64,000 bases of DNA, from the NCBI GenBank assembly GCA_902627735.1, contig CACOKI010000002.1, positions 36,673 to 100,672 of the forward strand. The letters run 5' to 3'. Numbering within the stretch: position 1 is the first letter of the stretch; every line of letters starts with the position of its first letter. The notes below the pieces were generated by a model. That model ran no database searches. It had not been told where the DNA came from and saw only the letters and a program-made list of their open reading frames with translations. This stretch comes from an uncultured Pelagibacteraceae bacterium. Lineage in GTDB: Bacteria > Pseudomonadota > Alphaproteobacteria > Pelagibacterales > Pelagibacteraceae. Below, in pieces: positions 1 through 64,000 of the stretch. Both the position numbers and the translations under genes were made by a program.

Positions 1-854
1 CATGGCACGAGAGACATCTCGTTACATGACATTCCACCCATAATACTTTCTTTTTTTATTTTAATTTTTTTTAACTTATTGTCTTTTATACTCTGAAGTA
101 CACAATCTGCCTTATCAGGTTCAACTATGATAATTTTTGGTATTCTTTTAAAATATTTTGCTACTCCAGCAACTATTCCAGCTGCCAATCCTCCAACGCC
201 AGCTTGAAGAAATATGTGAGTTATATATTGGTTCGTTTGTTTAGAAATTTCTTTTATCATAATTGAATATCCTGCCATAGTAAGTTGAGGTATATATTTG
301 TAATTTTTTGTCGATACATCTTGAACAATTTTCCAATTATTTTTTTTTGATAATTTTTGACATTCTTTTAAAGAATCTTCATAATTTCCCTTAACTCTAA
401 TAACTTCCGCACCAAATTTTTTTATTTCATCCACTCTAGCATCGCTGACATATTGGCTAACAAAAATTTTACATCTTAACTTTAATCTTTGTGCACCCCA
501 CGCAACCGATCTACCATGATTACCAGCAGTAGCTGACGATATAATAATATTTCTTGTTCCCTTAGAAATTTTTTCTACGGCATAAGCACCACCTAAAGCT
601 TTAAAAGATTTTAAGTGAAATCTTTTTGACTCATCTTTGTAAAAAATATTCTTAACTTTCAAATTTTTTTTTAATTTATCAAGAGTTAAAAGGGGACTTA
701 TATTATAACTTTTCCAATTAGAAATAGAATTATAAGCATTAGCAAGCATAGTTGAAGGCATATAATTTAAAACATGACTTCTCTTAAATTGAAAGTTTTT
801 GTTAATTAAAAATTTTGTTAACTTCCAACCTTTAATCTTCTTTGAATAACTCAC
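1..854 (-). CDS. PLP-dependent diaminopropionate ammonia-lyase / threonine dehydratase-like protein (C-terminus cut by window edge)
   Basis: Minus-strand reading frame from a GTG at 854 (internal ATG near 754-763): ...MPSTMLANAYNSISNWKSYNISPLLTLDKLKKNLKVKNIFYKDESKRFHLKSFKALGGAYA...SSATAGNHGRSVAWGA...QAGVGGLAAG...VEPDKADC...GGMSCNEMSLVP; PLP Lys context (KSFKALGG) and glycine-rich loops of fold-type II enzymes. Confidence 0.75.
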   Translation of the reverse strand, partial: MSYSKKIKGWKLTKFLINKNFQFKRSHVLNYMPSTMLANAYNSISNWKSYNISPLLTLDKLKKNLKVKNIFYKDESKRFHLKSFKALGGAYAVEKISKGTRNIIISSATAGNHGRSVAWGAQRLKLRCKIFVSQYVSDARVDEIKKFGAEVIRVKGNYEDSLKECQKLSKKNNWKIVQDVSTKNYKYIPQLTMAGYSIMIKEISKQTNQYITHIFLQAGVGGLAAGIVAGVAKYFKRIPKIIIVEPDKADCVLQSIKDNKLKKIKIKKESIMGGMSCNEMSLVP

Positions 855-855
855 T

Positions 856-2184
856 CTAGCAGTCTAAAGTATTTTGGCTTTCCCATTCGGTAACGGGCTT
901 TGATTTATCAAATTTTTCTTTACTATTAAATTCTTTTATTTCAGAACTTCTAAGCTTTATAAAGCTATTTATAGTATCTCTCCCAAAACTTTTATTCATC
1001 TCCTTATTATTATTTAATTGCTCTAAAGATTGTTTAAGTTCATTAGGAAGTTTTGGTAGATTAGGGTATTTTTTGTAGTCTGTGTACATATTACAATATA
1101 AAGGTTTTCCAGGATTGATTTTATTTTTTAAACCATGTAGTCCAGCAGCTAGAACTCCGGCTTGTAATAAATATGGATTAGCAGATCCATCCATTAATCT
1201 TAATTCAAATCTTCCAGGATCTGGAATTCTTATCATGTGGGTTCTGTTATTTCCTGTGAAAGAAATACTACTTGGAGACCATGAAGCTCCTGATTTTGTT
1301 GGTGGAGCATTAATTCTTCTATAACTATTTATTGTAGGATTGAAGAATGCAGATAATGATGAAGCATTTTTAATTACTCCTCCTAAAAAATTATATGCCA
1401 TTTTACTTAAACCAAGCTTATCTGTTTTATCTAAGAATTTATTCTTTTTACCTTGCCAAACGGAAATATGTGCATGACAACCATTGCCTGTTAAATTTTG
1501 AAATGGTTTTGGCATAAAAGTTGCTCTTAGCCCATGTTTTTCTGCAATTGTTTTTACCATGTATTTAAAGAATGTATGTCTATCAGCTGTTGTTAAACAA
1601 TTTGAATAATTCCAATTCATTTCAAATTGTCCATTAGCATCTTCATGATCGTTTTGGTAGGGACCCCATCCCATTTCAATCATGCAATCACAAATTTCTT
1701 TAATAAGTTCATATCTTCTCATCAATGCAGATTGATCATAACAAGGTTTTGATTGTGTATCTCTTGGATCTGCTATTGATTTTCCGTCTTCAGAAATCAA
1801 AAAATATTCACATTCCACACCAGATTTCATTGTTAAACCTTGTTTTGCAAGTTCTTTAATTTGTTTTTTGAGCATTACTCTAGGTGATGCTTCTACTGGT
1901 TTTCCATTCATCCAAAGATCAGATGCTAACCAACCTATTTCTTTTTTCCAAGGTAGTTGAATCAGACTATCTGGGTCTGGAATTCCAAACATATCAGCAT
2001 CAGCAGGAGACATATCTAACCATGCAGCAAATCCGGCAAATCCTGCACCTGTCTCTTGCATTTCTTTAATTGCATGCGCTGGAACTAATTTTGATCTTAA
2101 TACACCAAATAAATCTACAAAACTTATGAGAAAGTATTTTATTTTTTTTTCTTTAGCTATTTTGAACAAATTTTTTGGCATCAA
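856..2184 (-). CDS. gmaS: GlnT/GmaS-type glutamine synthetase-family ligase (candidate gamma-glutamylmethylamide synthetase)
   Basis: 442 aa; YFLISFVDLFGVLRSKLVPA, QNDHEDANGQFEMNWNYSN, MPKPFQNLTGNGCHAHIS, PGRFELRLMDGSANPYL; resembles the GlnT/GmaS family by recall. Confidence 0.75.
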   Translation of the reverse strand: MMPKNLFKIAKEKKIKYFLISFVDLFGVLRSKLVPAHAIKEMQETGAGFAGFAAWLDMSPADADMFGIPDPDSLIQLPWKKEIGWLASDLWMNGKPVEASPRVMLKKQIKELAKQGLTMKSGVECEYFLISEDGKSIADPRDTQSKPCYDQSALMRRYELIKEICDCMIEMGWGPYQNDHEDANGQFEMNWNYSNCLTTADRHTFFKYMVKTIAEKHGLRATFMPKPFQNLTGNGCHAHISVWQGKKNKFLDKTDKLGLSKMAYNFLGGVIKNASSLSAFFNPTINSYRRINAPPTKSGASWSPSSISFTGNNRTHMIRIPDPGRFELRLMDGSANPYLLQAGVLAAGLHGLKNKINPGKPLYCNMYTDYKKYPNLPKLPNELKQSLEQLNNNKEMNKSFGRDTINSFIKLRSSEIKEFNSKEKFDKSKPVTEWESQNTLDC

Positions 2185-2198
2185 TTAGATTATCATAT

Positions 2199-2354
2199 TC
2201 ATTTAAAAAAAGATAAAATTGTTTCCTTGTAAAAAATTATATTTACAACAATGATTACAATGACTGCTAATATTGCACCATATTTTGCTTTTGGAAATGC
2301 AACTCCTCTCATTTTACTAGGTCTCAATTCTTCGTTATTATTTTCTTCAGACAT
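2199..2354 (-). CDS. 51-aa single-TM small membrane protein
   Basis: Not in ORF track; minus strand translates MSEENNNEELRPSKMRGVAFPKAKYGAILAVIVIIVVNIIFYKETILSFFK*; fills the gap between gmaS-like gene and the amt operon. Confidence 0.45.
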   Translation of the reverse strand: MSEENNNEELRPSKMRGVAFPKAKYGAILAVIVIIVVNIIFYKETILSFFK

Positions 2355-2365
2355 TATTGATTTTG

Positions 2366-2400
2366 ATTTAAAAATGGGCGCTAGAGTATCCTAGCGCCCA
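2366..2400 (-). terminator. Rho-independent terminator (amt operon)
   Basis: Inverted repeat TGGGCGCTAG/CTAGCGCCCA with 6-nt loop followed by T5 on minus strand, just after the 2418-2648 CDS. Confidence 0.85.
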
Positions 2401-2417
2401 AATTTTATTATATTATC

Positions 2418-2648
2418 TTACCATTCAGCCATATTGCTTTTATGGTCATTAGCCCCATGTCTTTTTCTTGCAAGTCTTTCGAGTTCTTCACTCTCAGATT
2501 TGGAAGTTAAAACATGCCAACCAACCCATATAATGATGGCAAGTATCACTAGTATTCCCTCACTAGATCCAGCACCAGGATAAACTGCACCCGCAACTTG
2601 TTCTGCAGGTTTGTTAAGGTGATCGATCCAATTTGTTACTGTAGCCAT
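2418..2648 (-). CDS. 76-aa small membrane protein next to Amt
   Basis: MATVTNWIDHLNKPAEQVAGAVYPGAGSSEGILVILAIIIWVGWHVLTSK...; one TM helix; 12-nt gap from amt. Confidence 0.7.
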   Translation of the reverse strand: MATVTNWIDHLNKPAEQVAGAVYPGAGSSEGILVILAIIIWVGWHVLTSKSESEELERLARKRHGANDHKSNMAEW

Positions 2649-2660
2649 ATTGTTTCTCCT

Positions 2661-4061
2661 TTACCTGGTTGCAGACGAAACAGCTCTTTCGTCTTTTTTA
2701 GCAGTTTCCATTATTTCATAGTCTAGTCCAGCTATTTCCACTTCACGTGGGATTCTTAATTTACCCATTCCATGAAGCACTTTAGCTATAACATAACCTG
2801 GTATTAGTCCAAGAACTACGAACATTATTAATGCTCCCAAGAACTGTCCTAACGGATTAATTGATGCATAAGTAGTTCCATCCCACATAGCTCCAACACT
2901 ATATCCAGAAGCTGGATAACCATTTAAAACAAAACCGCAAATTATTAAACCAATAAATCCAGCATAACCATGAACTGCTACTGCACCAACCGCATCATCA
3001 ATTTTGAACTTACGTTCAACCCAATAATGAAGTTTATATGAAAGTACAACTCCGATCATACCAATGATCATTGCTTGAATTGGATGATATAAATCATTTC
3101 CAGCTGAAGCACATATGATACCAGCTAGTCCACTTGAGTATGTCCAGAAAGGATCACCTTTTGCAATCCAGTATCCAGCTAATAAGCCTCCTGATAATGA
3201 CATCAAGAAGTTAAAAGTAATACCACTAAGTGTAGTAGGAGTTACATAAATGTTTGTAGCTGTCCAATAAGATATACCTTCCATACCATATTCAGGTCCA
3301 AGATCAAATATTGGAATATTACAAGCCGCATAAAATCCCCAGAAACCAGTATAAATTAGAAACAATCCAATTGTTACTAACCAAGGATTTCTTGGTCCTA
3401 TGTTTCTTGGCTCACCACTTGATGAGAACTTTCCAATTCTTGGTCCTAAAACCATTAGTACACCTAAGGCAAATCCACCAGCGATTGCGTGAATTACCCC
3501 TGAAGCGTAAGCATCATGGTAACCTAATAGTTTAAGCATCCAGCCATCAAAGTGCCATCCCCAAGCAGCATCTATTACCCAGAAAACAGAACCAATTGCA
3601 ATTGCTAAAATTCCAAATGCAAAAGTAGTAATTCTCTCGATGATTGCTCCTGAGACTATTGAAGCAGCGGTCCAAGAAAATAAAAGGAACGCAGCCCAAA
3701 AGACACCCGAAATGTGGTCACCTAAGTTAACAGCCATTAATTGGCTTGTTGCAGTATAGAATTTGGCACTGAATGCCGAGTCATCGGTAATTAATGCAGT
3801 GCTTTCATTCATTATTGATGGCGCTAATCCCGGTCCTGTTGGGAAAGCCCAATAAATCCACCAACCAAACAAAAACCAAGTTACTGTTACCAAAGGTATC
3901 AGCATCGTGTTTTTCATTAGAGTATGTTGGTGATGTTTGTATCGCGAAGCTCCAACCTCATACATACAGAAACCGACGTGAATTAAAAACATCAGTACTA
4001 CTGTTACCCAGTAATAAAATTCTGTAAATATGGTAGTAAGAGCTGCTAACTGATCAGTCAT
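2661..4061 (-). CDS. amt: Ammonium (possibly methylammonium) transporter, Amt family
   Basis: 466 aa polytopic; YYWVTVVLMFLIHVGFCMYEVGASR, GVIHAIAGGFALGVLMVLGPR, DDAVGAVAVHGYAGFIG. Confidence 0.92.
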   Translation of the reverse strand: MTDQLAALTTIFTEFYYWVTVVLMFLIHVGFCMYEVGASRYKHHQHTLMKNTMLIPLVTVTWFLFGWWIYWAFPTGPGLAPSIMNESTALITDDSAFSAKFYTATSQLMAVNLGDHISGVFWAAFLLFSWTAASIVSGAIIERITTFAFGILAIAIGSVFWVIDAAWGWHFDGWMLKLLGYHDAYASGVIHAIAGGFALGVLMVLGPRIGKFSSSGEPRNIGPRNPWLVTIGLFLIYTGFWGFYAACNIPIFDLGPEYGMEGISYWTATNIYVTPTTLSGITFNFLMSLSGGLLAGYWIAKGDPFWTYSSGLAGIICASAGNDLYHPIQAMIIGMIGVVLSYKLHYWVERKFKIDDAVGAVAVHGYAGFIGLIICGFVLNGYPASGYSVGAMWDGTTYASINPLGQFLGALIMFVVLGLIPGYVIAKVLHGMGKLRIPREVEIAGLDYEIMETAKKDERAVSSATR

Positions 4062-4185
4062 ATCCTATCTCCATATTAGTTTCTAAAACCCTATAAAATT
4101 TCTATGGGTGTGACAAATGAAACAATAAAATAAAACCTAATATTGACAATAGATTTTAAAATAAAATCAACTTAAGATTGTGTAA

Positions 4186-4602
4186 CTAGAATTTTAGGTA
4201 AGCTTTTTTCAGATCAACAAGAGGATGTTTTGGAGACATTTGAAATTTTACTAAAAGCTCTCTTGCTATCATATCTCTATCTTGTTGATTGTTAGGTAAT
4301 TTAATTGATTTTGGAATTGTAACCCAACCATTAGCATTTCTACAAAATACTGCTGGTCTTCCTTCTTCATAACCCATATGTACATCTTCTAACCAATTAA
4401 GATCATCCCAGCCCATCGCTTCGATATATTTTTTTAAAAAAGGAGTGATCTTTTTATAGTCTGGAAGAAGATTAACGTCATATCTATAACCGATAGATTG
4501 ACCAATCATTTTTTCTCTAGCTGTTTCTTTTTTCTTACCTAACTGTTGGTCTTTGACGGCTACTGATTTTGTAACTTTATTTTTATTCTTTTTTTTAACC
4601 AT
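4186..4602 (-). CDS. Conserved protein of unknown function in the NMG-synthase operon
   Basis: ORF 4186..4638; internal Met at 4602 is a likelier start (MVKKKNKNKVTK...), avoiding overlap with the upstream gene; contains YRYDVNLLPDYKKITPFLKKYIEAMGWDDLNWLEDVHMGYEEGRPAVFCRNANGWVTIP. Confidence 0.6.
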   Translation of the reverse strand: MVKKKNKNKVTKSVAVKDQQLGKKKETAREKMIGQSIGYRYDVNLLPDYKKITPFLKKYIEAMGWDDLNWLEDVHMGYEEGRPAVFCRNANGWVTIPKSIKLPNNQQDRDMIARELLVKFQMSPKHPLVDLKKAYLKF

Positions 4603-4609
4603 AGTTACC

Positions 4610-6028
4610 TTAAATTTTATGGAAGTTATCAACCCCAACAGTATAATTAGTACCTGCCAAAGGAACTTTTGCTAAAGCAGATGCTTCAGAAGTTAGAGCT
4701 GCCAAATCTTCGGGCTCAAGAGAATGAATATTAGTTTTACCACATGCTCTAGCTAATAATTGTGCTTCAAGAGTCATTGAGTGAAGATAATTATAAACTC
4801 TTAGAGCAGCATCATCAGGATTTAATCTAGCTCTAAGTTTTGGATCTTGAGTAGCAACACCTACCGGACATCTTCCAGTATGGCAATGGTAACACTCACC
4901 AGCTTTTACACCCATCTCTTTTTCAAAATTTGCTTCTGGAATATCTTTATTGCAATTAAGTGCGATCATAGAACCTGTTCCAATAGCTATTGCATCTGCA
5001 CCCAAAGCTAATGCTTTAGCCATGTCAGCACCATCTCTCACACCACCAGCATAAATTAATGTTACTTTCCCAGTTTTACCTACATCATCTAACGCTCTTC
5101 GAGCCTCTCTGATTGCAGCAATACCTGGAATACCTGTATTAGCTGCTGCGATGTGCGGACCTGCTCCTGTTGATCCTTCCATACCATCTAAGTATATAGA
5201 GTCAGGATCACATTTCGCTGCCATACGTACATCATCATAAACTTTAGATGCACCTAATTTTAATTGAATTGGAACTTTATTTTTTGTCAGTTGCCTTAAT
5301 TCGTCTACTTTTAAAGCTAAATCATCTGGACCCAACCAATCAGGATGTCTTGCTGGAGATCTTTGATCAATACCAGATGGTAATGATCTCATCTCAGCAA
5401 CTTGGTCAGTTACTTTTTGACCCATTAAGTGTCCACCCATCCCAACTTTTTGTCCTTGCCCAATAAATACTTCTATTCCATCTGCAAGTTGCGCATGATG
5501 TGGGTTAAATCCATATCTTGATTGAATACATTGATAGAACCATTTTTCTGAATATCTTCTTTCATCAGGTATCATTCCACCTTCACCTGAACATGTTGCA
5601 CTACCAGCCATTGTTGCTCCTCTTGCAAGAGCTGTTTTAGCCTCGTATGATAATGCTCCAAAACTCATACCAGTGATGTAAACTGGGATATCCAACTCAA
5701 TTGGATTTTCACATCTTGGACCAATTACAGTCTTTGTCTCACATTTTTCTCTATAACCTTCAATTACAAATCTAGTAAGAGTACCTGGTAGGAAAACTAA
5801 ATCATCAAAAGTAGGAATCTTTTTCATTAAAGCCATTCCACGCATTCTGTATCTTCCTAATTGAGATTTTATATGAATATCATCTATTACTTCTGGAGTA
5901 AAAATTGCATTATGACCAAGTAGACTTTTATTTCTTGATCCATTACTACTTAAATGAACGTCAGCTTTTCCGCCAACATTCCCATTAGTTTTTAATTTAC
6001 CGTTTTTTTTCTTTTTTTTCTTTGGCAT
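4610..6028 (-). CDS. mgsC: Glutamate synthase FMN-domain protein GlxD / N-methylglutamate synthase subunit
   Basis: 472 aa; GRYRMRGMALMKKIPTFDDLVFLPGTLTRFVIEGYREKCETKTVIG, GMSFGALSYEAKTALARGA, ECYHCHTGRCPVGVATQDP. Confidence 0.88.
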   Translation of the reverse strand: MPKKKKKKNGKLKTNGNVGGKADVHLSSNGSRNKSLLGHNAIFTPEVIDDIHIKSQLGRYRMRGMALMKKIPTFDDLVFLPGTLTRFVIEGYREKCETKTVIGPRCENPIELDIPVYITGMSFGALSYEAKTALARGATMAGSATCSGEGGMIPDERRYSEKWFYQCIQSRYGFNPHHAQLADGIEVFIGQGQKVGMGGHLMGQKVTDQVAEMRSLPSGIDQRSPARHPDWLGPDDLALKVDELRQLTKNKVPIQLKLGASKVYDDVRMAAKCDPDSIYLDGMEGSTGAGPHIAAANTGIPGIAAIREARRALDDVGKTGKVTLIYAGGVRDGADMAKALALGADAIAIGTGSMIALNCNKDIPEANFEKEMGVKAGECYHCHTGRCPVGVATQDPKLRARLNPDDAALRVYNYLHSMTLEAQLLARACGKTNIHSLEPEDLAALTSEASALAKVPLAGTNYTVGVDNFHKI

Positions 6029-6882
6029 TAAATTGCTCCTTTTTTCTCAGTAGGTTCTAAGTTATCGTAGTTCCATAATTTTTTACCAGCTACAATTTTT
6101 TTCATTTTGCTCACATCAAAATTGTCACCAATTTCAGCAACCTTCAATTTTCTTTTTAACCAATCTTGATCACTTTTAGTTAATTCAGCGTCAACTGCAT
6201 CACTACCATAAGAACCAATTTCTCCACCTACGAAAATTGTCCCATCATACATTGAGTCACCTAAATTTATCCCTACATTACCCAAGATAATTATTCTTCC
6301 TCTTTGCATCATAAAGCCTGTAAAAGCACCAGCGTCTCCACCAATAATTATAGTTCCACCCTTCATATCAATACCAGTTCTAGCACCAACGCTACCTTTA
6401 CATATTAAATCTCCGCCTCTAATGGCTGCTCCAAAACAAGATCCAGCATTTTTTTCAATAACCACCTTACCAGCCATTAAATTTTCAGCACAAGACCATC
6501 CAACTCGACCATTGATTCGAACTATTGGTCCATCGCAAGAACCTATTCCAAAGTAACCTAAACTACCCTCAAAAATTAAATTTAGTTTATTTAAAATTCC
6601 AACACCAATACTGTGCTTACCTTGTGGATTCTTAATAACTATAGTTCCATAGCCTTGGCTCATTAAATTATCAATTTCTTTATTTGCATCTGCTGCTGTC
6701 ATATCTTTAACATCAAGATCTGTTCTTTTATTGAAATCTACATCGTACGTTCCAAAATAATAAAAATTTTCAGCCTCATCAGGATTAAAAAATTTTTGTT
6801 GCGTTCTACCTGTTAAAACTTCAGTATGCATACCCATAGCTTGGGCCTTAGTTTTTTTTGTAACATTTTTTAAATTTGCCAT
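6028..6882 (-). CDS. mgsB: GXGXG-domain GlxC / N-methylglutamate synthase subunit
   Basis: Repeats NRTGxxxKGGxIxxxGxxG-like (GARTGIDMKGGTIIIGGDAGAFTGFMMQRGRIIILGNVG); start/stop overlap with neighbours. Confidence 0.85.
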   Translation of the reverse strand: MANLKNVTKKTKAQAMGMHTEVLTGRTQQKFFNPDEAENFYYFGTYDVDFNKRTDLDVKDMTAADANKEIDNLMSQGYGTIVIKNPQGKHSIGVGILNKLNLIFEGSLGYFGIGSCDGPIVRINGRVGWSCAENLMAGKVVIEKNAGSCFGAAIRGGDLICKGSVGARTGIDMKGGTIIIGGDAGAFTGFMMQRGRIIILGNVGINLGDSMYDGTIFVGGEIGSYGSDAVDAELTKSDQDWLKRKLKVAEIGDNFDVSKMKKIVAGKKLWNYDNLEPTEKKGAI

Positions 6883-7814
6883 ACCTTTACCTCTCCATCA
6901 AACGGATCATAAGTATCTATTTCTTGAGGCAATATTGATCTTATTGCTATTTCCTCAGAGCCCATTGCTACCAACTCATCAGACTCATATAAAACTAAAG
7001 GTTTTGCAGCCATTGTATCCTTTGCCATACCCAATGAATCTTTTGTTGCAACAAAATAAGTAAACACACCATCTAATCCAGTTAATGACTCTTTCATACC
7101 TTCTTCTAGTGAAGCCCCATCTCTCATTTTTTCTGCCAAATAAACAGCGATAAGTTCTGAATCACACTCTGACATAAATCTCATTCCTTTATTTTCTAAA
7201 GCACGTCTATTATTCCAATAATTGGTTAATTGACCATTGTGAACTACTGATACATCACTAAATGGGTAGCCCCAAAAAGGGTGAGCTGACTTAATATCTA
7301 CCCCAGACTCAGTAGCCATCCTCGCGTGACCAATAGCATGGGTTCCAATAAGTTTATCTAAATTATATCTATCACACACCATTTTGGCATTACCAAGATC
7401 TTTTATTACTTCTAAAGATTTACCCATTGAAAGAATTTCAACACCAGGGATACTTTCTATTTTTTGTGAAAATTCCAATAAATCTTTTTTATTGTATTCA
7501 ATTTCATATCTTAAAGAGTATGGAAGAATTCTATCTTCTTTAATAATTTTTGCTCCCATTTCTGAAAGGTAACTATCTACAATCTTTTTTCTTTCATCAT
7601 AAACTGATACATCTTCTGCAACTGATGTACTACCTTCACCAACATTTTCACCTACTTTGAATCTCATGATGAAATTTTTTCCATCAGTATCTCCATATAA
7701 TGCATAACCAGTAGAGTCTTCACCCCTATGCTTTAAGGCTTGTAACATACCTTGTAATTCATGACCAACTTTTGAAGATTTTCCTCTATGAATTAATCCG
7801 GCTATTCCGCACAT
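6870..7814 (-). CDS. mgsA: Class-II glutamine amidotransferase GlxB / N-methylglutamate synthase subunit
   Basis: MCGIAGLIHRG...LKHRGEDSTGYALYG; IGHARMATESGVDIKSAHPF. Confidence 0.88.
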   Translation of the reverse strand: MCGIAGLIHRGKSSKVGHELQGMLQALKHRGEDSTGYALYGDTDGKNFIMRFKVGENVGEGSTSVAEDVSVYDERKKIVDSYLSEMGAKIIKEDRILPYSLRYEIEYNKKDLLEFSQKIESIPGVEILSMGKSLEVIKDLGNAKMVCDRYNLDKLIGTHAIGHARMATESGVDIKSAHPFWGYPFSDVSVVHNGQLTNYWNNRRALENKGMRFMSECDSELIAVYLAEKMRDGASLEEGMKESLTGLDGVFTYFVATKDSLGMAKDTMAAKPLVLYESDELVAMGSEEIAIRSILPQEIDTYDPFDGEVKVWQI

Positions 7815-7836
7815 ATACTTTTCCTCTTTAAATTTA

Positions 7837-9306
7837 TTAAGGCAAACAATCTAGATATGTATCTAGATCCCATTGTGTTGTTGCACCTAAAAATCTTTCC
7901 CACTCATCATTTTTGTACCAGTGGAAAACTTTATACATTTCATCTGGCATTGCAGATTTGATAACTTCATCTTCAGATAATCTTTCTAAAGCTTCACCTA
8001 AACTTAGAGGTAGTTTCTTAACATCTTTACCTGCTTTTTGAGCTTCATAAATATTTCTAGATTCTGGGTCTGCTGGTTTCATTTTATTACTAATTCCATG
8101 ATCACAAGCTTTTAGTAAAGCTGCACCTAATAAGTATGGATTATGCATAGAGTCTACTGATCTGTATTCAAATCTTCCAGGTGCAGATACTCTTAATCCA
8201 CAAGTTCTATTTTGATAACCCCAGTCAGCATAAACAGGTGCCCAAAAACCTTGGTCCCATAATCTTCTGTAAGAGTTTACTGTTGATGAACCTAAAGCAG
8301 TTAATGCAGGTAAATGTTCCATGATACCAGCTATCGATTGCAAACCAATTTTACCTGGCAACTGCATATCTTTTGTATCTGGCATAAAGGTATTAGTTCC
8401 ACCTTCAACATAGCTAAAAACCTCTTCAACACCTGGTAAAGTTTTATTTCCAAGTTTATTTAGTTTAATTTTTCCACCTTTCCATAAAGACATGTTTGTA
8501 TGACATCCACTTGCTGAAACGCCCATAAAAGGTTTAGTCATAAAACACGCAATCAAACCATGTTCTCTTGCAACTTGAGCACAAATTTGTCTGTATGTAG
8601 ATAATCTATCTGCATTTCTTAATACGTTATCGTATGTCCAGTTTAATTCTAATTGACCAGGAGCATCTTCATGATCACCTTGAATCATGTCTAGACCCAT
8701 TGCTTTTGCATATTCTATTACCTTCATAAATACTGGTCTTAAAGACTCGAATTGATCTATGTGATAACAGAAGGGTTTAGAAAACCCTTTACCTGTTGGA
8801 GTACCATCCTGATTTTTTGTAAGCCACATCATTTCTGGTTCAGTTCCAACTCTTAATTCAAGACCATGTTTTTTTTGGAATTCATCCATAAAAATTCTTA
8901 AATTTCCTCTGCAATCAGAAGTTAAATGACCACCTGGATTATTTCTTTCTTCTCTATTTCTAAAACAAGTTACAAAAACTCTGCCTACTCTTTTATCCCA
9001 AGGTAATTGACAAAATGTTTCAGGATCAGGAATACCCACAAGCTCCATTGCTTCAGGTCCATACCCAATATAATTGTTGTGACGATCTAAAAATAAATTT
9101 GCTGTAGCTCCATATACTAATTGAAAGCCTTTTTCTGCTGTTCTTTCCCAATGATCTGCTGGAATTCCTTTTCCTACTACTCTTCCTGTTACTGAAATAA
9201 ATTGATAATAAATATATGTTATTCCTAACTCGTTAATTTTCTCCCTTACTCTTTTAACTAATTTAGCTCTACCTGGTTGGTTAACATGTTTTTCTAGATC
9301 CGTCAT
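7837..9306 (-). CDS. Second glutamine synthetase-family (type III-like) ligase
   Basis: 489 aa; QGDHEDAPGQLELNWTYDN, FMGVSASGCHTNMSLW, VNSYRRLW, APGRFEYRSVDSMHNPYLL; directly upstream of glxBCD. Confidence 0.8.
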   Translation of the reverse strand: MTDLEKHVNQPGRAKLVKRVREKINELGITYIYYQFISVTGRVVGKGIPADHWERTAEKGFQLVYGATANLFLDRHNNYIGYGPEAMELVGIPDPETFCQLPWDKRVGRVFVTCFRNREERNNPGGHLTSDCRGNLRIFMDEFQKKHGLELRVGTEPEMMWLTKNQDGTPTGKGFSKPFCYHIDQFESLRPVFMKVIEYAKAMGLDMIQGDHEDAPGQLELNWTYDNVLRNADRLSTYRQICAQVAREHGLIACFMTKPFMGVSASGCHTNMSLWKGGKIKLNKLGNKTLPGVEEVFSYVEGGTNTFMPDTKDMQLPGKIGLQSIAGIMEHLPALTALGSSTVNSYRRLWDQGFWAPVYADWGYQNRTCGLRVSAPGRFEYRSVDSMHNPYLLGAALLKACDHGISNKMKPADPESRNIYEAQKAGKDVKKLPLSLGEALERLSEDEVIKSAMPDEMYKVFHWYKNDEWERFLGATTQWDLDTYLDCLP

Positions 9307-9374
9307 TTTCCCCTCAATGAATTAATATTTACTCAAACGTAGCTGAAAAATTTATTAGTGTCTAGGCTTGAAGT

Positions 9375-10721
9375 TTAACTCCAAGGAAAAGGACTGTTCG
9401 AAGTAGGGTGAAGTTCACCCTTCTCGTAACGGTTGAATCTAAACGGTTTTAATAAATCACTTTCAGTACCAAGAATTTCTTTTGCTACAAGCTCTCCAAC
9501 TCCAATCATTTTGTATCCATGATTTGCATCAGCTATCATATAAACATTCTCAAAAAATCTATCGAAGATTGGAAACGAGTCCGGGGTCATACATCCAAGT
9601 CCTCCCGATGGACCTTTTCGATATAAATCAGATTTTCCCTCAAATCTTTTTTGGCAATGAGCTAGTGCTGAACACCACATTTCACTAAATGCATCAGTAG
9701 TTTGATATTCTGGTGACTCAATTCCATACGGATCAACATTAACTTTATCAAAATGTTTTTTTACTATGTAAGGAGATGTTCCACCCTGAACTCCTAAACC
9801 TTCAATATCTGGTTTGTAATAAATTCCCCATATTTTATCTGTAATTAATTTTTTTGTTTTGTCAGAATATAGTGGCGCAGTAGAATCTACATGAACAACA
9901 GGTGGTTGTTTTCCATCGTTTGTTTTTAAGAAATCAGCTTCAACTCCAATAACACCTTCTTGAAGCATCCAATAAGTCCACATATCAGTAACATGCATTT
10001 TACCATCTTTACCTTTTATATTTGCAGTTTTAGGCAATTCTAACATATTCCAAAAATCTCTAGCCCAAGGTCCAGCTCCAATAACCACTTGTTCACAATC
10101 AATTGTACCTTTATCTGTTTCAACACCTGTTACCGCTTTACTATTACTTCCTCTTTTAAAACCTGTAACTTTTACACCTTTCATTACTTGAACACCATTT
10201 GAAGTGGATTTTTTTTCGAGAGCTTTAATTGAGTCTTTATTAAATGCATAACCACCTTTTTTTTCATGAAGAATTGATGTGATGCCTTGTGCCTGCCAAT
10301 CATCAAAAATACCTTTCATATAATTCGTGCAATCTTTTTCACCTTCTATAAAAACAGATTCATACCCAATAGCTTTTTGTTGTTTGTAAATACTTGCTAC
10401 ATCCTCATGCATTACCTCTGGTGAGATTTGTAAATATCCTACTGGATTGTATTTAAATGCTTTTGGGTCACTTTCCCAAACAGAAACTGAATGAGCCATT
10501 AATTCTCTCATTGCTGGTTGGAAGTAATTATTTCTCACTACACCGCAAGCTATTCCGCTTGCACCAGCAGCAGTATCTTTTTTTTCTAAAACTATTATGT
10601 CACCGGGATTTTTATAAGTTTCTGATAATTTCCAAGCAGTACTTAAACCGTGGATACCTCCACCAATTATAACTACTTTTGCTTTTGTCGGTAATGACAT
10701 ACATGCATCTTTATTTTTCAT
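9375..10721 (-). CDS. FAD-dependent amine oxidoreductase (sarcosine/dimethylglycine oxidase-like)
   Basis: KVVIIGGGIHGLSTAWKLSE N-terminal Rossmann motif; GCMTPDSFPIFDRFFENVYMIADANHGYKMIGVGELVAKEI C-terminal DAO motif. Confidence 0.8.
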   Translation of the reverse strand: MKNKDACMSLPTKAKVVIIGGGIHGLSTAWKLSETYKNPGDIIVLEKKDTAAGASGIACGVVRNNYFQPAMRELMAHSVSVWESDPKAFKYNPVGYLQISPEVMHEDVASIYKQQKAIGYESVFIEGEKDCTNYMKGIFDDWQAQGITSILHEKKGGYAFNKDSIKALEKKSTSNGVQVMKGVKVTGFKRGSNSKAVTGVETDKGTIDCEQVVIGAGPWARDFWNMLELPKTANIKGKDGKMHVTDMWTYWMLQEGVIGVEADFLKTNDGKQPPVVHVDSTAPLYSDKTKKLITDKIWGIYYKPDIEGLGVQGGTSPYIVKKHFDKVNVDPYGIESPEYQTTDAFSEMWCSALAHCQKRFEGKSDLYRKGPSGGLGCMTPDSFPIFDRFFENVYMIADANHGYKMIGVGELVAKEILGTESDLLKPFRFNRYEKGELHPTSNSPFPWS

Positions 10722-10782
10722 GCGACGTAAATATATAATTTTTTATATATATAAAATATATAAGTAATTAATTACTTATCCT

Positions 10783-11133
10783 TTAGAAGCTAAGATTTTT
10801 AAGCGTAGCCAAATATTGATTGAATTCCTCAATGAATGCTTCACTAGGTTTTATGTGTTTTTTTCTTTGATCACCAGAAGTTTTTTCAAGGAAAAAAAAA
10901 CCTTTTTCACATGCCTCATTTATCATTAAAGCAGACTTTGGTCGTGAAGTTTTAAACAATTTTGTCTTCAATTCCTCAACAGTCAGATTTTCTTTATATT
11001 TAAAAGCATGCATTACAAGAAGCATCATATGATAATGTGATGGTGATTTTCTAAAAAAGTAATTACTAGACATATGAGATAGTTTCATTTGATCTTCCCA
11101 AAACTCTAATAAATCTTTTGTAGTTTTTGCCAT
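10783..11133 (-). CDS. Small winged-helix (MarR-like) candidate regulator
   Basis: 116 aa; LTVEELKTKLFKTSRPKSALMINEACEKGFFFLEKTSGDQRKKHIKPSEAF resembles wHTH plus wing; shares 1 nt with tdm. Confidence 0.5.
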   Translation of the reverse strand: MAKTTKDLLEFWEDQMKLSHMSSNYFFRKSPSHYHMMLLVMHAFKYKENLTVEELKTKLFKTSRPKSALMINEACEKGFFFLEKTSGDQRKKHIKPSEAFIEEFNQYLATLKNLSF

Positions 11134-13472
11134 TAAGATCTTACTCTAGTCTTTTTGGGGTCAAAATGAGGAAATGCTACAACTTTTGCAGAAATTCTTT
11201 TTTGATGACCATCAATTTTTCCAACCTCAACTTCTGTTCCAGGTTCTGAATATTGAGTATCAATTCTGCATAAAGCTATATTTTTATTTAGAGTTGTTGA
11301 TAAACAGCCACTTGTCACTATTCCAACTTGTGATCTTCCAACATGCACACAATCACCGTGACCAGCATGTTCTTTTCCAATAAGCTCTAAACCAACAAGT
11401 TTTTTTTGAGGATTTGCTTTTCTTTCTTTTAAAATTTCTTTTCCTATAAAATCTTCCTCTTTTGTTTTTAGGGGTACTGCAAAACCGATCCCAGCTTCAA
11501 AGGGATCTTGTTGACCATCAAACTCATTACCAAATAAAATTAAACCTGCTTCAATTCTTAATTTATCTAAAGCTGCGAATCCTGCAGGAATTAAACCATG
11601 ATCTTTTCCAGCTTCCATGAGTTTATCCCACACCTCAGGCGCATTTTTTGGATGACACCAAACCTCATAACCAAGCTCACCTGTATAACCTGTTCTTGAA
11701 ACTATTAGTGGAATACCTTGAAGTTCTTCAACTCTACAAATTGTAAACCTAAACCACTCTAATTCATCTATTGATGGTTGAGTAGGAGGAGTAAAAATTA
11801 ATTTTTTTAGTATTTCTCTACTTTTAGGTCCTTGAATAGAAACATTGCTAATTTGATCTGTAGAATTTTTTACATTTACTTTAAAGTTTTTTTTCTTAGC
11901 CACTTCCTTTAACCATTCACCAGCATATTCATCACCACAAATCCATCGAAAACCAGTTTCGCTTAATCTTAACAATGTACCATCATCAAACATCATTCCA
12001 TTTTCATAACACATTGCAGAATAAACAACCTGGCCAACTGAAAGCTTTTTGATATTTCTTGTTAATGTGTAATTCATTAACTCTTCAGCATCTGGTCCAA
12101 TAACTTCAAATTTTCTTAAAGATGATAAATCAATTAGTACAGCTTTTTCCCTACAAGCATTATATTCTTCAACTACACCATGTTTAGTGTAGTCGTTAGG
12201 TAACCAAAATCCTCTTGCATCAATAAAGTTTCTCGTTAATTTCGATGTTCTCTCATAAAAACCAGAATTTCTTGTTAGTTTTTTTTCAGAGTCTGTTTTC
12301 ATTCTAAAAGCAAATGATTTTGAAAATTCTTTTTTTTTGTCATAAGTTCTAACAAAAATATCAGTTGGATTCCACGAATTACATGCATCGATATCACTTG
12401 GACATGCAGTAGTTCCAATGGTTAAATCCTTTAGAGCTCTAAACATTACATAGTCGCCAGGCCTTGCAAACGATTCATCAGAAATAACAGAATTTAATCC
12501 CGAAGATGAAGTATTAAAAAATAAGTTGATAGCATGCCAACCTTTTTGTTTTTGAACACCATATTTAGACATTGAATTTGTTAAGTTATCTGAGCAATTT
12601 GAGTGACCAAAATATCCTGCATCTTCGTAATATTTTGAAGTACAAGCTAAGTTAAATGTATCATGTTTTCCAACTGTGTCTCTGATAACTTCAACAAGGG
12701 GTTCATGATCAGTATCATAGAATTTTGAAAATAAACCTGGTCCTGGAAAAGTATTACCCATAAATGTTCTAGTTGTTTGCCAATCGAGACCCTTTTCAAT
12801 TTTTTTATCCAGCTTTCTAGTATCAAATGCTACAAAGTCAGAACATTGTCTTCCTGCCGGGCTAATAATTTGAATATAATCACCTTCTTTAACTTGATAA
12901 GAAATTGAAGTCATTCTATCTATATTTTTTTCATAATTTGGTTCAAAAACTGGATCAGGTATAATTGATAATTCTTTATCATTAATAATTTTGGCTCTTT
13001 TTATAAATATTGTTAAATCACTTGAGGGATTTTGTTCACTTACTAGCATATCATTTTGTGGGGCTGAAAAAATTACATAGCATTTATCTTTTGATTTGAT
13101 TTTTATTTTTTCGCCACTAGGAGTTTTTTCATCAAATAAAATAGATGATTTGGATTTATTAATATCTAAGTTTCTTTTTTTTAATTGTAGATTTGTAATT
13201 AAGGAACTTTCATCTTTTTTTTTTAGTATTTCCTTAATAAAACTTATTTTGCCATTTTCTTTTTGATTTAGAATTCCAAGTTCAGATTTTCCATCTTTAT
13301 CAAAACAAATTATTTCACAAATTTGATTTCCTTCATCGTTTATTATTTCTATTTCATCATCAGGAAAAATTTGTAAACCAGTAAGACCACCAGCATTTAC
13401 AACGTGCCTTTCAACTCCAGGTGGTAGCACATTTAGTCCCGGCTCTTTAATATCTAAAGTAGTTTGCGACAT
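11133..13472 (-). CDS. tdm: Trimethylamine N-oxide demethylase (DUF1989 + GcvT)
   Basis: 779 aa; N-terminal Cys-rich CTSKYYEDAGYFGHSNCSDN and TTACPSDIDACNSW, C-terminal GcvT domain (GPKSREILKKL, SRTGYTGELGYEVW). Confidence 0.88.
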   Translation of the reverse strand: MSQTTLDIKEPGLNVLPPGVERHVVNAGGLTGLQIFPDDEIEIINDEGNQICEIICFDKDGKSELGILNQKENGKISFIKEILKKKDESSLITNLQLKKRNLDINKSKSSILFDEKTPSGEKIKIKSKDKCYVIFSAPQNDMLVSEQNPSSDLTIFIKRAKIINDKELSIIPDPVFEPNYEKNIDRMTSISYQVKEGDYIQIISPAGRQCSDFVAFDTRKLDKKIEKGLDWQTTRTFMGNTFPGPGLFSKFYDTDHEPLVEVIRDTVGKHDTFNLACTSKYYEDAGYFGHSNCSDNLTNSMSKYGVQKQKGWHAINLFFNTSSSGLNSVISDESFARPGDYVMFRALKDLTIGTTACPSDIDACNSWNPTDIFVRTYDKKKEFSKSFAFRMKTDSEKKLTRNSGFYERTSKLTRNFIDARGFWLPNDYTKHGVVEEYNACREKAVLIDLSSLRKFEVIGPDAEELMNYTLTRNIKKLSVGQVVYSAMCYENGMMFDDGTLLRLSETGFRWICGDEYAGEWLKEVAKKKNFKVNVKNSTDQISNVSIQGPKSREILKKLIFTPPTQPSIDELEWFRFTICRVEELQGIPLIVSRTGYTGELGYEVWCHPKNAPEVWDKLMEAGKDHGLIPAGFAALDKLRIEAGLILFGNEFDGQQDPFEAGIGFAVPLKTKEEDFIGKEILKERKANPQKKLVGLELIGKEHAGHGDCVHVGRSQVGIVTSGCLSTTLNKNIALCRIDTQYSEPGTEVEVGKIDGHQKRISAKVVAFPHFDPKKTRVRS

Positions 13473-13512
13473 TTTTTATAATCTATTGTTATATTATATA
13501 AATATCTAGTAG

Positions 13513-13541
13513 TTGACTATCATTTTACTTAAGCACATACT
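13513..13541 (+). promoter_or_regulatory. Candidate sigma70-type promoter for tmoX
   Basis: TTGACT - 17 nt - CATACT in the 100-nt divergent tdm/tmoX intergenic region; -10 is weak. Confidence 0.4.
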
Positions 13542-13572
13542 AACGTCACTTAATATTAAGAAAGGGGAATAA

Positions 13573-14520
13573 ATGCGAAAAATAATATCATTATTATCTG
13601 CTATGATAATCTCAGCAGTAAGTTTTGCTGGAATTTCAAATGCTGCAGATAGTAAAAAGCCCATCGTGATCCCAACTCATAACTGGTCAAGCCAAATTGT
13701 AATGGCTTACGTTATTGGTGGAATTATGGAAGATATGGGAAATAATGTTAAATATGTTAACGCTGACTCACAAGCAGTTTACGAGTCAATTAGAATTGGC
13801 GATGTAACTATATCTCACGAAGTGTGGGAATCAGCTTTTGGTAAATCATTCACAACAGCATTGGATAAAGGTGGATTGCTTGACTGGGGTGACCATGAAG
13901 CAAGAACACTTGAAGATATGGGATATCCAAACTGGGTTGCTGAAAAAGGGTTATGCCCTGGATTACCAGACTGGACTGCTTTAAAAAATCCTGACTGTGC
14001 TAAAAACTTTACAACACCTGACTCTCCAGATGGAAAAGGAAGAATGTTGGAAGGTCCACAAACTTGGCATGGTGACTTAATTCCACAAAGGGTTGACGCT
14101 TTAGGTTTAGGAGATCTTTGGTGGGTTAAATTTGCTGGAAGTGCTGATGCACTTTGGGCAGAGTTAGCAGCAGCTGAAAAAGAAGGAAGAGGAACAATCA
14201 TCTTTAACTGGACGCCTAACTTTACAGATGGTGCTGGTTTTACATTTATAGATTTTCCTCCATACACAGCAGGTTGCAGACCTGAAGATGGTGGAGATGG
14301 AAAATGTGGTTCGCCAGATGGTTATTTGAAAAAAGCAGTTAACGCTGATTTTCCAAAAACTCATCCAAAAGCAGCAGCTATGTTCAAAAAACTTTCTTTC
14401 ACAACAAGTCAAATTGGTGCAATGGCAGCTTTAGTTGACATTGATAAGATGACTCACGAAGATGCAGCTAAGAAATGGCTGAAAGATAATAAGAAAGTTT
14501 GGAAAGCTTTTACTAAATAA
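13573..14520 (+). CDS. tmoX: TMAO/glycine betaine-type ABC substrate-binding protein
   Basis: Signal peptide; KPIVIPTHNWSSQIVMAYVIGGIMEDMGNNVKYVNADSQAVYESIRIGDVTISHEVW; OpuAC-like; context tdm/tmm. Confidence 0.85.
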   Translation: MRKIISLLSAMIISAVSFAGISNAADSKKPIVIPTHNWSSQIVMAYVIGGIMEDMGNNVKYVNADSQAVYESIRIGDVTISHEVWESAFGKSFTTALDKGGLLDWGDHEARTLEDMGYPNWVAEKGLCPGLPDWTALKNPDCAKNFTTPDSPDGKGRMLEGPQTWHGDLIPQRVDALGLGDLWWVKFAGSADALWAELAAAEKEGRGTIIFNWTPNFTDGAGFTFIDFPPYTAGCRPEDGGDGKCGSPDGYLKKAVNADFPKTHPKAAAMFKKLSFTTSQIGAMAALVDIDKMTHEDAAKKWLKDNKKVWKAFTK

Positions 14521-14542
14521 GGATAAGAGCTATTAAATCTTT

Positions 14543-14580
14543 AAATCTCCCCCAACAATGTTGGGGGAGATTTTTTTTTT
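14543..14580 (+). terminator. Rho-independent terminator after tmoX
   Basis: AAATCTCCCCCAAC AAT GTTGGGGGAGATTT, 14-bp stem followed by T-run. Confidence 0.93.
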
Positions 14581-14586
14581 AAAAAT

Positions 14587-15048
14587 ATGAGTAAATACTT
14601 TTTAAGCATATTCATTAGTTTATCATTTTTTGGTCAAACTTTTGCAAAAGATGTAAGTATTAATGAGAATATTGATCTTAAGTTTGTTTGTGATTTAGAG
14701 AAAAAAATAATTAAAAATTCAGAATATAATTATCAAACTTTTTTAGCCAAAGATTTGAATGAAAAAGGTTTGGATAAATTTGAAATTCAATCAAAACAAC
14801 CAGAGACACTTTTAATTAGAGGATTATCATTATTTCTCTCCGATACAAAAAAATTAAATGTTAAGGTTGTTAATAAAGATGTGGTTTTATTTAAATCGAT
14901 TGATCAAGAAAAAAATTATTCAGAGTCAGGTATTATCACGAGAAAAACAGGAGAGTTAATTCATGAAATTACAAGAAATATAAAAAGTGAAAATGCAGAA
15001 AAATATATTTCAATATATTCATGCATGAAACATGATCAAAAAGTCTGA
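14587..15048 (+). CDS. Small exported protein of unknown function
   Basis: MSKYFLSIFISLSFFGQTFAKDVS signal peptide; 153 aa; no family recognised. Confidence 0.55.
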   Translation: MSKYFLSIFISLSFFGQTFAKDVSINENIDLKFVCDLEKKIIKNSEYNYQTFLAKDLNEKGLDKFEIQSKQPETLLIRGLSLFLSDTKKLNVKVVNKDVVLFKSIDQEKNYSESGIITRKTGELIHEITRNIKSENAEKYISIYSCMKHDQKV

Positions 15049-15082
15049 TTTTTTTTTGGTAAATTTTGTGTAAAGTGTTGTT

Positions 15083-15460
15083 ATGAAAAAATATCTTCTC
15101 AGCATAATTTTAAGTTTATTAATTACATCAGTTGCTTTAGCACGAAGTACGGGCTGCAAAGAGGGCAATTGTGAAAATGGTTTTGGTAAATGGGTTTATA
15201 CAGATAAAACTACTTATGAAGGAGAATGGGTAGGAACTAAAAAAAATGGTCAAGGAGTTGAAACTTGGCCTAATGGATACATTTATAAAGGTGAGTTTAA
15301 AAATAGTGAATGGAGTGGAGTAGGTGTTCTAACTTTTCCTGATGGCTCAACTTATGAAGGTGAATGGGCCAAAGGATTTATGAATGGAAAAGGAACTTTT
15401 ACCTCATCAGATGGCACACAGAAATCAGGCACATGGAAAAATGGAAAGCTACAAGAATAA
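15083..15460 (+). CDS. Exported MORN-repeat protein
   Basis: Signal peptide then YEGEWVGTKKNGQGVETWPNGYIYKGEFKNSEWSGVGVLTFPDGSTYEGEWAKGFMNGKGTFTSSDG repeats. Confidence 0.85.
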   Translation: MKKYLLSIILSLLITSVALARSTGCKEGNCENGFGKWVYTDKTTYEGEWVGTKKNGQGVETWPNGYIYKGEFKNSEWSGVGVLTFPDGSTYEGEWAKGFMNGKGTFTSSDGTQKSGTWKNGKLQE

Positions 15461-16011
15461 TGTCAAAAGAAAATTATTTAAACAAAATTAAGGATTTGCC
15501 AGAAACTGTAAAACAATTTGGAGGTTTAGTGTTAATAGTCCTTATCATATTTTTCTCTTTTTCAATTTTAAACATAATGTTTGGCGGGGGTGATGAGTTA
15601 GTAAGAAAAATGAAATTGGAGGAAGAGAGAATTGCTAAAGAAAAAAAATTAAGTGAATTAATATCTAAATTACCTTCTGGAATATTAGTAACTTTTGATG
15701 GTACTGATCATTATAAGTTAACAGATGAAGTATATGAACAGGTTTGTAAAGCAACAAAACTCATTCCTCAAAGAGCAATTATGGGTGCAAATTTTTTAAA
15801 TTTTAGAGCACACGAAATTTACACAATTAATGGGAATAAAATTGATGAAACTTTTGTTAAGTGGGATGAAGAAAAAAATAAATGTTACGCAGGTTTTACA
15901 GTAAGTGGAGATAATGTTGGAGTTAATGAGTCTATAAGTGTGAGTGGTGAGGCATTAAGTTTTTTAAGCACAGGAATTGATACTAGGGTTTATTACATTA
16001 AAAATTTTTAA
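15460..16011 (+). CDS. Membrane-anchored protein of unknown function
   Basis: Track ORF 15364..16011; likelier start ATG 15460 overlaps the MORN stop (TAATG); one TM LVLIVLIIFFSFSILNIMF. Confidence 0.6.
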   Translation: MSKENYLNKIKDLPETVKQFGGLVLIVLIIFFSFSILNIMFGGGDELVRKMKLEEERIAKEKKLSELISKLPSGILVTFDGTDHYKLTDEVYEQVCKATKLIPQRAIMGANFLNFRAHEIYTINGNKIDETFVKWDEEKNKCYAGFTVSGDNVGVNESISVSGEALSFLSTGIDTRVYYIKNF

Positions 16012-16076
16012 GGAGGAAAAACGTTAATATTATGGATTTAATTTTATCTTAATTTCATATAACTTGATTAAAATTT

Positions 16077-17105
16077 ATGTCTGAACCAGTAATCAAATGT
16101 GAAAATGTTTATAAAATCTTTGGCGCAAATGCTCAAAAAATGCTCCAAGATTCTAATGGGAATGTTGACGCTAAAACTTTTCAAGAAAATGGATGTATTG
16201 TGGGAGTTAATAATGCTTCATTTGAAGTTTCTAAAGGTGAGATGTTGGTTGTAATGGGTTTATCTGGCTCAGGAAAATCAACTTTATTAAGATGTATTTC
16301 AAGATTAACTGATGCAACAGGTGGAAAAATTTTTATAGAAGGTCAAGATTTATTACAATTAAACAACAAAGATCTCATTGATCTTAGACGAAATAAAATG
16401 GGAATGGTTTTTCAAAGTTTTGCTTTGCTTCCACACAAAACTGTAGTTGAGAATATAGCTTTTCCACTCCAAATTAAAGGAGTGAAAACTGAAGAAAGTA
16501 TTAGTAAAGCAATGGACATGGTTAAGTTGGTCGGACTTGACGGAAGAGAAAATTATTTCCCAAGAGAATTATCAGGAGGACAACAACAAAGAGTTGGTAT
16601 TGCAAGATCGTTAGCAGTTGAACCTGATATATGGTTTTTAGATGAACCTTTTTCTGCTTTAGATCCATTAATTAGAAAAGAAATGCAAGATGAGTTTTTA
16701 AGACTTCAAGAAAAGTTACAAAAAACAATCATGTTTATTACTCATGACTTTGATGAAGCTTTAAAACTTGCAGATCGTATTGCAATTATGAAAGATGGTA
16801 TTATTGAGCAGTTGGATACTCCAGCTAATATCGTTTTAAATCCGGCTACTGAGTATGTAAGAAAGTTCACTGAGGAAGTACCTAGAGAAAAAGTTTTATT
16901 AATAGAAGATGTTATGGATAAATCTAAAGACAACTTAGGTGATTTAAAAGTTTCGAAAGATGAAATTATAGAAAATGTTGCTGAAAAAATTCTTACTCAA
17001 GAAAAATCAGTAGCAGTGGTGGATAGCAATAAAAATATTATTGGTTCTATCAACCCAGCTAAAATAATCAACACAGTTTTTGGGGGAAGAAAAAATAATA
17101 ATTGA
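16077..17105 (+). CDS. tmoW: TMAO/glycine betaine ABC ATPase
   Basis: GLSGSGKSTLLR, ELSGGQQQRVGIAR, IWFLDEPFSALDP, ITHDFDEA; ProV-like. Confidence 0.88.
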   Translation: MSEPVIKCENVYKIFGANAQKMLQDSNGNVDAKTFQENGCIVGVNNASFEVSKGEMLVVMGLSGSGKSTLLRCISRLTDATGGKIFIEGQDLLQLNNKDLIDLRRNKMGMVFQSFALLPHKTVVENIAFPLQIKGVKTEESISKAMDMVKLVGLDGRENYFPRELSGGQQQRVGIARSLAVEPDIWFLDEPFSALDPLIRKEMQDEFLRLQEKLQKTIMFITHDFDEALKLADRIAIMKDGIIEQLDTPANIVLNPATEYVRKFTEEVPREKVLLIEDVMDKSKDNLGDLKVSKDEIIENVAEKILTQEKSVAVVDSNKNIIGSINPAKIINTVFGGRKNNN

Positions 17106-19261
17106 TTATGGAACTTTTAAAGAAATATCCCAAAACATTTCAATGGTTATTTTTATTAGTTGTATTTTTTGCTTTGTGTTTTGCAATCGAAGTTCCTGAA
17201 ACATATAAATTTATTAGAGGTCAAGCAGAATTTGTAAAAGATCCCAATCAGAGTAGCTATGTATTTTTAGGTAAAGAAGTAAGATACTATGCTTTTGATG
17301 TTTTTTGGAGATTACCTCCATTGCTTGGATGGCTACCTATTTGGATAAACGACTCTTTATTTTTTCTAATGAATGAATGGATGCCAATTGAAGTTTGGAA
17401 TGAAGATACTCAAGAATTTAAAAGTCGTCCGATAGTTTTACAAATAAGTAGAAATTTAACAGCATTCATGACTTTTCTAATACAGTTAATCAGAGAAATT
17501 TTGTTAGGAGGTCTTGAAACTATAGTGGCTTTTACCAGTTGGGATTGGATAGATAAAAATTCTTGGGCAGAGTTGCCAGGATTACCATGGACAATTGTTG
17601 CAGCAGGTGCAGCATTACTTTCTTATAAACTTAGTGGTAAAGGTTTGGCTTTATTCGCAGGGTTGACCATGGTTTATATTTCTGTCTTTGGTCAATGGAA
17701 ACCATCAATGCAGACTCTTTCATTTATATTGGTTGCAGCACCGTTGTCTTTTATTTTTGGTTTAGGCTTAGGAATTGCAGCATTTAAAAGTAAACGAGTT
17801 GAAAAAGCTTTATATCCAATATTGTTAGTAATGCAGACAATGCCACAATACGCAGTATTGGTTCCTGCATTAGTTCTTTTTGGTGTTGGTGATCATGCTG
17901 CAGTAATAATAACTATGGTTGTAGCTGTACCACCAATGATATTATTGACTATACTAGGCTTAAGAGCTGTACCACCAGAAGTTATTGAAGCTGGTAGAAT
18001 GAGTGGATGTAACAATTTTCAATTAATGTTTAAAGTATTAATCCCAACTGCAAGAAGAGATATCTTAATTGGAGTTAACCAAGTTATCATGGTTTGTTTT
18101 TCAATGGCAGTTATTTCAGCTTTTATTGGTGCAAAAGGTTTAGGATTCAATTTATTATTAGCATTAAACCAGTTAAATATTGGATTAGCACTAGAGGCAG
18201 GATTATGTATTAGTTTAATTGCAATTTTATTAGACAAGATGTCATTGGCTTGGGCAAATAAACAAGAAGATTATTTTGGCAACTTAACGTTTTTCCAAAG
18301 AAATAAAAATTTACTATTTTTTGCAGTAACAGTAGTGGTTGGAATAATACTTGCTTATATCGGAACATTTTTGTTCAAAGGTTCATTCAATTATTTGTTT
18401 GAGATTCCGCACAATAAAGGAATATCAACTGCTGATTTCTGGAATAAAGGAGTTGATTGGATTTTTGATACTTTCTTTGTATATATCAAGGCATTCAATA
18501 CTTGGTTAATTAAAGAAGTGCTTCAACCAATGAGAGCGCTGTATTTAAGAATGCCAGCAATAGCTACAATAGTTTTAGTTGTTGGTGCAGGATATTTAAT
18601 TGGTGGGTTACGTTCTGCTTTGGTTGTTTGTGCTCTAACTTTATTTATCGCATTTAGTCCGTGGTGGGATAGAGCGTTAGTTACAGCATATATGGCAACT
18701 TTTGGTGTGGTTGTTTCTTGTATTATTGGATTTACTGTTGGAACTTTATGTTTTCAAAATAAGCATTCGGCAAACTTTATGTTGGGTGTATGCGATATTT
18801 TTCAAACATTCCCATCTTTTGTATATTTGATACCTGTCATGATGTTGTTTGGTATAACTGATACATCAGTATTAATTGCTGTAATAGTTTACGCAACAAT
18901 ACCAGCAACAAGATATACAATTGAAGGACTTAGAAGTGTTCCAGCTGGTTTACATGACGCAGCAACGATGTCAGGTGTAAATAAATTTCAAAGATTAACA
19001 AAAATAGAATTTCCTTTAGCATTCCCACATATGATGCTAGGAATAAATCAAACAATCGTATTTGCTTTATTTATGGTAATCATTGGAGCATTCATTGGTA
19101 CAGAAGATTTAGGCCAATATATTTTAAAAGCATTATCAGATAAAAAGGGTGCAGGTATAGGATTAACACTTGGTATATGCGTAGCCTTCATAGCTTTGAT
19201 ATTTGATAATTTAATAAGAGCCTATGTTCAAAAAAGAAAAAAACACCTAGGGATTGATTAA
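17102..19261 (+). CDS. tmoV: TMAO/glycine betaine ABC permease, duplicated permease domain
   Basis: 719 aa; two ProW-like modules (QTMPQYAVLVPALVLFGVGD... and QTFPSFVYLIPVMMLFGITD...); 4-nt overlap with tmoW. Confidence 0.87.
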   Translation: MIMELLKKYPKTFQWLFLLVVFFALCFAIEVPETYKFIRGQAEFVKDPNQSSYVFLGKEVRYYAFDVFWRLPPLLGWLPIWINDSLFFLMNEWMPIEVWNEDTQEFKSRPIVLQISRNLTAFMTFLIQLIREILLGGLETIVAFTSWDWIDKNSWAELPGLPWTIVAAGAALLSYKLSGKGLALFAGLTMVYISVFGQWKPSMQTLSFILVAAPLSFIFGLGLGIAAFKSKRVEKALYPILLVMQTMPQYAVLVPALVLFGVGDHAAVIITMVVAVPPMILLTILGLRAVPPEVIEAGRMSGCNNFQLMFKVLIPTARRDILIGVNQVIMVCFSMAVISAFIGAKGLGFNLLLALNQLNIGLALEAGLCISLIAILLDKMSLAWANKQEDYFGNLTFFQRNKNLLFFAVTVVVGIILAYIGTFLFKGSFNYLFEIPHNKGISTADFWNKGVDWIFDTFFVYIKAFNTWLIKEVLQPMRALYLRMPAIATIVLVVGAGYLIGGLRSALVVCALTLFIAFSPWWDRALVTAYMATFGVVVSCIIGFTVGTLCFQNKHSANFMLGVCDIFQTFPSFVYLIPVMMLFGITDTSVLIAVIVYATIPATRYTIEGLRSVPAGLHDAATMSGVNKFQRLTKIEFPLAFPHMMLGINQTIVFALFMVIIGAFIGTEDLGQYILKALSDKKGAGIGLTLGICVAFIALIFDNLIRAYVQKRKKHLGID

Positions 19262-19268
19262 TTCTAAT

Positions 19269-20600
19269 TTATTTATCTAAAAAAGTTTTTAATGAATCAT
19301 CCATAGCGGTTGCCCATGGAGTATGATGAATTGGTGCAACAGATCCTGTCACAGGTGAAGAAAAAGATTTGTTTCTATAAGTTAAAATATCCTCAACTTT
19401 ATGATGTTCCCATTCTTTAAAATGTTTTCTTATCAATTCAAAATCTATTTTTGGATAATCTGACATTTCATGGAGCTCTTTTGTGTACTCTGTTTGAAAA
19501 TCGATCATTTGATCTGGATTTTCTAATTTTTCCTCCATAGCAACCCATTTATTAATATCAGTTTCAATTTCTTTATCATTTGGAATCTTTATTTTATTCA
19601 TTATCACATCTCTTGCATACCAAGCCTGACAATCAAACATGTTAAATGTATGAAATTGATCTTGCATACCAAGGTATAAAAGTTTGTGATTATCTTGCCA
19701 AACAACACCTTTGTATAGTTTTGGTGGATAAAGTCTGTTTCTAGTTTTTAATTGTAGACTTTCTTCTAAAAAAGGAAAATGATGAAGATAACCAGTACAT
19801 AAAATTACAACATCTGCTTCTTGTTCTGTACCATCTTTAAAAATTGCTTTTTTTCCATCTAATCTATCTAAGTAATGAACTTCCTTCATTCCTTTTGGCC
19901 ATTTAAATCCCATTGGATTATGTCTATATCCAATAGTTACACTTTTAGCGCCATATTTATTACATTGAAGGGCCACATCTTCAGCAGAATAGCTGCTTCC
20001 TAAAACAATTACATCTTTATTTCTAAATTCCTCTGCATCTCTAAAATCATGAGAGTGCATAATTCTTCCAGGAAAAGAATTCATTCCTTTATATTCTGGG
20101 ATGAAGGGAACTGAAAAATGTCCAGTTGAAACTACTACAAAATCAAAATTGTCTTTTAATACTTTATCGTTAACTTTATCTTGATAACTTACTTCAAATT
20201 TATCATTTTTATAAATTGTATTTACCACTCTAGTATTGAATTTGATTTTACTTTTCATATTTCCTTTATTGACTCTTCCAATAATATAGTCATACAAAAC
20301 TGCCCTAGGAGGAAAAGATGGTATAGGTTTTCCAAAATGCTCATCAAATGAATAATCCGCAAACTCTAAACATTCTTTTGGTCCGTTAGACCAAAGATAT
20401 CTGTACATGCTATTATGAACTGGATCTCCATATTGATCTGAACCAGTTCTCCAATTATAATTCCATAATCCTCCCCAATCTTCTTGTTTTTCAAAACAAA
20501 CAATCTCTGGGATTTTCTCACCATTTTTTTCAGCTAATTCAAAAGATCTGAGCATAGACAAACCACATGGTCCAGCCCCAATTATTGCAACTTTTGTCAT
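19269..20600 (-). CDS. tmm: Trimethylamine monooxygenase (bacterial FMO)
   Basis: GAGPCGLSMLRSFELA, EIVCFEKQEDWGGLWNYNWRTGSDQYGDPVHNSMYRYLWSNGPKECLEFADYSF, FSVPFIPEYKG; very close to Tmm family by recall. Confidence 0.93.
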   Translation of the reverse strand: MTKVAIIGAGPCGLSMLRSFELAEKNGEKIPEIVCFEKQEDWGGLWNYNWRTGSDQYGDPVHNSMYRYLWSNGPKECLEFADYSFDEHFGKPIPSFPPRAVLYDYIIGRVNKGNMKSKIKFNTRVVNTIYKNDKFEVSYQDKVNDKVLKDNFDFVVVSTGHFSVPFIPEYKGMNSFPGRIMHSHDFRDAEEFRNKDVIVLGSSYSAEDVALQCNKYGAKSVTIGYRHNPMGFKWPKGMKEVHYLDRLDGKKAIFKDGTEQEADVVILCTGYLHHFPFLEESLQLKTRNRLYPPKLYKGVVWQDNHKLLYLGMQDQFHTFNMFDCQAWYARDVIMNKIKIPNDKEIETDINKWVAMEEKLENPDQMIDFQTEYTKELHEMSDYPKIDFELIRKHFKEWEHHKVEDILTYRNKSFSSPVTGSVAPIHHTPWATAMDDSLKTFLDK

Positions 20601-20680
20601 TTATTTATTAACAATTTTAAAATTTTATAAAAGCATTTTACTAACAAATTATTAAAAATTGCAATAAAATAAATTTTAAT

Positions 20681-22162
20681 ATGAAAAAATTTATAATTTC
20701 AATTGATCAAGGAACTACTTCTAGTAGAGCTGTATTATTTGATCTTAAAGGTAAACCAATATTTATTTCACAATTAGAATTTACACAATACTTCCCAAAG
20801 GACGGTTGGGTTGAACATAATCCAGAGGAAATTTGGTCAACAACAAAAAAAGTATTAATAAATGTAATTAAAAAAAGCAAAAGTTTAAAGGGTAAAATCT
20901 TAACAATAGGTATAACTAATCAAAGAGAAACAACCATTCTTTGGGATAAACATACAGGCAAACCAGTTTACAATGCAATCGTATGGCAAGATAGAAGAGC
21001 AGTTGAATACTGTAATAAACTTATCAAACAAAAAAAAGAAACAATTATTTATAATAAAACAGGCTTGTTAATCGATGCATACTTTTCTGCAACAAAAATT
21101 AAATGGATAATAGACAATGTTTCTAAGGCTAAAAAATTATTAAAACAAAAAAGACTTTTATTTGGCACTGTAGATTGTTTTTTGTTATGGAGACTTACAG
21201 GAGGCACAAATCATTCAACAGATGCAACAAATGCTAGCCGTACAATGTTATTTAATATTGTAAATAATAAATGGGATAAACAGATCCTAGATATACTAAA
21301 AATACCTGAACATATATTACCTGAAGTTAAAGATTGTTCAGATGATTTTGGTCACACTGATCCTAAGATTACAGGAGAGTCTTTTTCGATTACTGGTATG
21401 GTTGGTGATCAACAATCTGCAACGATAGGACAGTGTTGTTTTGAGCCAGGATCATTAAAAAGCACTTATGGCACTGGAGCATTTGTTTTATTAAATACTG
21501 GAAATAAAGTCATTTATTCTAAAAATAGACTTTTAACTACAATCGGTTACAGAGTAGATGGAAAAACCACTTATGCTTTGGAAGGTTCAATATTTGTTGC
21601 AGGAGCAGGGGTTCAATGGTTAAGAGATAAAATTAATTTTATTAAAAAAGCATCTGATACAGAAAAAATTCTTAAAAGTCTTGAGACAAATAAAGGTATT
21701 TATTTGGTACCAGCGTTTACAGGTTTAGGAACTCCATATTGGAACGCAAAATCAAGAGGGGTGTTGAGTGGATTAACAAGAGATACTGGAATTAAAGAAA
21801 TTGTAAGAGCAACAGTAGAGTCAGTTGCTTATCAAACTTATGATTTATTTGAGGCAATGAAAAATGATGGTTTGAGACCTAAGATAGTTAGAGTAGATGG
21901 TGGTATGGTAAAAAATAATTGGTTTTCTCAATTTCTGAGCGATATTGTTAATGTGAAAGTTTTGAGACCAAAAGTAGACGAGACAACTGCACTTGGAGCT
22001 GCATTTATGGCAGGACTTAAAATTGGAGTTTATAAATCTTTAAAAGATATTTCAAAAAATTGGTCGTTAGATAAAAAATTTTCTCCACGAATGAAAAAAT
22101 CAAAAAGAAAATTAAACGTTCAAGGTTGGGGAAAGGCTATAAAACGAAGCCTAATCACTTAG
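20681..22162 (+). CDS. glpK: Glycerol kinase
   Basis: IISIDQGTTSSRAVLFD, GITNQRETTILWDKHTGKPVYNAIVWQDRR, GDQQSATIGQ, YGTGAFVLLNTG. Confidence 0.95.
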   Translation: MKKFIISIDQGTTSSRAVLFDLKGKPIFISQLEFTQYFPKDGWVEHNPEEIWSTTKKVLINVIKKSKSLKGKILTIGITNQRETTILWDKHTGKPVYNAIVWQDRRAVEYCNKLIKQKKETIIYNKTGLLIDAYFSATKIKWIIDNVSKAKKLLKQKRLLFGTVDCFLLWRLTGGTNHSTDATNASRTMLFNIVNNKWDKQILDILKIPEHILPEVKDCSDDFGHTDPKITGESFSITGMVGDQQSATIGQCCFEPGSLKSTYGTGAFVLLNTGNKVIYSKNRLLTTIGYRVDGKTTYALEGSIFVAGAGVQWLRDKINFIKKASDTEKILKSLETNKGIYLVPAFTGLGTPYWNAKSRGVLSGLTRDTGIKEIVRATVESVAYQTYDLFEAMKNDGLRPKIVRVDGGMVKNNWFSQFLSDIVNVKVLRPKVDETTALGAAFMAGLKIGVYKSLKDISKNWSLDKKFSPRMKKSKRKLNVQGWGKAIKRSLIT

Positions 22163-22255
22163 TTCAACTAAAAAGTGAAAACAATTTTAACTCTTTACAC
22201 GAGTATTAAATTCTTGTTAGACTTTATTTTTAAAACACAAACAAGGGGAAAAATA

Positions 22256-23974
22256 ATGCTAAATAAAATAAATAAGATCCTTGCTTTTGTAGTTACATTC
22301 TCAATATTTGTTACATCTTCTTATGCTGATGCTATTAAGAAGTATGCAACAGGTGAGTTTAGTCTTTCTACTTTATCGGAGAAAGAAAGAATTAAGGAAC
22401 TAAAATGGTTTCAAAAAGCTGCAAAGCCTTTTAAAGGAATGGAAATAAATGTCCTTTCTGAAACAATTCCTACTCACGAATATGAGTCTAAAACACTAAC
22501 AAAAGCATTTGAAGAAATAACAGGAATAAAAGTAAATCACCAACTTTTAGGAGAAGGTGAGGTTGTTCAAGCTGTTCAAACACAAATGCAAACTGGAAGA
22601 AACTTGTATGATGCTTACATAAATGATTCTGATTTAATTGGTACTCACTCAAGACTTCAACTTGCTGTAAATTTAACAGACTGGATGGCTGGTGAAGGTA
22701 AAAAAGTAACTTTACCAACACTAGACGTTGATGATTTTATTGGTAAATCATTTACAACAGGTCCAGATGGAAAACTTTATCAGTTACCTGATCAACAGTT
22801 TGCTAATCTTTATTGGTTTAGAAAAGATTGGTTTGATAAACCTGAAATCAAAAAAGGTTTTAAAGCTAAATATGGTTATGATTTAGGTGTACCAGTTAAT
22901 TGGTCTGCATATGAAGATATCGCTGAATATTTTACAAATGATGTAAAAAATATTGATGGCGTGAGAGTTTATGGACACATGGACTATGGTAAAAGAGCTC
23001 CTGACTTAGGTTGGAGAATGACTGATGCATGGTTATCTATGGCTGGTGCAGGTTCTGTTGGAAAACCAAATGGTGTTCCAGTTGATGAATGGGGTATCAG
23101 AATGGAAAAAGGCACATGTAATCCAGTTGGAGCAGATGTAGCTAGAGGTGGAGCTGCAAATGGTCCAGCGGCAGTGTATGCAATCAGAAAATGGGATGAA
23201 TGGTTAAGAGCTTATGCTCCTCCAGGTGCTGCAAGTATGGACTTTTATCAGTCTCTACCAGCATTATCATCTGGTAACGTTGCTCAGCAAATATTCTGGT
23301 ATACAGCGTTTACTGCATCGATGGTTGCTCCGAAGAGTTCAGGTAATAAAACAGTTGATGACAATGGAAATCCTTTATGGAGAATGGGTCCATCACCAAA
23401 GGGACCTTATTGGGATGAAGGTATGAAGCTTGGTTATCAAGATGCTGGTTCATGGACTTTGTTTAAGTCTACTCCAGTTGATAGAAGAAAAGCTGCATGG
23501 TTATATGCTCAATTCGTTGTATCAAAAACTGTATCTCTAAAGAAAAGTCATGTTGGTTTAACTATTATAAGAGATAGTGATATCAATCATAAATCTTTCA
23601 CTGAGAGAGCTCCAAAATTAGGTGGATTAGTAGAATTTTACAGATCGCCTAACAGAGTATTATGGTCACCAACAGGTATAAATGTTCCGGATTATCCGAA
23701 ACTTGCTCAAATCTGGTGGCAACAAATTGGAGATGTAAACTCAGGTGCGTTTAGTCCACAAGAAGCGATGGATCGTCTTGCTGAAGAGATGAACTTAGTA
23801 ATGTCACGTATGGAAGCTGCTGATAAAGCAAACAATACATATGGTGGATGTGGTCCAAGATTATCTAAGCCGAAAGGTGCAGATTATTGGTTAGGTCAAC
23901 CAGGATCACCAAAAGCTAAGCGTAACGAGAAACCACAAGGTAAAACAGTTCCTTACGAAAAAGCTTGGAACTAA
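22256..23974 (+). CDS. glpV: Glycerol-type ABC substrate-binding protein
   Basis: Track ORF 22175..23974; likely start 22256 (MLNKINKILAFVVTFSIFVTSSYA signal peptide); extracellular solute-binding family 1; context glpK/DUF2160. Confidence 0.75.
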   Translation: MLNKINKILAFVVTFSIFVTSSYADAIKKYATGEFSLSTLSEKERIKELKWFQKAAKPFKGMEINVLSETIPTHEYESKTLTKAFEEITGIKVNHQLLGEGEVVQAVQTQMQTGRNLYDAYINDSDLIGTHSRLQLAVNLTDWMAGEGKKVTLPTLDVDDFIGKSFTTGPDGKLYQLPDQQFANLYWFRKDWFDKPEIKKGFKAKYGYDLGVPVNWSAYEDIAEYFTNDVKNIDGVRVYGHMDYGKRAPDLGWRMTDAWLSMAGAGSVGKPNGVPVDEWGIRMEKGTCNPVGADVARGGAANGPAAVYAIRKWDEWLRAYAPPGAASMDFYQSLPALSSGNVAQQIFWYTAFTASMVAPKSSGNKTVDDNGNPLWRMGPSPKGPYWDEGMKLGYQDAGSWTLFKSTPVDRRKAAWLYAQFVVSKTVSLKKSHVGLTIIRDSDINHKSFTERAPKLGGLVEFYRSPNRVLWSPTGINVPDYPKLAQIWWQQIGDVNSGAFSPQEAMDRLAEEMNLVMSRMEAADKANNTYGGCGPRLSKPKGADYWLGQPGSPKAKRNEKPQGKTVPYEKAWN

Positions 23975-23997
23975 TTTTATTTTGTAAAAAATCTATT

Positions 23998-24034
23998 AAT
24001 AAAGAGGGGTATAAAAGCCCCTCTTTATTTTTTT
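23998..24034 (+). terminator. Rho-independent terminator after the glycerol SBP
   Basis: AATAAAGAGGGG TATAAAAG CCCCTCTTTATT followed by T-run. Confidence 0.9.
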
Positions 24035-24049
24035 AATCAAAAAAAATTT

Positions 24050-25114
24050 ATGAGTCTAGAACTTAAAGGAATAGAGAAAAAAATTGGAGAAGAGACTCAT
24101 ATTTATACCACAGATCTTAAATTCGAAAAAAATACAATCAATGTTTTGTTAGGCTCAACATTAGCAGGCAAGACAACTCTAATGCAAATAATGGCTGGTT
24201 TAGACAAACCTACAAAAGGTGAAATTTGGTTCAATGATCAAAACGTAACTGGAGTAAAAGTTCAAAAACGAAATGTATCAATGGTCTATCAACAGTTTAT
24301 AAATTACCCAAATTTTACAGTTAAAGAAAACATTGCATCTCCACTAAAAATTACTGGAATAGATAATCAAGAAATAGATCAAAGAGTTAGTAAAGTAGCT
24401 GATTTATTAAAATTAACTCCAATGCTTGATAAAAAGCCAAATGAGTTATCGGGAGGTCAACAACAAAGAACAGCTTTAGCAAGAGCTTTGGTAAAAGACT
24501 CAGATTTAATTCTGTTAGATGAGCCTTTAGCTAATTTAGATTTTAAATTAAGAGAGGAACTTAGAGAAGAATTACCAAAATTATTCAAAGATAGAGACTG
24601 TATAGTTGTGTATGCAACAACTGAACCATCTGACGCTTTATTGATTGGAGGTTACACAGCCACTTTATTAGAGGGAAAAGTTATTCAGCACGGTAAAACT
24701 CTGGAAGTTTATAATAAACCAAACAACTTAGACTCTGCAAAAGTATTCAGTGATCCTCCTATGAATATTGCAAATATAAATAAGAAAGGGGAAATTTGCT
24801 CCCTATTAGCTGACAATGTGACTTGGAAAACAAACTTAAATTTAAGAGATGGGAACTACAAAGTTGGTATTAGACCACACAATATTACAACATATAAAGA
24901 GGGAAAAAATTCAATTGAAATTAGTGGGAAAGTTTTAATTTCTGAATTAAGTGGATCTGAAAGTATGATTCATTTTACTAACGGAGATTTGAACTGGGTA
25001 TCATTATCTGAAGGTATTCATCAAAAGGATGTTGGAGAAGAAACAAAATTATTCATGAATTCTGATGAGTTCTTGTATTTTGATAACAACGATAGATTGG
25101 TAGGCAATGTCTAA
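24050..25114 (+). CDS. glpS: Glycerol ABC transporter ATPase 1 (canonical signature, atypical H-loop)
   Basis: Walker A GSTLAGKTT, LSGGQQQRTALARAL, LILLDEPLANLD, but VVYATTEPSDAL at H-loop position. Confidence 0.78.
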   Translation: MSLELKGIEKKIGEETHIYTTDLKFEKNTINVLLGSTLAGKTTLMQIMAGLDKPTKGEIWFNDQNVTGVKVQKRNVSMVYQQFINYPNFTVKENIASPLKITGIDNQEIDQRVSKVADLLKLTPMLDKKPNELSGGQQQRTALARALVKDSDLILLDEPLANLDFKLREELREELPKLFKDRDCIVVYATTEPSDALLIGGYTATLLEGKVIQHGKTLEVYNKPNNLDSAKVFSDPPMNIANINKKGEICSLLADNVTWKTNLNLRDGNYKVGIRPHNITTYKEGKNSIEISGKVLISELSGSESMIHFTNGDLNWVSLSEGIHQKDVGEETKLFMNSDEFLYFDNNDRLVGNV

Positions 25115-26177
25115 AATTACTCTCCAAGATTTAAGTCACAGTTATTTACAATCTCAAAATAAAGATGAGGACTGGGCAATAAGAAATGTAAATATTGATT
25201 GGCAGGACGGAGGTGCTTATGCCTTGTTAGGACCTTCTGGTTGTGGAAAAACTACTCTTTTAAATATTATTTCAGGGTTAATAAATCCAACAAAAGGAAA
25301 GATACTTTTTAATGATGAAGATATAACAAAAAAAAATCCAGTAGAAAGAAACATAGCTCAAATATTTCAATTTCCTGTGATTTACGATACTATGACAGTG
25401 TTTGAAAACCTAGCATTTCCACTAAGAAATAGACAAATTCCTGAAGATGAAATTAATAATAAAGTAAATGAAATTGCTGAGATGTTAGAACTTACATCTA
25501 CTTTGAATAACAGAGCTTCAGGTTTAACAGCTGATGGAAAACAAAAAATTTCTCTAGGAAGAGGATTAGCAAGGTCAGATGTAAATGTAATAATGTTTGA
25601 CGAGCCACTAACAGTTATTGACCCACACCTTAAATGGATCTTAAGATCAAAATTAAAAGAACTTCATCAAAAAATTAAAAGAACAATGATATATGTTACA
25701 CATGATCAAACGGAAGCTCTTACTTTTGCGGATCAAGTAGTCGTAATGCATGATGGTCAAATAGTTCAGACAGGAACACCTGTAGAATTGTTTGAGAAAC
25801 CAAAGCATACATTTGTTGGTCATTTTATAGGCTCTCCAGGAATGAATATTTTGTCTTGTCAAATAAACAACGGTTCAGTTGCAATAAATGGCACAAAAAT
25901 TGAAACTTCAAATTCTAAAATTGGTACTTCAAATTTTTCAAAAATAGAATTAGGCATTAGGCCAGAATTTATTTCCTTTGATAAGAAGGGTTTACCAGTA
26001 AAAATATTAAATGTGAGTAACACCGGAAAAAATAAGATTATAGAAACGGAAAGTGATGGTGGAAAAATTAAATTAATTATTAAAGCTGCAGAAAAAGTAC
26101 CTGAAGGATCAGCTTTCTTAACTTTTAAAAAAGATTACACATATGTTTATGGAGATGACTGGATAATAGAAAAATGA
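25107..26177 (+). CDS. glpT: Glycerol ABC transporter ATPase 2 (atypical signature, canonical H-loop)
   Basis: Walker A GPSGCGKTT, ASGLTADGKQKISLGRGLA in place of LSGGQ, VIMFDEPLTVID, IYVTHDQTEA. Confidence 0.78.
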   Translation: MSKITLQDLSHSYLQSQNKDEDWAIRNVNIDWQDGGAYALLGPSGCGKTTLLNIISGLINPTKGKILFNDEDITKKNPVERNIAQIFQFPVIYDTMTVFENLAFPLRNRQIPEDEINNKVNEIAEMLELTSTLNNRASGLTADGKQKISLGRGLARSDVNVIMFDEPLTVIDPHLKWILRSKLKELHQKIKRTMIYVTHDQTEALTFADQVVVMHDGQIVQTGTPVELFEKPKHTFVGHFIGSPGMNILSCQINNGSVAINGTKIETSNSKIGTSNFSKIELGIRPEFISFDKKGLPVKILNVSNTGKNKIIETESDGGKIKLIIKAAEKVPEGSAFLTFKKDYTYVYGDDWIIEK

Positions 26178-27040
26178 ATAAAACTGTAAATCAAAAGGCC
26201 TGGTTTTTTGTAATACCTGTTTTTGTTTTAGTTGCATTTAACGCAATTATTCCTCTTATGACAGTTGTTAATTATGCATTTCAAGAAACTTTTGGAAATA
26301 ATCAATTCATGTGGGAAGGAACAAGATGGTTTAAGCAAATATTAGTTTCTGAAAGATTTCATGCAGCACTTGGACGACAAGTACTATTTACATTAATAAT
26401 TTTAGTCATACAGATACCTCTTGGAATTTTTATTGCTCTTAACATGCCAAAAGAAGGAATTGGTGTTCCAATTTGTTTGGTATTGATGTCTATGCCACTT
26501 TTAATTCCATGGAATGTAGTAGGAGCAATGTGGAATATTTTTGCTCTTCCAGATATTGGTTTTCTTGGTCATTCATTAAATGCAATGGGATTCGATTATA
26601 ATTTTACACAACAAAGTGGAGATGCATGGTTCACAACAATATTAATGGATGTTTGGCACTGGACTTCATTAGTAGTTTTATTGTCATATGCAGGACTAAG
26701 ATCAATTCAACCTGCTTATTATCAAGCAGCAGAAATTGATGGTGCAACAAGGTGGGCAGTATTTAGACATATTGAACTTCCTAAAATGAAAAAAGTTTTA
26801 ACTATTGCAATTTTACTAAGATTCATGGATAGCTTTATGATTTATACTGAGCCTTTTGTTTTAACTGGTGGTGGGCCTGGTAATGCAACAGCTTTTTTAT
26901 CTATCGATTTAGTTAAAATGGCATTGGGACAGTTTGATTTGGGACCTGCTGCTGCAATGTCTTTAATTTATTTTTTTATAGTATTAACTGTTTGTTGGGT
27001 TTTCTATAATCTAATGATGAGAAATGAGAGTAAATCATGA
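26174..27040 (+). CDS. glpP: Glycerol ABC transporter permease
   Basis: MalF-type, YYQAAEIDGATRWAVFRHIELPKMKKVL EAA motif; 4-nt overlap. Confidence 0.78.
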   Translation: MNKTVNQKAWFFVIPVFVLVAFNAIIPLMTVVNYAFQETFGNNQFMWEGTRWFKQILVSERFHAALGRQVLFTLIILVIQIPLGIFIALNMPKEGIGVPICLVLMSMPLLIPWNVVGAMWNIFALPDIGFLGHSLNAMGFDYNFTQQSGDAWFTTILMDVWHWTSLVVLLSYAGLRSIQPAYYQAAEIDGATRWAVFRHIELPKMKKVLTIAILLRFMDSFMIYTEPFVLTGGGPGNATAFLSIDLVKMALGQFDLGPAAAMSLIYFFIVLTVCWVFYNLMMRNESKS

Positions 27041-27837
27041 AAAAATTTAAGTGGTTAGTACCTACAATTTATATAATTTTTTTAATGTTACCAATTTATT
27101 GGTTATTAAATATGTCATTCAAAACTACAACTGAAATTATAAATACTTATACATTGTGGCCACAAGAATTTACTTTGGATAATTACAAGAAAATTTTTAC
27201 TGATAGTACTTGGTACACAGGATATCTTAATTCAATATATTATGTTGTATTAAATACATTTATATCGGTTGCAGCTGCACTTCCAGCTGCGTACGCTTTT
27301 TCAAGGTACAAATTTTTAGGAGATAAACATCTATTTTTCTGGCTTTTAACTAATAGGATGGCACCTCCCGCAGTGTTTGCATTGCCATTTTTTCAGTTTT
27401 ATTCATCAGTAAATTTATTTGATACGCATGTAGCTGTAGCTCTCTCGCATTGCTTATTCAATATACCTTTAGCTGTTTGGATTTTAGAAGGATTCATGTC
27501 TTCAGTGCCAAAAGAATTAGACGAGACTGCTTATGTAGATGGTTACTCGTTTTGGAAGTTTTTTTTCAAAATTTTTATCCCAACAATAACTGCTGGAATA
27601 GGAATTACTATGTTTTTCTGTTTTATGTTTTCGTGGGTAGAATTATTACTTGCAAAAACTTTAACAGCTGTCGCTGCAAAACCTATTGCAGCTACAATGA
27701 CTCGAACTGCAAGTACCTCAGGTTATGAACTAGGATTGTTAGCAGCTGCTGGAAGTTTAACTATTGTGCCTGGTGCGATAGTTATTTATTTTGTAAGAAA
27801 TTATATTGCGAAAGGTTTTGCGTTAGGAAGAGTATGA
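27037..27837 (+). CDS. glpQ: Glycerol ABC transporter permease
   Basis: MalG-type, ELDETAYVDGYSFWKFFFKIFIPTI EAA motif; 4-nt overlap. Confidence 0.78.
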   Translation: MKKFKWLVPTIYIIFLMLPIYWLLNMSFKTTTEIINTYTLWPQEFTLDNYKKIFTDSTWYTGYLNSIYYVVLNTFISVAAALPAAYAFSRYKFLGDKHLFFWLLTNRMAPPAVFALPFFQFYSSVNLFDTHVAVALSHCLFNIPLAVWILEGFMSSVPKELDETAYVDGYSFWKFFFKIFIPTITAGIGITMFFCFMFSWVELLLAKTLTAVAAKPIAATMTRTASTSGYELGLLAAAGSLTIVPGAIVIYFVRNYIAKGFALGRV

Positions 27838-28193
27838 TATTTACTAATTCATATGCCGCAAACTCTTGGGATTCTGTTGCCAAATCACAAGAAAAAGGAT
27901 TTTTTGACTTTGAATTTATTACTTGGATGGCATGGACATGGCAAACTGCAGCTTTTTTTTTGTTTATTGTTCTTTGTTTTGTAGTCATGATTATTTGGGA
28001 GAAGAAAAAGCCTGGAGGTAGTCCAAGGAAAGGTATTTTAGGATTAGATACGACAAGAGGAGATAGATTGTTCATATCATTGTTAAGTTCTGCTTATATT
28101 CATTTAGGATGGCTAGGACTTATCGGTCCAATGTTGTGGATTGCAACAATAATTTCTTTTATTTTTGCAATTTTTGTTTTTAGGTTTGTTTAA
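27834..28193 (+). CDS. DUF2160-like small membrane protein of glycerol transporter operon
   Basis: MAWTWQTAAFFLFIVLCFVVMIIWEKKKPGGSPRKGILGLDTTRGDRLFISLLSSAYIHLGWLG; 4-nt overlap with glpQ. Confidence 0.75.
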   Translation: MIFTNSYAANSWDSVAKSQEKGFFDFEFITWMAWTWQTAAFFLFIVLCFVVMIIWEKKKPGGSPRKGILGLDTTRGDRLFISLLSSAYIHLGWLGLIGPMLWIATIISFIFAIFVFRFV

Positions 28194-28198
28194 ATTAT

Positions 28199-29227
28199 AT
28201 GAAAAAAATAGTGATTATTGGAGCAGGTGCAATGGGTTCAGCTTTTTCTGTTCCATGTGCTGATAATTCTCACGAAGTATTTTTAGTTGGTTCTTTTTTA
28301 GAAGACGATTTAATAAATGAAATTAATAAATTAAACAATTTTCATCCTATATTAAAATGTCAACTGCCAAAAGAAGTTAAAGTAATTAAATTCTCAGAAT
28401 TTGAAAAGGAAATTAACAAGAAAATTGATTTATTAGTTGTTGGTGTAAGCTCCAAAGGTATTGATTGGATTGGAGATGAAATATCAAAATTTTATAATAA
28501 AAACACTAATATACTTCTATTAACAAAAGGTTTAACTATAATTGAAAATAGATTTGAAACTTTAGCTGAAAAATTAAAAAAAATTTTAATTAAAAAAGGT
28601 ATTAATGACTCAAAAATTTCTGCAGTAGGGGGACCTTGTCTAGCAAACGGTTTGGCAAATAGAATAAACAGTAGCGTAGTTCTTGCTAATGAAGATATCA
28701 ATATTGTTAGCGAAATTGGTAAAATAATTTCCACTAGTTATTATTCTACAGAATATTCAGATGATTTAATAGGAGTTGAGGTTTGTGCAGCTACAAAAAA
28801 CATTTACTCTATGCTAATAGGGGCCTCAGAGGGCTTAAGCAGCAAATCTCAGAGTAATGAGATTAAAAATAAATATTATTTAAATACTGCTGCCTCTTTA
28901 GCCTACAAAGCAGTTTCAGAGATGAAAAATTTAACAAAAAAATTAAGTGGCAAACAAGAAACGGCATATGGTTTGGCAGGACTGGGAGATTTATATGTAA
29001 GCTCTGCTGGGGGAAGAAATAGTAAGATGGGATATTATTTAGGTCAAGGACACCTATTTAAAGATGCAAAAGAAAAATTCATGAAAGAAGTTACTGTTGA
29101 AGGAGCAGATCTTGCTTTTGCTATTGGTTCAAAAATTTTAAAAGAATTTAATAAAGAAGAATTCCCACTATTATTAAGTATGGTAGATTGTATTTTTAAC
29201 AATAAGAAATTAGAAATTAATTGGTAA
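28199..29227 (+). CDS. NAD(P)-dependent glycerol-3-phosphate dehydrogenase-like protein
   Basis: IGAGAMGSAFSVPCADNSHEVFLVG, EVCAATKNIYSMLIGASEG, YGLAGLGDLYVS; GpsA fold. Confidence 0.8.
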   Translation: MKKIVIIGAGAMGSAFSVPCADNSHEVFLVGSFLEDDLINEINKLNNFHPILKCQLPKEVKVIKFSEFEKEINKKIDLLVVGVSSKGIDWIGDEISKFYNKNTNILLLTKGLTIIENRFETLAEKLKKILIKKGINDSKISAVGGPCLANGLANRINSSVVLANEDINIVSEIGKIISTSYYSTEYSDDLIGVEVCAATKNIYSMLIGASEGLSSKSQSNEIKNKYYLNTAASLAYKAVSEMKNLTKKLSGKQETAYGLAGLGDLYVSSAGGRNSKMGYYLGQGHLFKDAKEKFMKEVTVEGADLAFAIGSKILKEFNKEEFPLLLSMVDCIFNNKKLEINW

Positions 29228-29228
29228 A

Positions 29229-30920
29229 TTAGAATAGTCCTTCAATCTCACCTTTTTTATTAAGTTTTATTGAGTCAGCAGCTGGAACTCTAGGTAAGCC
29301 TGGCATTGTCATTATTGACCCACATACAACAACTACAAATTCAGCTCCCGAAGATAGTCTTACCTCTCTAATTGGTATTTCGTGATTTGAAGGTGCGCCC
29401 TTAAGTTTAGGATCTGTAGAAAAGCTATACTGCGTTTTTGCAATACATACTGGTAGATGTCCATGGCCATTGTTTTCAAAAATTTTTAATTGCTCTTTTA
29501 CTTGATCGCTAGCTGTAATATTACTAGCTTTATAAATTTTTTTGGCAATTAATTCAATTTTATTCCATAATTTAAGATTATCTTTATATAAAAATTGAAA
29601 TTTATTTTTACTTTTTTTATTATTGCAAATCTTAACAATTTTTTTTGCAAGATCTGTTGTTCCTTTACCACCTTTTGCCCAATGTTTACATTCACTTACT
29701 TTAACTTTTAAATTCTCACAAAATTTTAAAACTGTTTTAACTTCTTTTTCAGTATCTAATGCAAAATGATTTATTGCTATAATTGGTTCTAAACCAAATT
29801 GTTTAATATTTGAAATATGTCTTTCTAAGTTTACTAATCCTTTTTTTAATGCCTTTACATCTTCATTTTTTAAATCCTCTTTTTCAACTCCTCCATGCAT
29901 TTTTAGAGCTCTGATAGTAGCAACGATGACTACACAACTTGGAGTGAGACCTGCTTTTCTACATTTAATATTTAAAAATTTTTCAGCACCAAGATCTGCA
30001 CCAAAACCCGCTTCAGTTACAACATAATCTGATAATTTAAGTGCTGTTTTGGTTGCAATAACAGAATTACATCCATGTGCGATATTTGCAAAAGGACCCC
30101 CATGAATTATTGCAGGGTTATTTTCTAAACTTTGAGTTACATTTGGTCTTATCGCCTCTTTTAATAGAACGGTCATTGGACCATGAGCATTTAAATCTCT
30201 TGCGTAAATAGGATTTCCCTCTTTATTGTAGGCGATCGTGATGCTTCCAATTTTTTTTTCTAAATCATTTAAGTCATTAGACAGACAGAATATTGCCATT
30301 ACTTCAGATGCAACGGTAATATCAAAACCATCCACTCTCTTGAAATCTTTAGCTACTCCACTTGTATTAATATCAATAAACCTTAGAGCACGGTCATTCA
30401 TGTCCATCACACGCTTCCATACAATTCTATTTTCATCTATATTCAGCTTATTCCCCCAATAGATATGATTATCAATCATTGCTGACAATAAATTATGAGC
30501 TGATGTTATTGCATGAAAATCACCAGTAAAATGTAAATTTATTTGCTCCATAGGAACAACTTGAGCATAGCCTCCTCCGGCCGCACCACCCTTCATTCCA
30601 AATGATGGGCCTAGACTTGGTTCTCTAAGACAAACAATTGATTTTTTCCCGATTTTATTTAAACCATCACTCAAACCTACTGAGGTTGTGGTTTTTCCTT
30701 CACCAGCTGGTGTAGGAGTAATGGCAGTGACTAAAATCAAATTGCCATCCCTTTTTTTCTTAAGTTTGTCTAAGAATTCAAAATTTATTTTGGCTATATG
30801 TCTACCCATTGGGCTAAAAGCACTGCTTTTATCTGGAACATTGATTTTAGATAAAATTTTATTGATTGGCTTCATTTTAGCTTTTCTTGCTATTTCTATA
30901 TCTGATTTAATTTTTGCCAT
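29229..30920 (-). CDS. fhs: Formate--tetrahydrofolate ligase
   Basis: [71 protein letters not shown]. Confidence 0.97.
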
Positions 30921-31042
30921 TTGAAGATTTTATTTAAATATAAAAGCTGATTAGTATCTCTTTTTAGAGGCTTTGGAAATATCTAAAAATTATATATAAA
31001 AAAAATAGGAACTATTTATATTCATTATTATAAAATTCTTAA

Positions 31043-32299
31043 ATGCAAAAATACTCAATATTTAGCTTAATTAAAAACGCCTTTTCTAATCATGAAAAAT
31101 GGGATTTGGCTTGGAAAGACCCATCTCCAAAGAAAGAATATGACGTTGTTATAATTGGTGGTGGAGGTCATGGCTTAGCAACAGCTTATTATTTGGCAAA
31201 AGAACACAAAATTACAAATGTAGCTATAATTGAAAAAGGATGGATTGGTGGAGGAAATATTGGAAGAAATACAACAATCATTAGATCAAATTTTATGTAC
31301 GATGATAATGCAAGATTTAATGAGTTTGGAATGAATTTGTGGAGAAATATGAGCCAAGAATTAAATTTTAATGTCATGTTTTCTCCAAGAGGAATAATAA
31401 ATTTAGCTCATTCTGATGCACAAATGAATGCATATGCTCGTAGAGGTAATTCTATGAGATTAAATGGTATTGATGCTGTTTTACTTAACAGGGAAGAAAT
31501 AAAAAAAATTATTCCTATGGCAGATTTTTCTGAGGATGTTAGATATCCAATTTTTGGTGGATTAGCTCAACCTAGCGCTGGCACTGCAAGACATGATGCT
31601 GTTGCGTGGGGATATGCCCGGCAAGCTGATTCAATGGGTGTAGATATTATTCAAAATTGCGAAGTTACTGGGTTTGATGTTTCAGGTGGAAAAATTCAAG
31701 GAGTGAGAACTTCAAGGGGCGATATTAAAACAAAAAAAATTGGTCTTTGTGTAGCTGGCAGTACAAATGTTTTAGCAGAAAAATTAAATATAACATTGCC
31801 GATTGAGACACATCTTTTACAAGCATGTGTTTCTGAACCAGTAAAACCTGTCTTAGATGGGGTAGTAACTTTTGGTGCAGGACATTTTTATATAAGCCAA
31901 TCAGATAAAGGTGAAATGGTAATGGGTGGAGATTTAGATGGATATAACAGTTATGCTCAAAAAGGAAATTTACCAACAATTCAACATGTATTAACTGGTG
32001 GTATAGCATTGTTTCCTTTTTTAAGTAGGTTGAAAATGCTTAGAACATGGGGAGGTATAATGGACATGTCTATGGATGGATCGCCAATAATTGATAAAAC
32101 TCATATTGATGGATTATATTTAAATTGTGGTTGGTGTTATGGAGGATTTAAATCTGTACCATCATCAGGATGGACTTTCGCTCATACTATTGCTCAAGAT
32201 AGAGTACATGAATTAAATGAGGGTTTCAGTTTAAATAGATTTGCAAAAGGATATTTGTTGGACGAAAAGGGACTTGGAACAAAAACTTGGATTTCGTAA
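31043..32299 (+). CDS. soxB: Sarcosine oxidase / N-methylglutamate dehydrogenase beta-type subunit
   Basis: YDVVIIGGGGHGLATAYYLAKEHKITNVAIIEKGWIGGGNIGRNTTIIRSNF; operon soxBDAG. Confidence 0.9.
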   Translation: MQKYSIFSLIKNAFSNHEKWDLAWKDPSPKKEYDVVIIGGGGHGLATAYYLAKEHKITNVAIIEKGWIGGGNIGRNTTIIRSNFMYDDNARFNEFGMNLWRNMSQELNFNVMFSPRGIINLAHSDAQMNAYARRGNSMRLNGIDAVLLNREEIKKIIPMADFSEDVRYPIFGGLAQPSAGTARHDAVAWGYARQADSMGVDIIQNCEVTGFDVSGGKIQGVRTSRGDIKTKKIGLCVAGSTNVLAEKLNITLPIETHLLQACVSEPVKPVLDGVVTFGAGHFYISQSDKGEMVMGGDLDGYNSYAQKGNLPTIQHVLTGGIALFPFLSRLKMLRTWGGIMDMSMDGSPIIDKTHIDGLYLNCGWCYGGFKSVPSSGWTFAHTIAQDRVHELNEGFSLNRFAKGYLLDEKGLGTKTWIS

Positions 32300-32569
32300 A
32301 TGCTTAATATCAATTGTCCCTACTGTGGAGATAGATCTCAAAAAGAATTTGCTTATGGCGGAGATGCAACAGTAAAAAGACCAGAATTAAATAAAGAAGT
32401 GTCAGATGAAAAATGGAATGAATTTATCTATTTAAGAAAAAGTCCAAGAGGAAAACATATTGAGTTATGGCATCATATTGCTGGTTGTAGACAATGGTTT
32501 AAAGTTCAAAGAGATACAGTCACACACGAAATTTTTAAAACTGCAAAAATGAATGAAGAAATAAAATGA
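32300..32569 (+). CDS. soxD: Sarcosine oxidase / NMG dehydrogenase delta-type subunit
   Basis: MLNINCPYCGDRSQKEFAYGGDA...GCRQWFKVQRDTVTHEI; Cys zinc motif. Confidence 0.92.
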   Translation: MLNINCPYCGDRSQKEFAYGGDATVKRPELNKEVSDEKWNEFIYLRKSPRGKHIELWHHIAGCRQWFKVQRDTVTHEIFKTAKMNEEIK

Positions 32570-35562
32570 GTCAGTCATATCGATTAAAAAATGAAGGTTT
32601 AATAAATAGAAATAAAGAAATAATTTTCAAGTTTAATGGAAAAAAATATAAAGGATATGAAGGAGATACTTTAGCTTCAGCTTTACTTGCAAATGGAGTT
32701 CACTTAGTAGGAAGAAGTTTTAAATATCATAGACCAAGAGGTTTCTTTGGTGCGGGCGTTGATGAACCAAACGCGAAGTTGCAAATCCAATTAAATGGTC
32801 ACTCAGAACCTAATGTAAATGCTACAGAATTTGAATTAGTGGAGGGTGTTGAAGCTAGTAGTCAAAACTGCTGGCCTTCAGTAGAATTTGATATAGGAGC
32901 TGTAAATAATTTTTTGAATAGATTTTTTCCTGCTGGTTTTTATTACAAAACATTTATGTGGCCAAAAAGCTTTTGGTATAAAATTTATGAACCATTTATC
33001 AGAAAAGCGGCTGGACTTGGTATTGCATCTGTGGAGAAAGATAAAGAAAGATATGAACATAAATATGAATATTGTGATTTACTTGTTACTGGATCTGGCC
33101 CTGCTGGTTTATCAAGTGCCTATTCAGCTGCAAAGAATGGAGCAAAAGTTATTTTGGCTGAGGATAAACCAAGGTTTGGCGGGTCATTACTAACAGATGA
33201 TGTAACTATAGATAATTTATCAGGTAAAGACTGGGCAGATAAAATTATTACTGAGCTGAAAGAAATGCCTAACGTGATTGTTAAGAATAGATCACAGGTT
33301 TTTGGTTACTATGATCATAATATGATGGTTATGTTTGAAAGAACAGGGGATCATTTGAATGATAAACCTAAATATACTCCAAGACAAAGGTTATGGTATG
33401 TAAGAGCTAAAGAAGTATTGTTGTCCACAGGTTCAATAGAAAGACCGATAGTCTTTGGAAATAATGATACCCCTGGAGTATTTTTATCAGCTGCAGCAAA
33501 AGAATATATAAAAGTTTATGGAGTTTTGGTTGGTAAAAAACCTTTAATATTTACGAATAATGATAGTGCATATGAAACTGCCTTAGAGTTTAAAAAACAA
33601 GGTATTGAACCTATAATTTTAGATACAAGGGAGGAACAATCATCTGAATTAATAAACAGTGCAAAAAATCAAAATATTCAAATAAAATTTTGTCATGCTG
33701 TAATTGCTGCAAACGGATATAAAAAAGTTAGATCGGCACAAATTGGTAAATTGAATAAAGAGAAAACAGGATTTGAAAATATTCAAACTATTGAATGTGA
33801 TTGTATATGTGTATCAGGATTTTGGACTCCAACAGTCCATCTAGCATCACAATCAGGTAATAAACTTAAGTTTAATGATGATATAGATGCTTTTATTCCT
33901 GATAAATCAAAACAAAACGAAAAATCTGTAGGAGCTTCGAATGGAACTTTTACATTAAAGAAAACTTTAGAGGATGGATTTAAAACTGGATTTGAAGTCT
34001 CGAAAAATATAACTAATAATAACATTTCAACCTCAACTCCAAATTCAAATGAAACTAAGAAAAGTGTACATGATAAATTTTGGTGCTCTCCGTTACCTAA
34101 TGGGAAAAACTACAAACGTTTTGTAGATTTTCAAAATGATGTCGCGGTTTCAGATATTGAAGTTGCTTTACGGGAAGGTTATAGATCAATTGAACATGTT
34201 AAAAGATATACAACATTAGGAATGGCAACCGATCAAGGTCGTACTAGTAATCTTAATGGTCTTCAATTGGTTGCAAATGTTGAAAAAAAAATTGTTCCAC
34301 AAGTTGGCCATACAACTTTCAGACCACCATTTACTCCTATTACGATAGGTACAATTGTTGGAAGAGAAATAGATATGGAATATATGCCAACAAGAAAAAC
34401 GCCAATGCACACATGGCATGAAAAAAATAATGCAGTTTTTGTTGATGCGGGTGCTTGGAAGAGACCAAGATATTACAAACAAGGTAATGAGTCTTTATTT
34501 GAGGCTTCGAAAAGAGAAGCAAAAAATGTTAGAGACCATGTAGGTATTTGTGATGTAACTACTTTAGGAAAAATTGATATTAAAGGACCAGACTCAGCAG
34601 AATTTTTAAATAGAGTTTATACCAATGCATGGTTAAAGCTTCCAATTGGTAAAGCAAGATATGGCGTTATGCTGAGAGAAGATGGAATAGTAATGGATGA
34701 TGGAACTACAACTAGAATTTCTGAAAATCACTATCACATGACAACGACAACAGCACAGGCAGCGAATGTGTTGTCTCATTTGGAATATTATCTTCAAATT
34801 GTTTGGCCAGAGTTAAATGTAAACGTTATATCAACAACCGAGCAATGGGCTGGAGCTGCACTTGCAGGCCCTAAATCAAGAGATGTATTAGCAAAATTAT
34901 TTCCTAATCTTGATGTAACTAATGAATCTCTACCATTTATGGGTTACATGGAAGGAGATTTATTTGGTGTAAAAGCAAGAATATTTAGAATTTCATTTTC
35001 AGGAGAGCTTGCATACGAAATTAATGTTGAGTCTGATTACGGTCTTTATATGTGGGAGAAAATGATCGAAATTGGTAAAGAATTTAATATCCAGCCTTAT
35101 GGAACTGAAGCATTATCAACATTAAGAATCGAAATGGGTCATGTAGCTGGACCTGAACTCGATGGAAGAACTATTCCTTATGACGTTTCTTTAGAAGGTT
35201 TACTGTCAAAGAAAAAAGATTTTATTGGTAAAAGGTCTTTGCAAAAAGAAGCATTTAATAAAAATGATAGGCAAAAAATAGTTGGTCTTGTTCCAACAGA
35301 TAAAAAATCTAGTATACCAGAGGGCTCACATTTAGTTTTAGATAAAAATGCCAAACTTCCGAATCCAAAATTAGGACATGTATCTTCATCTTGTTGGAGT
35401 GTAGAAAATAATAATCCTTTTTCTTTGGCAATAGTAAAAGATGGAAAAAATATGATTGGTAAAAAATTATTTGCAGTATCTCCATTAAAAAATACCGCTA
35501 TAGAGGTTGAAATAATCTCTTCTCATTATGTTGATCATGAAGGAAAGAGAGTTAGATCATGA
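32566..35562 (+). CDS. soxA: Sarcosine oxidase / NMG dehydrogenase alpha-type subunit
   Basis: 998 aa; FKYHRPRGFFGAGVDEPNAKLQ, GSGPAGLSSAYSAAKNGAKVILAEDKPRFGGSL, C-terminal GcvT domain. Confidence 0.92.
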   Translation: MSQSYRLKNEGLINRNKEIIFKFNGKKYKGYEGDTLASALLANGVHLVGRSFKYHRPRGFFGAGVDEPNAKLQIQLNGHSEPNVNATEFELVEGVEASSQNCWPSVEFDIGAVNNFLNRFFPAGFYYKTFMWPKSFWYKIYEPFIRKAAGLGIASVEKDKERYEHKYEYCDLLVTGSGPAGLSSAYSAAKNGAKVILAEDKPRFGGSLLTDDVTIDNLSGKDWADKIITELKEMPNVIVKNRSQVFGYYDHNMMVMFERTGDHLNDKPKYTPRQRLWYVRAKEVLLSTGSIERPIVFGNNDTPGVFLSAAAKEYIKVYGVLVGKKPLIFTNNDSAYETALEFKKQGIEPIILDTREEQSSELINSAKNQNIQIKFCHAVIAANGYKKVRSAQIGKLNKEKTGFENIQTIECDCICVSGFWTPTVHLASQSGNKLKFNDDIDAFIPDKSKQNEKSVGASNGTFTLKKTLEDGFKTGFEVSKNITNNNISTSTPNSNETKKSVHDKFWCSPLPNGKNYKRFVDFQNDVAVSDIEVALREGYRSIEHVKRYTTLGMATDQGRTSNLNGLQLVANVEKKIVPQVGHTTFRPPFTPITIGTIVGREIDMEYMPTRKTPMHTWHEKNNAVFVDAGAWKRPRYYKQGNESLFEASKREAKNVRDHVGICDVTTLGKIDIKGPDSAEFLNRVYTNAWLKLPIGKARYGVMLREDGIVMDDGTTTRISENHYHMTTTTAQAANVLSHLEYYLQIVWPELNVNVISTTEQWAGAALAGPKSRDVLAKLFPNLDVTNESLPFMGYMEGDLFGVKARIFRISFSGELAYEINVESDYGLYMWEKMIEIGKEFNIQPYGTEALSTLRIEMGHVAGPELDGRTIPYDVSLEGLLSKKKDFIGKRSLQKEAFNKNDRQKIVGLVPTDKKSSIPEGSHLVLDKNAKLPNPKLGHVSSSCWSVENNNPFSLAIVKDGKNMIGKKLFAVSPLKNTAIEVEIISSHYVDHEGKRVRS

Positions 35563-36143
35563 TGAATATTTCAGCTCTAAACTTTATTCATAAAATTGGA
35601 AAATTTGGCGATCATAATGGAAAAAATGATGAAACTTTATTAAAAGTCTCTGAATTAAATAAATTATTGATATTTCAAATCGCTAAATTTAAAAATTCTG
35701 ATTTTGATATTTCTAAAATAAAAGTAGATGGATTAAATCTTCCATCATCATTAAAATCATCTTCTAATTCGAATACAAGGGTATTATGGTTTGGGCCTGA
35801 CAATTGGTTAGTTTTTTCATCTGATTTAAATTTAATTGAAAAAGAAAAAAAACAATTTAATGAATTAGACTTTGCTATAACTGATATTTCACATTCAAGA
35901 GCTATAATTGAATTAGAAGGAAATTTGGTTAACGAAGTTTTAAAAAAAGGATGTCCTTTGGATATTAATTCTTTTAAAGAAGGTGATTGTGCAAACTCAG
36001 TTTATAACGGAATAACAGTTACAATTGACTTTGTCTCAGATAATCCTAAAAAAGTAAGAATATCTGGTTTAAGAAGTTTTGGTGAATCTCTTCATCACTC
36101 AATTACTGACTCTTGTTTAGAATTTGGATATAAATCAATTTAG
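35559..36143 (+). CDS. soxG: Sarcosine oxidase / NMG dehydrogenase gamma-type subunit
   Basis: Position in soxBDAG; NTRVLWFGPDNWLVFSSD, AITDISHSRAIIELEG. Confidence 0.85.
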   Translation: MMNISALNFIHKIGKFGDHNGKNDETLLKVSELNKLLIFQIAKFKNSDFDISKIKVDGLNLPSSLKSSSNSNTRVLWFGPDNWLVFSSDLNLIEKEKKQFNELDFAITDISHSRAIIELEGNLVNEVLKKGCPLDINSFKEGDCANSVYNGITVTIDFVSDNPKKVRISGLRSFGESLHHSITDSCLEFGYKSI

Positions 36144-36145
36144 AT

Positions 36146-36994
36146 TTATTTTCGGGTAGCAATATAAACTCCAGTAGATGCAATTAGAAAACCAACAAGA
36201 TCTATTTTAGTTAATATTTCATCAAGAAAAAACCATCCCATAAAAGCAGAAACTGCAGGAATTAAAAAAAATATTGAAACTGTTTTACTTGCAGAATTTT
36301 TTTTGATTAAAAACATTAATATCGTAAAAGCTCCAAAAGAGACTAAAAATATTTGGTGGCTCATAGCTATTATAAAGGTTGTTGAAAAATTTATAAAAGG
36401 TTTTGCAAAAAAAATGACTACTAAAACATGAAATAAACATCCACCAGCAGCTTGATAAAAGTTACTAACTGATAAAGGTAACTTATTACTTAATTTCTTT
36501 TGCCAGATTGTAGACGTAGTAATTGAAATCAAAGCGATTACAGTCGCTACCAAACCTAAAACAGGTATTTTTGAACCCAAATCAAAACCTAAAACTAAAA
36601 TAGCACCAACAAAACCAAGAAGTGCACCAATCCACTGTTTGATTGTAATTTTTTCATTTAAAATAGGGCCACTAAGTACATTTGTTAAAATTGGTTGTAG
36701 AGTTACTATTAAAGCAGCTATTCCAGCAGGCATCCCAATCGAAATAGAAAAAAAAACTCCCCCTAAATAAAATCCGTGAAAAAGAACTCCACTAAGAACC
36801 GACTCTATAAGATTATCTCTTTTGATTGTGATTGAATTTTTTGAGTAAAGACAAAAAAAATAAAATCCAATAGCCACTAAGAAAAATCTAAATGCTAGTG
36901 CAGAAAATGGATCACTATTATCTACAATTGGTTTGGTGGTTATGAAAGCTGATGACCATAACAAAATAAATATAAACGGATAAATTCTGATCAT
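36146..36994 (-). CDS. EamA/DMT-family transporter
   Basis: Track ORF 36146..37036, likelier start Met 36994; FILLWSSAFITTKPIVDNSDPFSALAFRF; ten hydrophobic segments. Confidence 0.85.
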   Translation of the reverse strand: MIRIYPFIFILLWSSAFITTKPIVDNSDPFSALAFRFFLVAIGFYFFCLYSKNSITIKRDNLIESVLSGVLFHGFYLGGVFFSISIGMPAGIAALIVTLQPILTNVLSGPILNEKITIKQWIGALLGFVGAILVLGFDLGSKIPVLGLVATVIALISITTSTIWQKKLSNKLPLSVSNFYQAAGGCLFHVLVVIFFAKPFINFSTTFIIAMSHQIFLVSFGAFTILMFLIKKNSASKTVSIFFLIPAVSAFMGWFFLDEILTKIDLVGFLIASTGVYIATRK

Positions 36995-37129
36995 TTTAGG
37001 TTTTATAAAAAAATTATGCTTACATTTGATTCTCAAATTTAGTTAAATTTGTCCATGAAAATAAAGCTTTTAAAGATTAATTTAAATACTACCTTGAGTT
37101 GTAAATTAAAATGCTTAAAGTTCTTTAAA

Positions 37130-37441
37130 ATGATTTATAAAAAAATAACTTTGGGATTATTTTCTTTGATATTTTTAGGGGCTTGCACAACACCTACAGC
37201 TATGTTGGGACCAGCTTATACTCTAACTTCATCAGGTAATGTGCTTCAAGCAGGTTTCTCTTATGGATCTAGTGAACTTGTTACAATGTATACTGGTAAA
37301 ACACCGATGGAAAATGTAATTGAAATTACTTCAATTGAAAATAATATTCAAAAGAATACTCTTGAAAGTCATGATTTCAAAGCTTTAGTCATAAGTAGAG
37401 TTGAAAAAGCTAACAGAATTTTAAATAACTCTAATCGATAA
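37130..37441 (+). CDS. Putative lipoprotein
   Basis: Track ORF 37049..37441; internal Met 37130 gives MIYKKITLGLFSLIFLGACTTPTAM lipobox. Confidence 0.65.
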   Translation: MIYKKITLGLFSLIFLGACTTPTAMLGPAYTLTSSGNVLQAGFSYGSSELVTMYTGKTPMENVIEITSIENNIQKNTLESHDFKALVISRVEKANRILNNSNR

Positions 37442-37871
37442 TATTTAATTCAATTAAATCTATTTGTTTAGTTTCTTTGCACCATAATTCATAGCTTTCA
37501 CACATTCTCCAGAGATGATCAAATGCTCTTTGAGAAATTTCTAGAGGAAAATGACTTTTTGCATAATACAAATTAGGAAATTGAATTAATTGCTTAATCA
37601 TCATATCTTTCTGTATGTTGAGTAATTTTATTGTTTCATTAGGTATTTTTTTTTTAGTTTTTTTATCTACAAAATTATTTTGCTCTAATTCTTTGAACCA
37701 TTTATCATGGAATTTACCACTACTAACAAGATTATAGGTATCTGAACCAATGAATGTATCAAAAGCATCTAAAGTTGATAAATCAGGATTTTTTTTTTTA
37801 ATTTCTACTATTTCATCATAGATTTTTTTAGCAACAAACAAAATATATGGACGATCTTTAGATTGTTTCAT
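37431..37871 (-). CDS. Hypothetical protein
   Basis: 146 aa ORF immediately following racemase gene on same strand. Confidence 0.55.
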   Translation of the reverse strand: MKQSKDRPYILFVAKKIYDEIVEIKKKNPDLSTLDAFDTFIGSDTYNLVSSGKFHDKWFKELEQNNFVDKKTKKKIPNETIKLLNIQKDMMIKQLIQFPNLYYAKSHFPLEISQRAFDHLWRMCESYELWCKETKQIDLIELNIID

Positions 37872-38618
37872 CTATTTTTTGTATTTTTTCATAGCAGCAT
37901 TAGCTAGAATTAAATTTGGATCTAAAAAAATTTTTGAAGATTTAACAGTTTCAATCGATTTAAAGGCAAAAATTGCTATTGGTAATTCAGTGCAGCCAAG
38001 AATAATTTTTTTACATTTATTTTTGATTAAATAATTTATTGCGGGTTGAATTACTTTAGAGGCTTTTTTAACTTCACCCATTTTTACATATTTAATTGCT
38101 TTATTTACACATCTTTTTTGAAGATTGTTATTTGGAAAAAATAATTCATAGTCATTATCAAAAATTTTATCATAAACTTTAGTTTTTAAAGTACCTTCTG
38201 TTGCCAACAAACCTATTCTAGAATTTTTTTTGCAGTTTTTCTTGGTATGATTGAATACTTCTTTAGGCATATTTATAATTGGAATTTTTATTTTTTTTTG
38301 AAGATCTTGGTACCAATAGTGAGCAGTATTACATGGTATCACAATAAATTTACATTTTGATTTTTCTAATTTTTTACATCCATCAATTAAACTATCTAAT
38401 ACTTTTTCATATTTTCTTTTTGAAGAAATATTTTTTGATTTATCAGAAAGCACACCTGTAGTTTTTCCAATAGACTCTGGTCTTCCAGGGATATTAGATT
38501 TATTATATAGATAAAATAATGGATAATCTTGATCAATCTTTCCTCTGTATTGGATCGCTAATTTATTACAGAAATCCAATCCAGCTTGTGTTCCCATCCC
38601 TCCAAGAATACCAATCAT
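37872..38618 (-). CDS. Aspartate/glutamate racemase family protein
   Basis: MIGILGGMGTQAGLDFCNKL; FIVIPCNTAHYW; IILGCTELPIAI (two catalytic Cys contexts). Confidence 0.9.
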   Translation of the reverse strand: MIGILGGMGTQAGLDFCNKLAIQYRGKIDQDYPLFYLYNKSNIPGRPESIGKTTGVLSDKSKNISSKRKYEKVLDSLIDGCKKLEKSKCKFIVIPCNTAHYWYQDLQKKIKIPIINMPKEVFNHTKKNCKKNSRIGLLATEGTLKTKVYDKIFDNDYELFFPNNNLQKRCVNKAIKYVKMGEVKKASKVIQPAINYLIKNKCKKIILGCTELPIAIFAFKSIETVKSSKIFLDPNLILANAAMKKYKK

Positions 38619-38713
38619 AATTTTAATTTTATCTAGAATAGATTATTGGCTATAAAAATAAACAATTCTTTAAATTATTAAATCGATATAGCCAATAAAT
38701 TATATAATGAAAA

Positions 38714-38920
38714 TTATGCAGTTTTTAAGTTAACTGCTGAAGGACCTTTAGGACCATCTTCAACATCGAAAGTCAAAGCTTGACCCTCATCTAAACCGTT
38801 CATACCAGCATCTCTTACTGCTGAAACATGTACAAACACATCTTTTTCTTTATCTTCTCTTTCAATAAAACCATATCCTTTGGTTGGATTGAACCACTTT
38901 ACTTTTCCTTGTAGACTCAT
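38714..38920 (-). CDS. cspA: Cold-shock protein
   Basis: [31 protein letters not shown]. Confidence 0.97.
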
Positions 38921-39036
38921 ATTTTTTTCTTACTTATTGTTACGTTAATTTATTACTTATAATTAAGTAATTTACGCTTTCTTTAGAATTTTATGACTTT
39001 TGTCAACAAAATAGATGTATTTATGAGTATTTAATC

Positions 39037-39504
39037 TTATTCGTTGCTTATTAGTTTCGTTAAATAAAGCGAATTAACATCAGTTTTGTAATGTGCAAAT
39101 GGCTCACATAATTCAAAATTGCATTTTTTAAATAGTTTTCTTGCTGGCTCAAAAAATTTTCCTGCTCCAGTCTCAATACTTATTCTCTTTATATTTAGTT
39201 TTTTTGCTTCACTTATAAGGTGATTTATTACTTTTATGCCATTTCCTTTATTTCTAAAATTGTCATGAATTCTAATAGATTTAAATTCACCATGCTCCTC
39301 ATTTAAAAACTTTAACGCACCACAACCCATCAATTGGTCATTTTCCCATAAACTCCAGAATTTTATAGAAGATACTTGTAAACCAGGAATATCTAAAACA
39401 TGCGCACTTCCTTCTGGTGATGCTGCTCTAAGTTCGATAAAATGTTTACTAAGAAGTTCGTTAACTTCGGGATGATCAAAATTTCCTTCAACTGATTTAA
39501 TCAT
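39037..39504 (-). CDS. GNAT acetyltransferase
   Basis: WENDQLMGCGALKFLNEEHGEFKSIRIHDNFRNKGNGIKVINHLISEAK. Confidence 0.88.
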   Translation of the reverse strand: MIKSVEGNFDHPEVNELLSKHFIELRAASPEGSAHVLDIPGLQVSSIKFWSLWENDQLMGCGALKFLNEEHGEFKSIRIHDNFRNKGNGIKVINHLISEAKKLNIKRISIETGAGKFFEPARKLFKKCNFELCEPFAHYKTDVNSLYLTKLISNE

Positions 39505-40550
39505 TTGTACAGAGTTGTTATATGACCCATTTTTCTTTTATTTTTTACCTCTTTTTTCAAATAATCAAAGAAAAATTCATTATCATTAAACTTTATTTTT
39601 TTTCTATAAGGCTCTATTTGATCACCTATTAGATTAATCATTTTTGCATTAGATAACTTTTTCAATGGAATTTTTTCAAGTGAGCAAACAGCTCTAATGT
39701 GGTTTTCAAACTGACTTATATTATATGCATTAATGGTCAAATGACCTGAATTATGAACTCTTGGAGCTATTTCATTAACATATAAATTTTCATTTCTATC
39801 TATAAAAAACTCCACACATAAAGTTCCAATATATTTTAATTCCTCAGAAATATTAATTGCCCAATCTTTTGATTGGTTGAATATATCTTTACTAATTTCA
39901 GCTGGTATTTTTGAATATTTTAATATTTGGTCCTCATGAACATTTTCTATTGGTTCATAAACTACATAATTATTACTACCAAATCTTGTGACAATAACTG
40001 AAATTTCTTTTTTAAGTTTTACAAGTTTTTCTAAAATATATTCTTTTGAAAAATCAATTTTCAAAGATTGAATATCTTCAATTCTTTTAATTGGGTATTG
40101 ACCTTTGCCGTCGTATCCTAAAGTAGTTGTTTTTAAAATCCCTGGAATAAAATCTACTAAAGATTCTAATTCTGATTTTTTTTTAACAGATGAATATTTT
40201 GTAGTTCTAATATTTAATTTATTTATAAAATCTTTTTCAGATAATCTATGTTGTATCAATTTATTTATAGAAGGTTTTGGTAAAACAGGTTTTTCTTTAT
40301 TGATTTCATTGAGAGTTTCGTAGGGTATATTTTCAAATTCATAAGTAATTAAATTTACTTTATTAGCAAATTCCAAAATTTTTTTTTTATCATCATATTT
40401 ACCAAATATGAATTCATCACAAAAATTTTGTGCAGGAGCGTTTATATCATCACAATAAACAATTGTTTTAATATTTATCTTTTTAGCTGCAGCTGACAAC
40501 ATACTCCCAAGTTGACCACCACCAATAATACCCAAATATATTTGAGACAT
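39501..40550 (-). CDS. purK: N5-carboxyaminoimidazole ribonucleotide synthase
   Basis: IGIIGGGQLGSMLSAAAKKINI; FVDRNENLYVNEIAPRVHNSGHLTINA-like ATP-grasp. Confidence 0.95.
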   Translation of the reverse strand: MSQIYLGIIGGGQLGSMLSAAAKKINIKTIVYCDDINAPAQNFCDEFIFGKYDDKKKILEFANKVNLITYEFENIPYETLNEINKEKPVLPKPSINKLIQHRLSEKDFINKLNIRTTKYSSVKKKSELESLVDFIPGILKTTTLGYDGKGQYPIKRIEDIQSLKIDFSKEYILEKLVKLKKEISVIVTRFGSNNYVVYEPIENVHEDQILKYSKIPAEISKDIFNQSKDWAINISEELKYIGTLCVEFFIDRNENLYVNEIAPRVHNSGHLTINAYNISQFENHIRAVCSLEKIPLKKLSNAKMINLIGDQIEPYRKKIKFNDNEFFFDYLKKEVKNKRKMGHITTLYK

Positions 40551-40555
40551 ATATT

Positions 40556-41047
40556 TTATTTAGGTTTCTTTTTAACAGATTTTGTTTGTACTAATCTAAA
40601 ATTCTCTATTTTTTTTCTTACCTTTAAATTATTATTTGCAATTATAGAAGCTGCTAGCAGAGCTGAATTAATTGCTCCATCCTCGCCAATAGCTAAAGTT
40701 CCTACAGGAATACCTTTAGGCATTTGGGCAATTGATAACAGGCTATCTATTCCTTTAAGCTTTTTACTCTCAATAGGAACGCCAAGAACTGGAATAGTTG
40801 TTAAAGCTGCAATCATACCTGGCAAGTGTGCGGATCCACCGGCTCCAGCAATAATAACCCCAAATTTATTTTTTTTAGCCGAAGTTGCAAATTCATACAT
40901 TCTTTTTGGAGTTCTGTGTGCTGAAACTATCTTCGTTTCAAATTTAATACCAACATTTTTAAGTACTTTTTCAGCTAATTTCATTGTTTTATAGTCAGAT
41001 TGGCTACCCATAACAATAGCGACTTTAAGATTTTTATTCTTTTTCAT
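40556..41047 (-). CDS. purE: N5-carboxyaminoimidazole ribonucleotide mutase
   Basis: VAIVMGSQSDYKTMKLAEKVL; AGAGGSAHLPGMIAALTTIPVLGVPI. Confidence 0.97.
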   Translation of the reverse strand: MKKNKNLKVAIVMGSQSDYKTMKLAEKVLKNVGIKFETKIVSAHRTPKRMYEFATSAKKNKFGVIIAGAGGSAHLPGMIAALTTIPVLGVPIESKKLKGIDSLLSIAQMPKGIPVGTLAIGEDGAINSALLAASIIANNNLKVRKKIENFRLVQTKSVKKKPK

Positions 41048-41151
41048 GAGTTTTTTTAGTTTAAAATTTATTTCAATATTAAATTAAAATTTCAATAAAA
41101 TAAATAGAATTTAAAAAAACATATTGATATGGTTTAAACAAAATTAACAAA

Positions 41152-42117
41152 ATGAAATTTAAAATTGACAATCTGCAGTATTGTAATTGGACAAGAGATG
41201 TATTTCAGATAAATAGAGAAGCAGGTCTTGATGCAGTGCACGTTACAATAGTCTATCATGAAGATTTTAATGAACTTGGCAATCAAATTAAGAAGTGGGA
41301 CAACTTATTTAAAGATAATTCAGATCTAATATTTCAAGGTAAAAATTTTAAAGACATAGAAAAAGCAAACAATGAAAAAAAAACAGCTATTTTTTTTGGT
41401 TTTCAAAATTGTTCTCCTATTGAAGATGACATCAATCTAGTTGAGAAAGTTCATGAATTAGGGTGTCGATTTATGCAATTAACTTATAACAATCAATCAT
41501 TATTAGCTACGGGTTGTTATGAAAAAATAGATAGTGGTGTTACAAATTTTGGTAGAGAGGTAATAAAAGAAATGAATAGAGTAGGCGTTGTAGTTGACAT
41601 GTCTCATTCAGCTGAGAAGAGCACCTTTGATGCTATTGATCTTAGCGAAAAACCTATTGCGATAACACATGCCAACCCTTCATTTTGGCATCCAGCCAAA
41701 AGAAATAAATCCTCGGAATTACTAAAAGTTCTAAGTGAAAGTGGTGGAATATTAGGATTGTCTTTATATCCTCATCACTTAAAAAATAACACAAACTGTA
41801 CCATTGAAAGTTTTTGTGAAATGGTTGCTAGAACAGCAGAGATAATGAATATCAAAAATATTGGAATAGGATCTGATCTTTGCTTGAACCAACCAGATAA
41901 CGTTGTTGAATGGATGAGAAATGGAACATGGTCGAAAAAAAAAAATTATGGAGAGGGTACTAAGAATAAACCTGGTTTTCCAAAACAACCAGAATGGTTT
42001 GAAGATGCTAGAGGTTTTGTAAATATAGAAAAAGGATTAAGAAAAATAGGTTTTAAAGAAACGGAAATTGACGGAATACTTGGTAATAATTGGTATAACT
42101 TTTATAAGATAATTTAA
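41152..42117 (+). CDS. Membrane (renal) dipeptidase-like M19 metallohydrolase
   Basis: LGCRFMQLTYNNQS, GVVVDMSHSAEKSTFDAIDLSEKPIAITHANP, NIGIGSDLC. Confidence 0.88.
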   Translation: MKFKIDNLQYCNWTRDVFQINREAGLDAVHVTIVYHEDFNELGNQIKKWDNLFKDNSDLIFQGKNFKDIEKANNEKKTAIFFGFQNCSPIEDDINLVEKVHELGCRFMQLTYNNQSLLATGCYEKIDSGVTNFGREVIKEMNRVGVVVDMSHSAEKSTFDAIDLSEKPIAITHANPSFWHPAKRNKSSELLKVLSESGGILGLSLYPHHLKNNTNCTIESFCEMVARTAEIMNIKNIGIGSDLCLNQPDNVVEWMRNGTWSKKKNYGEGTKNKPGFPKQPEWFEDARGFVNIEKGLRKIGFKETEIDGILGNNWYNFYKII

Positions 42118-42119
42118 GC

Positions 42120-43781
42120 ATGGAAATAGAATTAAGAGATCCTAATATAATCATGAAACTTTCAAGGCTAGGATCTTTTCATCAGTCTAAATTATCATTT
42201 CTGAGAAGTTTTTTATCTGAATTTAAAGATTGGGAATATAAAAGAGATTTATTTGATTTAGATAAAAATGGATTTGGTGTTGCAGTTTATTCATTTAAAA
42301 AAAAAGATAGAGTTTATTCTTTAATATGTTTTGCAAATAAAATTCAGGATGATGAAAGATCAGATCGAGTAATTGCTACAAAATGGGATGCAGCTTTTAC
42401 TTTATATGATGGTATTCCAAGTAATAAAGATATTGAAAGGTTAAAACAGGAAGTACCTAAACAAGAAGTTGGTAGATTGTCTTACAAGGAATTAACTTTA
42501 TCGAGAGCAAATAAATCAGTAAGAGTTTTTGATCATGTTGTAGAAAGTTTAAGTAATGGCAAACAACCAAATTTAGATTTATTAGAAAAAGTTGGTTATC
42601 TTTATAGAACAACTGCGGTTTACGGTTCTGGTAAATTTGGACTTGCAGATCGTTTTAGAATAAAAAACAGGGAAGAAATTAATGGTCCATTTAGATTAGA
42701 AATGATGCTAGTCTACCTGGTAAGACAATTTACTTTCGATCAAGTTAACCATGTAGCTCAAAATAAGAACCCAGAAAAAGCTGTTAAACTTGATGCTAAA
42801 ATTTGTAAAAATCTTGGTATTGGAAATTCGACAGGCTTAGGAATGGCTCCATTTATAGTTAATCATCCAACCTTATTGAATAATTGGATAATGAGTAGAG
42901 AAAAAGCACTAAAAAAAATTAGAGAAATTAAAAAAATAGATCAACAAGATAGCGATTTATTTAAACAATGTTTAAGAAATTCAATTAAAAATATAACAAG
43001 TTGGAATACTGAAAGTGAATATCAGTTAAAAAAGATAAAAGATTTATTAAATGATTTAAAAAAATTTTTAGATTTCATTGAGACAAAGTTTGATTTTGAA
43101 ATAGATTATGCATTTAATCAATTATATTTGTGGGTTGAGAAAGAAACTTGCGAAGAATGTATAGAATTTATTGTTTCCCTTATGATGGAACCATACAACA
43201 AAATTATCGCACCACTTGTAAAACAAATGAGTTCTGAAGAGGATAAGTATTTCACAATACCTACAAATAGAAAAGTTCAGGAATTAAAACTCATAATTGA
43301 TTCAAAATATTCAAATATTTTATCTGTTGATTTTGAAAAAAAACAAAATTATAAAAAATTTTGGTTTATTTCAAAAAATAAAGAAGAGCCTAGAATTGCT
43401 GATAGATTTGAAGAAAAGGGATGTGAATTAGAACAACCACTTGCAATCGCTAGGGATATAAAAAAACTATACGAAAAATTATTAATTACAAAAAAAGATA
43501 TGAAAATTGATAAATTTCTAAGTGAAAATGCAGATTTAAGACATGTAGTTAGAAGAGCTTTTATAATTGAAAAATTTCCTTATTCTGAAATCCAGGACAA
43601 TACAATTAGTCAAAATACGATTCCAATAGATATGTTAAGATTAAAACTATCTTTTTTTGGTGCATTAAAATTTGATCCCCGGTCTGATAAATGGCTTAGA
43701 ATATGCATGTTTCAGGGTGCACCATTACCCAATGAATTAAAAAATTATGATGACCATTGGGTTTATAAAATAAACTCTTAA
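42120..43781 (+). CDS. 553-aa protein of unknown function
   Basis: Long intact ORF 2 nt after the dipeptidase; no recognisable catalytic motif; SNGKQPNLDLLEKVGYLYRTTAVYGSGKFGLADR and others. Confidence 0.85.
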   Translation: MEIELRDPNIIMKLSRLGSFHQSKLSFLRSFLSEFKDWEYKRDLFDLDKNGFGVAVYSFKKKDRVYSLICFANKIQDDERSDRVIATKWDAAFTLYDGIPSNKDIERLKQEVPKQEVGRLSYKELTLSRANKSVRVFDHVVESLSNGKQPNLDLLEKVGYLYRTTAVYGSGKFGLADRFRIKNREEINGPFRLEMMLVYLVRQFTFDQVNHVAQNKNPEKAVKLDAKICKNLGIGNSTGLGMAPFIVNHPTLLNNWIMSREKALKKIREIKKIDQQDSDLFKQCLRNSIKNITSWNTESEYQLKKIKDLLNDLKKFLDFIETKFDFEIDYAFNQLYLWVEKETCEECIEFIVSLMMEPYNKIIAPLVKQMSSEEDKYFTIPTNRKVQELKLIIDSKYSNILSVDFEKKQNYKKFWFISKNKEEPRIADRFEEKGCELEQPLAIARDIKKLYEKLLITKKDMKIDKFLSENADLRHVVRRAFIIEKFPYSEIQDNTISQNTIPIDMLRLKLSFFGALKFDPRSDKWLRICMFQGAPLPNELKNYDDHWVYKINS

Positions 43782-43784
43782 GTT

Positions 43785-44396
43785 ATGAAATCTCTTAGTG
43801 AAATAGAAACTACATCAAAAAGAGCAACTAGAGCAGCTGGATTTTCATGGGGTGTTTCTGAAGAAGTTGGGAAATGTATTAGATTACTAGAACTTTTTGG
43901 TCTTCCTGGCATAAAAAATTTAAATTCTTATTTTAATGAAAAAAAATTAAATAACTTTGAAGATTTAAAATTGATTAGTAAAGAAAATCAACCTAAAAAA
44001 AATATATTTTGCCCAATAAATCTTGGAGTAAGTTTTTTAGACCAAATTAGAACTTTAGAAACATTCAAGCATTGTTCATTTAAAGATATCGCCTATCCAA
44101 TTTTGTTTTTACCTTTTTTAAGTAGGGCTTCAGAGGTGATTGGAAAAAAAATTATTTTTAATTTTGATAAAAATCAATTTTTATTGAATTTTAATACAAG
44201 TATCTCATCAAATTTTACTCAAGAACAATGCCCTTTAATAGCGAAAGATATAAAAATTAATTTTTTAGATAATAAAGATAACTTTAGTGAATTAGAATGG
44301 ATAAATCTTTACAAACTTTCTGAAGAAACCTTTGTTGAAGAAACAGATAGTTTAAAACAAGGTGCTGCTGGAGCTGGATTAACTGATAATGATTGA
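43785..44396 (+). CDS. DUF3726-like protein
   Basis: MKSLSEIETTSKRATRAAGFSWGVSEEVGKCIRLLELFGLPGI N-terminal signature; 203 aa. Confidence 0.75.
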   Translation: MKSLSEIETTSKRATRAAGFSWGVSEEVGKCIRLLELFGLPGIKNLNSYFNEKKLNNFEDLKLISKENQPKKNIFCPINLGVSFLDQIRTLETFKHCSFKDIAYPILFLPFLSRASEVIGKKIIFNFDKNQFLLNFNTSISSNFTQEQCPLIAKDIKINFLDNKDNFSELEWINLYKLSEETFVEETDSLKQGAAGAGLTDND

Positions 44397-44550
44397 GGAT
44401 GAAGATTTAAAAGAAAAAGATCTGAAGGAATTAGATAATATATGTGATGAATGTAAAGAAAAAGATGAGAGCGTTTCTCAAAATTTGATTTTAACAGGTT
44501 TTAAGATTTGCAAATCTTGCAGAGTATCAAAGACTATATTTCCAATTTAG
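44389..44550 (+). CDS. 53-aa double-CxxC (zinc-ribbon-like) peptide
   Basis: Not in ORF track; MIEDEDLKEKDLKELDNICDECKEKDESVSQNLILTGFKICKSCRVSKTIFPI; overlaps the previous stop by 8 nt. Confidence 0.6.
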   Translation: MIEDEDLKEKDLKELDNICDECKEKDESVSQNLILTGFKICKSCRVSKTIFPI

Positions 44551-45113
44551 CTTATAACACCATTTGCACCTTGAAATAGTGAAAGTATATACAAAAAGAA
44601 AATAATCTGAGGAGCTAAAGAAATTAATGTGGTTTTAAAATAATTATCATAATTCAAAATTATATTTAAACCAATAATTAATGAAATATTATACCATACG
44701 TATGAAATTAGAATAAAAAATAAAAACACTTGATTAATTACAATAAAATTTAGAAGTAACGGAGATTGTGCAAAAGCAACTAAAATAATAATTTTTCTAA
44801 AATTACAATTAGTTTTTTTATTTGGAAATAAAGTTACTCCAACAAAATACAAATAAGTTGTTTTTAGAACCCACATTATAAAAGAAGACAACATTACAGC
44901 TTTTAAAGTTGGTCCTTTAATTACTCCCAGATTAAAATTAAGATTCATGTAGTTGAGGAAAGAACTATTAGGTATAATACTTATGATTGATCCAAGTAAA
45001 ATAATTAAGATTGCATAATAAATAGATGCTTCACCAAAGTTTTTATTATCTTTATAGAGTGATTTATCTAATTTAATTGATCTTAATATTATACTTAAAA
45101 ATTCTGCTAACAT
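44547..45113 (-). CDS. Yip1-like multi-pass membrane protein
   Basis: 188 aa, five hydrophobic segments; architecture recalls Yip1-domain proteins. Confidence 0.65.
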   Translation of the reverse strand: MLAEFLSIILRSIKLDKSLYKDNKNFGEASIYYAILIILLGSIISIIPNSSFLNYMNLNFNLGVIKGPTLKAVMLSSFIMWVLKTTYLYFVGVTLFPNKKTNCNFRKIIILVAFAQSPLLLNFIVINQVFLFFILISYVWYNISLIIGLNIILNYDNYFKTTLISLAPQIIFFLYILSLFQGANGVIS

Positions 45114-45218
45114 TTATTTTTTGTTATTTTTTTGATCCTTATAAGAAACTATCAATGGGAAGATTATTAATGCAATAATAATTATAATGCAAACTGCAAT
45201 TAAAAAAACTTTAGACAT
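45114..45218 (-). CDS. 34-aa single-TM peptide
   Basis: MSKVFLIAVCIIIIIIALIIFPLIVSYKDQKNNKK*; stop abuts start of Yip1-like gene. Confidence 0.35.
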   Translation of the reverse strand: MSKVFLIAVCIIIIIALIIFPLIVSYKDQKNNKK

Positions 45219-45225
45219 TGAAGTG

Positions 45226-45253
45226 AAAAAGGGAGGGGATTAACTCCCCTCCC
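45226..45253 (-). terminator. Rho-independent terminator of the metF-like/GcvT-like operon
   Basis: Minus strand GGGAGGGGA GTTAA TCCCCTCCC TTTTT. Confidence 0.93.
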
Positions 45254-45261
45254 AAGAAATA

Positions 45262-46620
45262 TTAACCTTTAACAACTTCTCTAGTATTAGCGTTGAAAGA
45301 CTCTTTAAATGGTATATCTACTATTACAGCATCTACAGGTTTGCCTGGAGTCTCCGAGTATTTTTCAGGTAAATGAACTTTATATTTTGTTCCAACTTTA
45401 CCTTTTGGAAACCCATTGGCGTTTAATGTTCCATCAAAAGGCACATAACCCATAGCAATATTTGTTTTTTTCTCTGGGTGATACCAAGGTGACGTTACAA
45501 AACCTATTGGATCACCACCGTTTGCGCCTGAAATTAACCAAAAATCTGGTGCATAGTCCTCAATTGGTTTTCCACCAAGTTCGAAACCAACTAATTGTAA
45601 TTTGTATGGTTTTTTACCATCTTTCAGTTCTTTACCCATTTTTTCTAATGCAGCCTTACCAACATAATCACCTTTTTTATTCCATTCTCCTTTTCCAGAT
45701 AAAGAAACTTGATAACCTAAATTACATTGAAAAGGATTATGTTGCTGATCCATGTCTTGTCCCCAAGAAAGAATTCCAGCTTGAATTCTTCTGTGGTGCG
45801 CTGGCGCAATAACCATAAGTTTATGTTTTTTTCCGGCTTCAAGAACTGCATTCCACATATCTTCTGCATATAGAGTAGCATTTCTTAAATAAATTTCATA
45901 TCCAGCCTCTCCTGAAAAGCCTGATTGTGAAATTACACAACTTCTTCCTCCAACCTTCACCTCTGCTAAACCATAGAAAGGCATGTTATCAAAATCAACT
46001 TGATCTCCACATAAATCTTTCATTAAAGCTTTTGATTTAGGACCTTGAATTTGAACAGGACATGCATCTATTTCTTCGACTGTGCAATTAAATCTACCAT
46101 CAGCATTAACACCTTGAAGATACATTCCAATGTCAGAGTCTGATAAAGAAAACCAAAACTCATCTTTTGAGATTCTCAAAAGAATTGGATCATTTAAAAC
46201 GCCTCCATATGCATTACATAGGATTACGTATCTTGCTCGCATTGGTGAAATTTTTGTAGCATCTCTAGTTATGACATAATCAACAAATTTTTCTGCATCT
46301 GGACCTTTAACCTGGATTTGTCTTTCAACAGCAACGTTCCACATTGTTACATGATTTACGATTGCATCATATTCCACCATTGCTCCACCATCTTCAGGTT
46401 TTACATAACCCCTTGGATGATAAATTCGATTGTATACAGTTGCTCTCCAACAACCTGCCTGCATTGATAAATGCCAATAAGGCGATTTTCTTACCCTTGT
46501 TGAAATTAACATTTCAACTTTAGTCGGCCCACTTTGTCTTAAATTGTATGGTACTTTCCGATCTGATTGATCAACAGAAGTAACATGTTTTAGTTTAGTA
46601 TAGTCAAATTCTTTAGACAT
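45262..46620 (-). CDS. DmdA-like GcvT-fold aminomethyltransferase/demethylase
   Basis: Track ORF 45262..46626 (MVMSKEF; inner Met 46620); ISTRVRKSPYWHLSMQAGCWRATVYNRIYHPRGY...YDAIVNHVTMWNVAVERQIQVKGPDAEKFVDYVITRD; SWGQDMDQQHNPFQCNLG. Confidence 0.82.
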   Translation of the reverse strand: MSKEFDYTKLKHVTSVDQSDRKVPYNLRQSGPTKVEMLISTRVRKSPYWHLSMQAGCWRATVYNRIYHPRGYVKPEDGGAMVEYDAIVNHVTMWNVAVERQIQVKGPDAEKFVDYVITRDATKISPMRARYVILCNAYGGVLNDPILLRISKDEFWFSLSDSDIGMYLQGVNADGRFNCTVEEIDACPVQIQGPKSKALMKDLCGDQVDFDNMPFYGLAEVKVGGRSCVISQSGFSGEAGYEIYLRNATLYAEDMWNAVLEAGKKHKLMVIAPAHHRRIQAGILSWGQDMDQQHNPFQCNLGYQVSLSGKGEWNKKGDYVGKAALEKMGKELKDGKKPYKLQLVGFELGGKPIEDYAPDFWLISGANGGDPIGFVTSPWYHPEKKTNIAMGYVPFDGTLNANGFPKGKVGTKYKVHLPEKYSETPGKPVDAVIVDIPFKESFNANTREVVKG

Positions 46621-47341
46621 AACCATTCTCCTTCAACCACTTGTTAGTTTCCTTCAAGCCGCCGAATGTATAAATGTGGAAGAAATCAGTATGCGATTTA
46701 ACTTTCCCAATTAAATCATTAGGGTCTTTAGGTTTCAATAAATCTAATGCCTTATTAAAATTAGACTTAAGAAAGTTAATGGAATTTTTTGCTCCAACAA
46801 TATTAGCAAATTTAATCAAGCTTGATATTTTTAGAGGTCCAGTAATTCCAACATGCACTGGTACGCTTTGTTTAGAAATAAAATCTATGATAGGCTGAGG
46901 ATCTAATAACCACTGGGTTACAATATAGTCAGCATAAGGCTTTTTATCTTTCATAGCTTTTTCTAAATCTGAGTCGGATATATCAGGACTCCCCTCTGGG
47001 TGTCCAGCAATTCCTATTGTCATCTTCTCAAAATAACCAGTTTCTAAAAGTTGAAATGAGCTATCAAATTTACCAAGAGGCTCCCTTCCTCCACCAATTA
47101 TTAGAACCTGTTTAACTCCTCCATCTTTGCACCTTGATACGTAATCTTTTAGCTGTTTTTCATCATGCATTGATCTGGCAGGAAAATGAGGTACTGGATT
47201 AAAACCTTTTTTAACCAACTCAACTGCTTGTTGAGCCGTTTCTTTGTAGTCTCCTCCAGGCAACATTGTGATGTAAATATCATTTACTGGTGGTACTGTT
47301 GATAGGTCGGTTTGGGGACCAATTTCCAAAGAAAATTTCAT
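46613..47341 (-). CDS. metF: Methylenetetrahydrofolate reductase-like protein
   Basis: FSLEIGPQTD..., PVPHFPARSMHDEKQLKDYVSRCKDGGVKQVLIIGGGREPLGKFDSSFQLLETGYFEKMTIGIAGHPEGSPD. Confidence 0.82.
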   Translation of the reverse strand: MKFSLEIGPQTDLSTVPPVNDIYITMLPGGDYKETAQQAVELVKKGFNPVPHFPARSMHDEKQLKDYVSRCKDGGVKQVLIIGGGREPLGKFDSSFQLLETGYFEKMTIGIAGHPEGSPDISDSDLEKAMKDKKPYADYIVTQWLLDPQPIIDFISKQSVPVHVGITGPLKISSLIKFANIVGAKNSINFLKSNFNKALDLLKPKDPNDLIGKVKSHTDFFHIYTFGGLKETNKWLKENGYV

Positions 47342-47404
47342 TTTAAGATCATTATCTTATTTGAAAAAGCTGTCAAAGAAATTCATTGTAGAGTGTGACG
47401 AAAT

Positions 47405-48637
47405 TTGTTGCCAAAAAATATGCTCATGTTAATTTTTTTTGTGGACCAAAATATCAAAAATTTCCCTCTCTCAAAAATACTAGATATTGAAAAACTAAAT
47501 AATGTTGATAAACCAATAGAAGTGGCCAATGGCCTTCCCAATGAGTGTTATACTAGTAAAGATTATTTTATACACGAAAGGGAAAAGGTTTTTTTCAATA
47601 AATGGACTGTTGTTGGGGTAGCAAGTTCTTTACCTAACCCTGGAGATGCTAAACCTTACAGTCTTTTAGGTATCCCATTGATTATTTTAAGAGATAAAAA
47701 AATGCAGATTCGTGTTTTTCATAATGTATGTAGTCACAGAGGTTTTAAACTTCTAGATGAAACATGTACTTTAAAAAATGTTCTCAGATGTATGTATCAT
47801 TCTTGGTCTTATGATTTTAGTGGTAAACTTGTTGCAACACCACATATTGGTGGATTGAATAATCATAAATCAAACAATTTTGATAAAACAAAAAGTAATT
47901 TAAAAGAAGTAAAAACCAAAGTTTGGATGGATATAATTTTTGTTAATATCAATTCAAATGAAATTGATTTTGATGAATATATTAAACCTTTAGAAAACAG
48001 ATGGTCAAAGTTTATAAGTAAAGAGGATCATAATCTTCTAGTGCATTCAAATGATTATGGCTATTTCAATTTAGAAGTAGAATGTAATTGGAAATTTGCA
48101 ATTGAAAATTATTGTGAAAGTTATCATTTGCCTACAATTCATCCAGAGTTAAATAAAGTTTCAAACATTAATGATCATTATCATATTCAAGGATTACCGA
48201 ATAGATTTGCTGGTCAAGGAAGTAAAAAGTACGAACAACCCATGGAGGGTAATAAAAAATTCAATACTTTTCATAATTGGGATAAAGATATGTTAAAAAA
48301 TTCTGAGTATGTAGCTCTGTTTCCAAATGTAATGATAGGCTTGCACATAGATCATTTTTATGTTTTTTGGTTAGAACCTTTAGCAATAAATAAAACTAAA
48401 GAACATATGCAAATGTATTATGTTGGAAGTGAAAGTGCTAACGGTAATGAATTAAAAGATTTAAGAAAAGAAAATTCAAGGTTCTGGAAAGATGTTATGT
48501 TAGAGGATGTAAGAGCAATTGAGGGAATGCAAGATGGAAGAAATTCACCTGTTTATAATGGTGGAAATTTTTCTCCTGTAATGGATAAACCAACTCACCA
48601 ATTTCATAAATGGGTAGCAAATAGTTTAATGAGGTAA
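47405..48637 (+). CDS. Rieske non-heme iron oxygenase, alpha-subunit type
   Basis: Rieske CSHRGFKLLDETCTLKNVLRCMYHSW (CxH-x17-CxxH); mononuclear Fe site ENYCESYHLPTIHPEL; start may be a few codons downstream. Confidence 0.9.
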   Translation: MLPKNMLMLIFFVDQNIKNFPLSKILDIEKLNNVDKPIEVANGLPNECYTSKDYFIHEREKVFFNKWTVVGVASSLPNPGDAKPYSLLGIPLIILRDKKMQIRVFHNVCSHRGFKLLDETCTLKNVLRCMYHSWSYDFSGKLVATPHIGGLNNHKSNNFDKTKSNLKEVKTKVWMDIIFVNINSNEIDFDEYIKPLENRWSKFISKEDHNLLVHSNDYGYFNLEVECNWKFAIENYCESYHLPTIHPELNKVSNINDHYHIQGLPNRFAGQGSKKYEQPMEGNKKFNTFHNWDKDMLKNSEYVALFPNVMIGLHIDHFYVFWLEPLAINKTKEHMQMYYVGSESANGNELKDLRKENSRFWKDVMLEDVRAIEGMQDGRNSPVYNGGNFSPVMDKPTHQFHKWVANSLMR

Positions 48638-48643
48638 AAGATA

Positions 48644-49273
48644 ATGGCACTTAAAGATGTTGGAAACAAAGTTCCTATTTATAAACTCAAAACAACTAAT
48701 GAGGTAATGAAATTCTATGACGAGTGGGGTGAGCATAACAAATATAATAAAGACATGGTTGAATGGAATTATACGGGTCCACAAGAAACCGTCGAAGTTT
48801 TTAAAAAATATGAACAGAATAAGGATGCACTAATCTTTGATGCTGGTTGTGGAACTGGTTTAGTAGGATTAGAATTAAAAAAATTTGGTTATAAAAACTT
48901 TTATGGAGCTGATCTTTCACAAAAGTTATTAGATACAATTCCCAACAATCTTTATAAAAAATTAATTAAAGTTGATTTAAACAAAACTATAGATGAAAAA
49001 AATGATTTTTACGACTCTGTAATGTGTGTTGGAACTTTTACTTTTGGACATGTTAAACCACAGGCCCTTGATGAGTTTATAAGAATAACAAAAAAAGGTG
49101 GATTGATATGCTTCACAATAAATGAAGGTATTTATAAGGAATATGGTTTTGATAAAAAGATTGATACATTAAAAATGGAAGGTAAATGGAAAGAATTGGA
49201 ATTTTTTAAATCTGATTATATAGCTAGTAAAGATGTAAATGCATGGCTCGGATTATATAGAGTGAATAAATGA
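48644..49273 (+). CDS. SAM-dependent class I methyltransferase
   Basis: LIFDAGCGTGLVGLELKKFGYKNFYGADLSQKLL; ITKKGGLICFTI. Confidence 0.88.
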   Translation: MALKDVGNKVPIYKLKTTNEVMKFYDEWGEHNKYNKDMVEWNYTGPQETVEVFKKYEQNKDALIFDAGCGTGLVGLELKKFGYKNFYGADLSQKLLDTIPNNLYKKLIKVDLNKTIDEKNDFYDSVMCVGTFTFGHVKPQALDEFIRITKKGGLICFTINEGIYKEYGFDKKIDTLKMEGKWKELEFFKSDYIASKDVNAWLGLYRVNK

Positions 49274-49677
49274 AAATAATTTTAATTATGGGACTACCAG
49301 GATCTGGAAAAACTACTTTGGCTAACGAACTTGGTCCAATGTTAAATGCAAAAAGGTTGAATGCGGATGAAGTTAGAAAAGCTGCCAACGATTGGGATTT
49401 TTCTGAGGAAGGTAGAAAAAGACAAGCTAAAAGAATGGCTGATTTTGCAATTAAGTTAAAAGAGACTGGAAACTTTGTTGTTGCAGATTTTATTTGTCCA
49501 ACACCAGAAGCAAGAAGTTTATTTCCCGCAGATTATATTATTTGGGTAGATACGATTAAAGAGGGAAGATTTGACGATACAAACAAAATGTTTGTTAAAC
49601 CTGATAAGTATGACTTTCATGTGACTACACAAGATGCTAAAAACTGGGCACCAAAAATATACAAGGAGATCAAATAA
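49270..49677 (+). CDS. P-loop small-molecule kinase, adenylylsulfate-kinase-like
   Basis: IILIMGLPGSGKTTLANELGPMLNAKRLNADEVRKAANDWDFSEEGRKRQAKRMADFA. Confidence 0.82.
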   Translation: MKIILIMGLPGSGKTTLANELGPMLNAKRLNADEVRKAANDWDFSEEGRKRQAKRMADFAIKLKETGNFVVADFICPTPEARSLFPADYIIWVDTIKEGRFDDTNKMFVKPDKYDFHVTTQDAKNWAPKIYKEIK

Positions 49678-50051
49678 TGACTTACGAATGGGATAACAAA
49701 AAACCGACCGCTCAAATGTTAGGAAGATGGCAACCGTTTCATGATGGTCATTATACTTTATTTAAAGAAATTATAAAAAAAACAGGTCAAGTTTGTATTC
49801 AAGTAAGAGATGTCCAAGGAGTAGATGATAACCCTTTTGATTTTGAAACTGTGAAAAAAAATATTGAAGTTAGATTAAATCCAGAATTTGAGGGAAGATT
49901 TAAAATCATGTTAGTACCCAATATAACAAATATATGTTACGGCAGAGGAGTTGGTTATAAAATAGAAGAGATTGTATTATCTGATGAAATTCAAAAAATT
50001 TCAGCTACTAAAATAAGAGCTAAAATGAGAGAAGAAGGAAAGCTTAAATAG
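49677..50051 (+). CDS. Nucleotidylyltransferase (cytidylyl/adenylyl-transferase-like)
   Basis: AQMLGRWQPFHDGHYTLFKE (HxGH motif), SDEIQKISATKIRAKMREEG C-terminal signature; 1-nt overlap with kinase. Confidence 0.87.
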   Translation: MTYEWDNKKPTAQMLGRWQPFHDGHYTLFKEIIKKTGQVCIQVRDVQGVDDNPFDFETVKKNIEVRLNPEFEGRFKIMLVPNITNICYGRGVGYKIEEIVLSDEIQKISATKIRAKMREEGKLK

Positions 50052-50059
50052 AATTTTTA

Positions 50060-50833
50060 ATGAACATTAAAGTTAAAAATTTATCAGGTGGAATATCTAT
50101 TATCACTATTAATGAACCTAAAACATACAATTCATTATCATATAAAAATTTAATAGATTTAATAAGGGTTTTTCAAAAGGTTGATAAAGACAAAAAAATA
50201 AAAGTTATTATTCTTGAAGGAGCAGGTAAAGGTTTTAGTGCAGGACATAATTTAAAAGAGGTTAAAAATCTAAAACGGAAAAATAGATATCAAAAATTAT
50301 TTAATCTTTGTTCAAAATTAATGCTTCAAATAGTTGAAGGAAAAAAACCAGTTATTGCCAAAGTACATGGAGCTGCTTATGCTGCTGGCTGTCAATTAGT
50401 TGCTAGTTGCGATTTAGCTTACAGCACAAAAGAAGCCTTATTTGCGACACCTGGTGTAAATATTGGATTATTTTGTAGTACACCAATGGTAGCAGTCAGT
50501 AGAAAAATCAATAGAAAGCCGATGATGAAAATGTTGTTAACAGGAGAACCAATTAGAGCTAATTATGCTAAAGATATTGGTTTGATAAATGATTATTTTT
50601 CAAAATCTAAATTAAATAAAGAAGTTTTGAAAGTTGCAAAAAAAATAGCATCTAAATCAAATCTTACTATAAAAATTGGTAAACAAGCTTTTTATAAGCA
50701 ATTAGAAATGCCTTTAAGAAAAGCCTATGCATATACGAGTAAAATGATGACAATTAACATGATGGCTTTGGATGCTAAAGAGGGAATCTCTGCTTTTTTG
50801 GAAAAAAGAAAACCAAAATGGAAAAATAAGTGA
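50060..50833 (+). CDS. Enoyl-CoA hydratase/isomerase family protein
   Basis: EGAGKGFSAGHNLKEVK; VHGAAYAAGCQLVASCDLAYST; crotonase fold. Confidence 0.9.
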   Translation: MNIKVKNLSGGISIITINEPKTYNSLSYKNLIDLIRVFQKVDKDKKIKVIILEGAGKGFSAGHNLKEVKNLKRKNRYQKLFNLCSKLMLQIVEGKKPVIAKVHGAAYAAGCQLVASCDLAYSTKEALFATPGVNIGLFCSTPMVAVSRKINRKPMMKMLLTGEPIRANYAKDIGLINDYFSKSKLNKEVLKVAKKIASKSNLTIKIGKQAFYKQLEMPLRKAYAYTSKMMTINMMALDAKEGISAFLEKRKPKWKNK

Positions 50834-51018
50834 AAGTAAAAAATATTATAACTATAGTTTTAATAATCTTTGGAATTTTTTTTATTTTTCTTTTTAGAGA
50901 CCATAATTTTAAAAGAGCTATAGATGCCTGTATTGCAGGTAGTCAGAAATTAGAGAAACCAATGACAATTCAAGAAGCTAAAAAGTTTTGTGAAAATAAA
51001 ATTATGAATAAGAATTAG
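50830..51018 (+). CDS. 62-aa single-TM small protein
   Basis: GTG start overlapping stop; MKVKNIITIVLIIFGIFFIFLFRDHNFKRAIDACIAGSQKLEKPMTIQEAKKFCENKI. Confidence 0.55.
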   Translation: MKVKNIITIVLIIFGIFFIFLFRDHNFKRAIDACIAGSQKLEKPMTIQEAKKFCENKIMNKN

Positions 51019-51021
51019 ACA

Positions 51022-51423
51022 ATGCAAGATACAAAAGAAATTTTAGAAAAATATAAAAAAATTGCTTTAGTTGGTGCTAGTAAGGACTTAACAAAAACAT
51101 CTTCAGTTGTTATGAAATATTTACAAAAATATGGATTTAAAGTTTATCCTGTTAATCCCTCTATGAAAGGTGAAGAAATATTAGGTGAAAAAGTTTTTGG
51201 TAGCGTTACTGAAATTGGTAGTCCAGTTGAAATAATTGATGTATTTAGACCATCTGATGAAGCAATTGAAATAGCTAAGGAGGCTGTCAAAATTAATGCG
51301 AAAGTTTTATGGTTACAATTAGATATCAAAAATGAAAAAGCAAAAAAAATAGTTGAGGAAAATAATATTCTTTATATAGAAGATAAGTGTACAAAAATAG
51401 AATTTGAAAAATATTTTAATTGA
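51022..51423 (+). CDS. CoA-binding domain protein (YccU-like)
   Basis: KIALVGASKDLTKTSSVVMKYLQKYGFKVYPVNPSMKGEEILGEKVFGSV. Confidence 0.9.
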   Translation: MQDTKEILEKYKKIALVGASKDLTKTSSVVMKYLQKYGFKVYPVNPSMKGEEILGEKVFGSVTEIGSPVEIIDVFRPSDEAIEIAKEAVKINAKVLWLQLDIKNEKAKKIVEENNILYIEDKCTKIEFEKYFN

Positions 51424-51992
51424 TGAAAAAAATATTTCTTATTTACGGACATTATAATGATAAATCATTTAATGCAGCTATTAAAGATACGTTCATTAAA
51501 ACTGTTGAAGAAAAAGGTCATTCAGTTGATACTGTTAATCTTTATAAGGAAAAATTTGATCCAGTTTTTGCAGGGGAGGAACCAGATAATGTAGTTTTAG
51601 ATCACAGAAAAAGAATAGAAAGTTCTAACGTTATTGTCTTAATCGCTCCTATATGGAATTTTAGAATGCCAGCTATCGTTGAGGGTTGGATAGATAAAGT
51701 TCTTGCTCCACCATGGGCATTTAGATTTAAAAAATTATTTGGAAATTATGGTTACCCTCTAGGTAATTTAAAAGGTAAAAAAGCAGTTGTATTTTGTACT
51801 TATGGATCTCCTCAATTTGCTGTTAGAACTTTCTTTTTAAATATGCCAACTAAAAGATTGAGAAGAGGAGTATTTAATATATGTGGCATAACGGATGTTG
51901 TTTATAGAAGATATTTTGCTGTACCATTTGTAAATGATAAAAAAAGAAAAGAATTTCTTAATGATGTTAAAAAAACTGCACTTAATATTTAG
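51420..51992 (+). CDS. NAD(P)H dehydrogenase (quinone)/flavodoxin-fold protein
   Basis: IFLIYGHYNDKSFNAAIKDTF; SSNVIVLIAPIWNFRMPAIVEGWIDKVLAPPWAFRF. Confidence 0.88.
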   Translation: MMKKIFLIYGHYNDKSFNAAIKDTFIKTVEEKGHSVDTVNLYKEKFDPVFAGEEPDNVVLDHRKRIESSNVIVLIAPIWNFRMPAIVEGWIDKVLAPPWAFRFKKLFGNYGYPLGNLKGKKAVVFCTYGSPQFAVRTFFLNMPTKRLRRGVFNICGITDVVYRRYFAVPFVNDKKRKEFLNDVKKTALNI

Positions 51993-52437
51993 TGCAACAA
52001 TAATTTTTTTAATTAGTTCATCAATACTTAAAGCAGAGCTTCAAGTTCCTAATAATTTGATTATGCCAAATGAGGTTATCAAAATTCAATTAGTTGGACT
52101 TATGAATAATGACAAAAGTTTTAAAGATAGTGGAATAGAGCAAACTTGGAATTTTGCCCATCCTGAAAATAAAAAGTATACAGGTCCTTTACCACACTTC
52201 AAAATGATGATTAAAGGTAAGTCATATCAGATGCTGCTTAATCATATAAGTCACACAATTACAGAAGTTGGCAGTAGTGACAAATGGGCTCAATTTGAGG
52301 TTATAATTTTAGACAAGGAAAAGATTTACCATAAATTTAACTGGCAAGTTGAAAAATATACAGGGGAAGGGCCTTTGAAAGATTGTTGGTTAACCACAAT
52401 GGTTTCAAGCCCCATCGCTTTAGGAAGTTCTATTTGA
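51961..52437 (+). CDS. Exported protein of unknown function
   Basis: Track ORF 51934..52437; Met 51961 gives MMLKKLHLIFSATIIFLISSSILKAEL signal peptide. Confidence 0.6.
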   Translation: MMLKKLHLIFSATIIFLISSSILKAELQVPNNLIMPNEVIKIQLVGLMNNDKSFKDSGIEQTWNFAHPENKKYTGPLPHFKMMIKGKSYQMLLNHISHTITEVGSSDKWAQFEVIILDKEKIYHKFNWQVEKYTGEGPLKDCWLTTMVSSPIALGSSI

Positions 52438-52493
52438 TTATCTACAATACAATTTTGTTTCGTTATGAATAAAAATTTAGTAGGAATCTGCTA

Positions 52494-54926
52494 ATGAAAT
52501 CTAAAACAAAAGTAGTAGTTGTTGGTGGCGGAGTAGTCGGAGTTAGTGCATTATATCATTTAGCAAAAAAAGGTTGGTCAGATGTTGTTTTAGTTGAAAG
52601 AAAAGAATTAACATCTGGTTCAACATGGCATGCTGCAGGATTATTACCTCTTTTTAATATGAGTTATTCTGTTGGACAACTACACAAGTATGCTGTTGAT
52701 CTTTACAAAAAATTAGAAGAGGAAACAGGAAAAAATGTAGGCTTTAGTGTTGTGTCAAATATTCGTTTAGCAAGTACTAAAGATAGAATGGATGAATATC
52801 ATCAATATGCTGGTGTAGCAAAAACTATTGGAGTTGATGTAAAATTTTTAACACCACAACAAGTTAAAGAAATTTGGCCGTTGTGTCATACAGATGATTT
52901 AGTTGGAGCCATTCAACATCCGGAGGATGGATATATTCAACCAGCAGACTTAACGCAAGCTCTTGCTACAGGCGCAAGAAATAGAGGAGCTGAAATTTAT
53001 AGAAATACAACTGTTATAGGTATGAAACAAACTAAAGATGGATGGATTGTTGAGACAGATAAAGGTTCAATAGAATGTGAACATGTAATTTCATGTTCAG
53101 GAAATTTTGCAAGACAAACAGGTGAGATGGTTGGATTAGATATTCCGGTTATACCAGTTGAGCACCAGTATATTGTAACAGAACCTCATCCAGAAATTCA
53201 AAAAAGAAAAAAAGAAGGACTTCCTGAAATGGGAGTATTAAGAGATAGTGATAGCAGATGGTATATGAGAGAAGAGGCTGGAGGATTAATTTTAGGCCCT
53301 TATGAAGATGGCGCACCTGCTTGTTACGTTGAAGGACCGTCAAAAAATTCAGAGTATGAATTATTTCAAGAAGATTTAGATAGACTTGCACCACATATTG
53401 AGGGAGCAATACATCGAGTTCCTGCATTCGGAGAAGTTGGTGTTAAAAAAGTTTATAATGGAGCAATTTGTTATACTCCCGATGGAAATCCAATAGTTGG
53501 TCCCGCATGGGGATTGAAAAACTTTTGGATTAATGAAGGGCATAGTTTTGGAATAACGGCAGCTGGTGGTGCTGGTTGGCAATTAGCTGAGTGGATTGTT
53601 GATGGGGAACCAACAATAGATATGCTTGGCGTAGAACCAAGACGTTATGGAAATTATGCAACAAAATCTTATTTAAAAGCTAAAAATGAAGAAGCATATA
53701 GCCATGTTTTTATTGTTCATTATCCAGATGAAGAAAGACCAGCAGCAAGACCCTTGAGAACTTCACCTTGCTACGAAAGAATGAAAGCTCTTGGAGCGGT
53801 ATTTGGACAAAAATTTGGCTGGGAAAGACCTAATTTTTTTGCAACTGATGGGATGGAACAAAAAGATGATTGGTCATTTAGAAGATCAAAATGGTTTGAT
53901 GCAATAAAAAAAGAATGTGAAAATGTAAAAAAGAATGTTGGACTTTTGGACATGACAGCATTTGCAAAATGTAGAATTAAAGGACCTAAAGCTGAAGAAT
54001 TTTTAGATTATCTAGTTGCAAACAAACTTCCTAAAAAGATTGGCAGAATTAATTTATGTCACGCACTAAATACAAAAGGTGGTGTGCATTCAGAATTCAC
54101 AATCATGAAAGAGGCAGAAAACAGTTATTATCTTGTTTCTGCAGGAGCAAATTTACGATTAGACCACGACTGGATACAAAAATGGATGCCAACAGACGGT
54201 TCAGTAATTTTTGAGGATCTTACAAATAGTAATGGAGTATTAGTTGTTGCAGGTCCTAAATCTAGAGAATTGATGCAAAAAGTTTCAACAGATGATTTTT
54301 CTAATGAAAACTTTAAATGGTTAACAGCTAAGAATGTAAATGTAGGATATGCTCCAGTAAATGCAATGAGAGTAAATTTTGTTGGAGAATTAGGCTGGGA
54401 ATTACATCATCCAATTGAATACCAAAATCATATTTTTGATAAATTAATGGAGGCTGGAAAAGATTTGGGATTAAAACCTTTTGGAATTAGAGCTATGAAT
54501 AGCTTAAGAGTGGAAAAGTCATATAAACTTGTAGGAACCGAATTATCAATTGAATATTCTCCTTACGAGTCTGGCTTAGATAGATTTATACATCCTAATA
54601 AAGGAAACTTTATTGGACTTGAAGCACTCAATAAATGGAGAGAAAAGGGTTTTGATAACAAATTGGTAACGCTTGAAGTTCATAATACCACAGACTCAGA
54701 TGTATTAGGGAATAACCCTATATATAAAGATGATAGAGTTGTTGGAAGAGCAACTGGTGGCGAATATGGATTTAGATTGGACAAGTCTATAGCATTAGCA
54801 ATGGTAAAACCTGATTTAGCAAATGTTGGAGAAAAACTTAAAGTTGATATTCTAGGAAAGATGTATGAGGCTACAATTTTGGAGGAAAGTCCATATGATG
54901 CTGAAAATAAATTATTGAGAGCTTAA
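52494..54926 (+). CDS. dmgdh: Dimethylglycine dehydrogenase-type FAD/GcvT fusion
   Basis: [66 protein letters not shown]-terminal GcvT; 1-nt overlap with etfB. Confidence 0.88.
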
Positions 54927-55675
54927 TGAAAATTTTAGTCGCAGTTAAAAGAGTTATTGATTATAATGTCCAAGTCAGAGTTAAAGAAGACAATACAGGT
55001 GTTGTTACTGACAATGTCAAAATGTCTACTAACCCCCCAGACGATAATGCAATTGAAGAGGCAGTTAAAATTAAAGAAGCTGGTAAAGCTAATGAAGTAA
55101 TAGCAGTTAGTATTGGGGAAGAAAAAGCTCAAGAAACAGTTCGTAAAGCTTTAGCAGTTGGAGCTGATAGAGGCATCCTTGTTAAAGCCGAAGGTATTAT
55201 AGAGCCTTTAGCAGTCTCTAAACTTTTACAAAAAATTGTTGAAAAAGAAAAACCAGATTTAGTTTTTATGGGAAAACAAGCAATTGATGATGATTGTAAT
55301 CAAACAGGTCAAATGTTAAGTGCTCTATTAAACTGGCCCCAAGCAACTTTTGCATCGAAAATTGAAATTAAAGATGGAAAATTGGAAGTTACGAGAGAAA
55401 TTGATGAGGGTCTTGAGACAATTGAGATAGCTACTCCAGCAATTGTTACATGTGATTTAAGATTAAATGAGCCAAGATATGCTTCATTACCCAATATAAT
55501 GAAAGCTAAGAAAAAACCCATTGAACAATTAAATGCGTCAGATTTAGGAGTAGATACTTCTCCAAGAATCGAACAAGTTAAAGTTGAGGAGCCACCAAAA
55601 AGAAAAGCAGGTATAAAAGTTTCTAGTGTGGCTGAATTGGTTCAAAAATTAAAAAATGAGGCAAAGGTAATTTAA
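54926..55675 (+). CDS. etfB: Electron transfer flavoprotein beta subunit
   Basis: [53 protein letters not shown]. Confidence 0.97.
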
Positions 55676-56629
55676 ATGGCGGTTTTATTAATTGCAGAAC
55701 ATAATAATAAAGAATTAAGACCCTTTACACTAAATGCTGTAACTGCAGCATCTCAGATAGATAGTGATGTTCATGCAATAATAATTGGTCAAAACTCTGG
55801 AGATGCTGCTAAAGCATTATCAGAATTACCTTTAGTTAAAAAAGTTATTCATGTTGAAGCAGCTTATTATGAGAATTTTGTTGCAGAAAATTTCGCACCA
55901 GTAATTGTTAAGTTGGCTGATAATTATTCTCATATAATTTGTTCAGCAAATACATTTGGAAAAAATTTAATGCCAAGAATAGCAGCTGCATTAGATACAT
56001 CTCAAATAAGTGATATTATCAAAGTAATTTCACCCGATACATTTTTAAGACCAATTTATGCTGGAAATGCTTTTGCAACTGTTAAAAGTAAAGATGCAAA
56101 AAAATGTGTTACAATAAGACCTACATCATTTGATCCTTGTGAAAGTTCAGGTGGGTCAGCTCCAATTGAAAAAGCTGAACCTGGTGAAGAATTTGCCAAT
56201 ACTAAATTTATTAAAAGAGAAGAAATAAAATCTGATAGACCAGAGTTAGGAACTGCAAGAGTTGTCATCTCTGGAGGAAGAGGAATGCAAAGTGGAGACA
56301 ATTTTAAGTTAATTACATCGATTGCAGATAAATTAAATGCAGCGATCGGAGCATCAAGAGCAGCAGTTGATGCTGGATATATAAGCAATGATCACCAAGT
56401 AGGTCAAACAGGAAAAGTAGTAGTACCAGATTTATATATCGCGGTTGGTATATCGGGTGCTATTCAACATTTAGCAGGAATGAAGGAAAGTAAAATAATT
56501 GTAGCAATTAATAAAGATGGGGAAGCACCAATATTTAGCGTAGCAGATTATGGTCTTGAGGCTGATCTTTTTGAAGCTCTTCCACAATTCTTAGAAGAAT
56601 TGAACAAATTAAACACTATACAAAAATAA
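55676..56629 (+). CDS. etfA: Electron transfer flavoprotein alpha subunit
   Basis: VVISGGRGMQSGDNFKLI...GASRAAVDAGYISNDHQVGQTGKVVVPDLYIAVGISGAIQHLAGM. Confidence 0.97.
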   Translation: MAVLLIAEHNNKELRPFTLNAVTAASQIDSDVHAIIIGQNSGDAAKALSELPLVKKVIHVEAAYYENFVAENFAPVIVKLADNYSHIICSANTFGKNLMPRIAAALDTSQISDIIKVISPDTFLRPIYAGNAFATVKSKDAKKCVTIRPTSFDPCESSGGSAPIEKAEPGEEFANTKFIKREEIKSDRPELGTARVVISGGRGMQSGDNFKLITSIADKLNAAIGASRAAVDAGYISNDHQVGQTGKVVVPDLYIAVGISGAIQHLAGMKESKIIVAINKDGEAPIFSVADYGLEADLFEALPQFLEELNKLNTIQK

Positions 56630-56652
56630 TAGAATCTGTAAAAAATTAGATT

Positions 56653-58272
56653 ATGTCCAGAGAGACAATGGAATATGATGTTGTGATAATAGGTGGAGGT
56701 CCATCTGGTTTGTCAACAGCAATAAAATTAAAACAATTAGACGCAAATTTAAATGTATGTGTTTTAGAAAAAGCGTCAGAAATAGGTGCACATATATTAA
56801 GTGGAAATGTTTTTGAAACTAGAGCCTTAGATGAATTATTACCTAATTGGAAAGATTTAAACTCACCAATTAAAACTAAAGTTTCAAAAGAAAAATTTTT
56901 ATTTTTAGGAAAAACAAAATCTTTAAGTTGGCCGACATGGCTACTTCCTTCTGTTCAACAAAATCATAAAAATTATATTATTAGTTTAGCTAATTTATGC
57001 AGATGGCTTGCTGAACAAGCTGAAGCCCTAGGTGTTGAAATTTTTCCAGGATTTCCAGCTAGTGAAATTTTGTATGATGACAAAGGTTCAGTAAAAGGTG
57101 TTGTGACCCAAGATATGGGTATCGATAAAGAAGGAAATAAAAAAGATAGTTTTGAACCTGGGATAGAACTTTTAGGAAAGGTAACAGTATTTGCTGAGGG
57201 TTGCAGAGGTCATTTGGGAAAACAGTTGATTAAAAAATTTGAGTTAGACAAAGGTAAAGATCCTCAACAATATGGAATAGGTTTTAAAGAAATATGGGAA
57301 ATTAAAGAAGAAAATCATGAAGAAGGCTTGGTTATGCATACTGCAGGATGGCCTTTAGACAATAATACATATGGTGGAAGCTTTATTTATCATGCAGAAA
57401 ATAAGCAAGTTTTTTTGGGTTATGTTATTGGATTAGATTATAAAAATCCTCATTTATCCCCATTTGATGAATTTCAAAGATTTAAAACACATACAGCTAT
57501 AAGAAAGGTTATTGAAGGAGGAAAAAGAATTTCATATGGAGCTAGAGCATTAATTGAGGGTGGCTTTCAAAGTTTACCTAAAATGTATATGCCCGGAGCA
57601 TTACTAATAGGATGTGATGCTGGAACATTAAATATGCCAAAGATAAAAGGATCACATACAGCAATGAAAAGTGGGATCATTGCAGCTGAGACTATTGTTG
57701 AACATTTTAAATCTAAAAAAGATTTATCTTTATATGAAGAAAATTTTAAAAAAAGTTGGTTATATGAAGAACTCTATAAAGCAAGAAACGTTAAACCAAG
57801 TTTTAGCTGGGGATTGATTTTAGGAATAATATTTACAGGAATAGATCAAATATTATTTAGGGGACGATTACCTTTAACATTAAAGCACAAACATGCCGAT
57901 CATGAAACATTAAAACCTGCAAATGAGATGCCAAAAATTGAGTATCCAAAACCAGATAATAAAATCACTTTTGATAAAACAAGCTCTGTTTATTTAACTG
58001 GTACAAATCATGTAGATAATCAACCAGTACATTTGCAATTAAAAGATCCAAATTTACCAATCAGTTACACTTTAGAAAAATTTGATGAACCTGCTCAAAG
58101 GTATTGTCCTGCAGGAGTATACGAAATACAAAAAGAGAATAATATTAATAAATTTGTAATTAATTCTCAAAATTGTATTCATTGTAAAACTTGTGACATC
58201 AAAGAACCTTCTCAAAATATTGTTTGGGTAACTCCAGAGGGCGGTGGTGGACCTAAGTATGGGAATATGTAA
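56653..58272 (+). CDS. Electron transfer flavoprotein-ubiquinone oxidoreductase
   Basis: YDVVIIGGGPSGLSTAIKLKQL; QNCIHCKTCDIKEPSQNIVWVTPEGGGGPKYGNM 4Fe-4S end. Confidence 0.97.
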   Translation: MSRETMEYDVVIIGGGPSGLSTAIKLKQLDANLNVCVLEKASEIGAHILSGNVFETRALDELLPNWKDLNSPIKTKVSKEKFLFLGKTKSLSWPTWLLPSVQQNHKNYIISLANLCRWLAEQAEALGVEIFPGFPASEILYDDKGSVKGVVTQDMGIDKEGNKKDSFEPGIELLGKVTVFAEGCRGHLGKQLIKKFELDKGKDPQQYGIGFKEIWEIKEENHEEGLVMHTAGWPLDNNTYGGSFIYHAENKQVFLGYVIGLDYKNPHLSPFDEFQRFKTHTAIRKVIEGGKRISYGARALIEGGFQSLPKMYMPGALLIGCDAGTLNMPKIKGSHTAMKSGIIAAETIVEHFKSKKDLSLYEENFKKSWLYEELYKARNVKPSFSWGLILGIIFTGIDQILFRGRLPLTLKHKHADHETLKPANEMPKIEYPKPDNKITFDKTSSVYLTGTNHVDNQPVHLQLKDPNLPISYTLEKFDEPAQRYCPAGVYEIQKENNINKFVINSQNCIHCKTCDIKEPSQNIVWVTPEGGGGPKYGNM

Positions 58273-58276
58273 TAAG

Positions 58277-58441
58277 TTATTTATAAAAATTTATTAAAAC
58301 AACAATTACTCCGACTATACCAATCCAAATAATTAAGTTTTTAAGAAAAATTTTTTTATTTTTATTTGCATATAAAAAACCAGGTAAGACTAAAGCTAAT
58401 ACTAATAAAAGATATATAACAGATAATATTTCATCACTCAT
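58277..58441 (-). CDS. 54-aa small membrane protein
   Basis: Track ORF 58277..58543, likelier start Met 58441: MSDEILSVIYLLLVLALVLPGFLYANKNKKIFLKNLIIWIGIVGVIVVLINFYK. Confidence 0.6.
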   Translation of the reverse strand: MSDEILSVIYLLLVLALVLPGFLYANKNKKIFLKNLIIWIGIVGVIVVLINFYK

Positions 58442-58452
58442 AATAAAATCTT

Positions 58453-58827
58453 TTAAGAAATATCTATCGCAAATTTTTTTAAAGTCTCGATAGGTAAAAT
58501 ATCTAAAGTGTTTTGATGTGTTCTTTTTAGAAAAATAGGACATCCTTTTCCAGCCTCAACCGCTCTAGCATACCATGTTGCACAAACACACCAACCATCA
58601 CCATCTTTGAGACCTGGAAATCCAAATTCAGGATGTGGTGTAATCAAATCATTACCAGCCTCTTTACACCATTCTAAAAATTCTGTTGTTACTTTAGCAC
58701 ACACTGTGTGAAGTCCATGATCATTTTCATCAGTGTTACAACAACCGTCTCTATACCATCCTGTTAATGGATCTAATGAGCATTCTTCTAGATCTTCTCC
58801 TAGAACATTTTTTTGTTTTTTACTCAT
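58453..58827 (-). CDS. DUF2237 family protein
   Basis: KNVLGEDLEECSLDPLTGWYRDGCCNTDENDHGLHTVCAKVTTEFLEWCKEAGNDLITPHPEFGFPGLKDGDGWCVCATW. Confidence 0.93.
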   Translation of the reverse strand: MSKKQKNVLGEDLEECSLDPLTGWYRDGCCNTDENDHGLHTVCAKVTTEFLEWCKEAGNDLITPHPEFGFPGLKDGDGWCVCATWYARAVEAGKGCPIFLKRTHQNTLDILPIETLKKFAIDIS

Positions 58828-59295
58828 TTATATTTTAGTTGGATTAGGTTGATCTTTATATACTTCTTCAGGATCAAATTTTTTTTCTTTTTCCAAAAAC
58901 TTCATTTCAATTTCTCTTCCATTATCTATTTTTCCTAATGGCACTGATCTATAAAAACATGATCTATATCCTACATGACAACTAGCACCATCCCCTATAT
59001 CTACTGTTAACCAAATAGAGTCTTGATCATCATCTATTCTAATTTCTTTAACTTTCTGGATAAATCCACTGGTTCTTCCTTTATGCCATATTGCTTTTCT
59101 TGATCTACTAAAATAATGAGCTTCTTTCGTTTCAATGGTTTTCTTTAATGCTTCTACATTCATATAACCATGCATTAAAATATCCCTAGTCTTAGAACAC
59201 ATAGTGATAACTGGAATTAAACCATCATTATCAAATTTGGGCGAAAGCAGATTTCCTTCTTCTATTTCAGCTACATTTTCTCTTTTTTTGAACAT
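58828..59295 (-). CDS. hisI: Phosphoribosyl-AMP cyclohydrolase
   Basis: MHGYMNVEALKKTIETKEAHYFSRSRKAIWHKGRTSG; GDGASCHVGYRSCFYR. Confidence 0.95.
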   Translation of the reverse strand: MFKKRENVAEIEEGNLLSPKFDNDGLIPVITMCSKTRDILMHGYMNVEALKKTIETKEAHYFSRSRKAIWHKGRTSGFIQKVKEIRIDDDQDSIWLTVDIGDGASCHVGYRSCFYRSVPLGKIDNGREIEMKFLEKEKKFDPEEVYKDQPNPTKI

Positions 59296-59353
59296 TTTCG
59301 GTAATTATGTAGCACATATATGGATATAATAAATATTTTAAAAATAAGTATTT

Positions 59354-59986
59354 ATGGGTATAAAACGTCCAATGAAACTTGTAAAAAATACAGAAGATAA
59401 TAAAAATTTAAAAAAAGTATCTGACAAAGAGGCTGAAGATGCTTTTAGGACAATTTTATCATGGATGGGAGAAGACCCTTCAAGAGAGGGATTGTTGGAA
59501 ACTCCAAAAAGAGTAGTTAAGGCATTTAAAGAGTATTTTAAAGGATACCAAGAAGATCCAAATCAAATTTTAGATAAAACATTTGGTGATGTAGAGGGTT
59601 ATGACGATATGGTAATCCAAAAAAATATTTCAGTACAAAGTCATTGTGAGCATCATATGGCTCCAATTATAGGAAAAGCTCACGTGGCTTATATCCCAAA
59701 AGATAGAGTTGTGGGTCTAAGTAAATTAGCAAGAGTAGTTGAAGTTTTCTCAAAAAGACTGCAAACTCAGGAAAGATTAACTATGCAAATTGCGAATACA
59801 CTTATGGAGTCTTTAGATGCAAAAGGAGTAGCGGTGACTATAGATTCGACACATCAATGTATGACTATGCGGGGTATTAAAAAGGAACAAGCTACAACTG
59901 TAACAAATTATTATTTAGGTCAATTTAAAGAGGATCTTAGTTATCAAAATAGATATTTGAGATTTATTAGCATAGCAAAAGAATAA
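59354..59986 (+). CDS. folE: GTP cyclohydrolase I
   Basis: GEDPSREGLLETPKRVVKAFKEYF; QSHCEHHMAPIIGKAHVAYIPKDRVVGLSKLARVVE. Confidence 0.97.
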   Translation: MGIKRPMKLVKNTEDNKNLKKVSDKEAEDAFRTILSWMGEDPSREGLLETPKRVVKAFKEYFKGYQEDPNQILDKTFGDVEGYDDMVIQKNISVQSHCEHHMAPIIGKAHVAYIPKDRVVGLSKLARVVEVFSKRLQTQERLTMQIANTLMESLDAKGVAVTIDSTHQCMTMRGIKKEQATTVTNYYLGQFKEDLSYQNRYLRFISIAKE

Positions 59987-59990
59987 ACAA

Positions 59991-60995
59991 GTGTCTGAAC
60001 AATTCAAAGCCTTAGTTTTAAATCAAAAAGGTGAAGAATTCTCAAGAGAAATTAAGTCTATAGATAAAAGTTTTCTAAAACATGGTGATGTAACAATAAA
60101 AGTAGAATATTCAGGATTAAATTATAAAGATGCATTGATATTAAAAAATGGTGCAAGACTAGTAAAAGAGTTTCCACATATCCCTGGTATAGATTTTAGT
60201 GGTGTAGTCCATGAAAGTAATCATAAAAACTTTAAATCTGGAGATGAAATTATTCTTACAGGTTGGAGAGTAGGAGAAATATATTTTGGTGGTTATTCAC
60301 AATTTGCAAAAGTTAATGGTGATTTTTTAGTAAAAAAACCAAAAAATTTAGATTTAAGACAATCAATGATTATTGGAACAGCAGGTTTGACTGCTCTGAT
60401 GTGCTCTTTCACAACTAAGGCAACAAGAGAAGAATTGCTTTTAGGAGAAAAAGTTGAAAATGTCATTGTAAGTGGAGCCTCAGGTGGTGTGGGAAGTATG
60501 GCAGTAATGATGTTAAGTAAACTTGGTTGTAATGTTACTGCTGTGACAGGTAAAGAGAGTAATATAGATTATTTAAAATCAATAGGAGCAAAAAACGTTA
60601 TAAATACAAAAGAATTGAATAAAGACGCGAGACCTTTAGACAAAGGATTATGGGATGGTGCGGTCGATACAGTTGGTGGCAAAGTTTTAGAAAATATTTT
60701 GGCTCAAACTAAAGAAACAGGTATTGTAGCCGCCTGTGGTAATGCTGCTGATATCAAACTAAATACTACTGTAATGCCATTTATTATCAGAGGTGTAAAA
60801 CTTTGGGGAATCAATTCAGTTAATGCATCTATAAAAAGAAGAAATTTTTTATGGAATGAAGCTGGAAAGTTAATTGATTTTGGAATTCTTGAAAAATCTA
60901 TAAAAGAAATAAATTTAGACGAGGTAATCAATATTTTTCCAAAAATGCTAAAAGGAGAGACATCAGGTAGATATATTATAAACCTGAATAAATAA
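59991..60995 (+). CDS. acuI: Acrylyl-CoA reductase-like zinc-independent MDR oxidoreductase (AcuI/YhdH)
   Basis: GTG start; YSGLNYKDALILKNGARLVKEFPHIPGIDFSGVV; VSGASGGVGSMAVMML. Confidence 0.85.
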   Translation: MSEQFKALVLNQKGEEFSREIKSIDKSFLKHGDVTIKVEYSGLNYKDALILKNGARLVKEFPHIPGIDFSGVVHESNHKNFKSGDEIILTGWRVGEIYFGGYSQFAKVNGDFLVKKPKNLDLRQSMIIGTAGLTALMCSFTTKATREELLLGEKVENVIVSGASGGVGSMAVMMLSKLGCNVTAVTGKESNIDYLKSIGAKNVINTKELNKDARPLDKGLWDGAVDTVGGKVLENILAQTKETGIVAACGNAADIKLNTTVMPFIIRGVKLWGINSVNASIKRRNFLWNEAGKLIDFGILEKSIKEINLDEVINIFPKMLKGETSGRYIINLNK

Positions 60996-61885
60996 TGGAT
61001 TGGGATAAACTAAAAATTTTTCACGCTGTTGCTGAAGCTGGTAGTTTTACAAATGCTACAATAAATTTAAATTTAAGTCAGTCAGCAATAAGTCGACAAA
61101 TTCAATCATTAGAGCAGGATTTAAAAGTTCAATTGTTTGAAAGACATGCAAGAGGCCTTACTTTAACAGAAAATGGAGAATATGTTTTCAAAACTGCTCA
61201 TGAGGTAATTAGTAAATTAAAAGAAGTTGAAACTTCTTTAGGAGATCAAAAAAATAAACCTACTGGAAAATTAACAATAACAACTGTAAGAAGTTTTGGT
61301 ACACACTGGTTAACACCAAGAATTCAAGAATTTATGAGATTGAATCCTGAGATTGAAATTGAATTGATTTTTGAGGATAAGGAGCTGGATTTAAGCACTA
61401 GACAAGCAGATATTGGTATTTTTATGAGAAGGCCTAAACAGCTTAATTATATTCAAAAAAAATTAATAGATTTAAAGTACTATATATATGGGTCTAACAA
61501 ATATTTAGAAAAAAATGGTATGCCAAAATCTTTAAACGATTTAAATAAACACAAATTTATTTCATTTGGTAAAGGTGCACCTTCACCAGTTTATAATCCT
61601 GATTGGGCACTAAAATTAGGAATGCCTGATGGAAAAAAGAGGAAACCAATTATGAAGGTAAATAGTGTTATGGGGCTACTATTAGCTGTTGAAAGTGGAG
61701 TAGGGTTAGCGGCATTACCTGAGTATTTGGTAACAAATTCAAATAATATAATTAAAGTGTTACCAAAATCAGAAGGTCCAATTACAGAGGCTCACTTTGT
61801 TTATCCTCAATCACTTAAAAATACAGCTAGGGTTCAAGCTTTTAGGAATTTTTTATTTAGCAAAATAGGCGATTGGAAATCATAA
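60995..61885 (+). CDS. LysR-family transcriptional regulator (GcvA-like)
   Basis: MDWDKLKIFHAVAEAGSFTNATINLNLSQSAISRQIQSLEQDLKVQLFERHARGLTLTENG. Confidence 0.95.
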   Translation: MDWDKLKIFHAVAEAGSFTNATINLNLSQSAISRQIQSLEQDLKVQLFERHARGLTLTENGEYVFKTAHEVISKLKEVETSLGDQKNKPTGKLTITTVRSFGTHWLTPRIQEFMRLNPEIEIELIFEDKELDLSTRQADIGIFMRRPKQLNYIQKKLIDLKYYIYGSNKYLEKNGMPKSLNDLNKHKFISFGKGAPSPVYNPDWALKLGMPDGKKRKPIMKVNSVMGLLLAVESGVGLAALPEYLVTNSNNIIKVLPKSEGPITEAHFVYPQSLKNTARVQAFRNFLFSKIGDWKS

Positions 61886-61935
61886 TTTCTTTAAAAATTG
61901 ATATAATCAAACTTAGGGTGCGACATACTTGCAAT

Positions 61936-61966
61936 TGATAATCATTCGCATTGCGAATAGTTATCA
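61936..61966. promoter_or_regulatory. Fur-box-like tandem palindrome upstream of iron ABC binding protein
   Basis: TGATAATCATTCGCATTGCGAATAGTTATCA: 31-nt near-palindrome; halves match 7-1-7 TGATAATnATTATCA with few mismatches. Confidence 0.8.
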
Positions 61967-61994
61967 TTCACATTCAATAATTATAAGGAGATTA

Positions 61995-63023
61995 ATGAAA
62001 AAAATATCAATACTAGCATTGATAGCGTCTTTATTTGTGTCAGCTTTTGCTGTTGCTAATGAAGTTAACGTTTTTAATGCAAGACACTATAAAGCAGATT
62101 CTGAGCTTTATTCTAAGTTTACAAATATGACAGGTATTAAAGTTAATTTGATAAATGGAAAATCAGGTGCTTTAGAGAAAAGAATTCTTAGCGAAGGTGC
62201 AGATTCTTCAGCTGACTTATATATAACAGCAGATGCAGGAAGATGTGGTGCTATGGATTCAAAAGGTGCGCTTCAGGGTGGTTTAACATCTGCAGCAATT
62301 AAAGATGCTGTTCCAAAAAGCTTTAGAACAAGTAAGTGGGTTGGAATAGCAAAAAGAGCTAGAATAATTTATTATTCACCAGAGAGAGTTACTGGTGCAG
62401 AGTTATCTGGAATGACTTATGAAGGTTTAGCTGATCCTAAATGGAAAGGCAGATTGGTAATAAGAAAATCTAGCAACATTTATAATAAGTCTCTTGTAGC
62501 ATCATTGATTAAAAACAATGGAAAAGCTGCAACAGCTGAATGGGCTGAAGGAGTTGTTGCCAATATGGCAAGAACACCAACAGGTAATGATAGAGCTCAA
62601 ATTATGGCAGTAGCAGCTGGAGAAGCTGATATTGCTGTTGCTAATACTTATTACTTAGCTTTAATGCTTTCTGGTAAAAAAGGTGCAGAACAACAAGAAG
62701 CTGCAAAAAAAGTAAAAGCTTTCTTTCCTAATCAAAATGATAGAGGAACGCATATGAATGTTAGTTGTGCAGCTTTAGTTAAAGGAGCACCTAATAAAGA
62801 AAATGCTATCAAACTTGTAGAGTTTTTATTAACTCCAGAGTCTCAAGAGCACTTTACAAATAATACTTTTGAGTTTCCAATGATTGATGGTGTTTCACCA
62901 AGTCCATTAGTAGTAAATAACTTAGGATTAGATTTCAAACAAGATATGAAAACTAAACTAGCCTCTTATGGAAAAAATCAAGCTGCTGCAGTAGAAGTAA
63001 TGACAGCTGCTGGTTGGAAGTAA
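61995..63023 (+). CDS. fbpA: Fe(III) ABC transporter substrate-binding protein
   Basis: Track ORF 61929..63023; likely start ATG 61995 with signal peptide; NEVNVFNARHYKADSELYSKFTNMTGIKVNLINGKSGALEKRI; NTYYLALM. Confidence 0.92.
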   Translation: MKKISILALIASLFVSAFAVANEVNVFNARHYKADSELYSKFTNMTGIKVNLINGKSGALEKRILSEGADSSADLYITADAGRCGAMDSKGALQGGLTSAAIKDAVPKSFRTSKWVGIAKRARIIYYSPERVTGAELSGMTYEGLADPKWKGRLVIRKSSNIYNKSLVASLIKNNGKAATAEWAEGVVANMARTPTGNDRAQIMAVAAGEADIAVANTYYLALMLSGKKGAEQQEAAKKVKAFFPNQNDRGTHMNVSCAALVKGAPNKENAIKLVEFLLTPESQEHFTNNTFEFPMIDGVSPSPLVVNNLGLDFKQDMKTKLASYGKNQAAAVEVMTAAGWK

Positions 63024-63025
63024 TA

Positions 63026-63199
63026 ATGGTGAAAGAAAAAGAAAAATTTATGTCTGATGTTGATTACAATAAATCTTCCGAAGCATGTTCCCCATGTAGT
63101 CAGGAGTGTGAAAAAATCAATAAAAGAATAAATAACAGAAAGATTTCAGAAATTGAAACTAAGGAGGTTCCGCATATCCTAAAAGTATTTAATTTTTGA
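63026..63199 (+). CDS. Small cysteine-containing peptide
   Basis: Track ORF 63014..63199; MVKEKEKFMSDVDYNKSSEACSPCSQECEKINKRINNRKISEIETKEVPHILKVFNF. Confidence 0.4.
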   Translation: MVKEKEKFMSDVDYNKSSEACSPCSQECEKINKRINNRKISEIETKEVPHILKVFNF

Positions 63200-63209
63200 T
63201 TTCTTCTGA

Positions 63210-63258
63210 GTGTCTACGCTTATTAGGTAAGATGTCTCCTTCCTCCTAGCGTAGACAC
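63210..63258 (+). repeat. Perfect 11-bp inverted repeat with structured loop (candidate RNA hairpin)
   Basis: GTGTCTACGCT ... AGCGTAGACAC, 27-nt loop containing AGG(T)AAG/CTTCCT; no immediate T-run. Confidence 0.75.
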
Positions 63259-63295
63259 AAATACTTTTCATTTTTATAAGGCGGATTATAAATAA

Positions 63296-64000
63296 TGAGA
63301 ATTAACCTTTGGTATATATCCTCTTTTTTAATTTCACTTTTTGTGATTATTCCAATATTCACAGTTTTCACAAGTTTTTTTCAAGATACAACAAACTATT
63401 TTGAAATACTTAAAGAAAGTTTTTTTCTCGAGTATATATTTAATTCTTTAACTCTTTTAATTGGAGTTTTGTTTTTGACATTTATTATAGGAGTAGGTTC
63501 TGCATACATAGTATCATTTTATGAATTTACTGGATCTAATTTTTTTAAATGGGCGTTAATTTTATCATTTGCAGTACCATCTTACATATATGCTTATTCT
63601 ATGTTTGCATTTTTTGATAATTATGGAACAGCTTTTACAATCTTAAAATTTTTATTTGGTGAGGGAGAATACAATAAAGATATACCAAAATTTAGTGGTA
63701 TGTTTGGATTGATTCTATCTATTTCATTTTCACTTTTTGCCTATGTATATATTTTAACTAGGGCATCTTTTCTATATCAATCACAAAGTTCGATAGATTT
63801 GGGAAAAAATCTTGGATTTTCAAAATTAAAGACTTTTTATTCGATTATTTTACCTGGCGCTAGACCAGCTATTGTTGCTGGCTTATCTTTAGTAGCAATG
63901 GAAACGTTAGCTGAATTTGGAGCGGTAGACTTTTTTTCTGTAAACACATTAACAACTGGTATTTATAATGCATGGATAGCTTTTGATGATTTGGCATTCG
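63296..64000 (+). CDS. fbpB: Fe(III) ABC transporter permease (truncated by window edge)
   Basis: MRINLWYISSFLISLFVIIPIFTVFTSFFQDTTNYF... LGKNLGFSKLKTFYSIILPGARPAIVAGLSLVAMETLAEFGAVDFFSV. Confidence 0.88.

Follow-up and report, generated by a model that had tools for sequence, protein, structure and literature searches.

A conserved four-gene SAR11 operon with an M19-fold protein, an orphan protein and DUF3726: probable link to the catabolism of homarine or a related N-methylated betaine

Introduction

An operon for the breakdown of homarine (N-methylpicolinate), named homABCDER and made up of five genes and a regulator, was reportedly described in Rhodobacterales and SAR11 by Ferrer-Gonzalez et al. 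in 2026 (Nat Microbiol 11:1531). Our literature search did not find the term 'homABCDER'. The reported five genes and regulator would correspond to a LysR gene plus ALDH-M19-553-DUF3726-Ldh, and the reported link to N-methylglutamate dehydrogenase may be shared by SoxBDAG-linked Roseobacter operons. The Pseudomonas dgcAB locus resembles the operon studied here in its methylated-amine setting and in its M19 protein, PA5396, which belongs to the same subtype and is encoded next to the dgcAB and etf genes; we know of no 553-aa or DUF3726 partner at that locus. The reference enzyme for the M19 fold, human renal dipeptidase, binds two zincs through H20, D22, E125, H198 and H219.

In R. pomeroyi, the AraC-type regulator TmaR is encoded beside mgdABCD, and Mgd takes part in homarine catabolism according to a 2026 report cited there (PMC13390433). 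Homarine is consumed rapidly by R. pomeroyi (PMC12817926); within Ruegeria, the operon was seen here in Ruegeria sp. TM1040.

Results

The window, by which we mean the whole 64,000-nt stretch of DNA that was analyzed, comes from a SAR11 (Pelagibacteraceae) host with a genome of 1.03 Mb, and its best 80 relatives in the genome collection were all Pelagibacteraceae/Pelagibacterales. The features under discussion are:

31043..36143, + strand: SoxBDAG, sarcosine oxidase/N-methylglutamate dehydrogenase family (soxB and soxA NCBIfam models)
41152..42117, + strand: M19-family (renal-dipeptidase-fold) protein, 321 aa (Pfam PF01244)
42120..43781, + strand: 553-aa orphan without family or fold match
43785..44396, + strand: DUF3726 protein, 203 aa (PF12525)
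44389..44550, + strand: 53-aa double-CxxC peptide (CDEC...CKSC), an ORF kept in SAR11 loci

The ORF list places all four operon genes on the + strand within 41152-44550, with ATG as the start codon of each of the three larger ones. The junctions (2 nt between M19 and 553-aa, 3 nt between 553-aa and DUF3726, and an 8-nt overlap between DUF3726 and the 53-aa gene) agree exactly with those in a preliminary description of this DNA. That description had proposed a single operon, which is borne out by tblastn: the M19, 553-aa and DUF3726 genes were adjacent and in the same order in 80/80 SAR11 loci examined, so that the arrangement is not due to chance, and the 53-aa peptide was present in 74 of the 80. 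All four products are conserved, as their identities to the window proteins stay high across the SAR11 loci (74-91% for M19, 68-91% for the 553-aa protein, 50-84% for DUF3726 and 56-91% for the peptide). A convergent ORF of 188 aa, resembling a membrane protein (44547-45113, - strand), overlaps the 3′ end of the 53-aa gene by 4 nt. The peptide itself had no family match in Pfam or NCBIfam, and a LysW-like carrier role was rejected for lack of an EDWGE-type end.

The M19 protein matched PF01244 with 239 bits (cut-off 26), and its closest solved structure is 2i5g, presumably Pseudomonas PA5396, whose gene lies next to dgcAB. Residues H198, H219, R230 and D288 of the renal dipeptidase structure 1itq are kept as H152, H173, R184 and D242; H20, D22 and E125 are replaced by L8, Y10 and Q85, the HxD correspondence having been aligned by eye. 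Three of the five metal ligands are therefore missing, and aligned orthologues agree. Thus, the window protein shares the fold of peptidase family M19 but lacks its canonical binuclear zinc site, and as judged from sequence it is an M19 protein by fold that fails the defining metal site; 2i5g is like it in that HxD is absent and E125 is replaced by Gln. The preliminary description had called the gene product an M19 dipeptidase: the family assignment stands, whereas ordinary dipeptidase chemistry is doubtful because of the missing ligands.

No match above cut-off was found for the 553-aa protein in Pfam or NCBIfam, and no meaningful match among PDB sequences. Its structure model (pLDDT 75), built like the other models from SAR11 sequences only, gave no significant match in a fold search; a new fold does not follow from this, since the model is weakest (pLDDT < 50) in the most conserved loops. 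Matches to FlaG, spectrin and tropomyosin were discarded as helix/coiled-coil noise. The preliminary description, too, had named no catalytic motif in it. Roughly 45 polar residues, with Arg prominent among them, are near-invariant in the family, which suggests that the protein acts on or with an anionic substrate or cofactor. Identity is 38-47% over Alphaproteobacteria outside the closest groups, and 44-47% between the clade of the window protein and the Roseobacter versions.

The 203-aa partner had been described as DUF3726-like, and its PF12525 score (78.4 bits vs a cut-off of 22.1) leaves that assignment in place. DUF3726 occurred in 32/289 alphaproteobacterial genomes, in all 32 directly behind the 553-aa gene, and a single fused protein carries both in Mesorhizobium sp. 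131-2-1. Its AF2 model (pLDDT 88, last ten residues disordered) gave Foldseek matches of which the top 21 all belong to the Ldh_2 family, with probabilities of 0.80-1.00 but E values of 0.013-0.24 and TM scores of 0.41-0.55. Comparison with the Ldh of the larger operons by hhalign, in which the N-terminal helices align, gave P=3e-4 and a probability of 40%. The models thus make homology to Ldh_2 (type II malate/lactate dehydrogenase) likely, not proven. The predicted fold of DUF3726 is probably that of YiaK, AllD and DpkA, but these Ldh_2 enzymes are about 340 aa long, whereas DUF3726 is shortened, has no Ldh_2 Pfam match, is not a full-length NAD(P)-dependent enzyme and ends in a conserved C-terminal tail. 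This tail, GAGLTDND (GAGAGLTDND), is nearly invariant over its last ten residues in SAR11; a pattern search of 93 loci found an ORF after the 553-aa gene, or a fused end, with a Gly-Ala-rich tail, typically SRLxGAGAGLSDND, in 85. In a gammaproteobacterial locus (L258), two DUF3726-like ORFs stand in tandem behind the 553-aa gene. Our literature search found no mention of DUF3726.

Among sampled genomes, the 553-aa family was detected in 39/289 from Alphaproteobacteria, 134/298 from a Rhodobacteraceae-type family (f23), 45/147 from Pelagibacteraceae and nine from beyond Alphaproteobacteria. Plasmid holders of the gene include Phaeobacter, Sinorhizobium, Mesorhizobium, Aminobacter, Vibrio and Caballeronia, and several Rhodobacteraceae have two paralogues; in viral contigs, 14 pattern matches yielded 0 relatives. 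The M19 gene is a partner of the orphan and DUF3726 genes in both Alpha- and Gammaproteobacteria, so that the grouping proposed from the single locus holds elsewhere. Outside SAR11 the consensus operon is LysR-ALDH-M19-[BCCT]-553-DUF3726-Ldh with BCCT or ProXWV genes attached. Over 93 loci, partners were M19 (85), ALDH (51), Ldh (41), LysR (38), BCCT (19) and ProX (12); RidA (imine/enamine) genes were found in 13 and SoxA in 7 only. The best PDB match of the operon Ldh is 1wtj, a delta1-piperideine-2-carboxylate reductase (DpkA), and enzymes of the DpkA type catalyze the reduction of cyclic imines and also form N-methyl amino acids. The best NCBIfam model for the operon ALDH is 2,5-dioxovalerate dehydrogenase, below the model cut-off.

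SoxBDAG and an AraC-type regulator adjoin the operon in Ruegeria sp. TM1040, Phaeobacter gallaeciensis DSM 26640 and Aliiroseovarius crassostreae, forming an island of SoxBDAG, AraC-type regulator, LysR, ALDH, M19, 553, DUF3726, Ldh and BCCT; the TM1040 regulator also bears a DJ-1/PfpI domain. The pairing of SoxBDAG with an AraC-type regulator recalls that of mgdABCD with TmaR in R. pomeroyi (PMC13390433). NCBIfam models do not separate Mgd from sarcosine oxidase, nor the operon-side SoxBDAG sets from true sarcosine oxidases. Operon-side SoxB and SoxA of TM1040 are 67-69% and 55-56% identical to the paralogue beside glutamate dehydrogenase, and about 49% and about 44% identical to a third paralogue, a likeness that fits glutamate as the product and does not prove it. 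A distant 553-aa version (24% identity) lies on Sinorhizobium meliloti pSymB (L116, 9944-20744; also L256 and L267), next to genes for M19, a PotF-type ABC importer, an aminotransferase, an SSADH-like ALDH and two RidA proteins; this may be a related pathway that acts on a different substrate.

Neighborhoods in SAR11 were counted over 49 loci with long flanks. Matches to purE, purK and the SoxA family were near the operon in 49/49, SoxG in 44/49 and a DmdA-like match in 48/49. In the window, SoxBDAG lies 5 kb upstream of the operon, its SoxA being the sole full-length SoxA match in the host genome, and DMGDH and ETF genes lie 8 kb away. Downstream of the operon, 45262-47341 (- strand) encodes a DmdA-like GcvT protein (228 bits vs a DmdA cut-off of 410) and then a 242-aa MTHFR-like protein, possibly a methyl-transfer pair; their median identities across SAR11 loci (92% and 88%) are above the operon's own. 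The ALDH, Ldh and transporter genes are not linked to the operon in SAR11. Among genomes at least 90% complete, an Ldh gene was present elsewhere in 21/22 SAR11 genomes with the operon and 2/31 without it, a co-occurrence confounded by descent because the 22 are all one genus.

Discussion

Taken together, these findings suggest that a pyridinium or ring betaine is converted to N-methylglutamate, with an aldehyde and then an N-methyl imine as intermediates. The link to betaines or quaternary amines drawn in the preliminary description is upheld by the BCCT and ProXWV transporters and by the SoxBDAG and DMGDH neighbors. We favor, with some reserve, the reading that the operon encodes the central part of a route for breaking down an N-methylated betaine, homarine being the likeliest, with N-methylglutamate and glutamate as end products; homarine as the substrate fits the chemistry and the literature. 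LysR and five structural genes stand in one operon in the Roseobacter relatives and not in the SAR11 window, which would differ from homABCDER in having only M19, 553 and DUF3726 together with the 53-aa peptide. The window operon is probably a reduced SAR11 member of the recently described homarine system, and we infer its identity with the homABCDER operon. Calling it an undescribed system, as had been done at the outset, is probably out of date, since a 2026 publication, cited in PMC13390433, describes a pathway of homarine catabolism.

The sequence of steps that follows is hypothetical, as is the reaction assigned to the 553-aa protein. The substrate would be imported via a BCCT or ProXWV-type transporter, and the 553-aa protein, in complex with DUF3726, would attack and open the methylpyridinium ring. 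The resulting aldehyde would be oxidized by the 2,5-dioxovalerate dehydrogenase-like ALDH, and the M19-fold enzyme would act on an intermediate that is an amide, an enamine or a ring-opened compound. The Ldh-family enzyme would then reduce an N-methyl imine to N-methyl-L-glutamate, from which a SoxBDAG-family N-methylglutamate dehydrogenase would yield glutamate, with ring carbons C2 to C5 of homarine presumably becoming the glutamate chain. In SAR11, an ALDH, a reductase and a transporter would be supplied from elsewhere, as their genes are not in the operon. The window SoxBDAG is a possible downstream step of this pathway; it may instead serve glycine betaine catabolism. The core operon contains no recognizable oxygenase or flavoprotein, so that ring opening rests wholly on the uncharacterized 553-aa protein, the presumed central catalyst, and the role of the 553-DUF3726 pair in it is assigned by elimination only. 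We tentatively entertain the bolder idea that the pair is a two-subunit enzyme of new fold and new chemistry that opens the N-methylpyridinium ring without a recognizable oxygenase, DUF3726 being a dehydrogenase relative that was shortened and co-opted, its tail extending into the active site of the 553-aa protein.

The same logic could apply to another N-methylated betaine or pyridinium compound, such as trigonelline or the betaine of proline or pipecolate, the 553-aa family having diverged according to substrate. Transporters vary between loci (BCCT, ProXWV, and the PotF-type importer of the pSymB version), which makes it probable that the family acts on more than a single substrate, and the paralogue pairs of Rhodobacteraceae point the same way. 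For the window itself we regard this as rather unlikely, since its clade shares M19, DUF3726 and 44-47% identity with the Roseobacter versions that carry ALDH, Ldh, BCCT and SoxBDAG-AraC.

Given that the M19 fold is certain, a true dipeptidase operon might also be considered, in which M19 cleaves an N-methylated or otherwise modified dipeptide from seawater and the other genes assist. The loss of metal ligands in the window protein and its orthologues makes this improbable, as do partners that are an ALDH, an imine-reductase-like Ldh and betaine transporters rather than peptide transporters. A further suggestion of the preliminary description was that the genes serve to mature an amine dehydrogenase; the CxxC peptide could then act as a helper for metal or redox chemistry. 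This would account for SoxBDAG and DMGDH nearby in SAR11 and for the conservation of the small peptide there. We give it very little credence: most relatives keep the operon apart from amine dehydrogenases, and its neighbors form a pathway that brings an ALDH, a reductase, a regulator and an importer of its own, which argues that the operon is catabolic and not related to maturation.

The enzymology of the favored pathway for homarine or a similar betaine is still strange, combining an orphan core protein, a dehydrogenase-like partner with a conserved tail and a dipeptidase fold that lacks its metal site. The 553-aa protein represents a widespread, highly conserved family that matches neither a family model nor a fold; because it pairs exclusively with DUF3726, its chemistry can be tested directly. 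SAR11 bacteria are among the most abundant marine cell lineages, and homarine is one of the osmolytes that make up a large labile pool of carbon and nitrogen. If the homarine assignment is true, these four genes would mark who can eat homarine.
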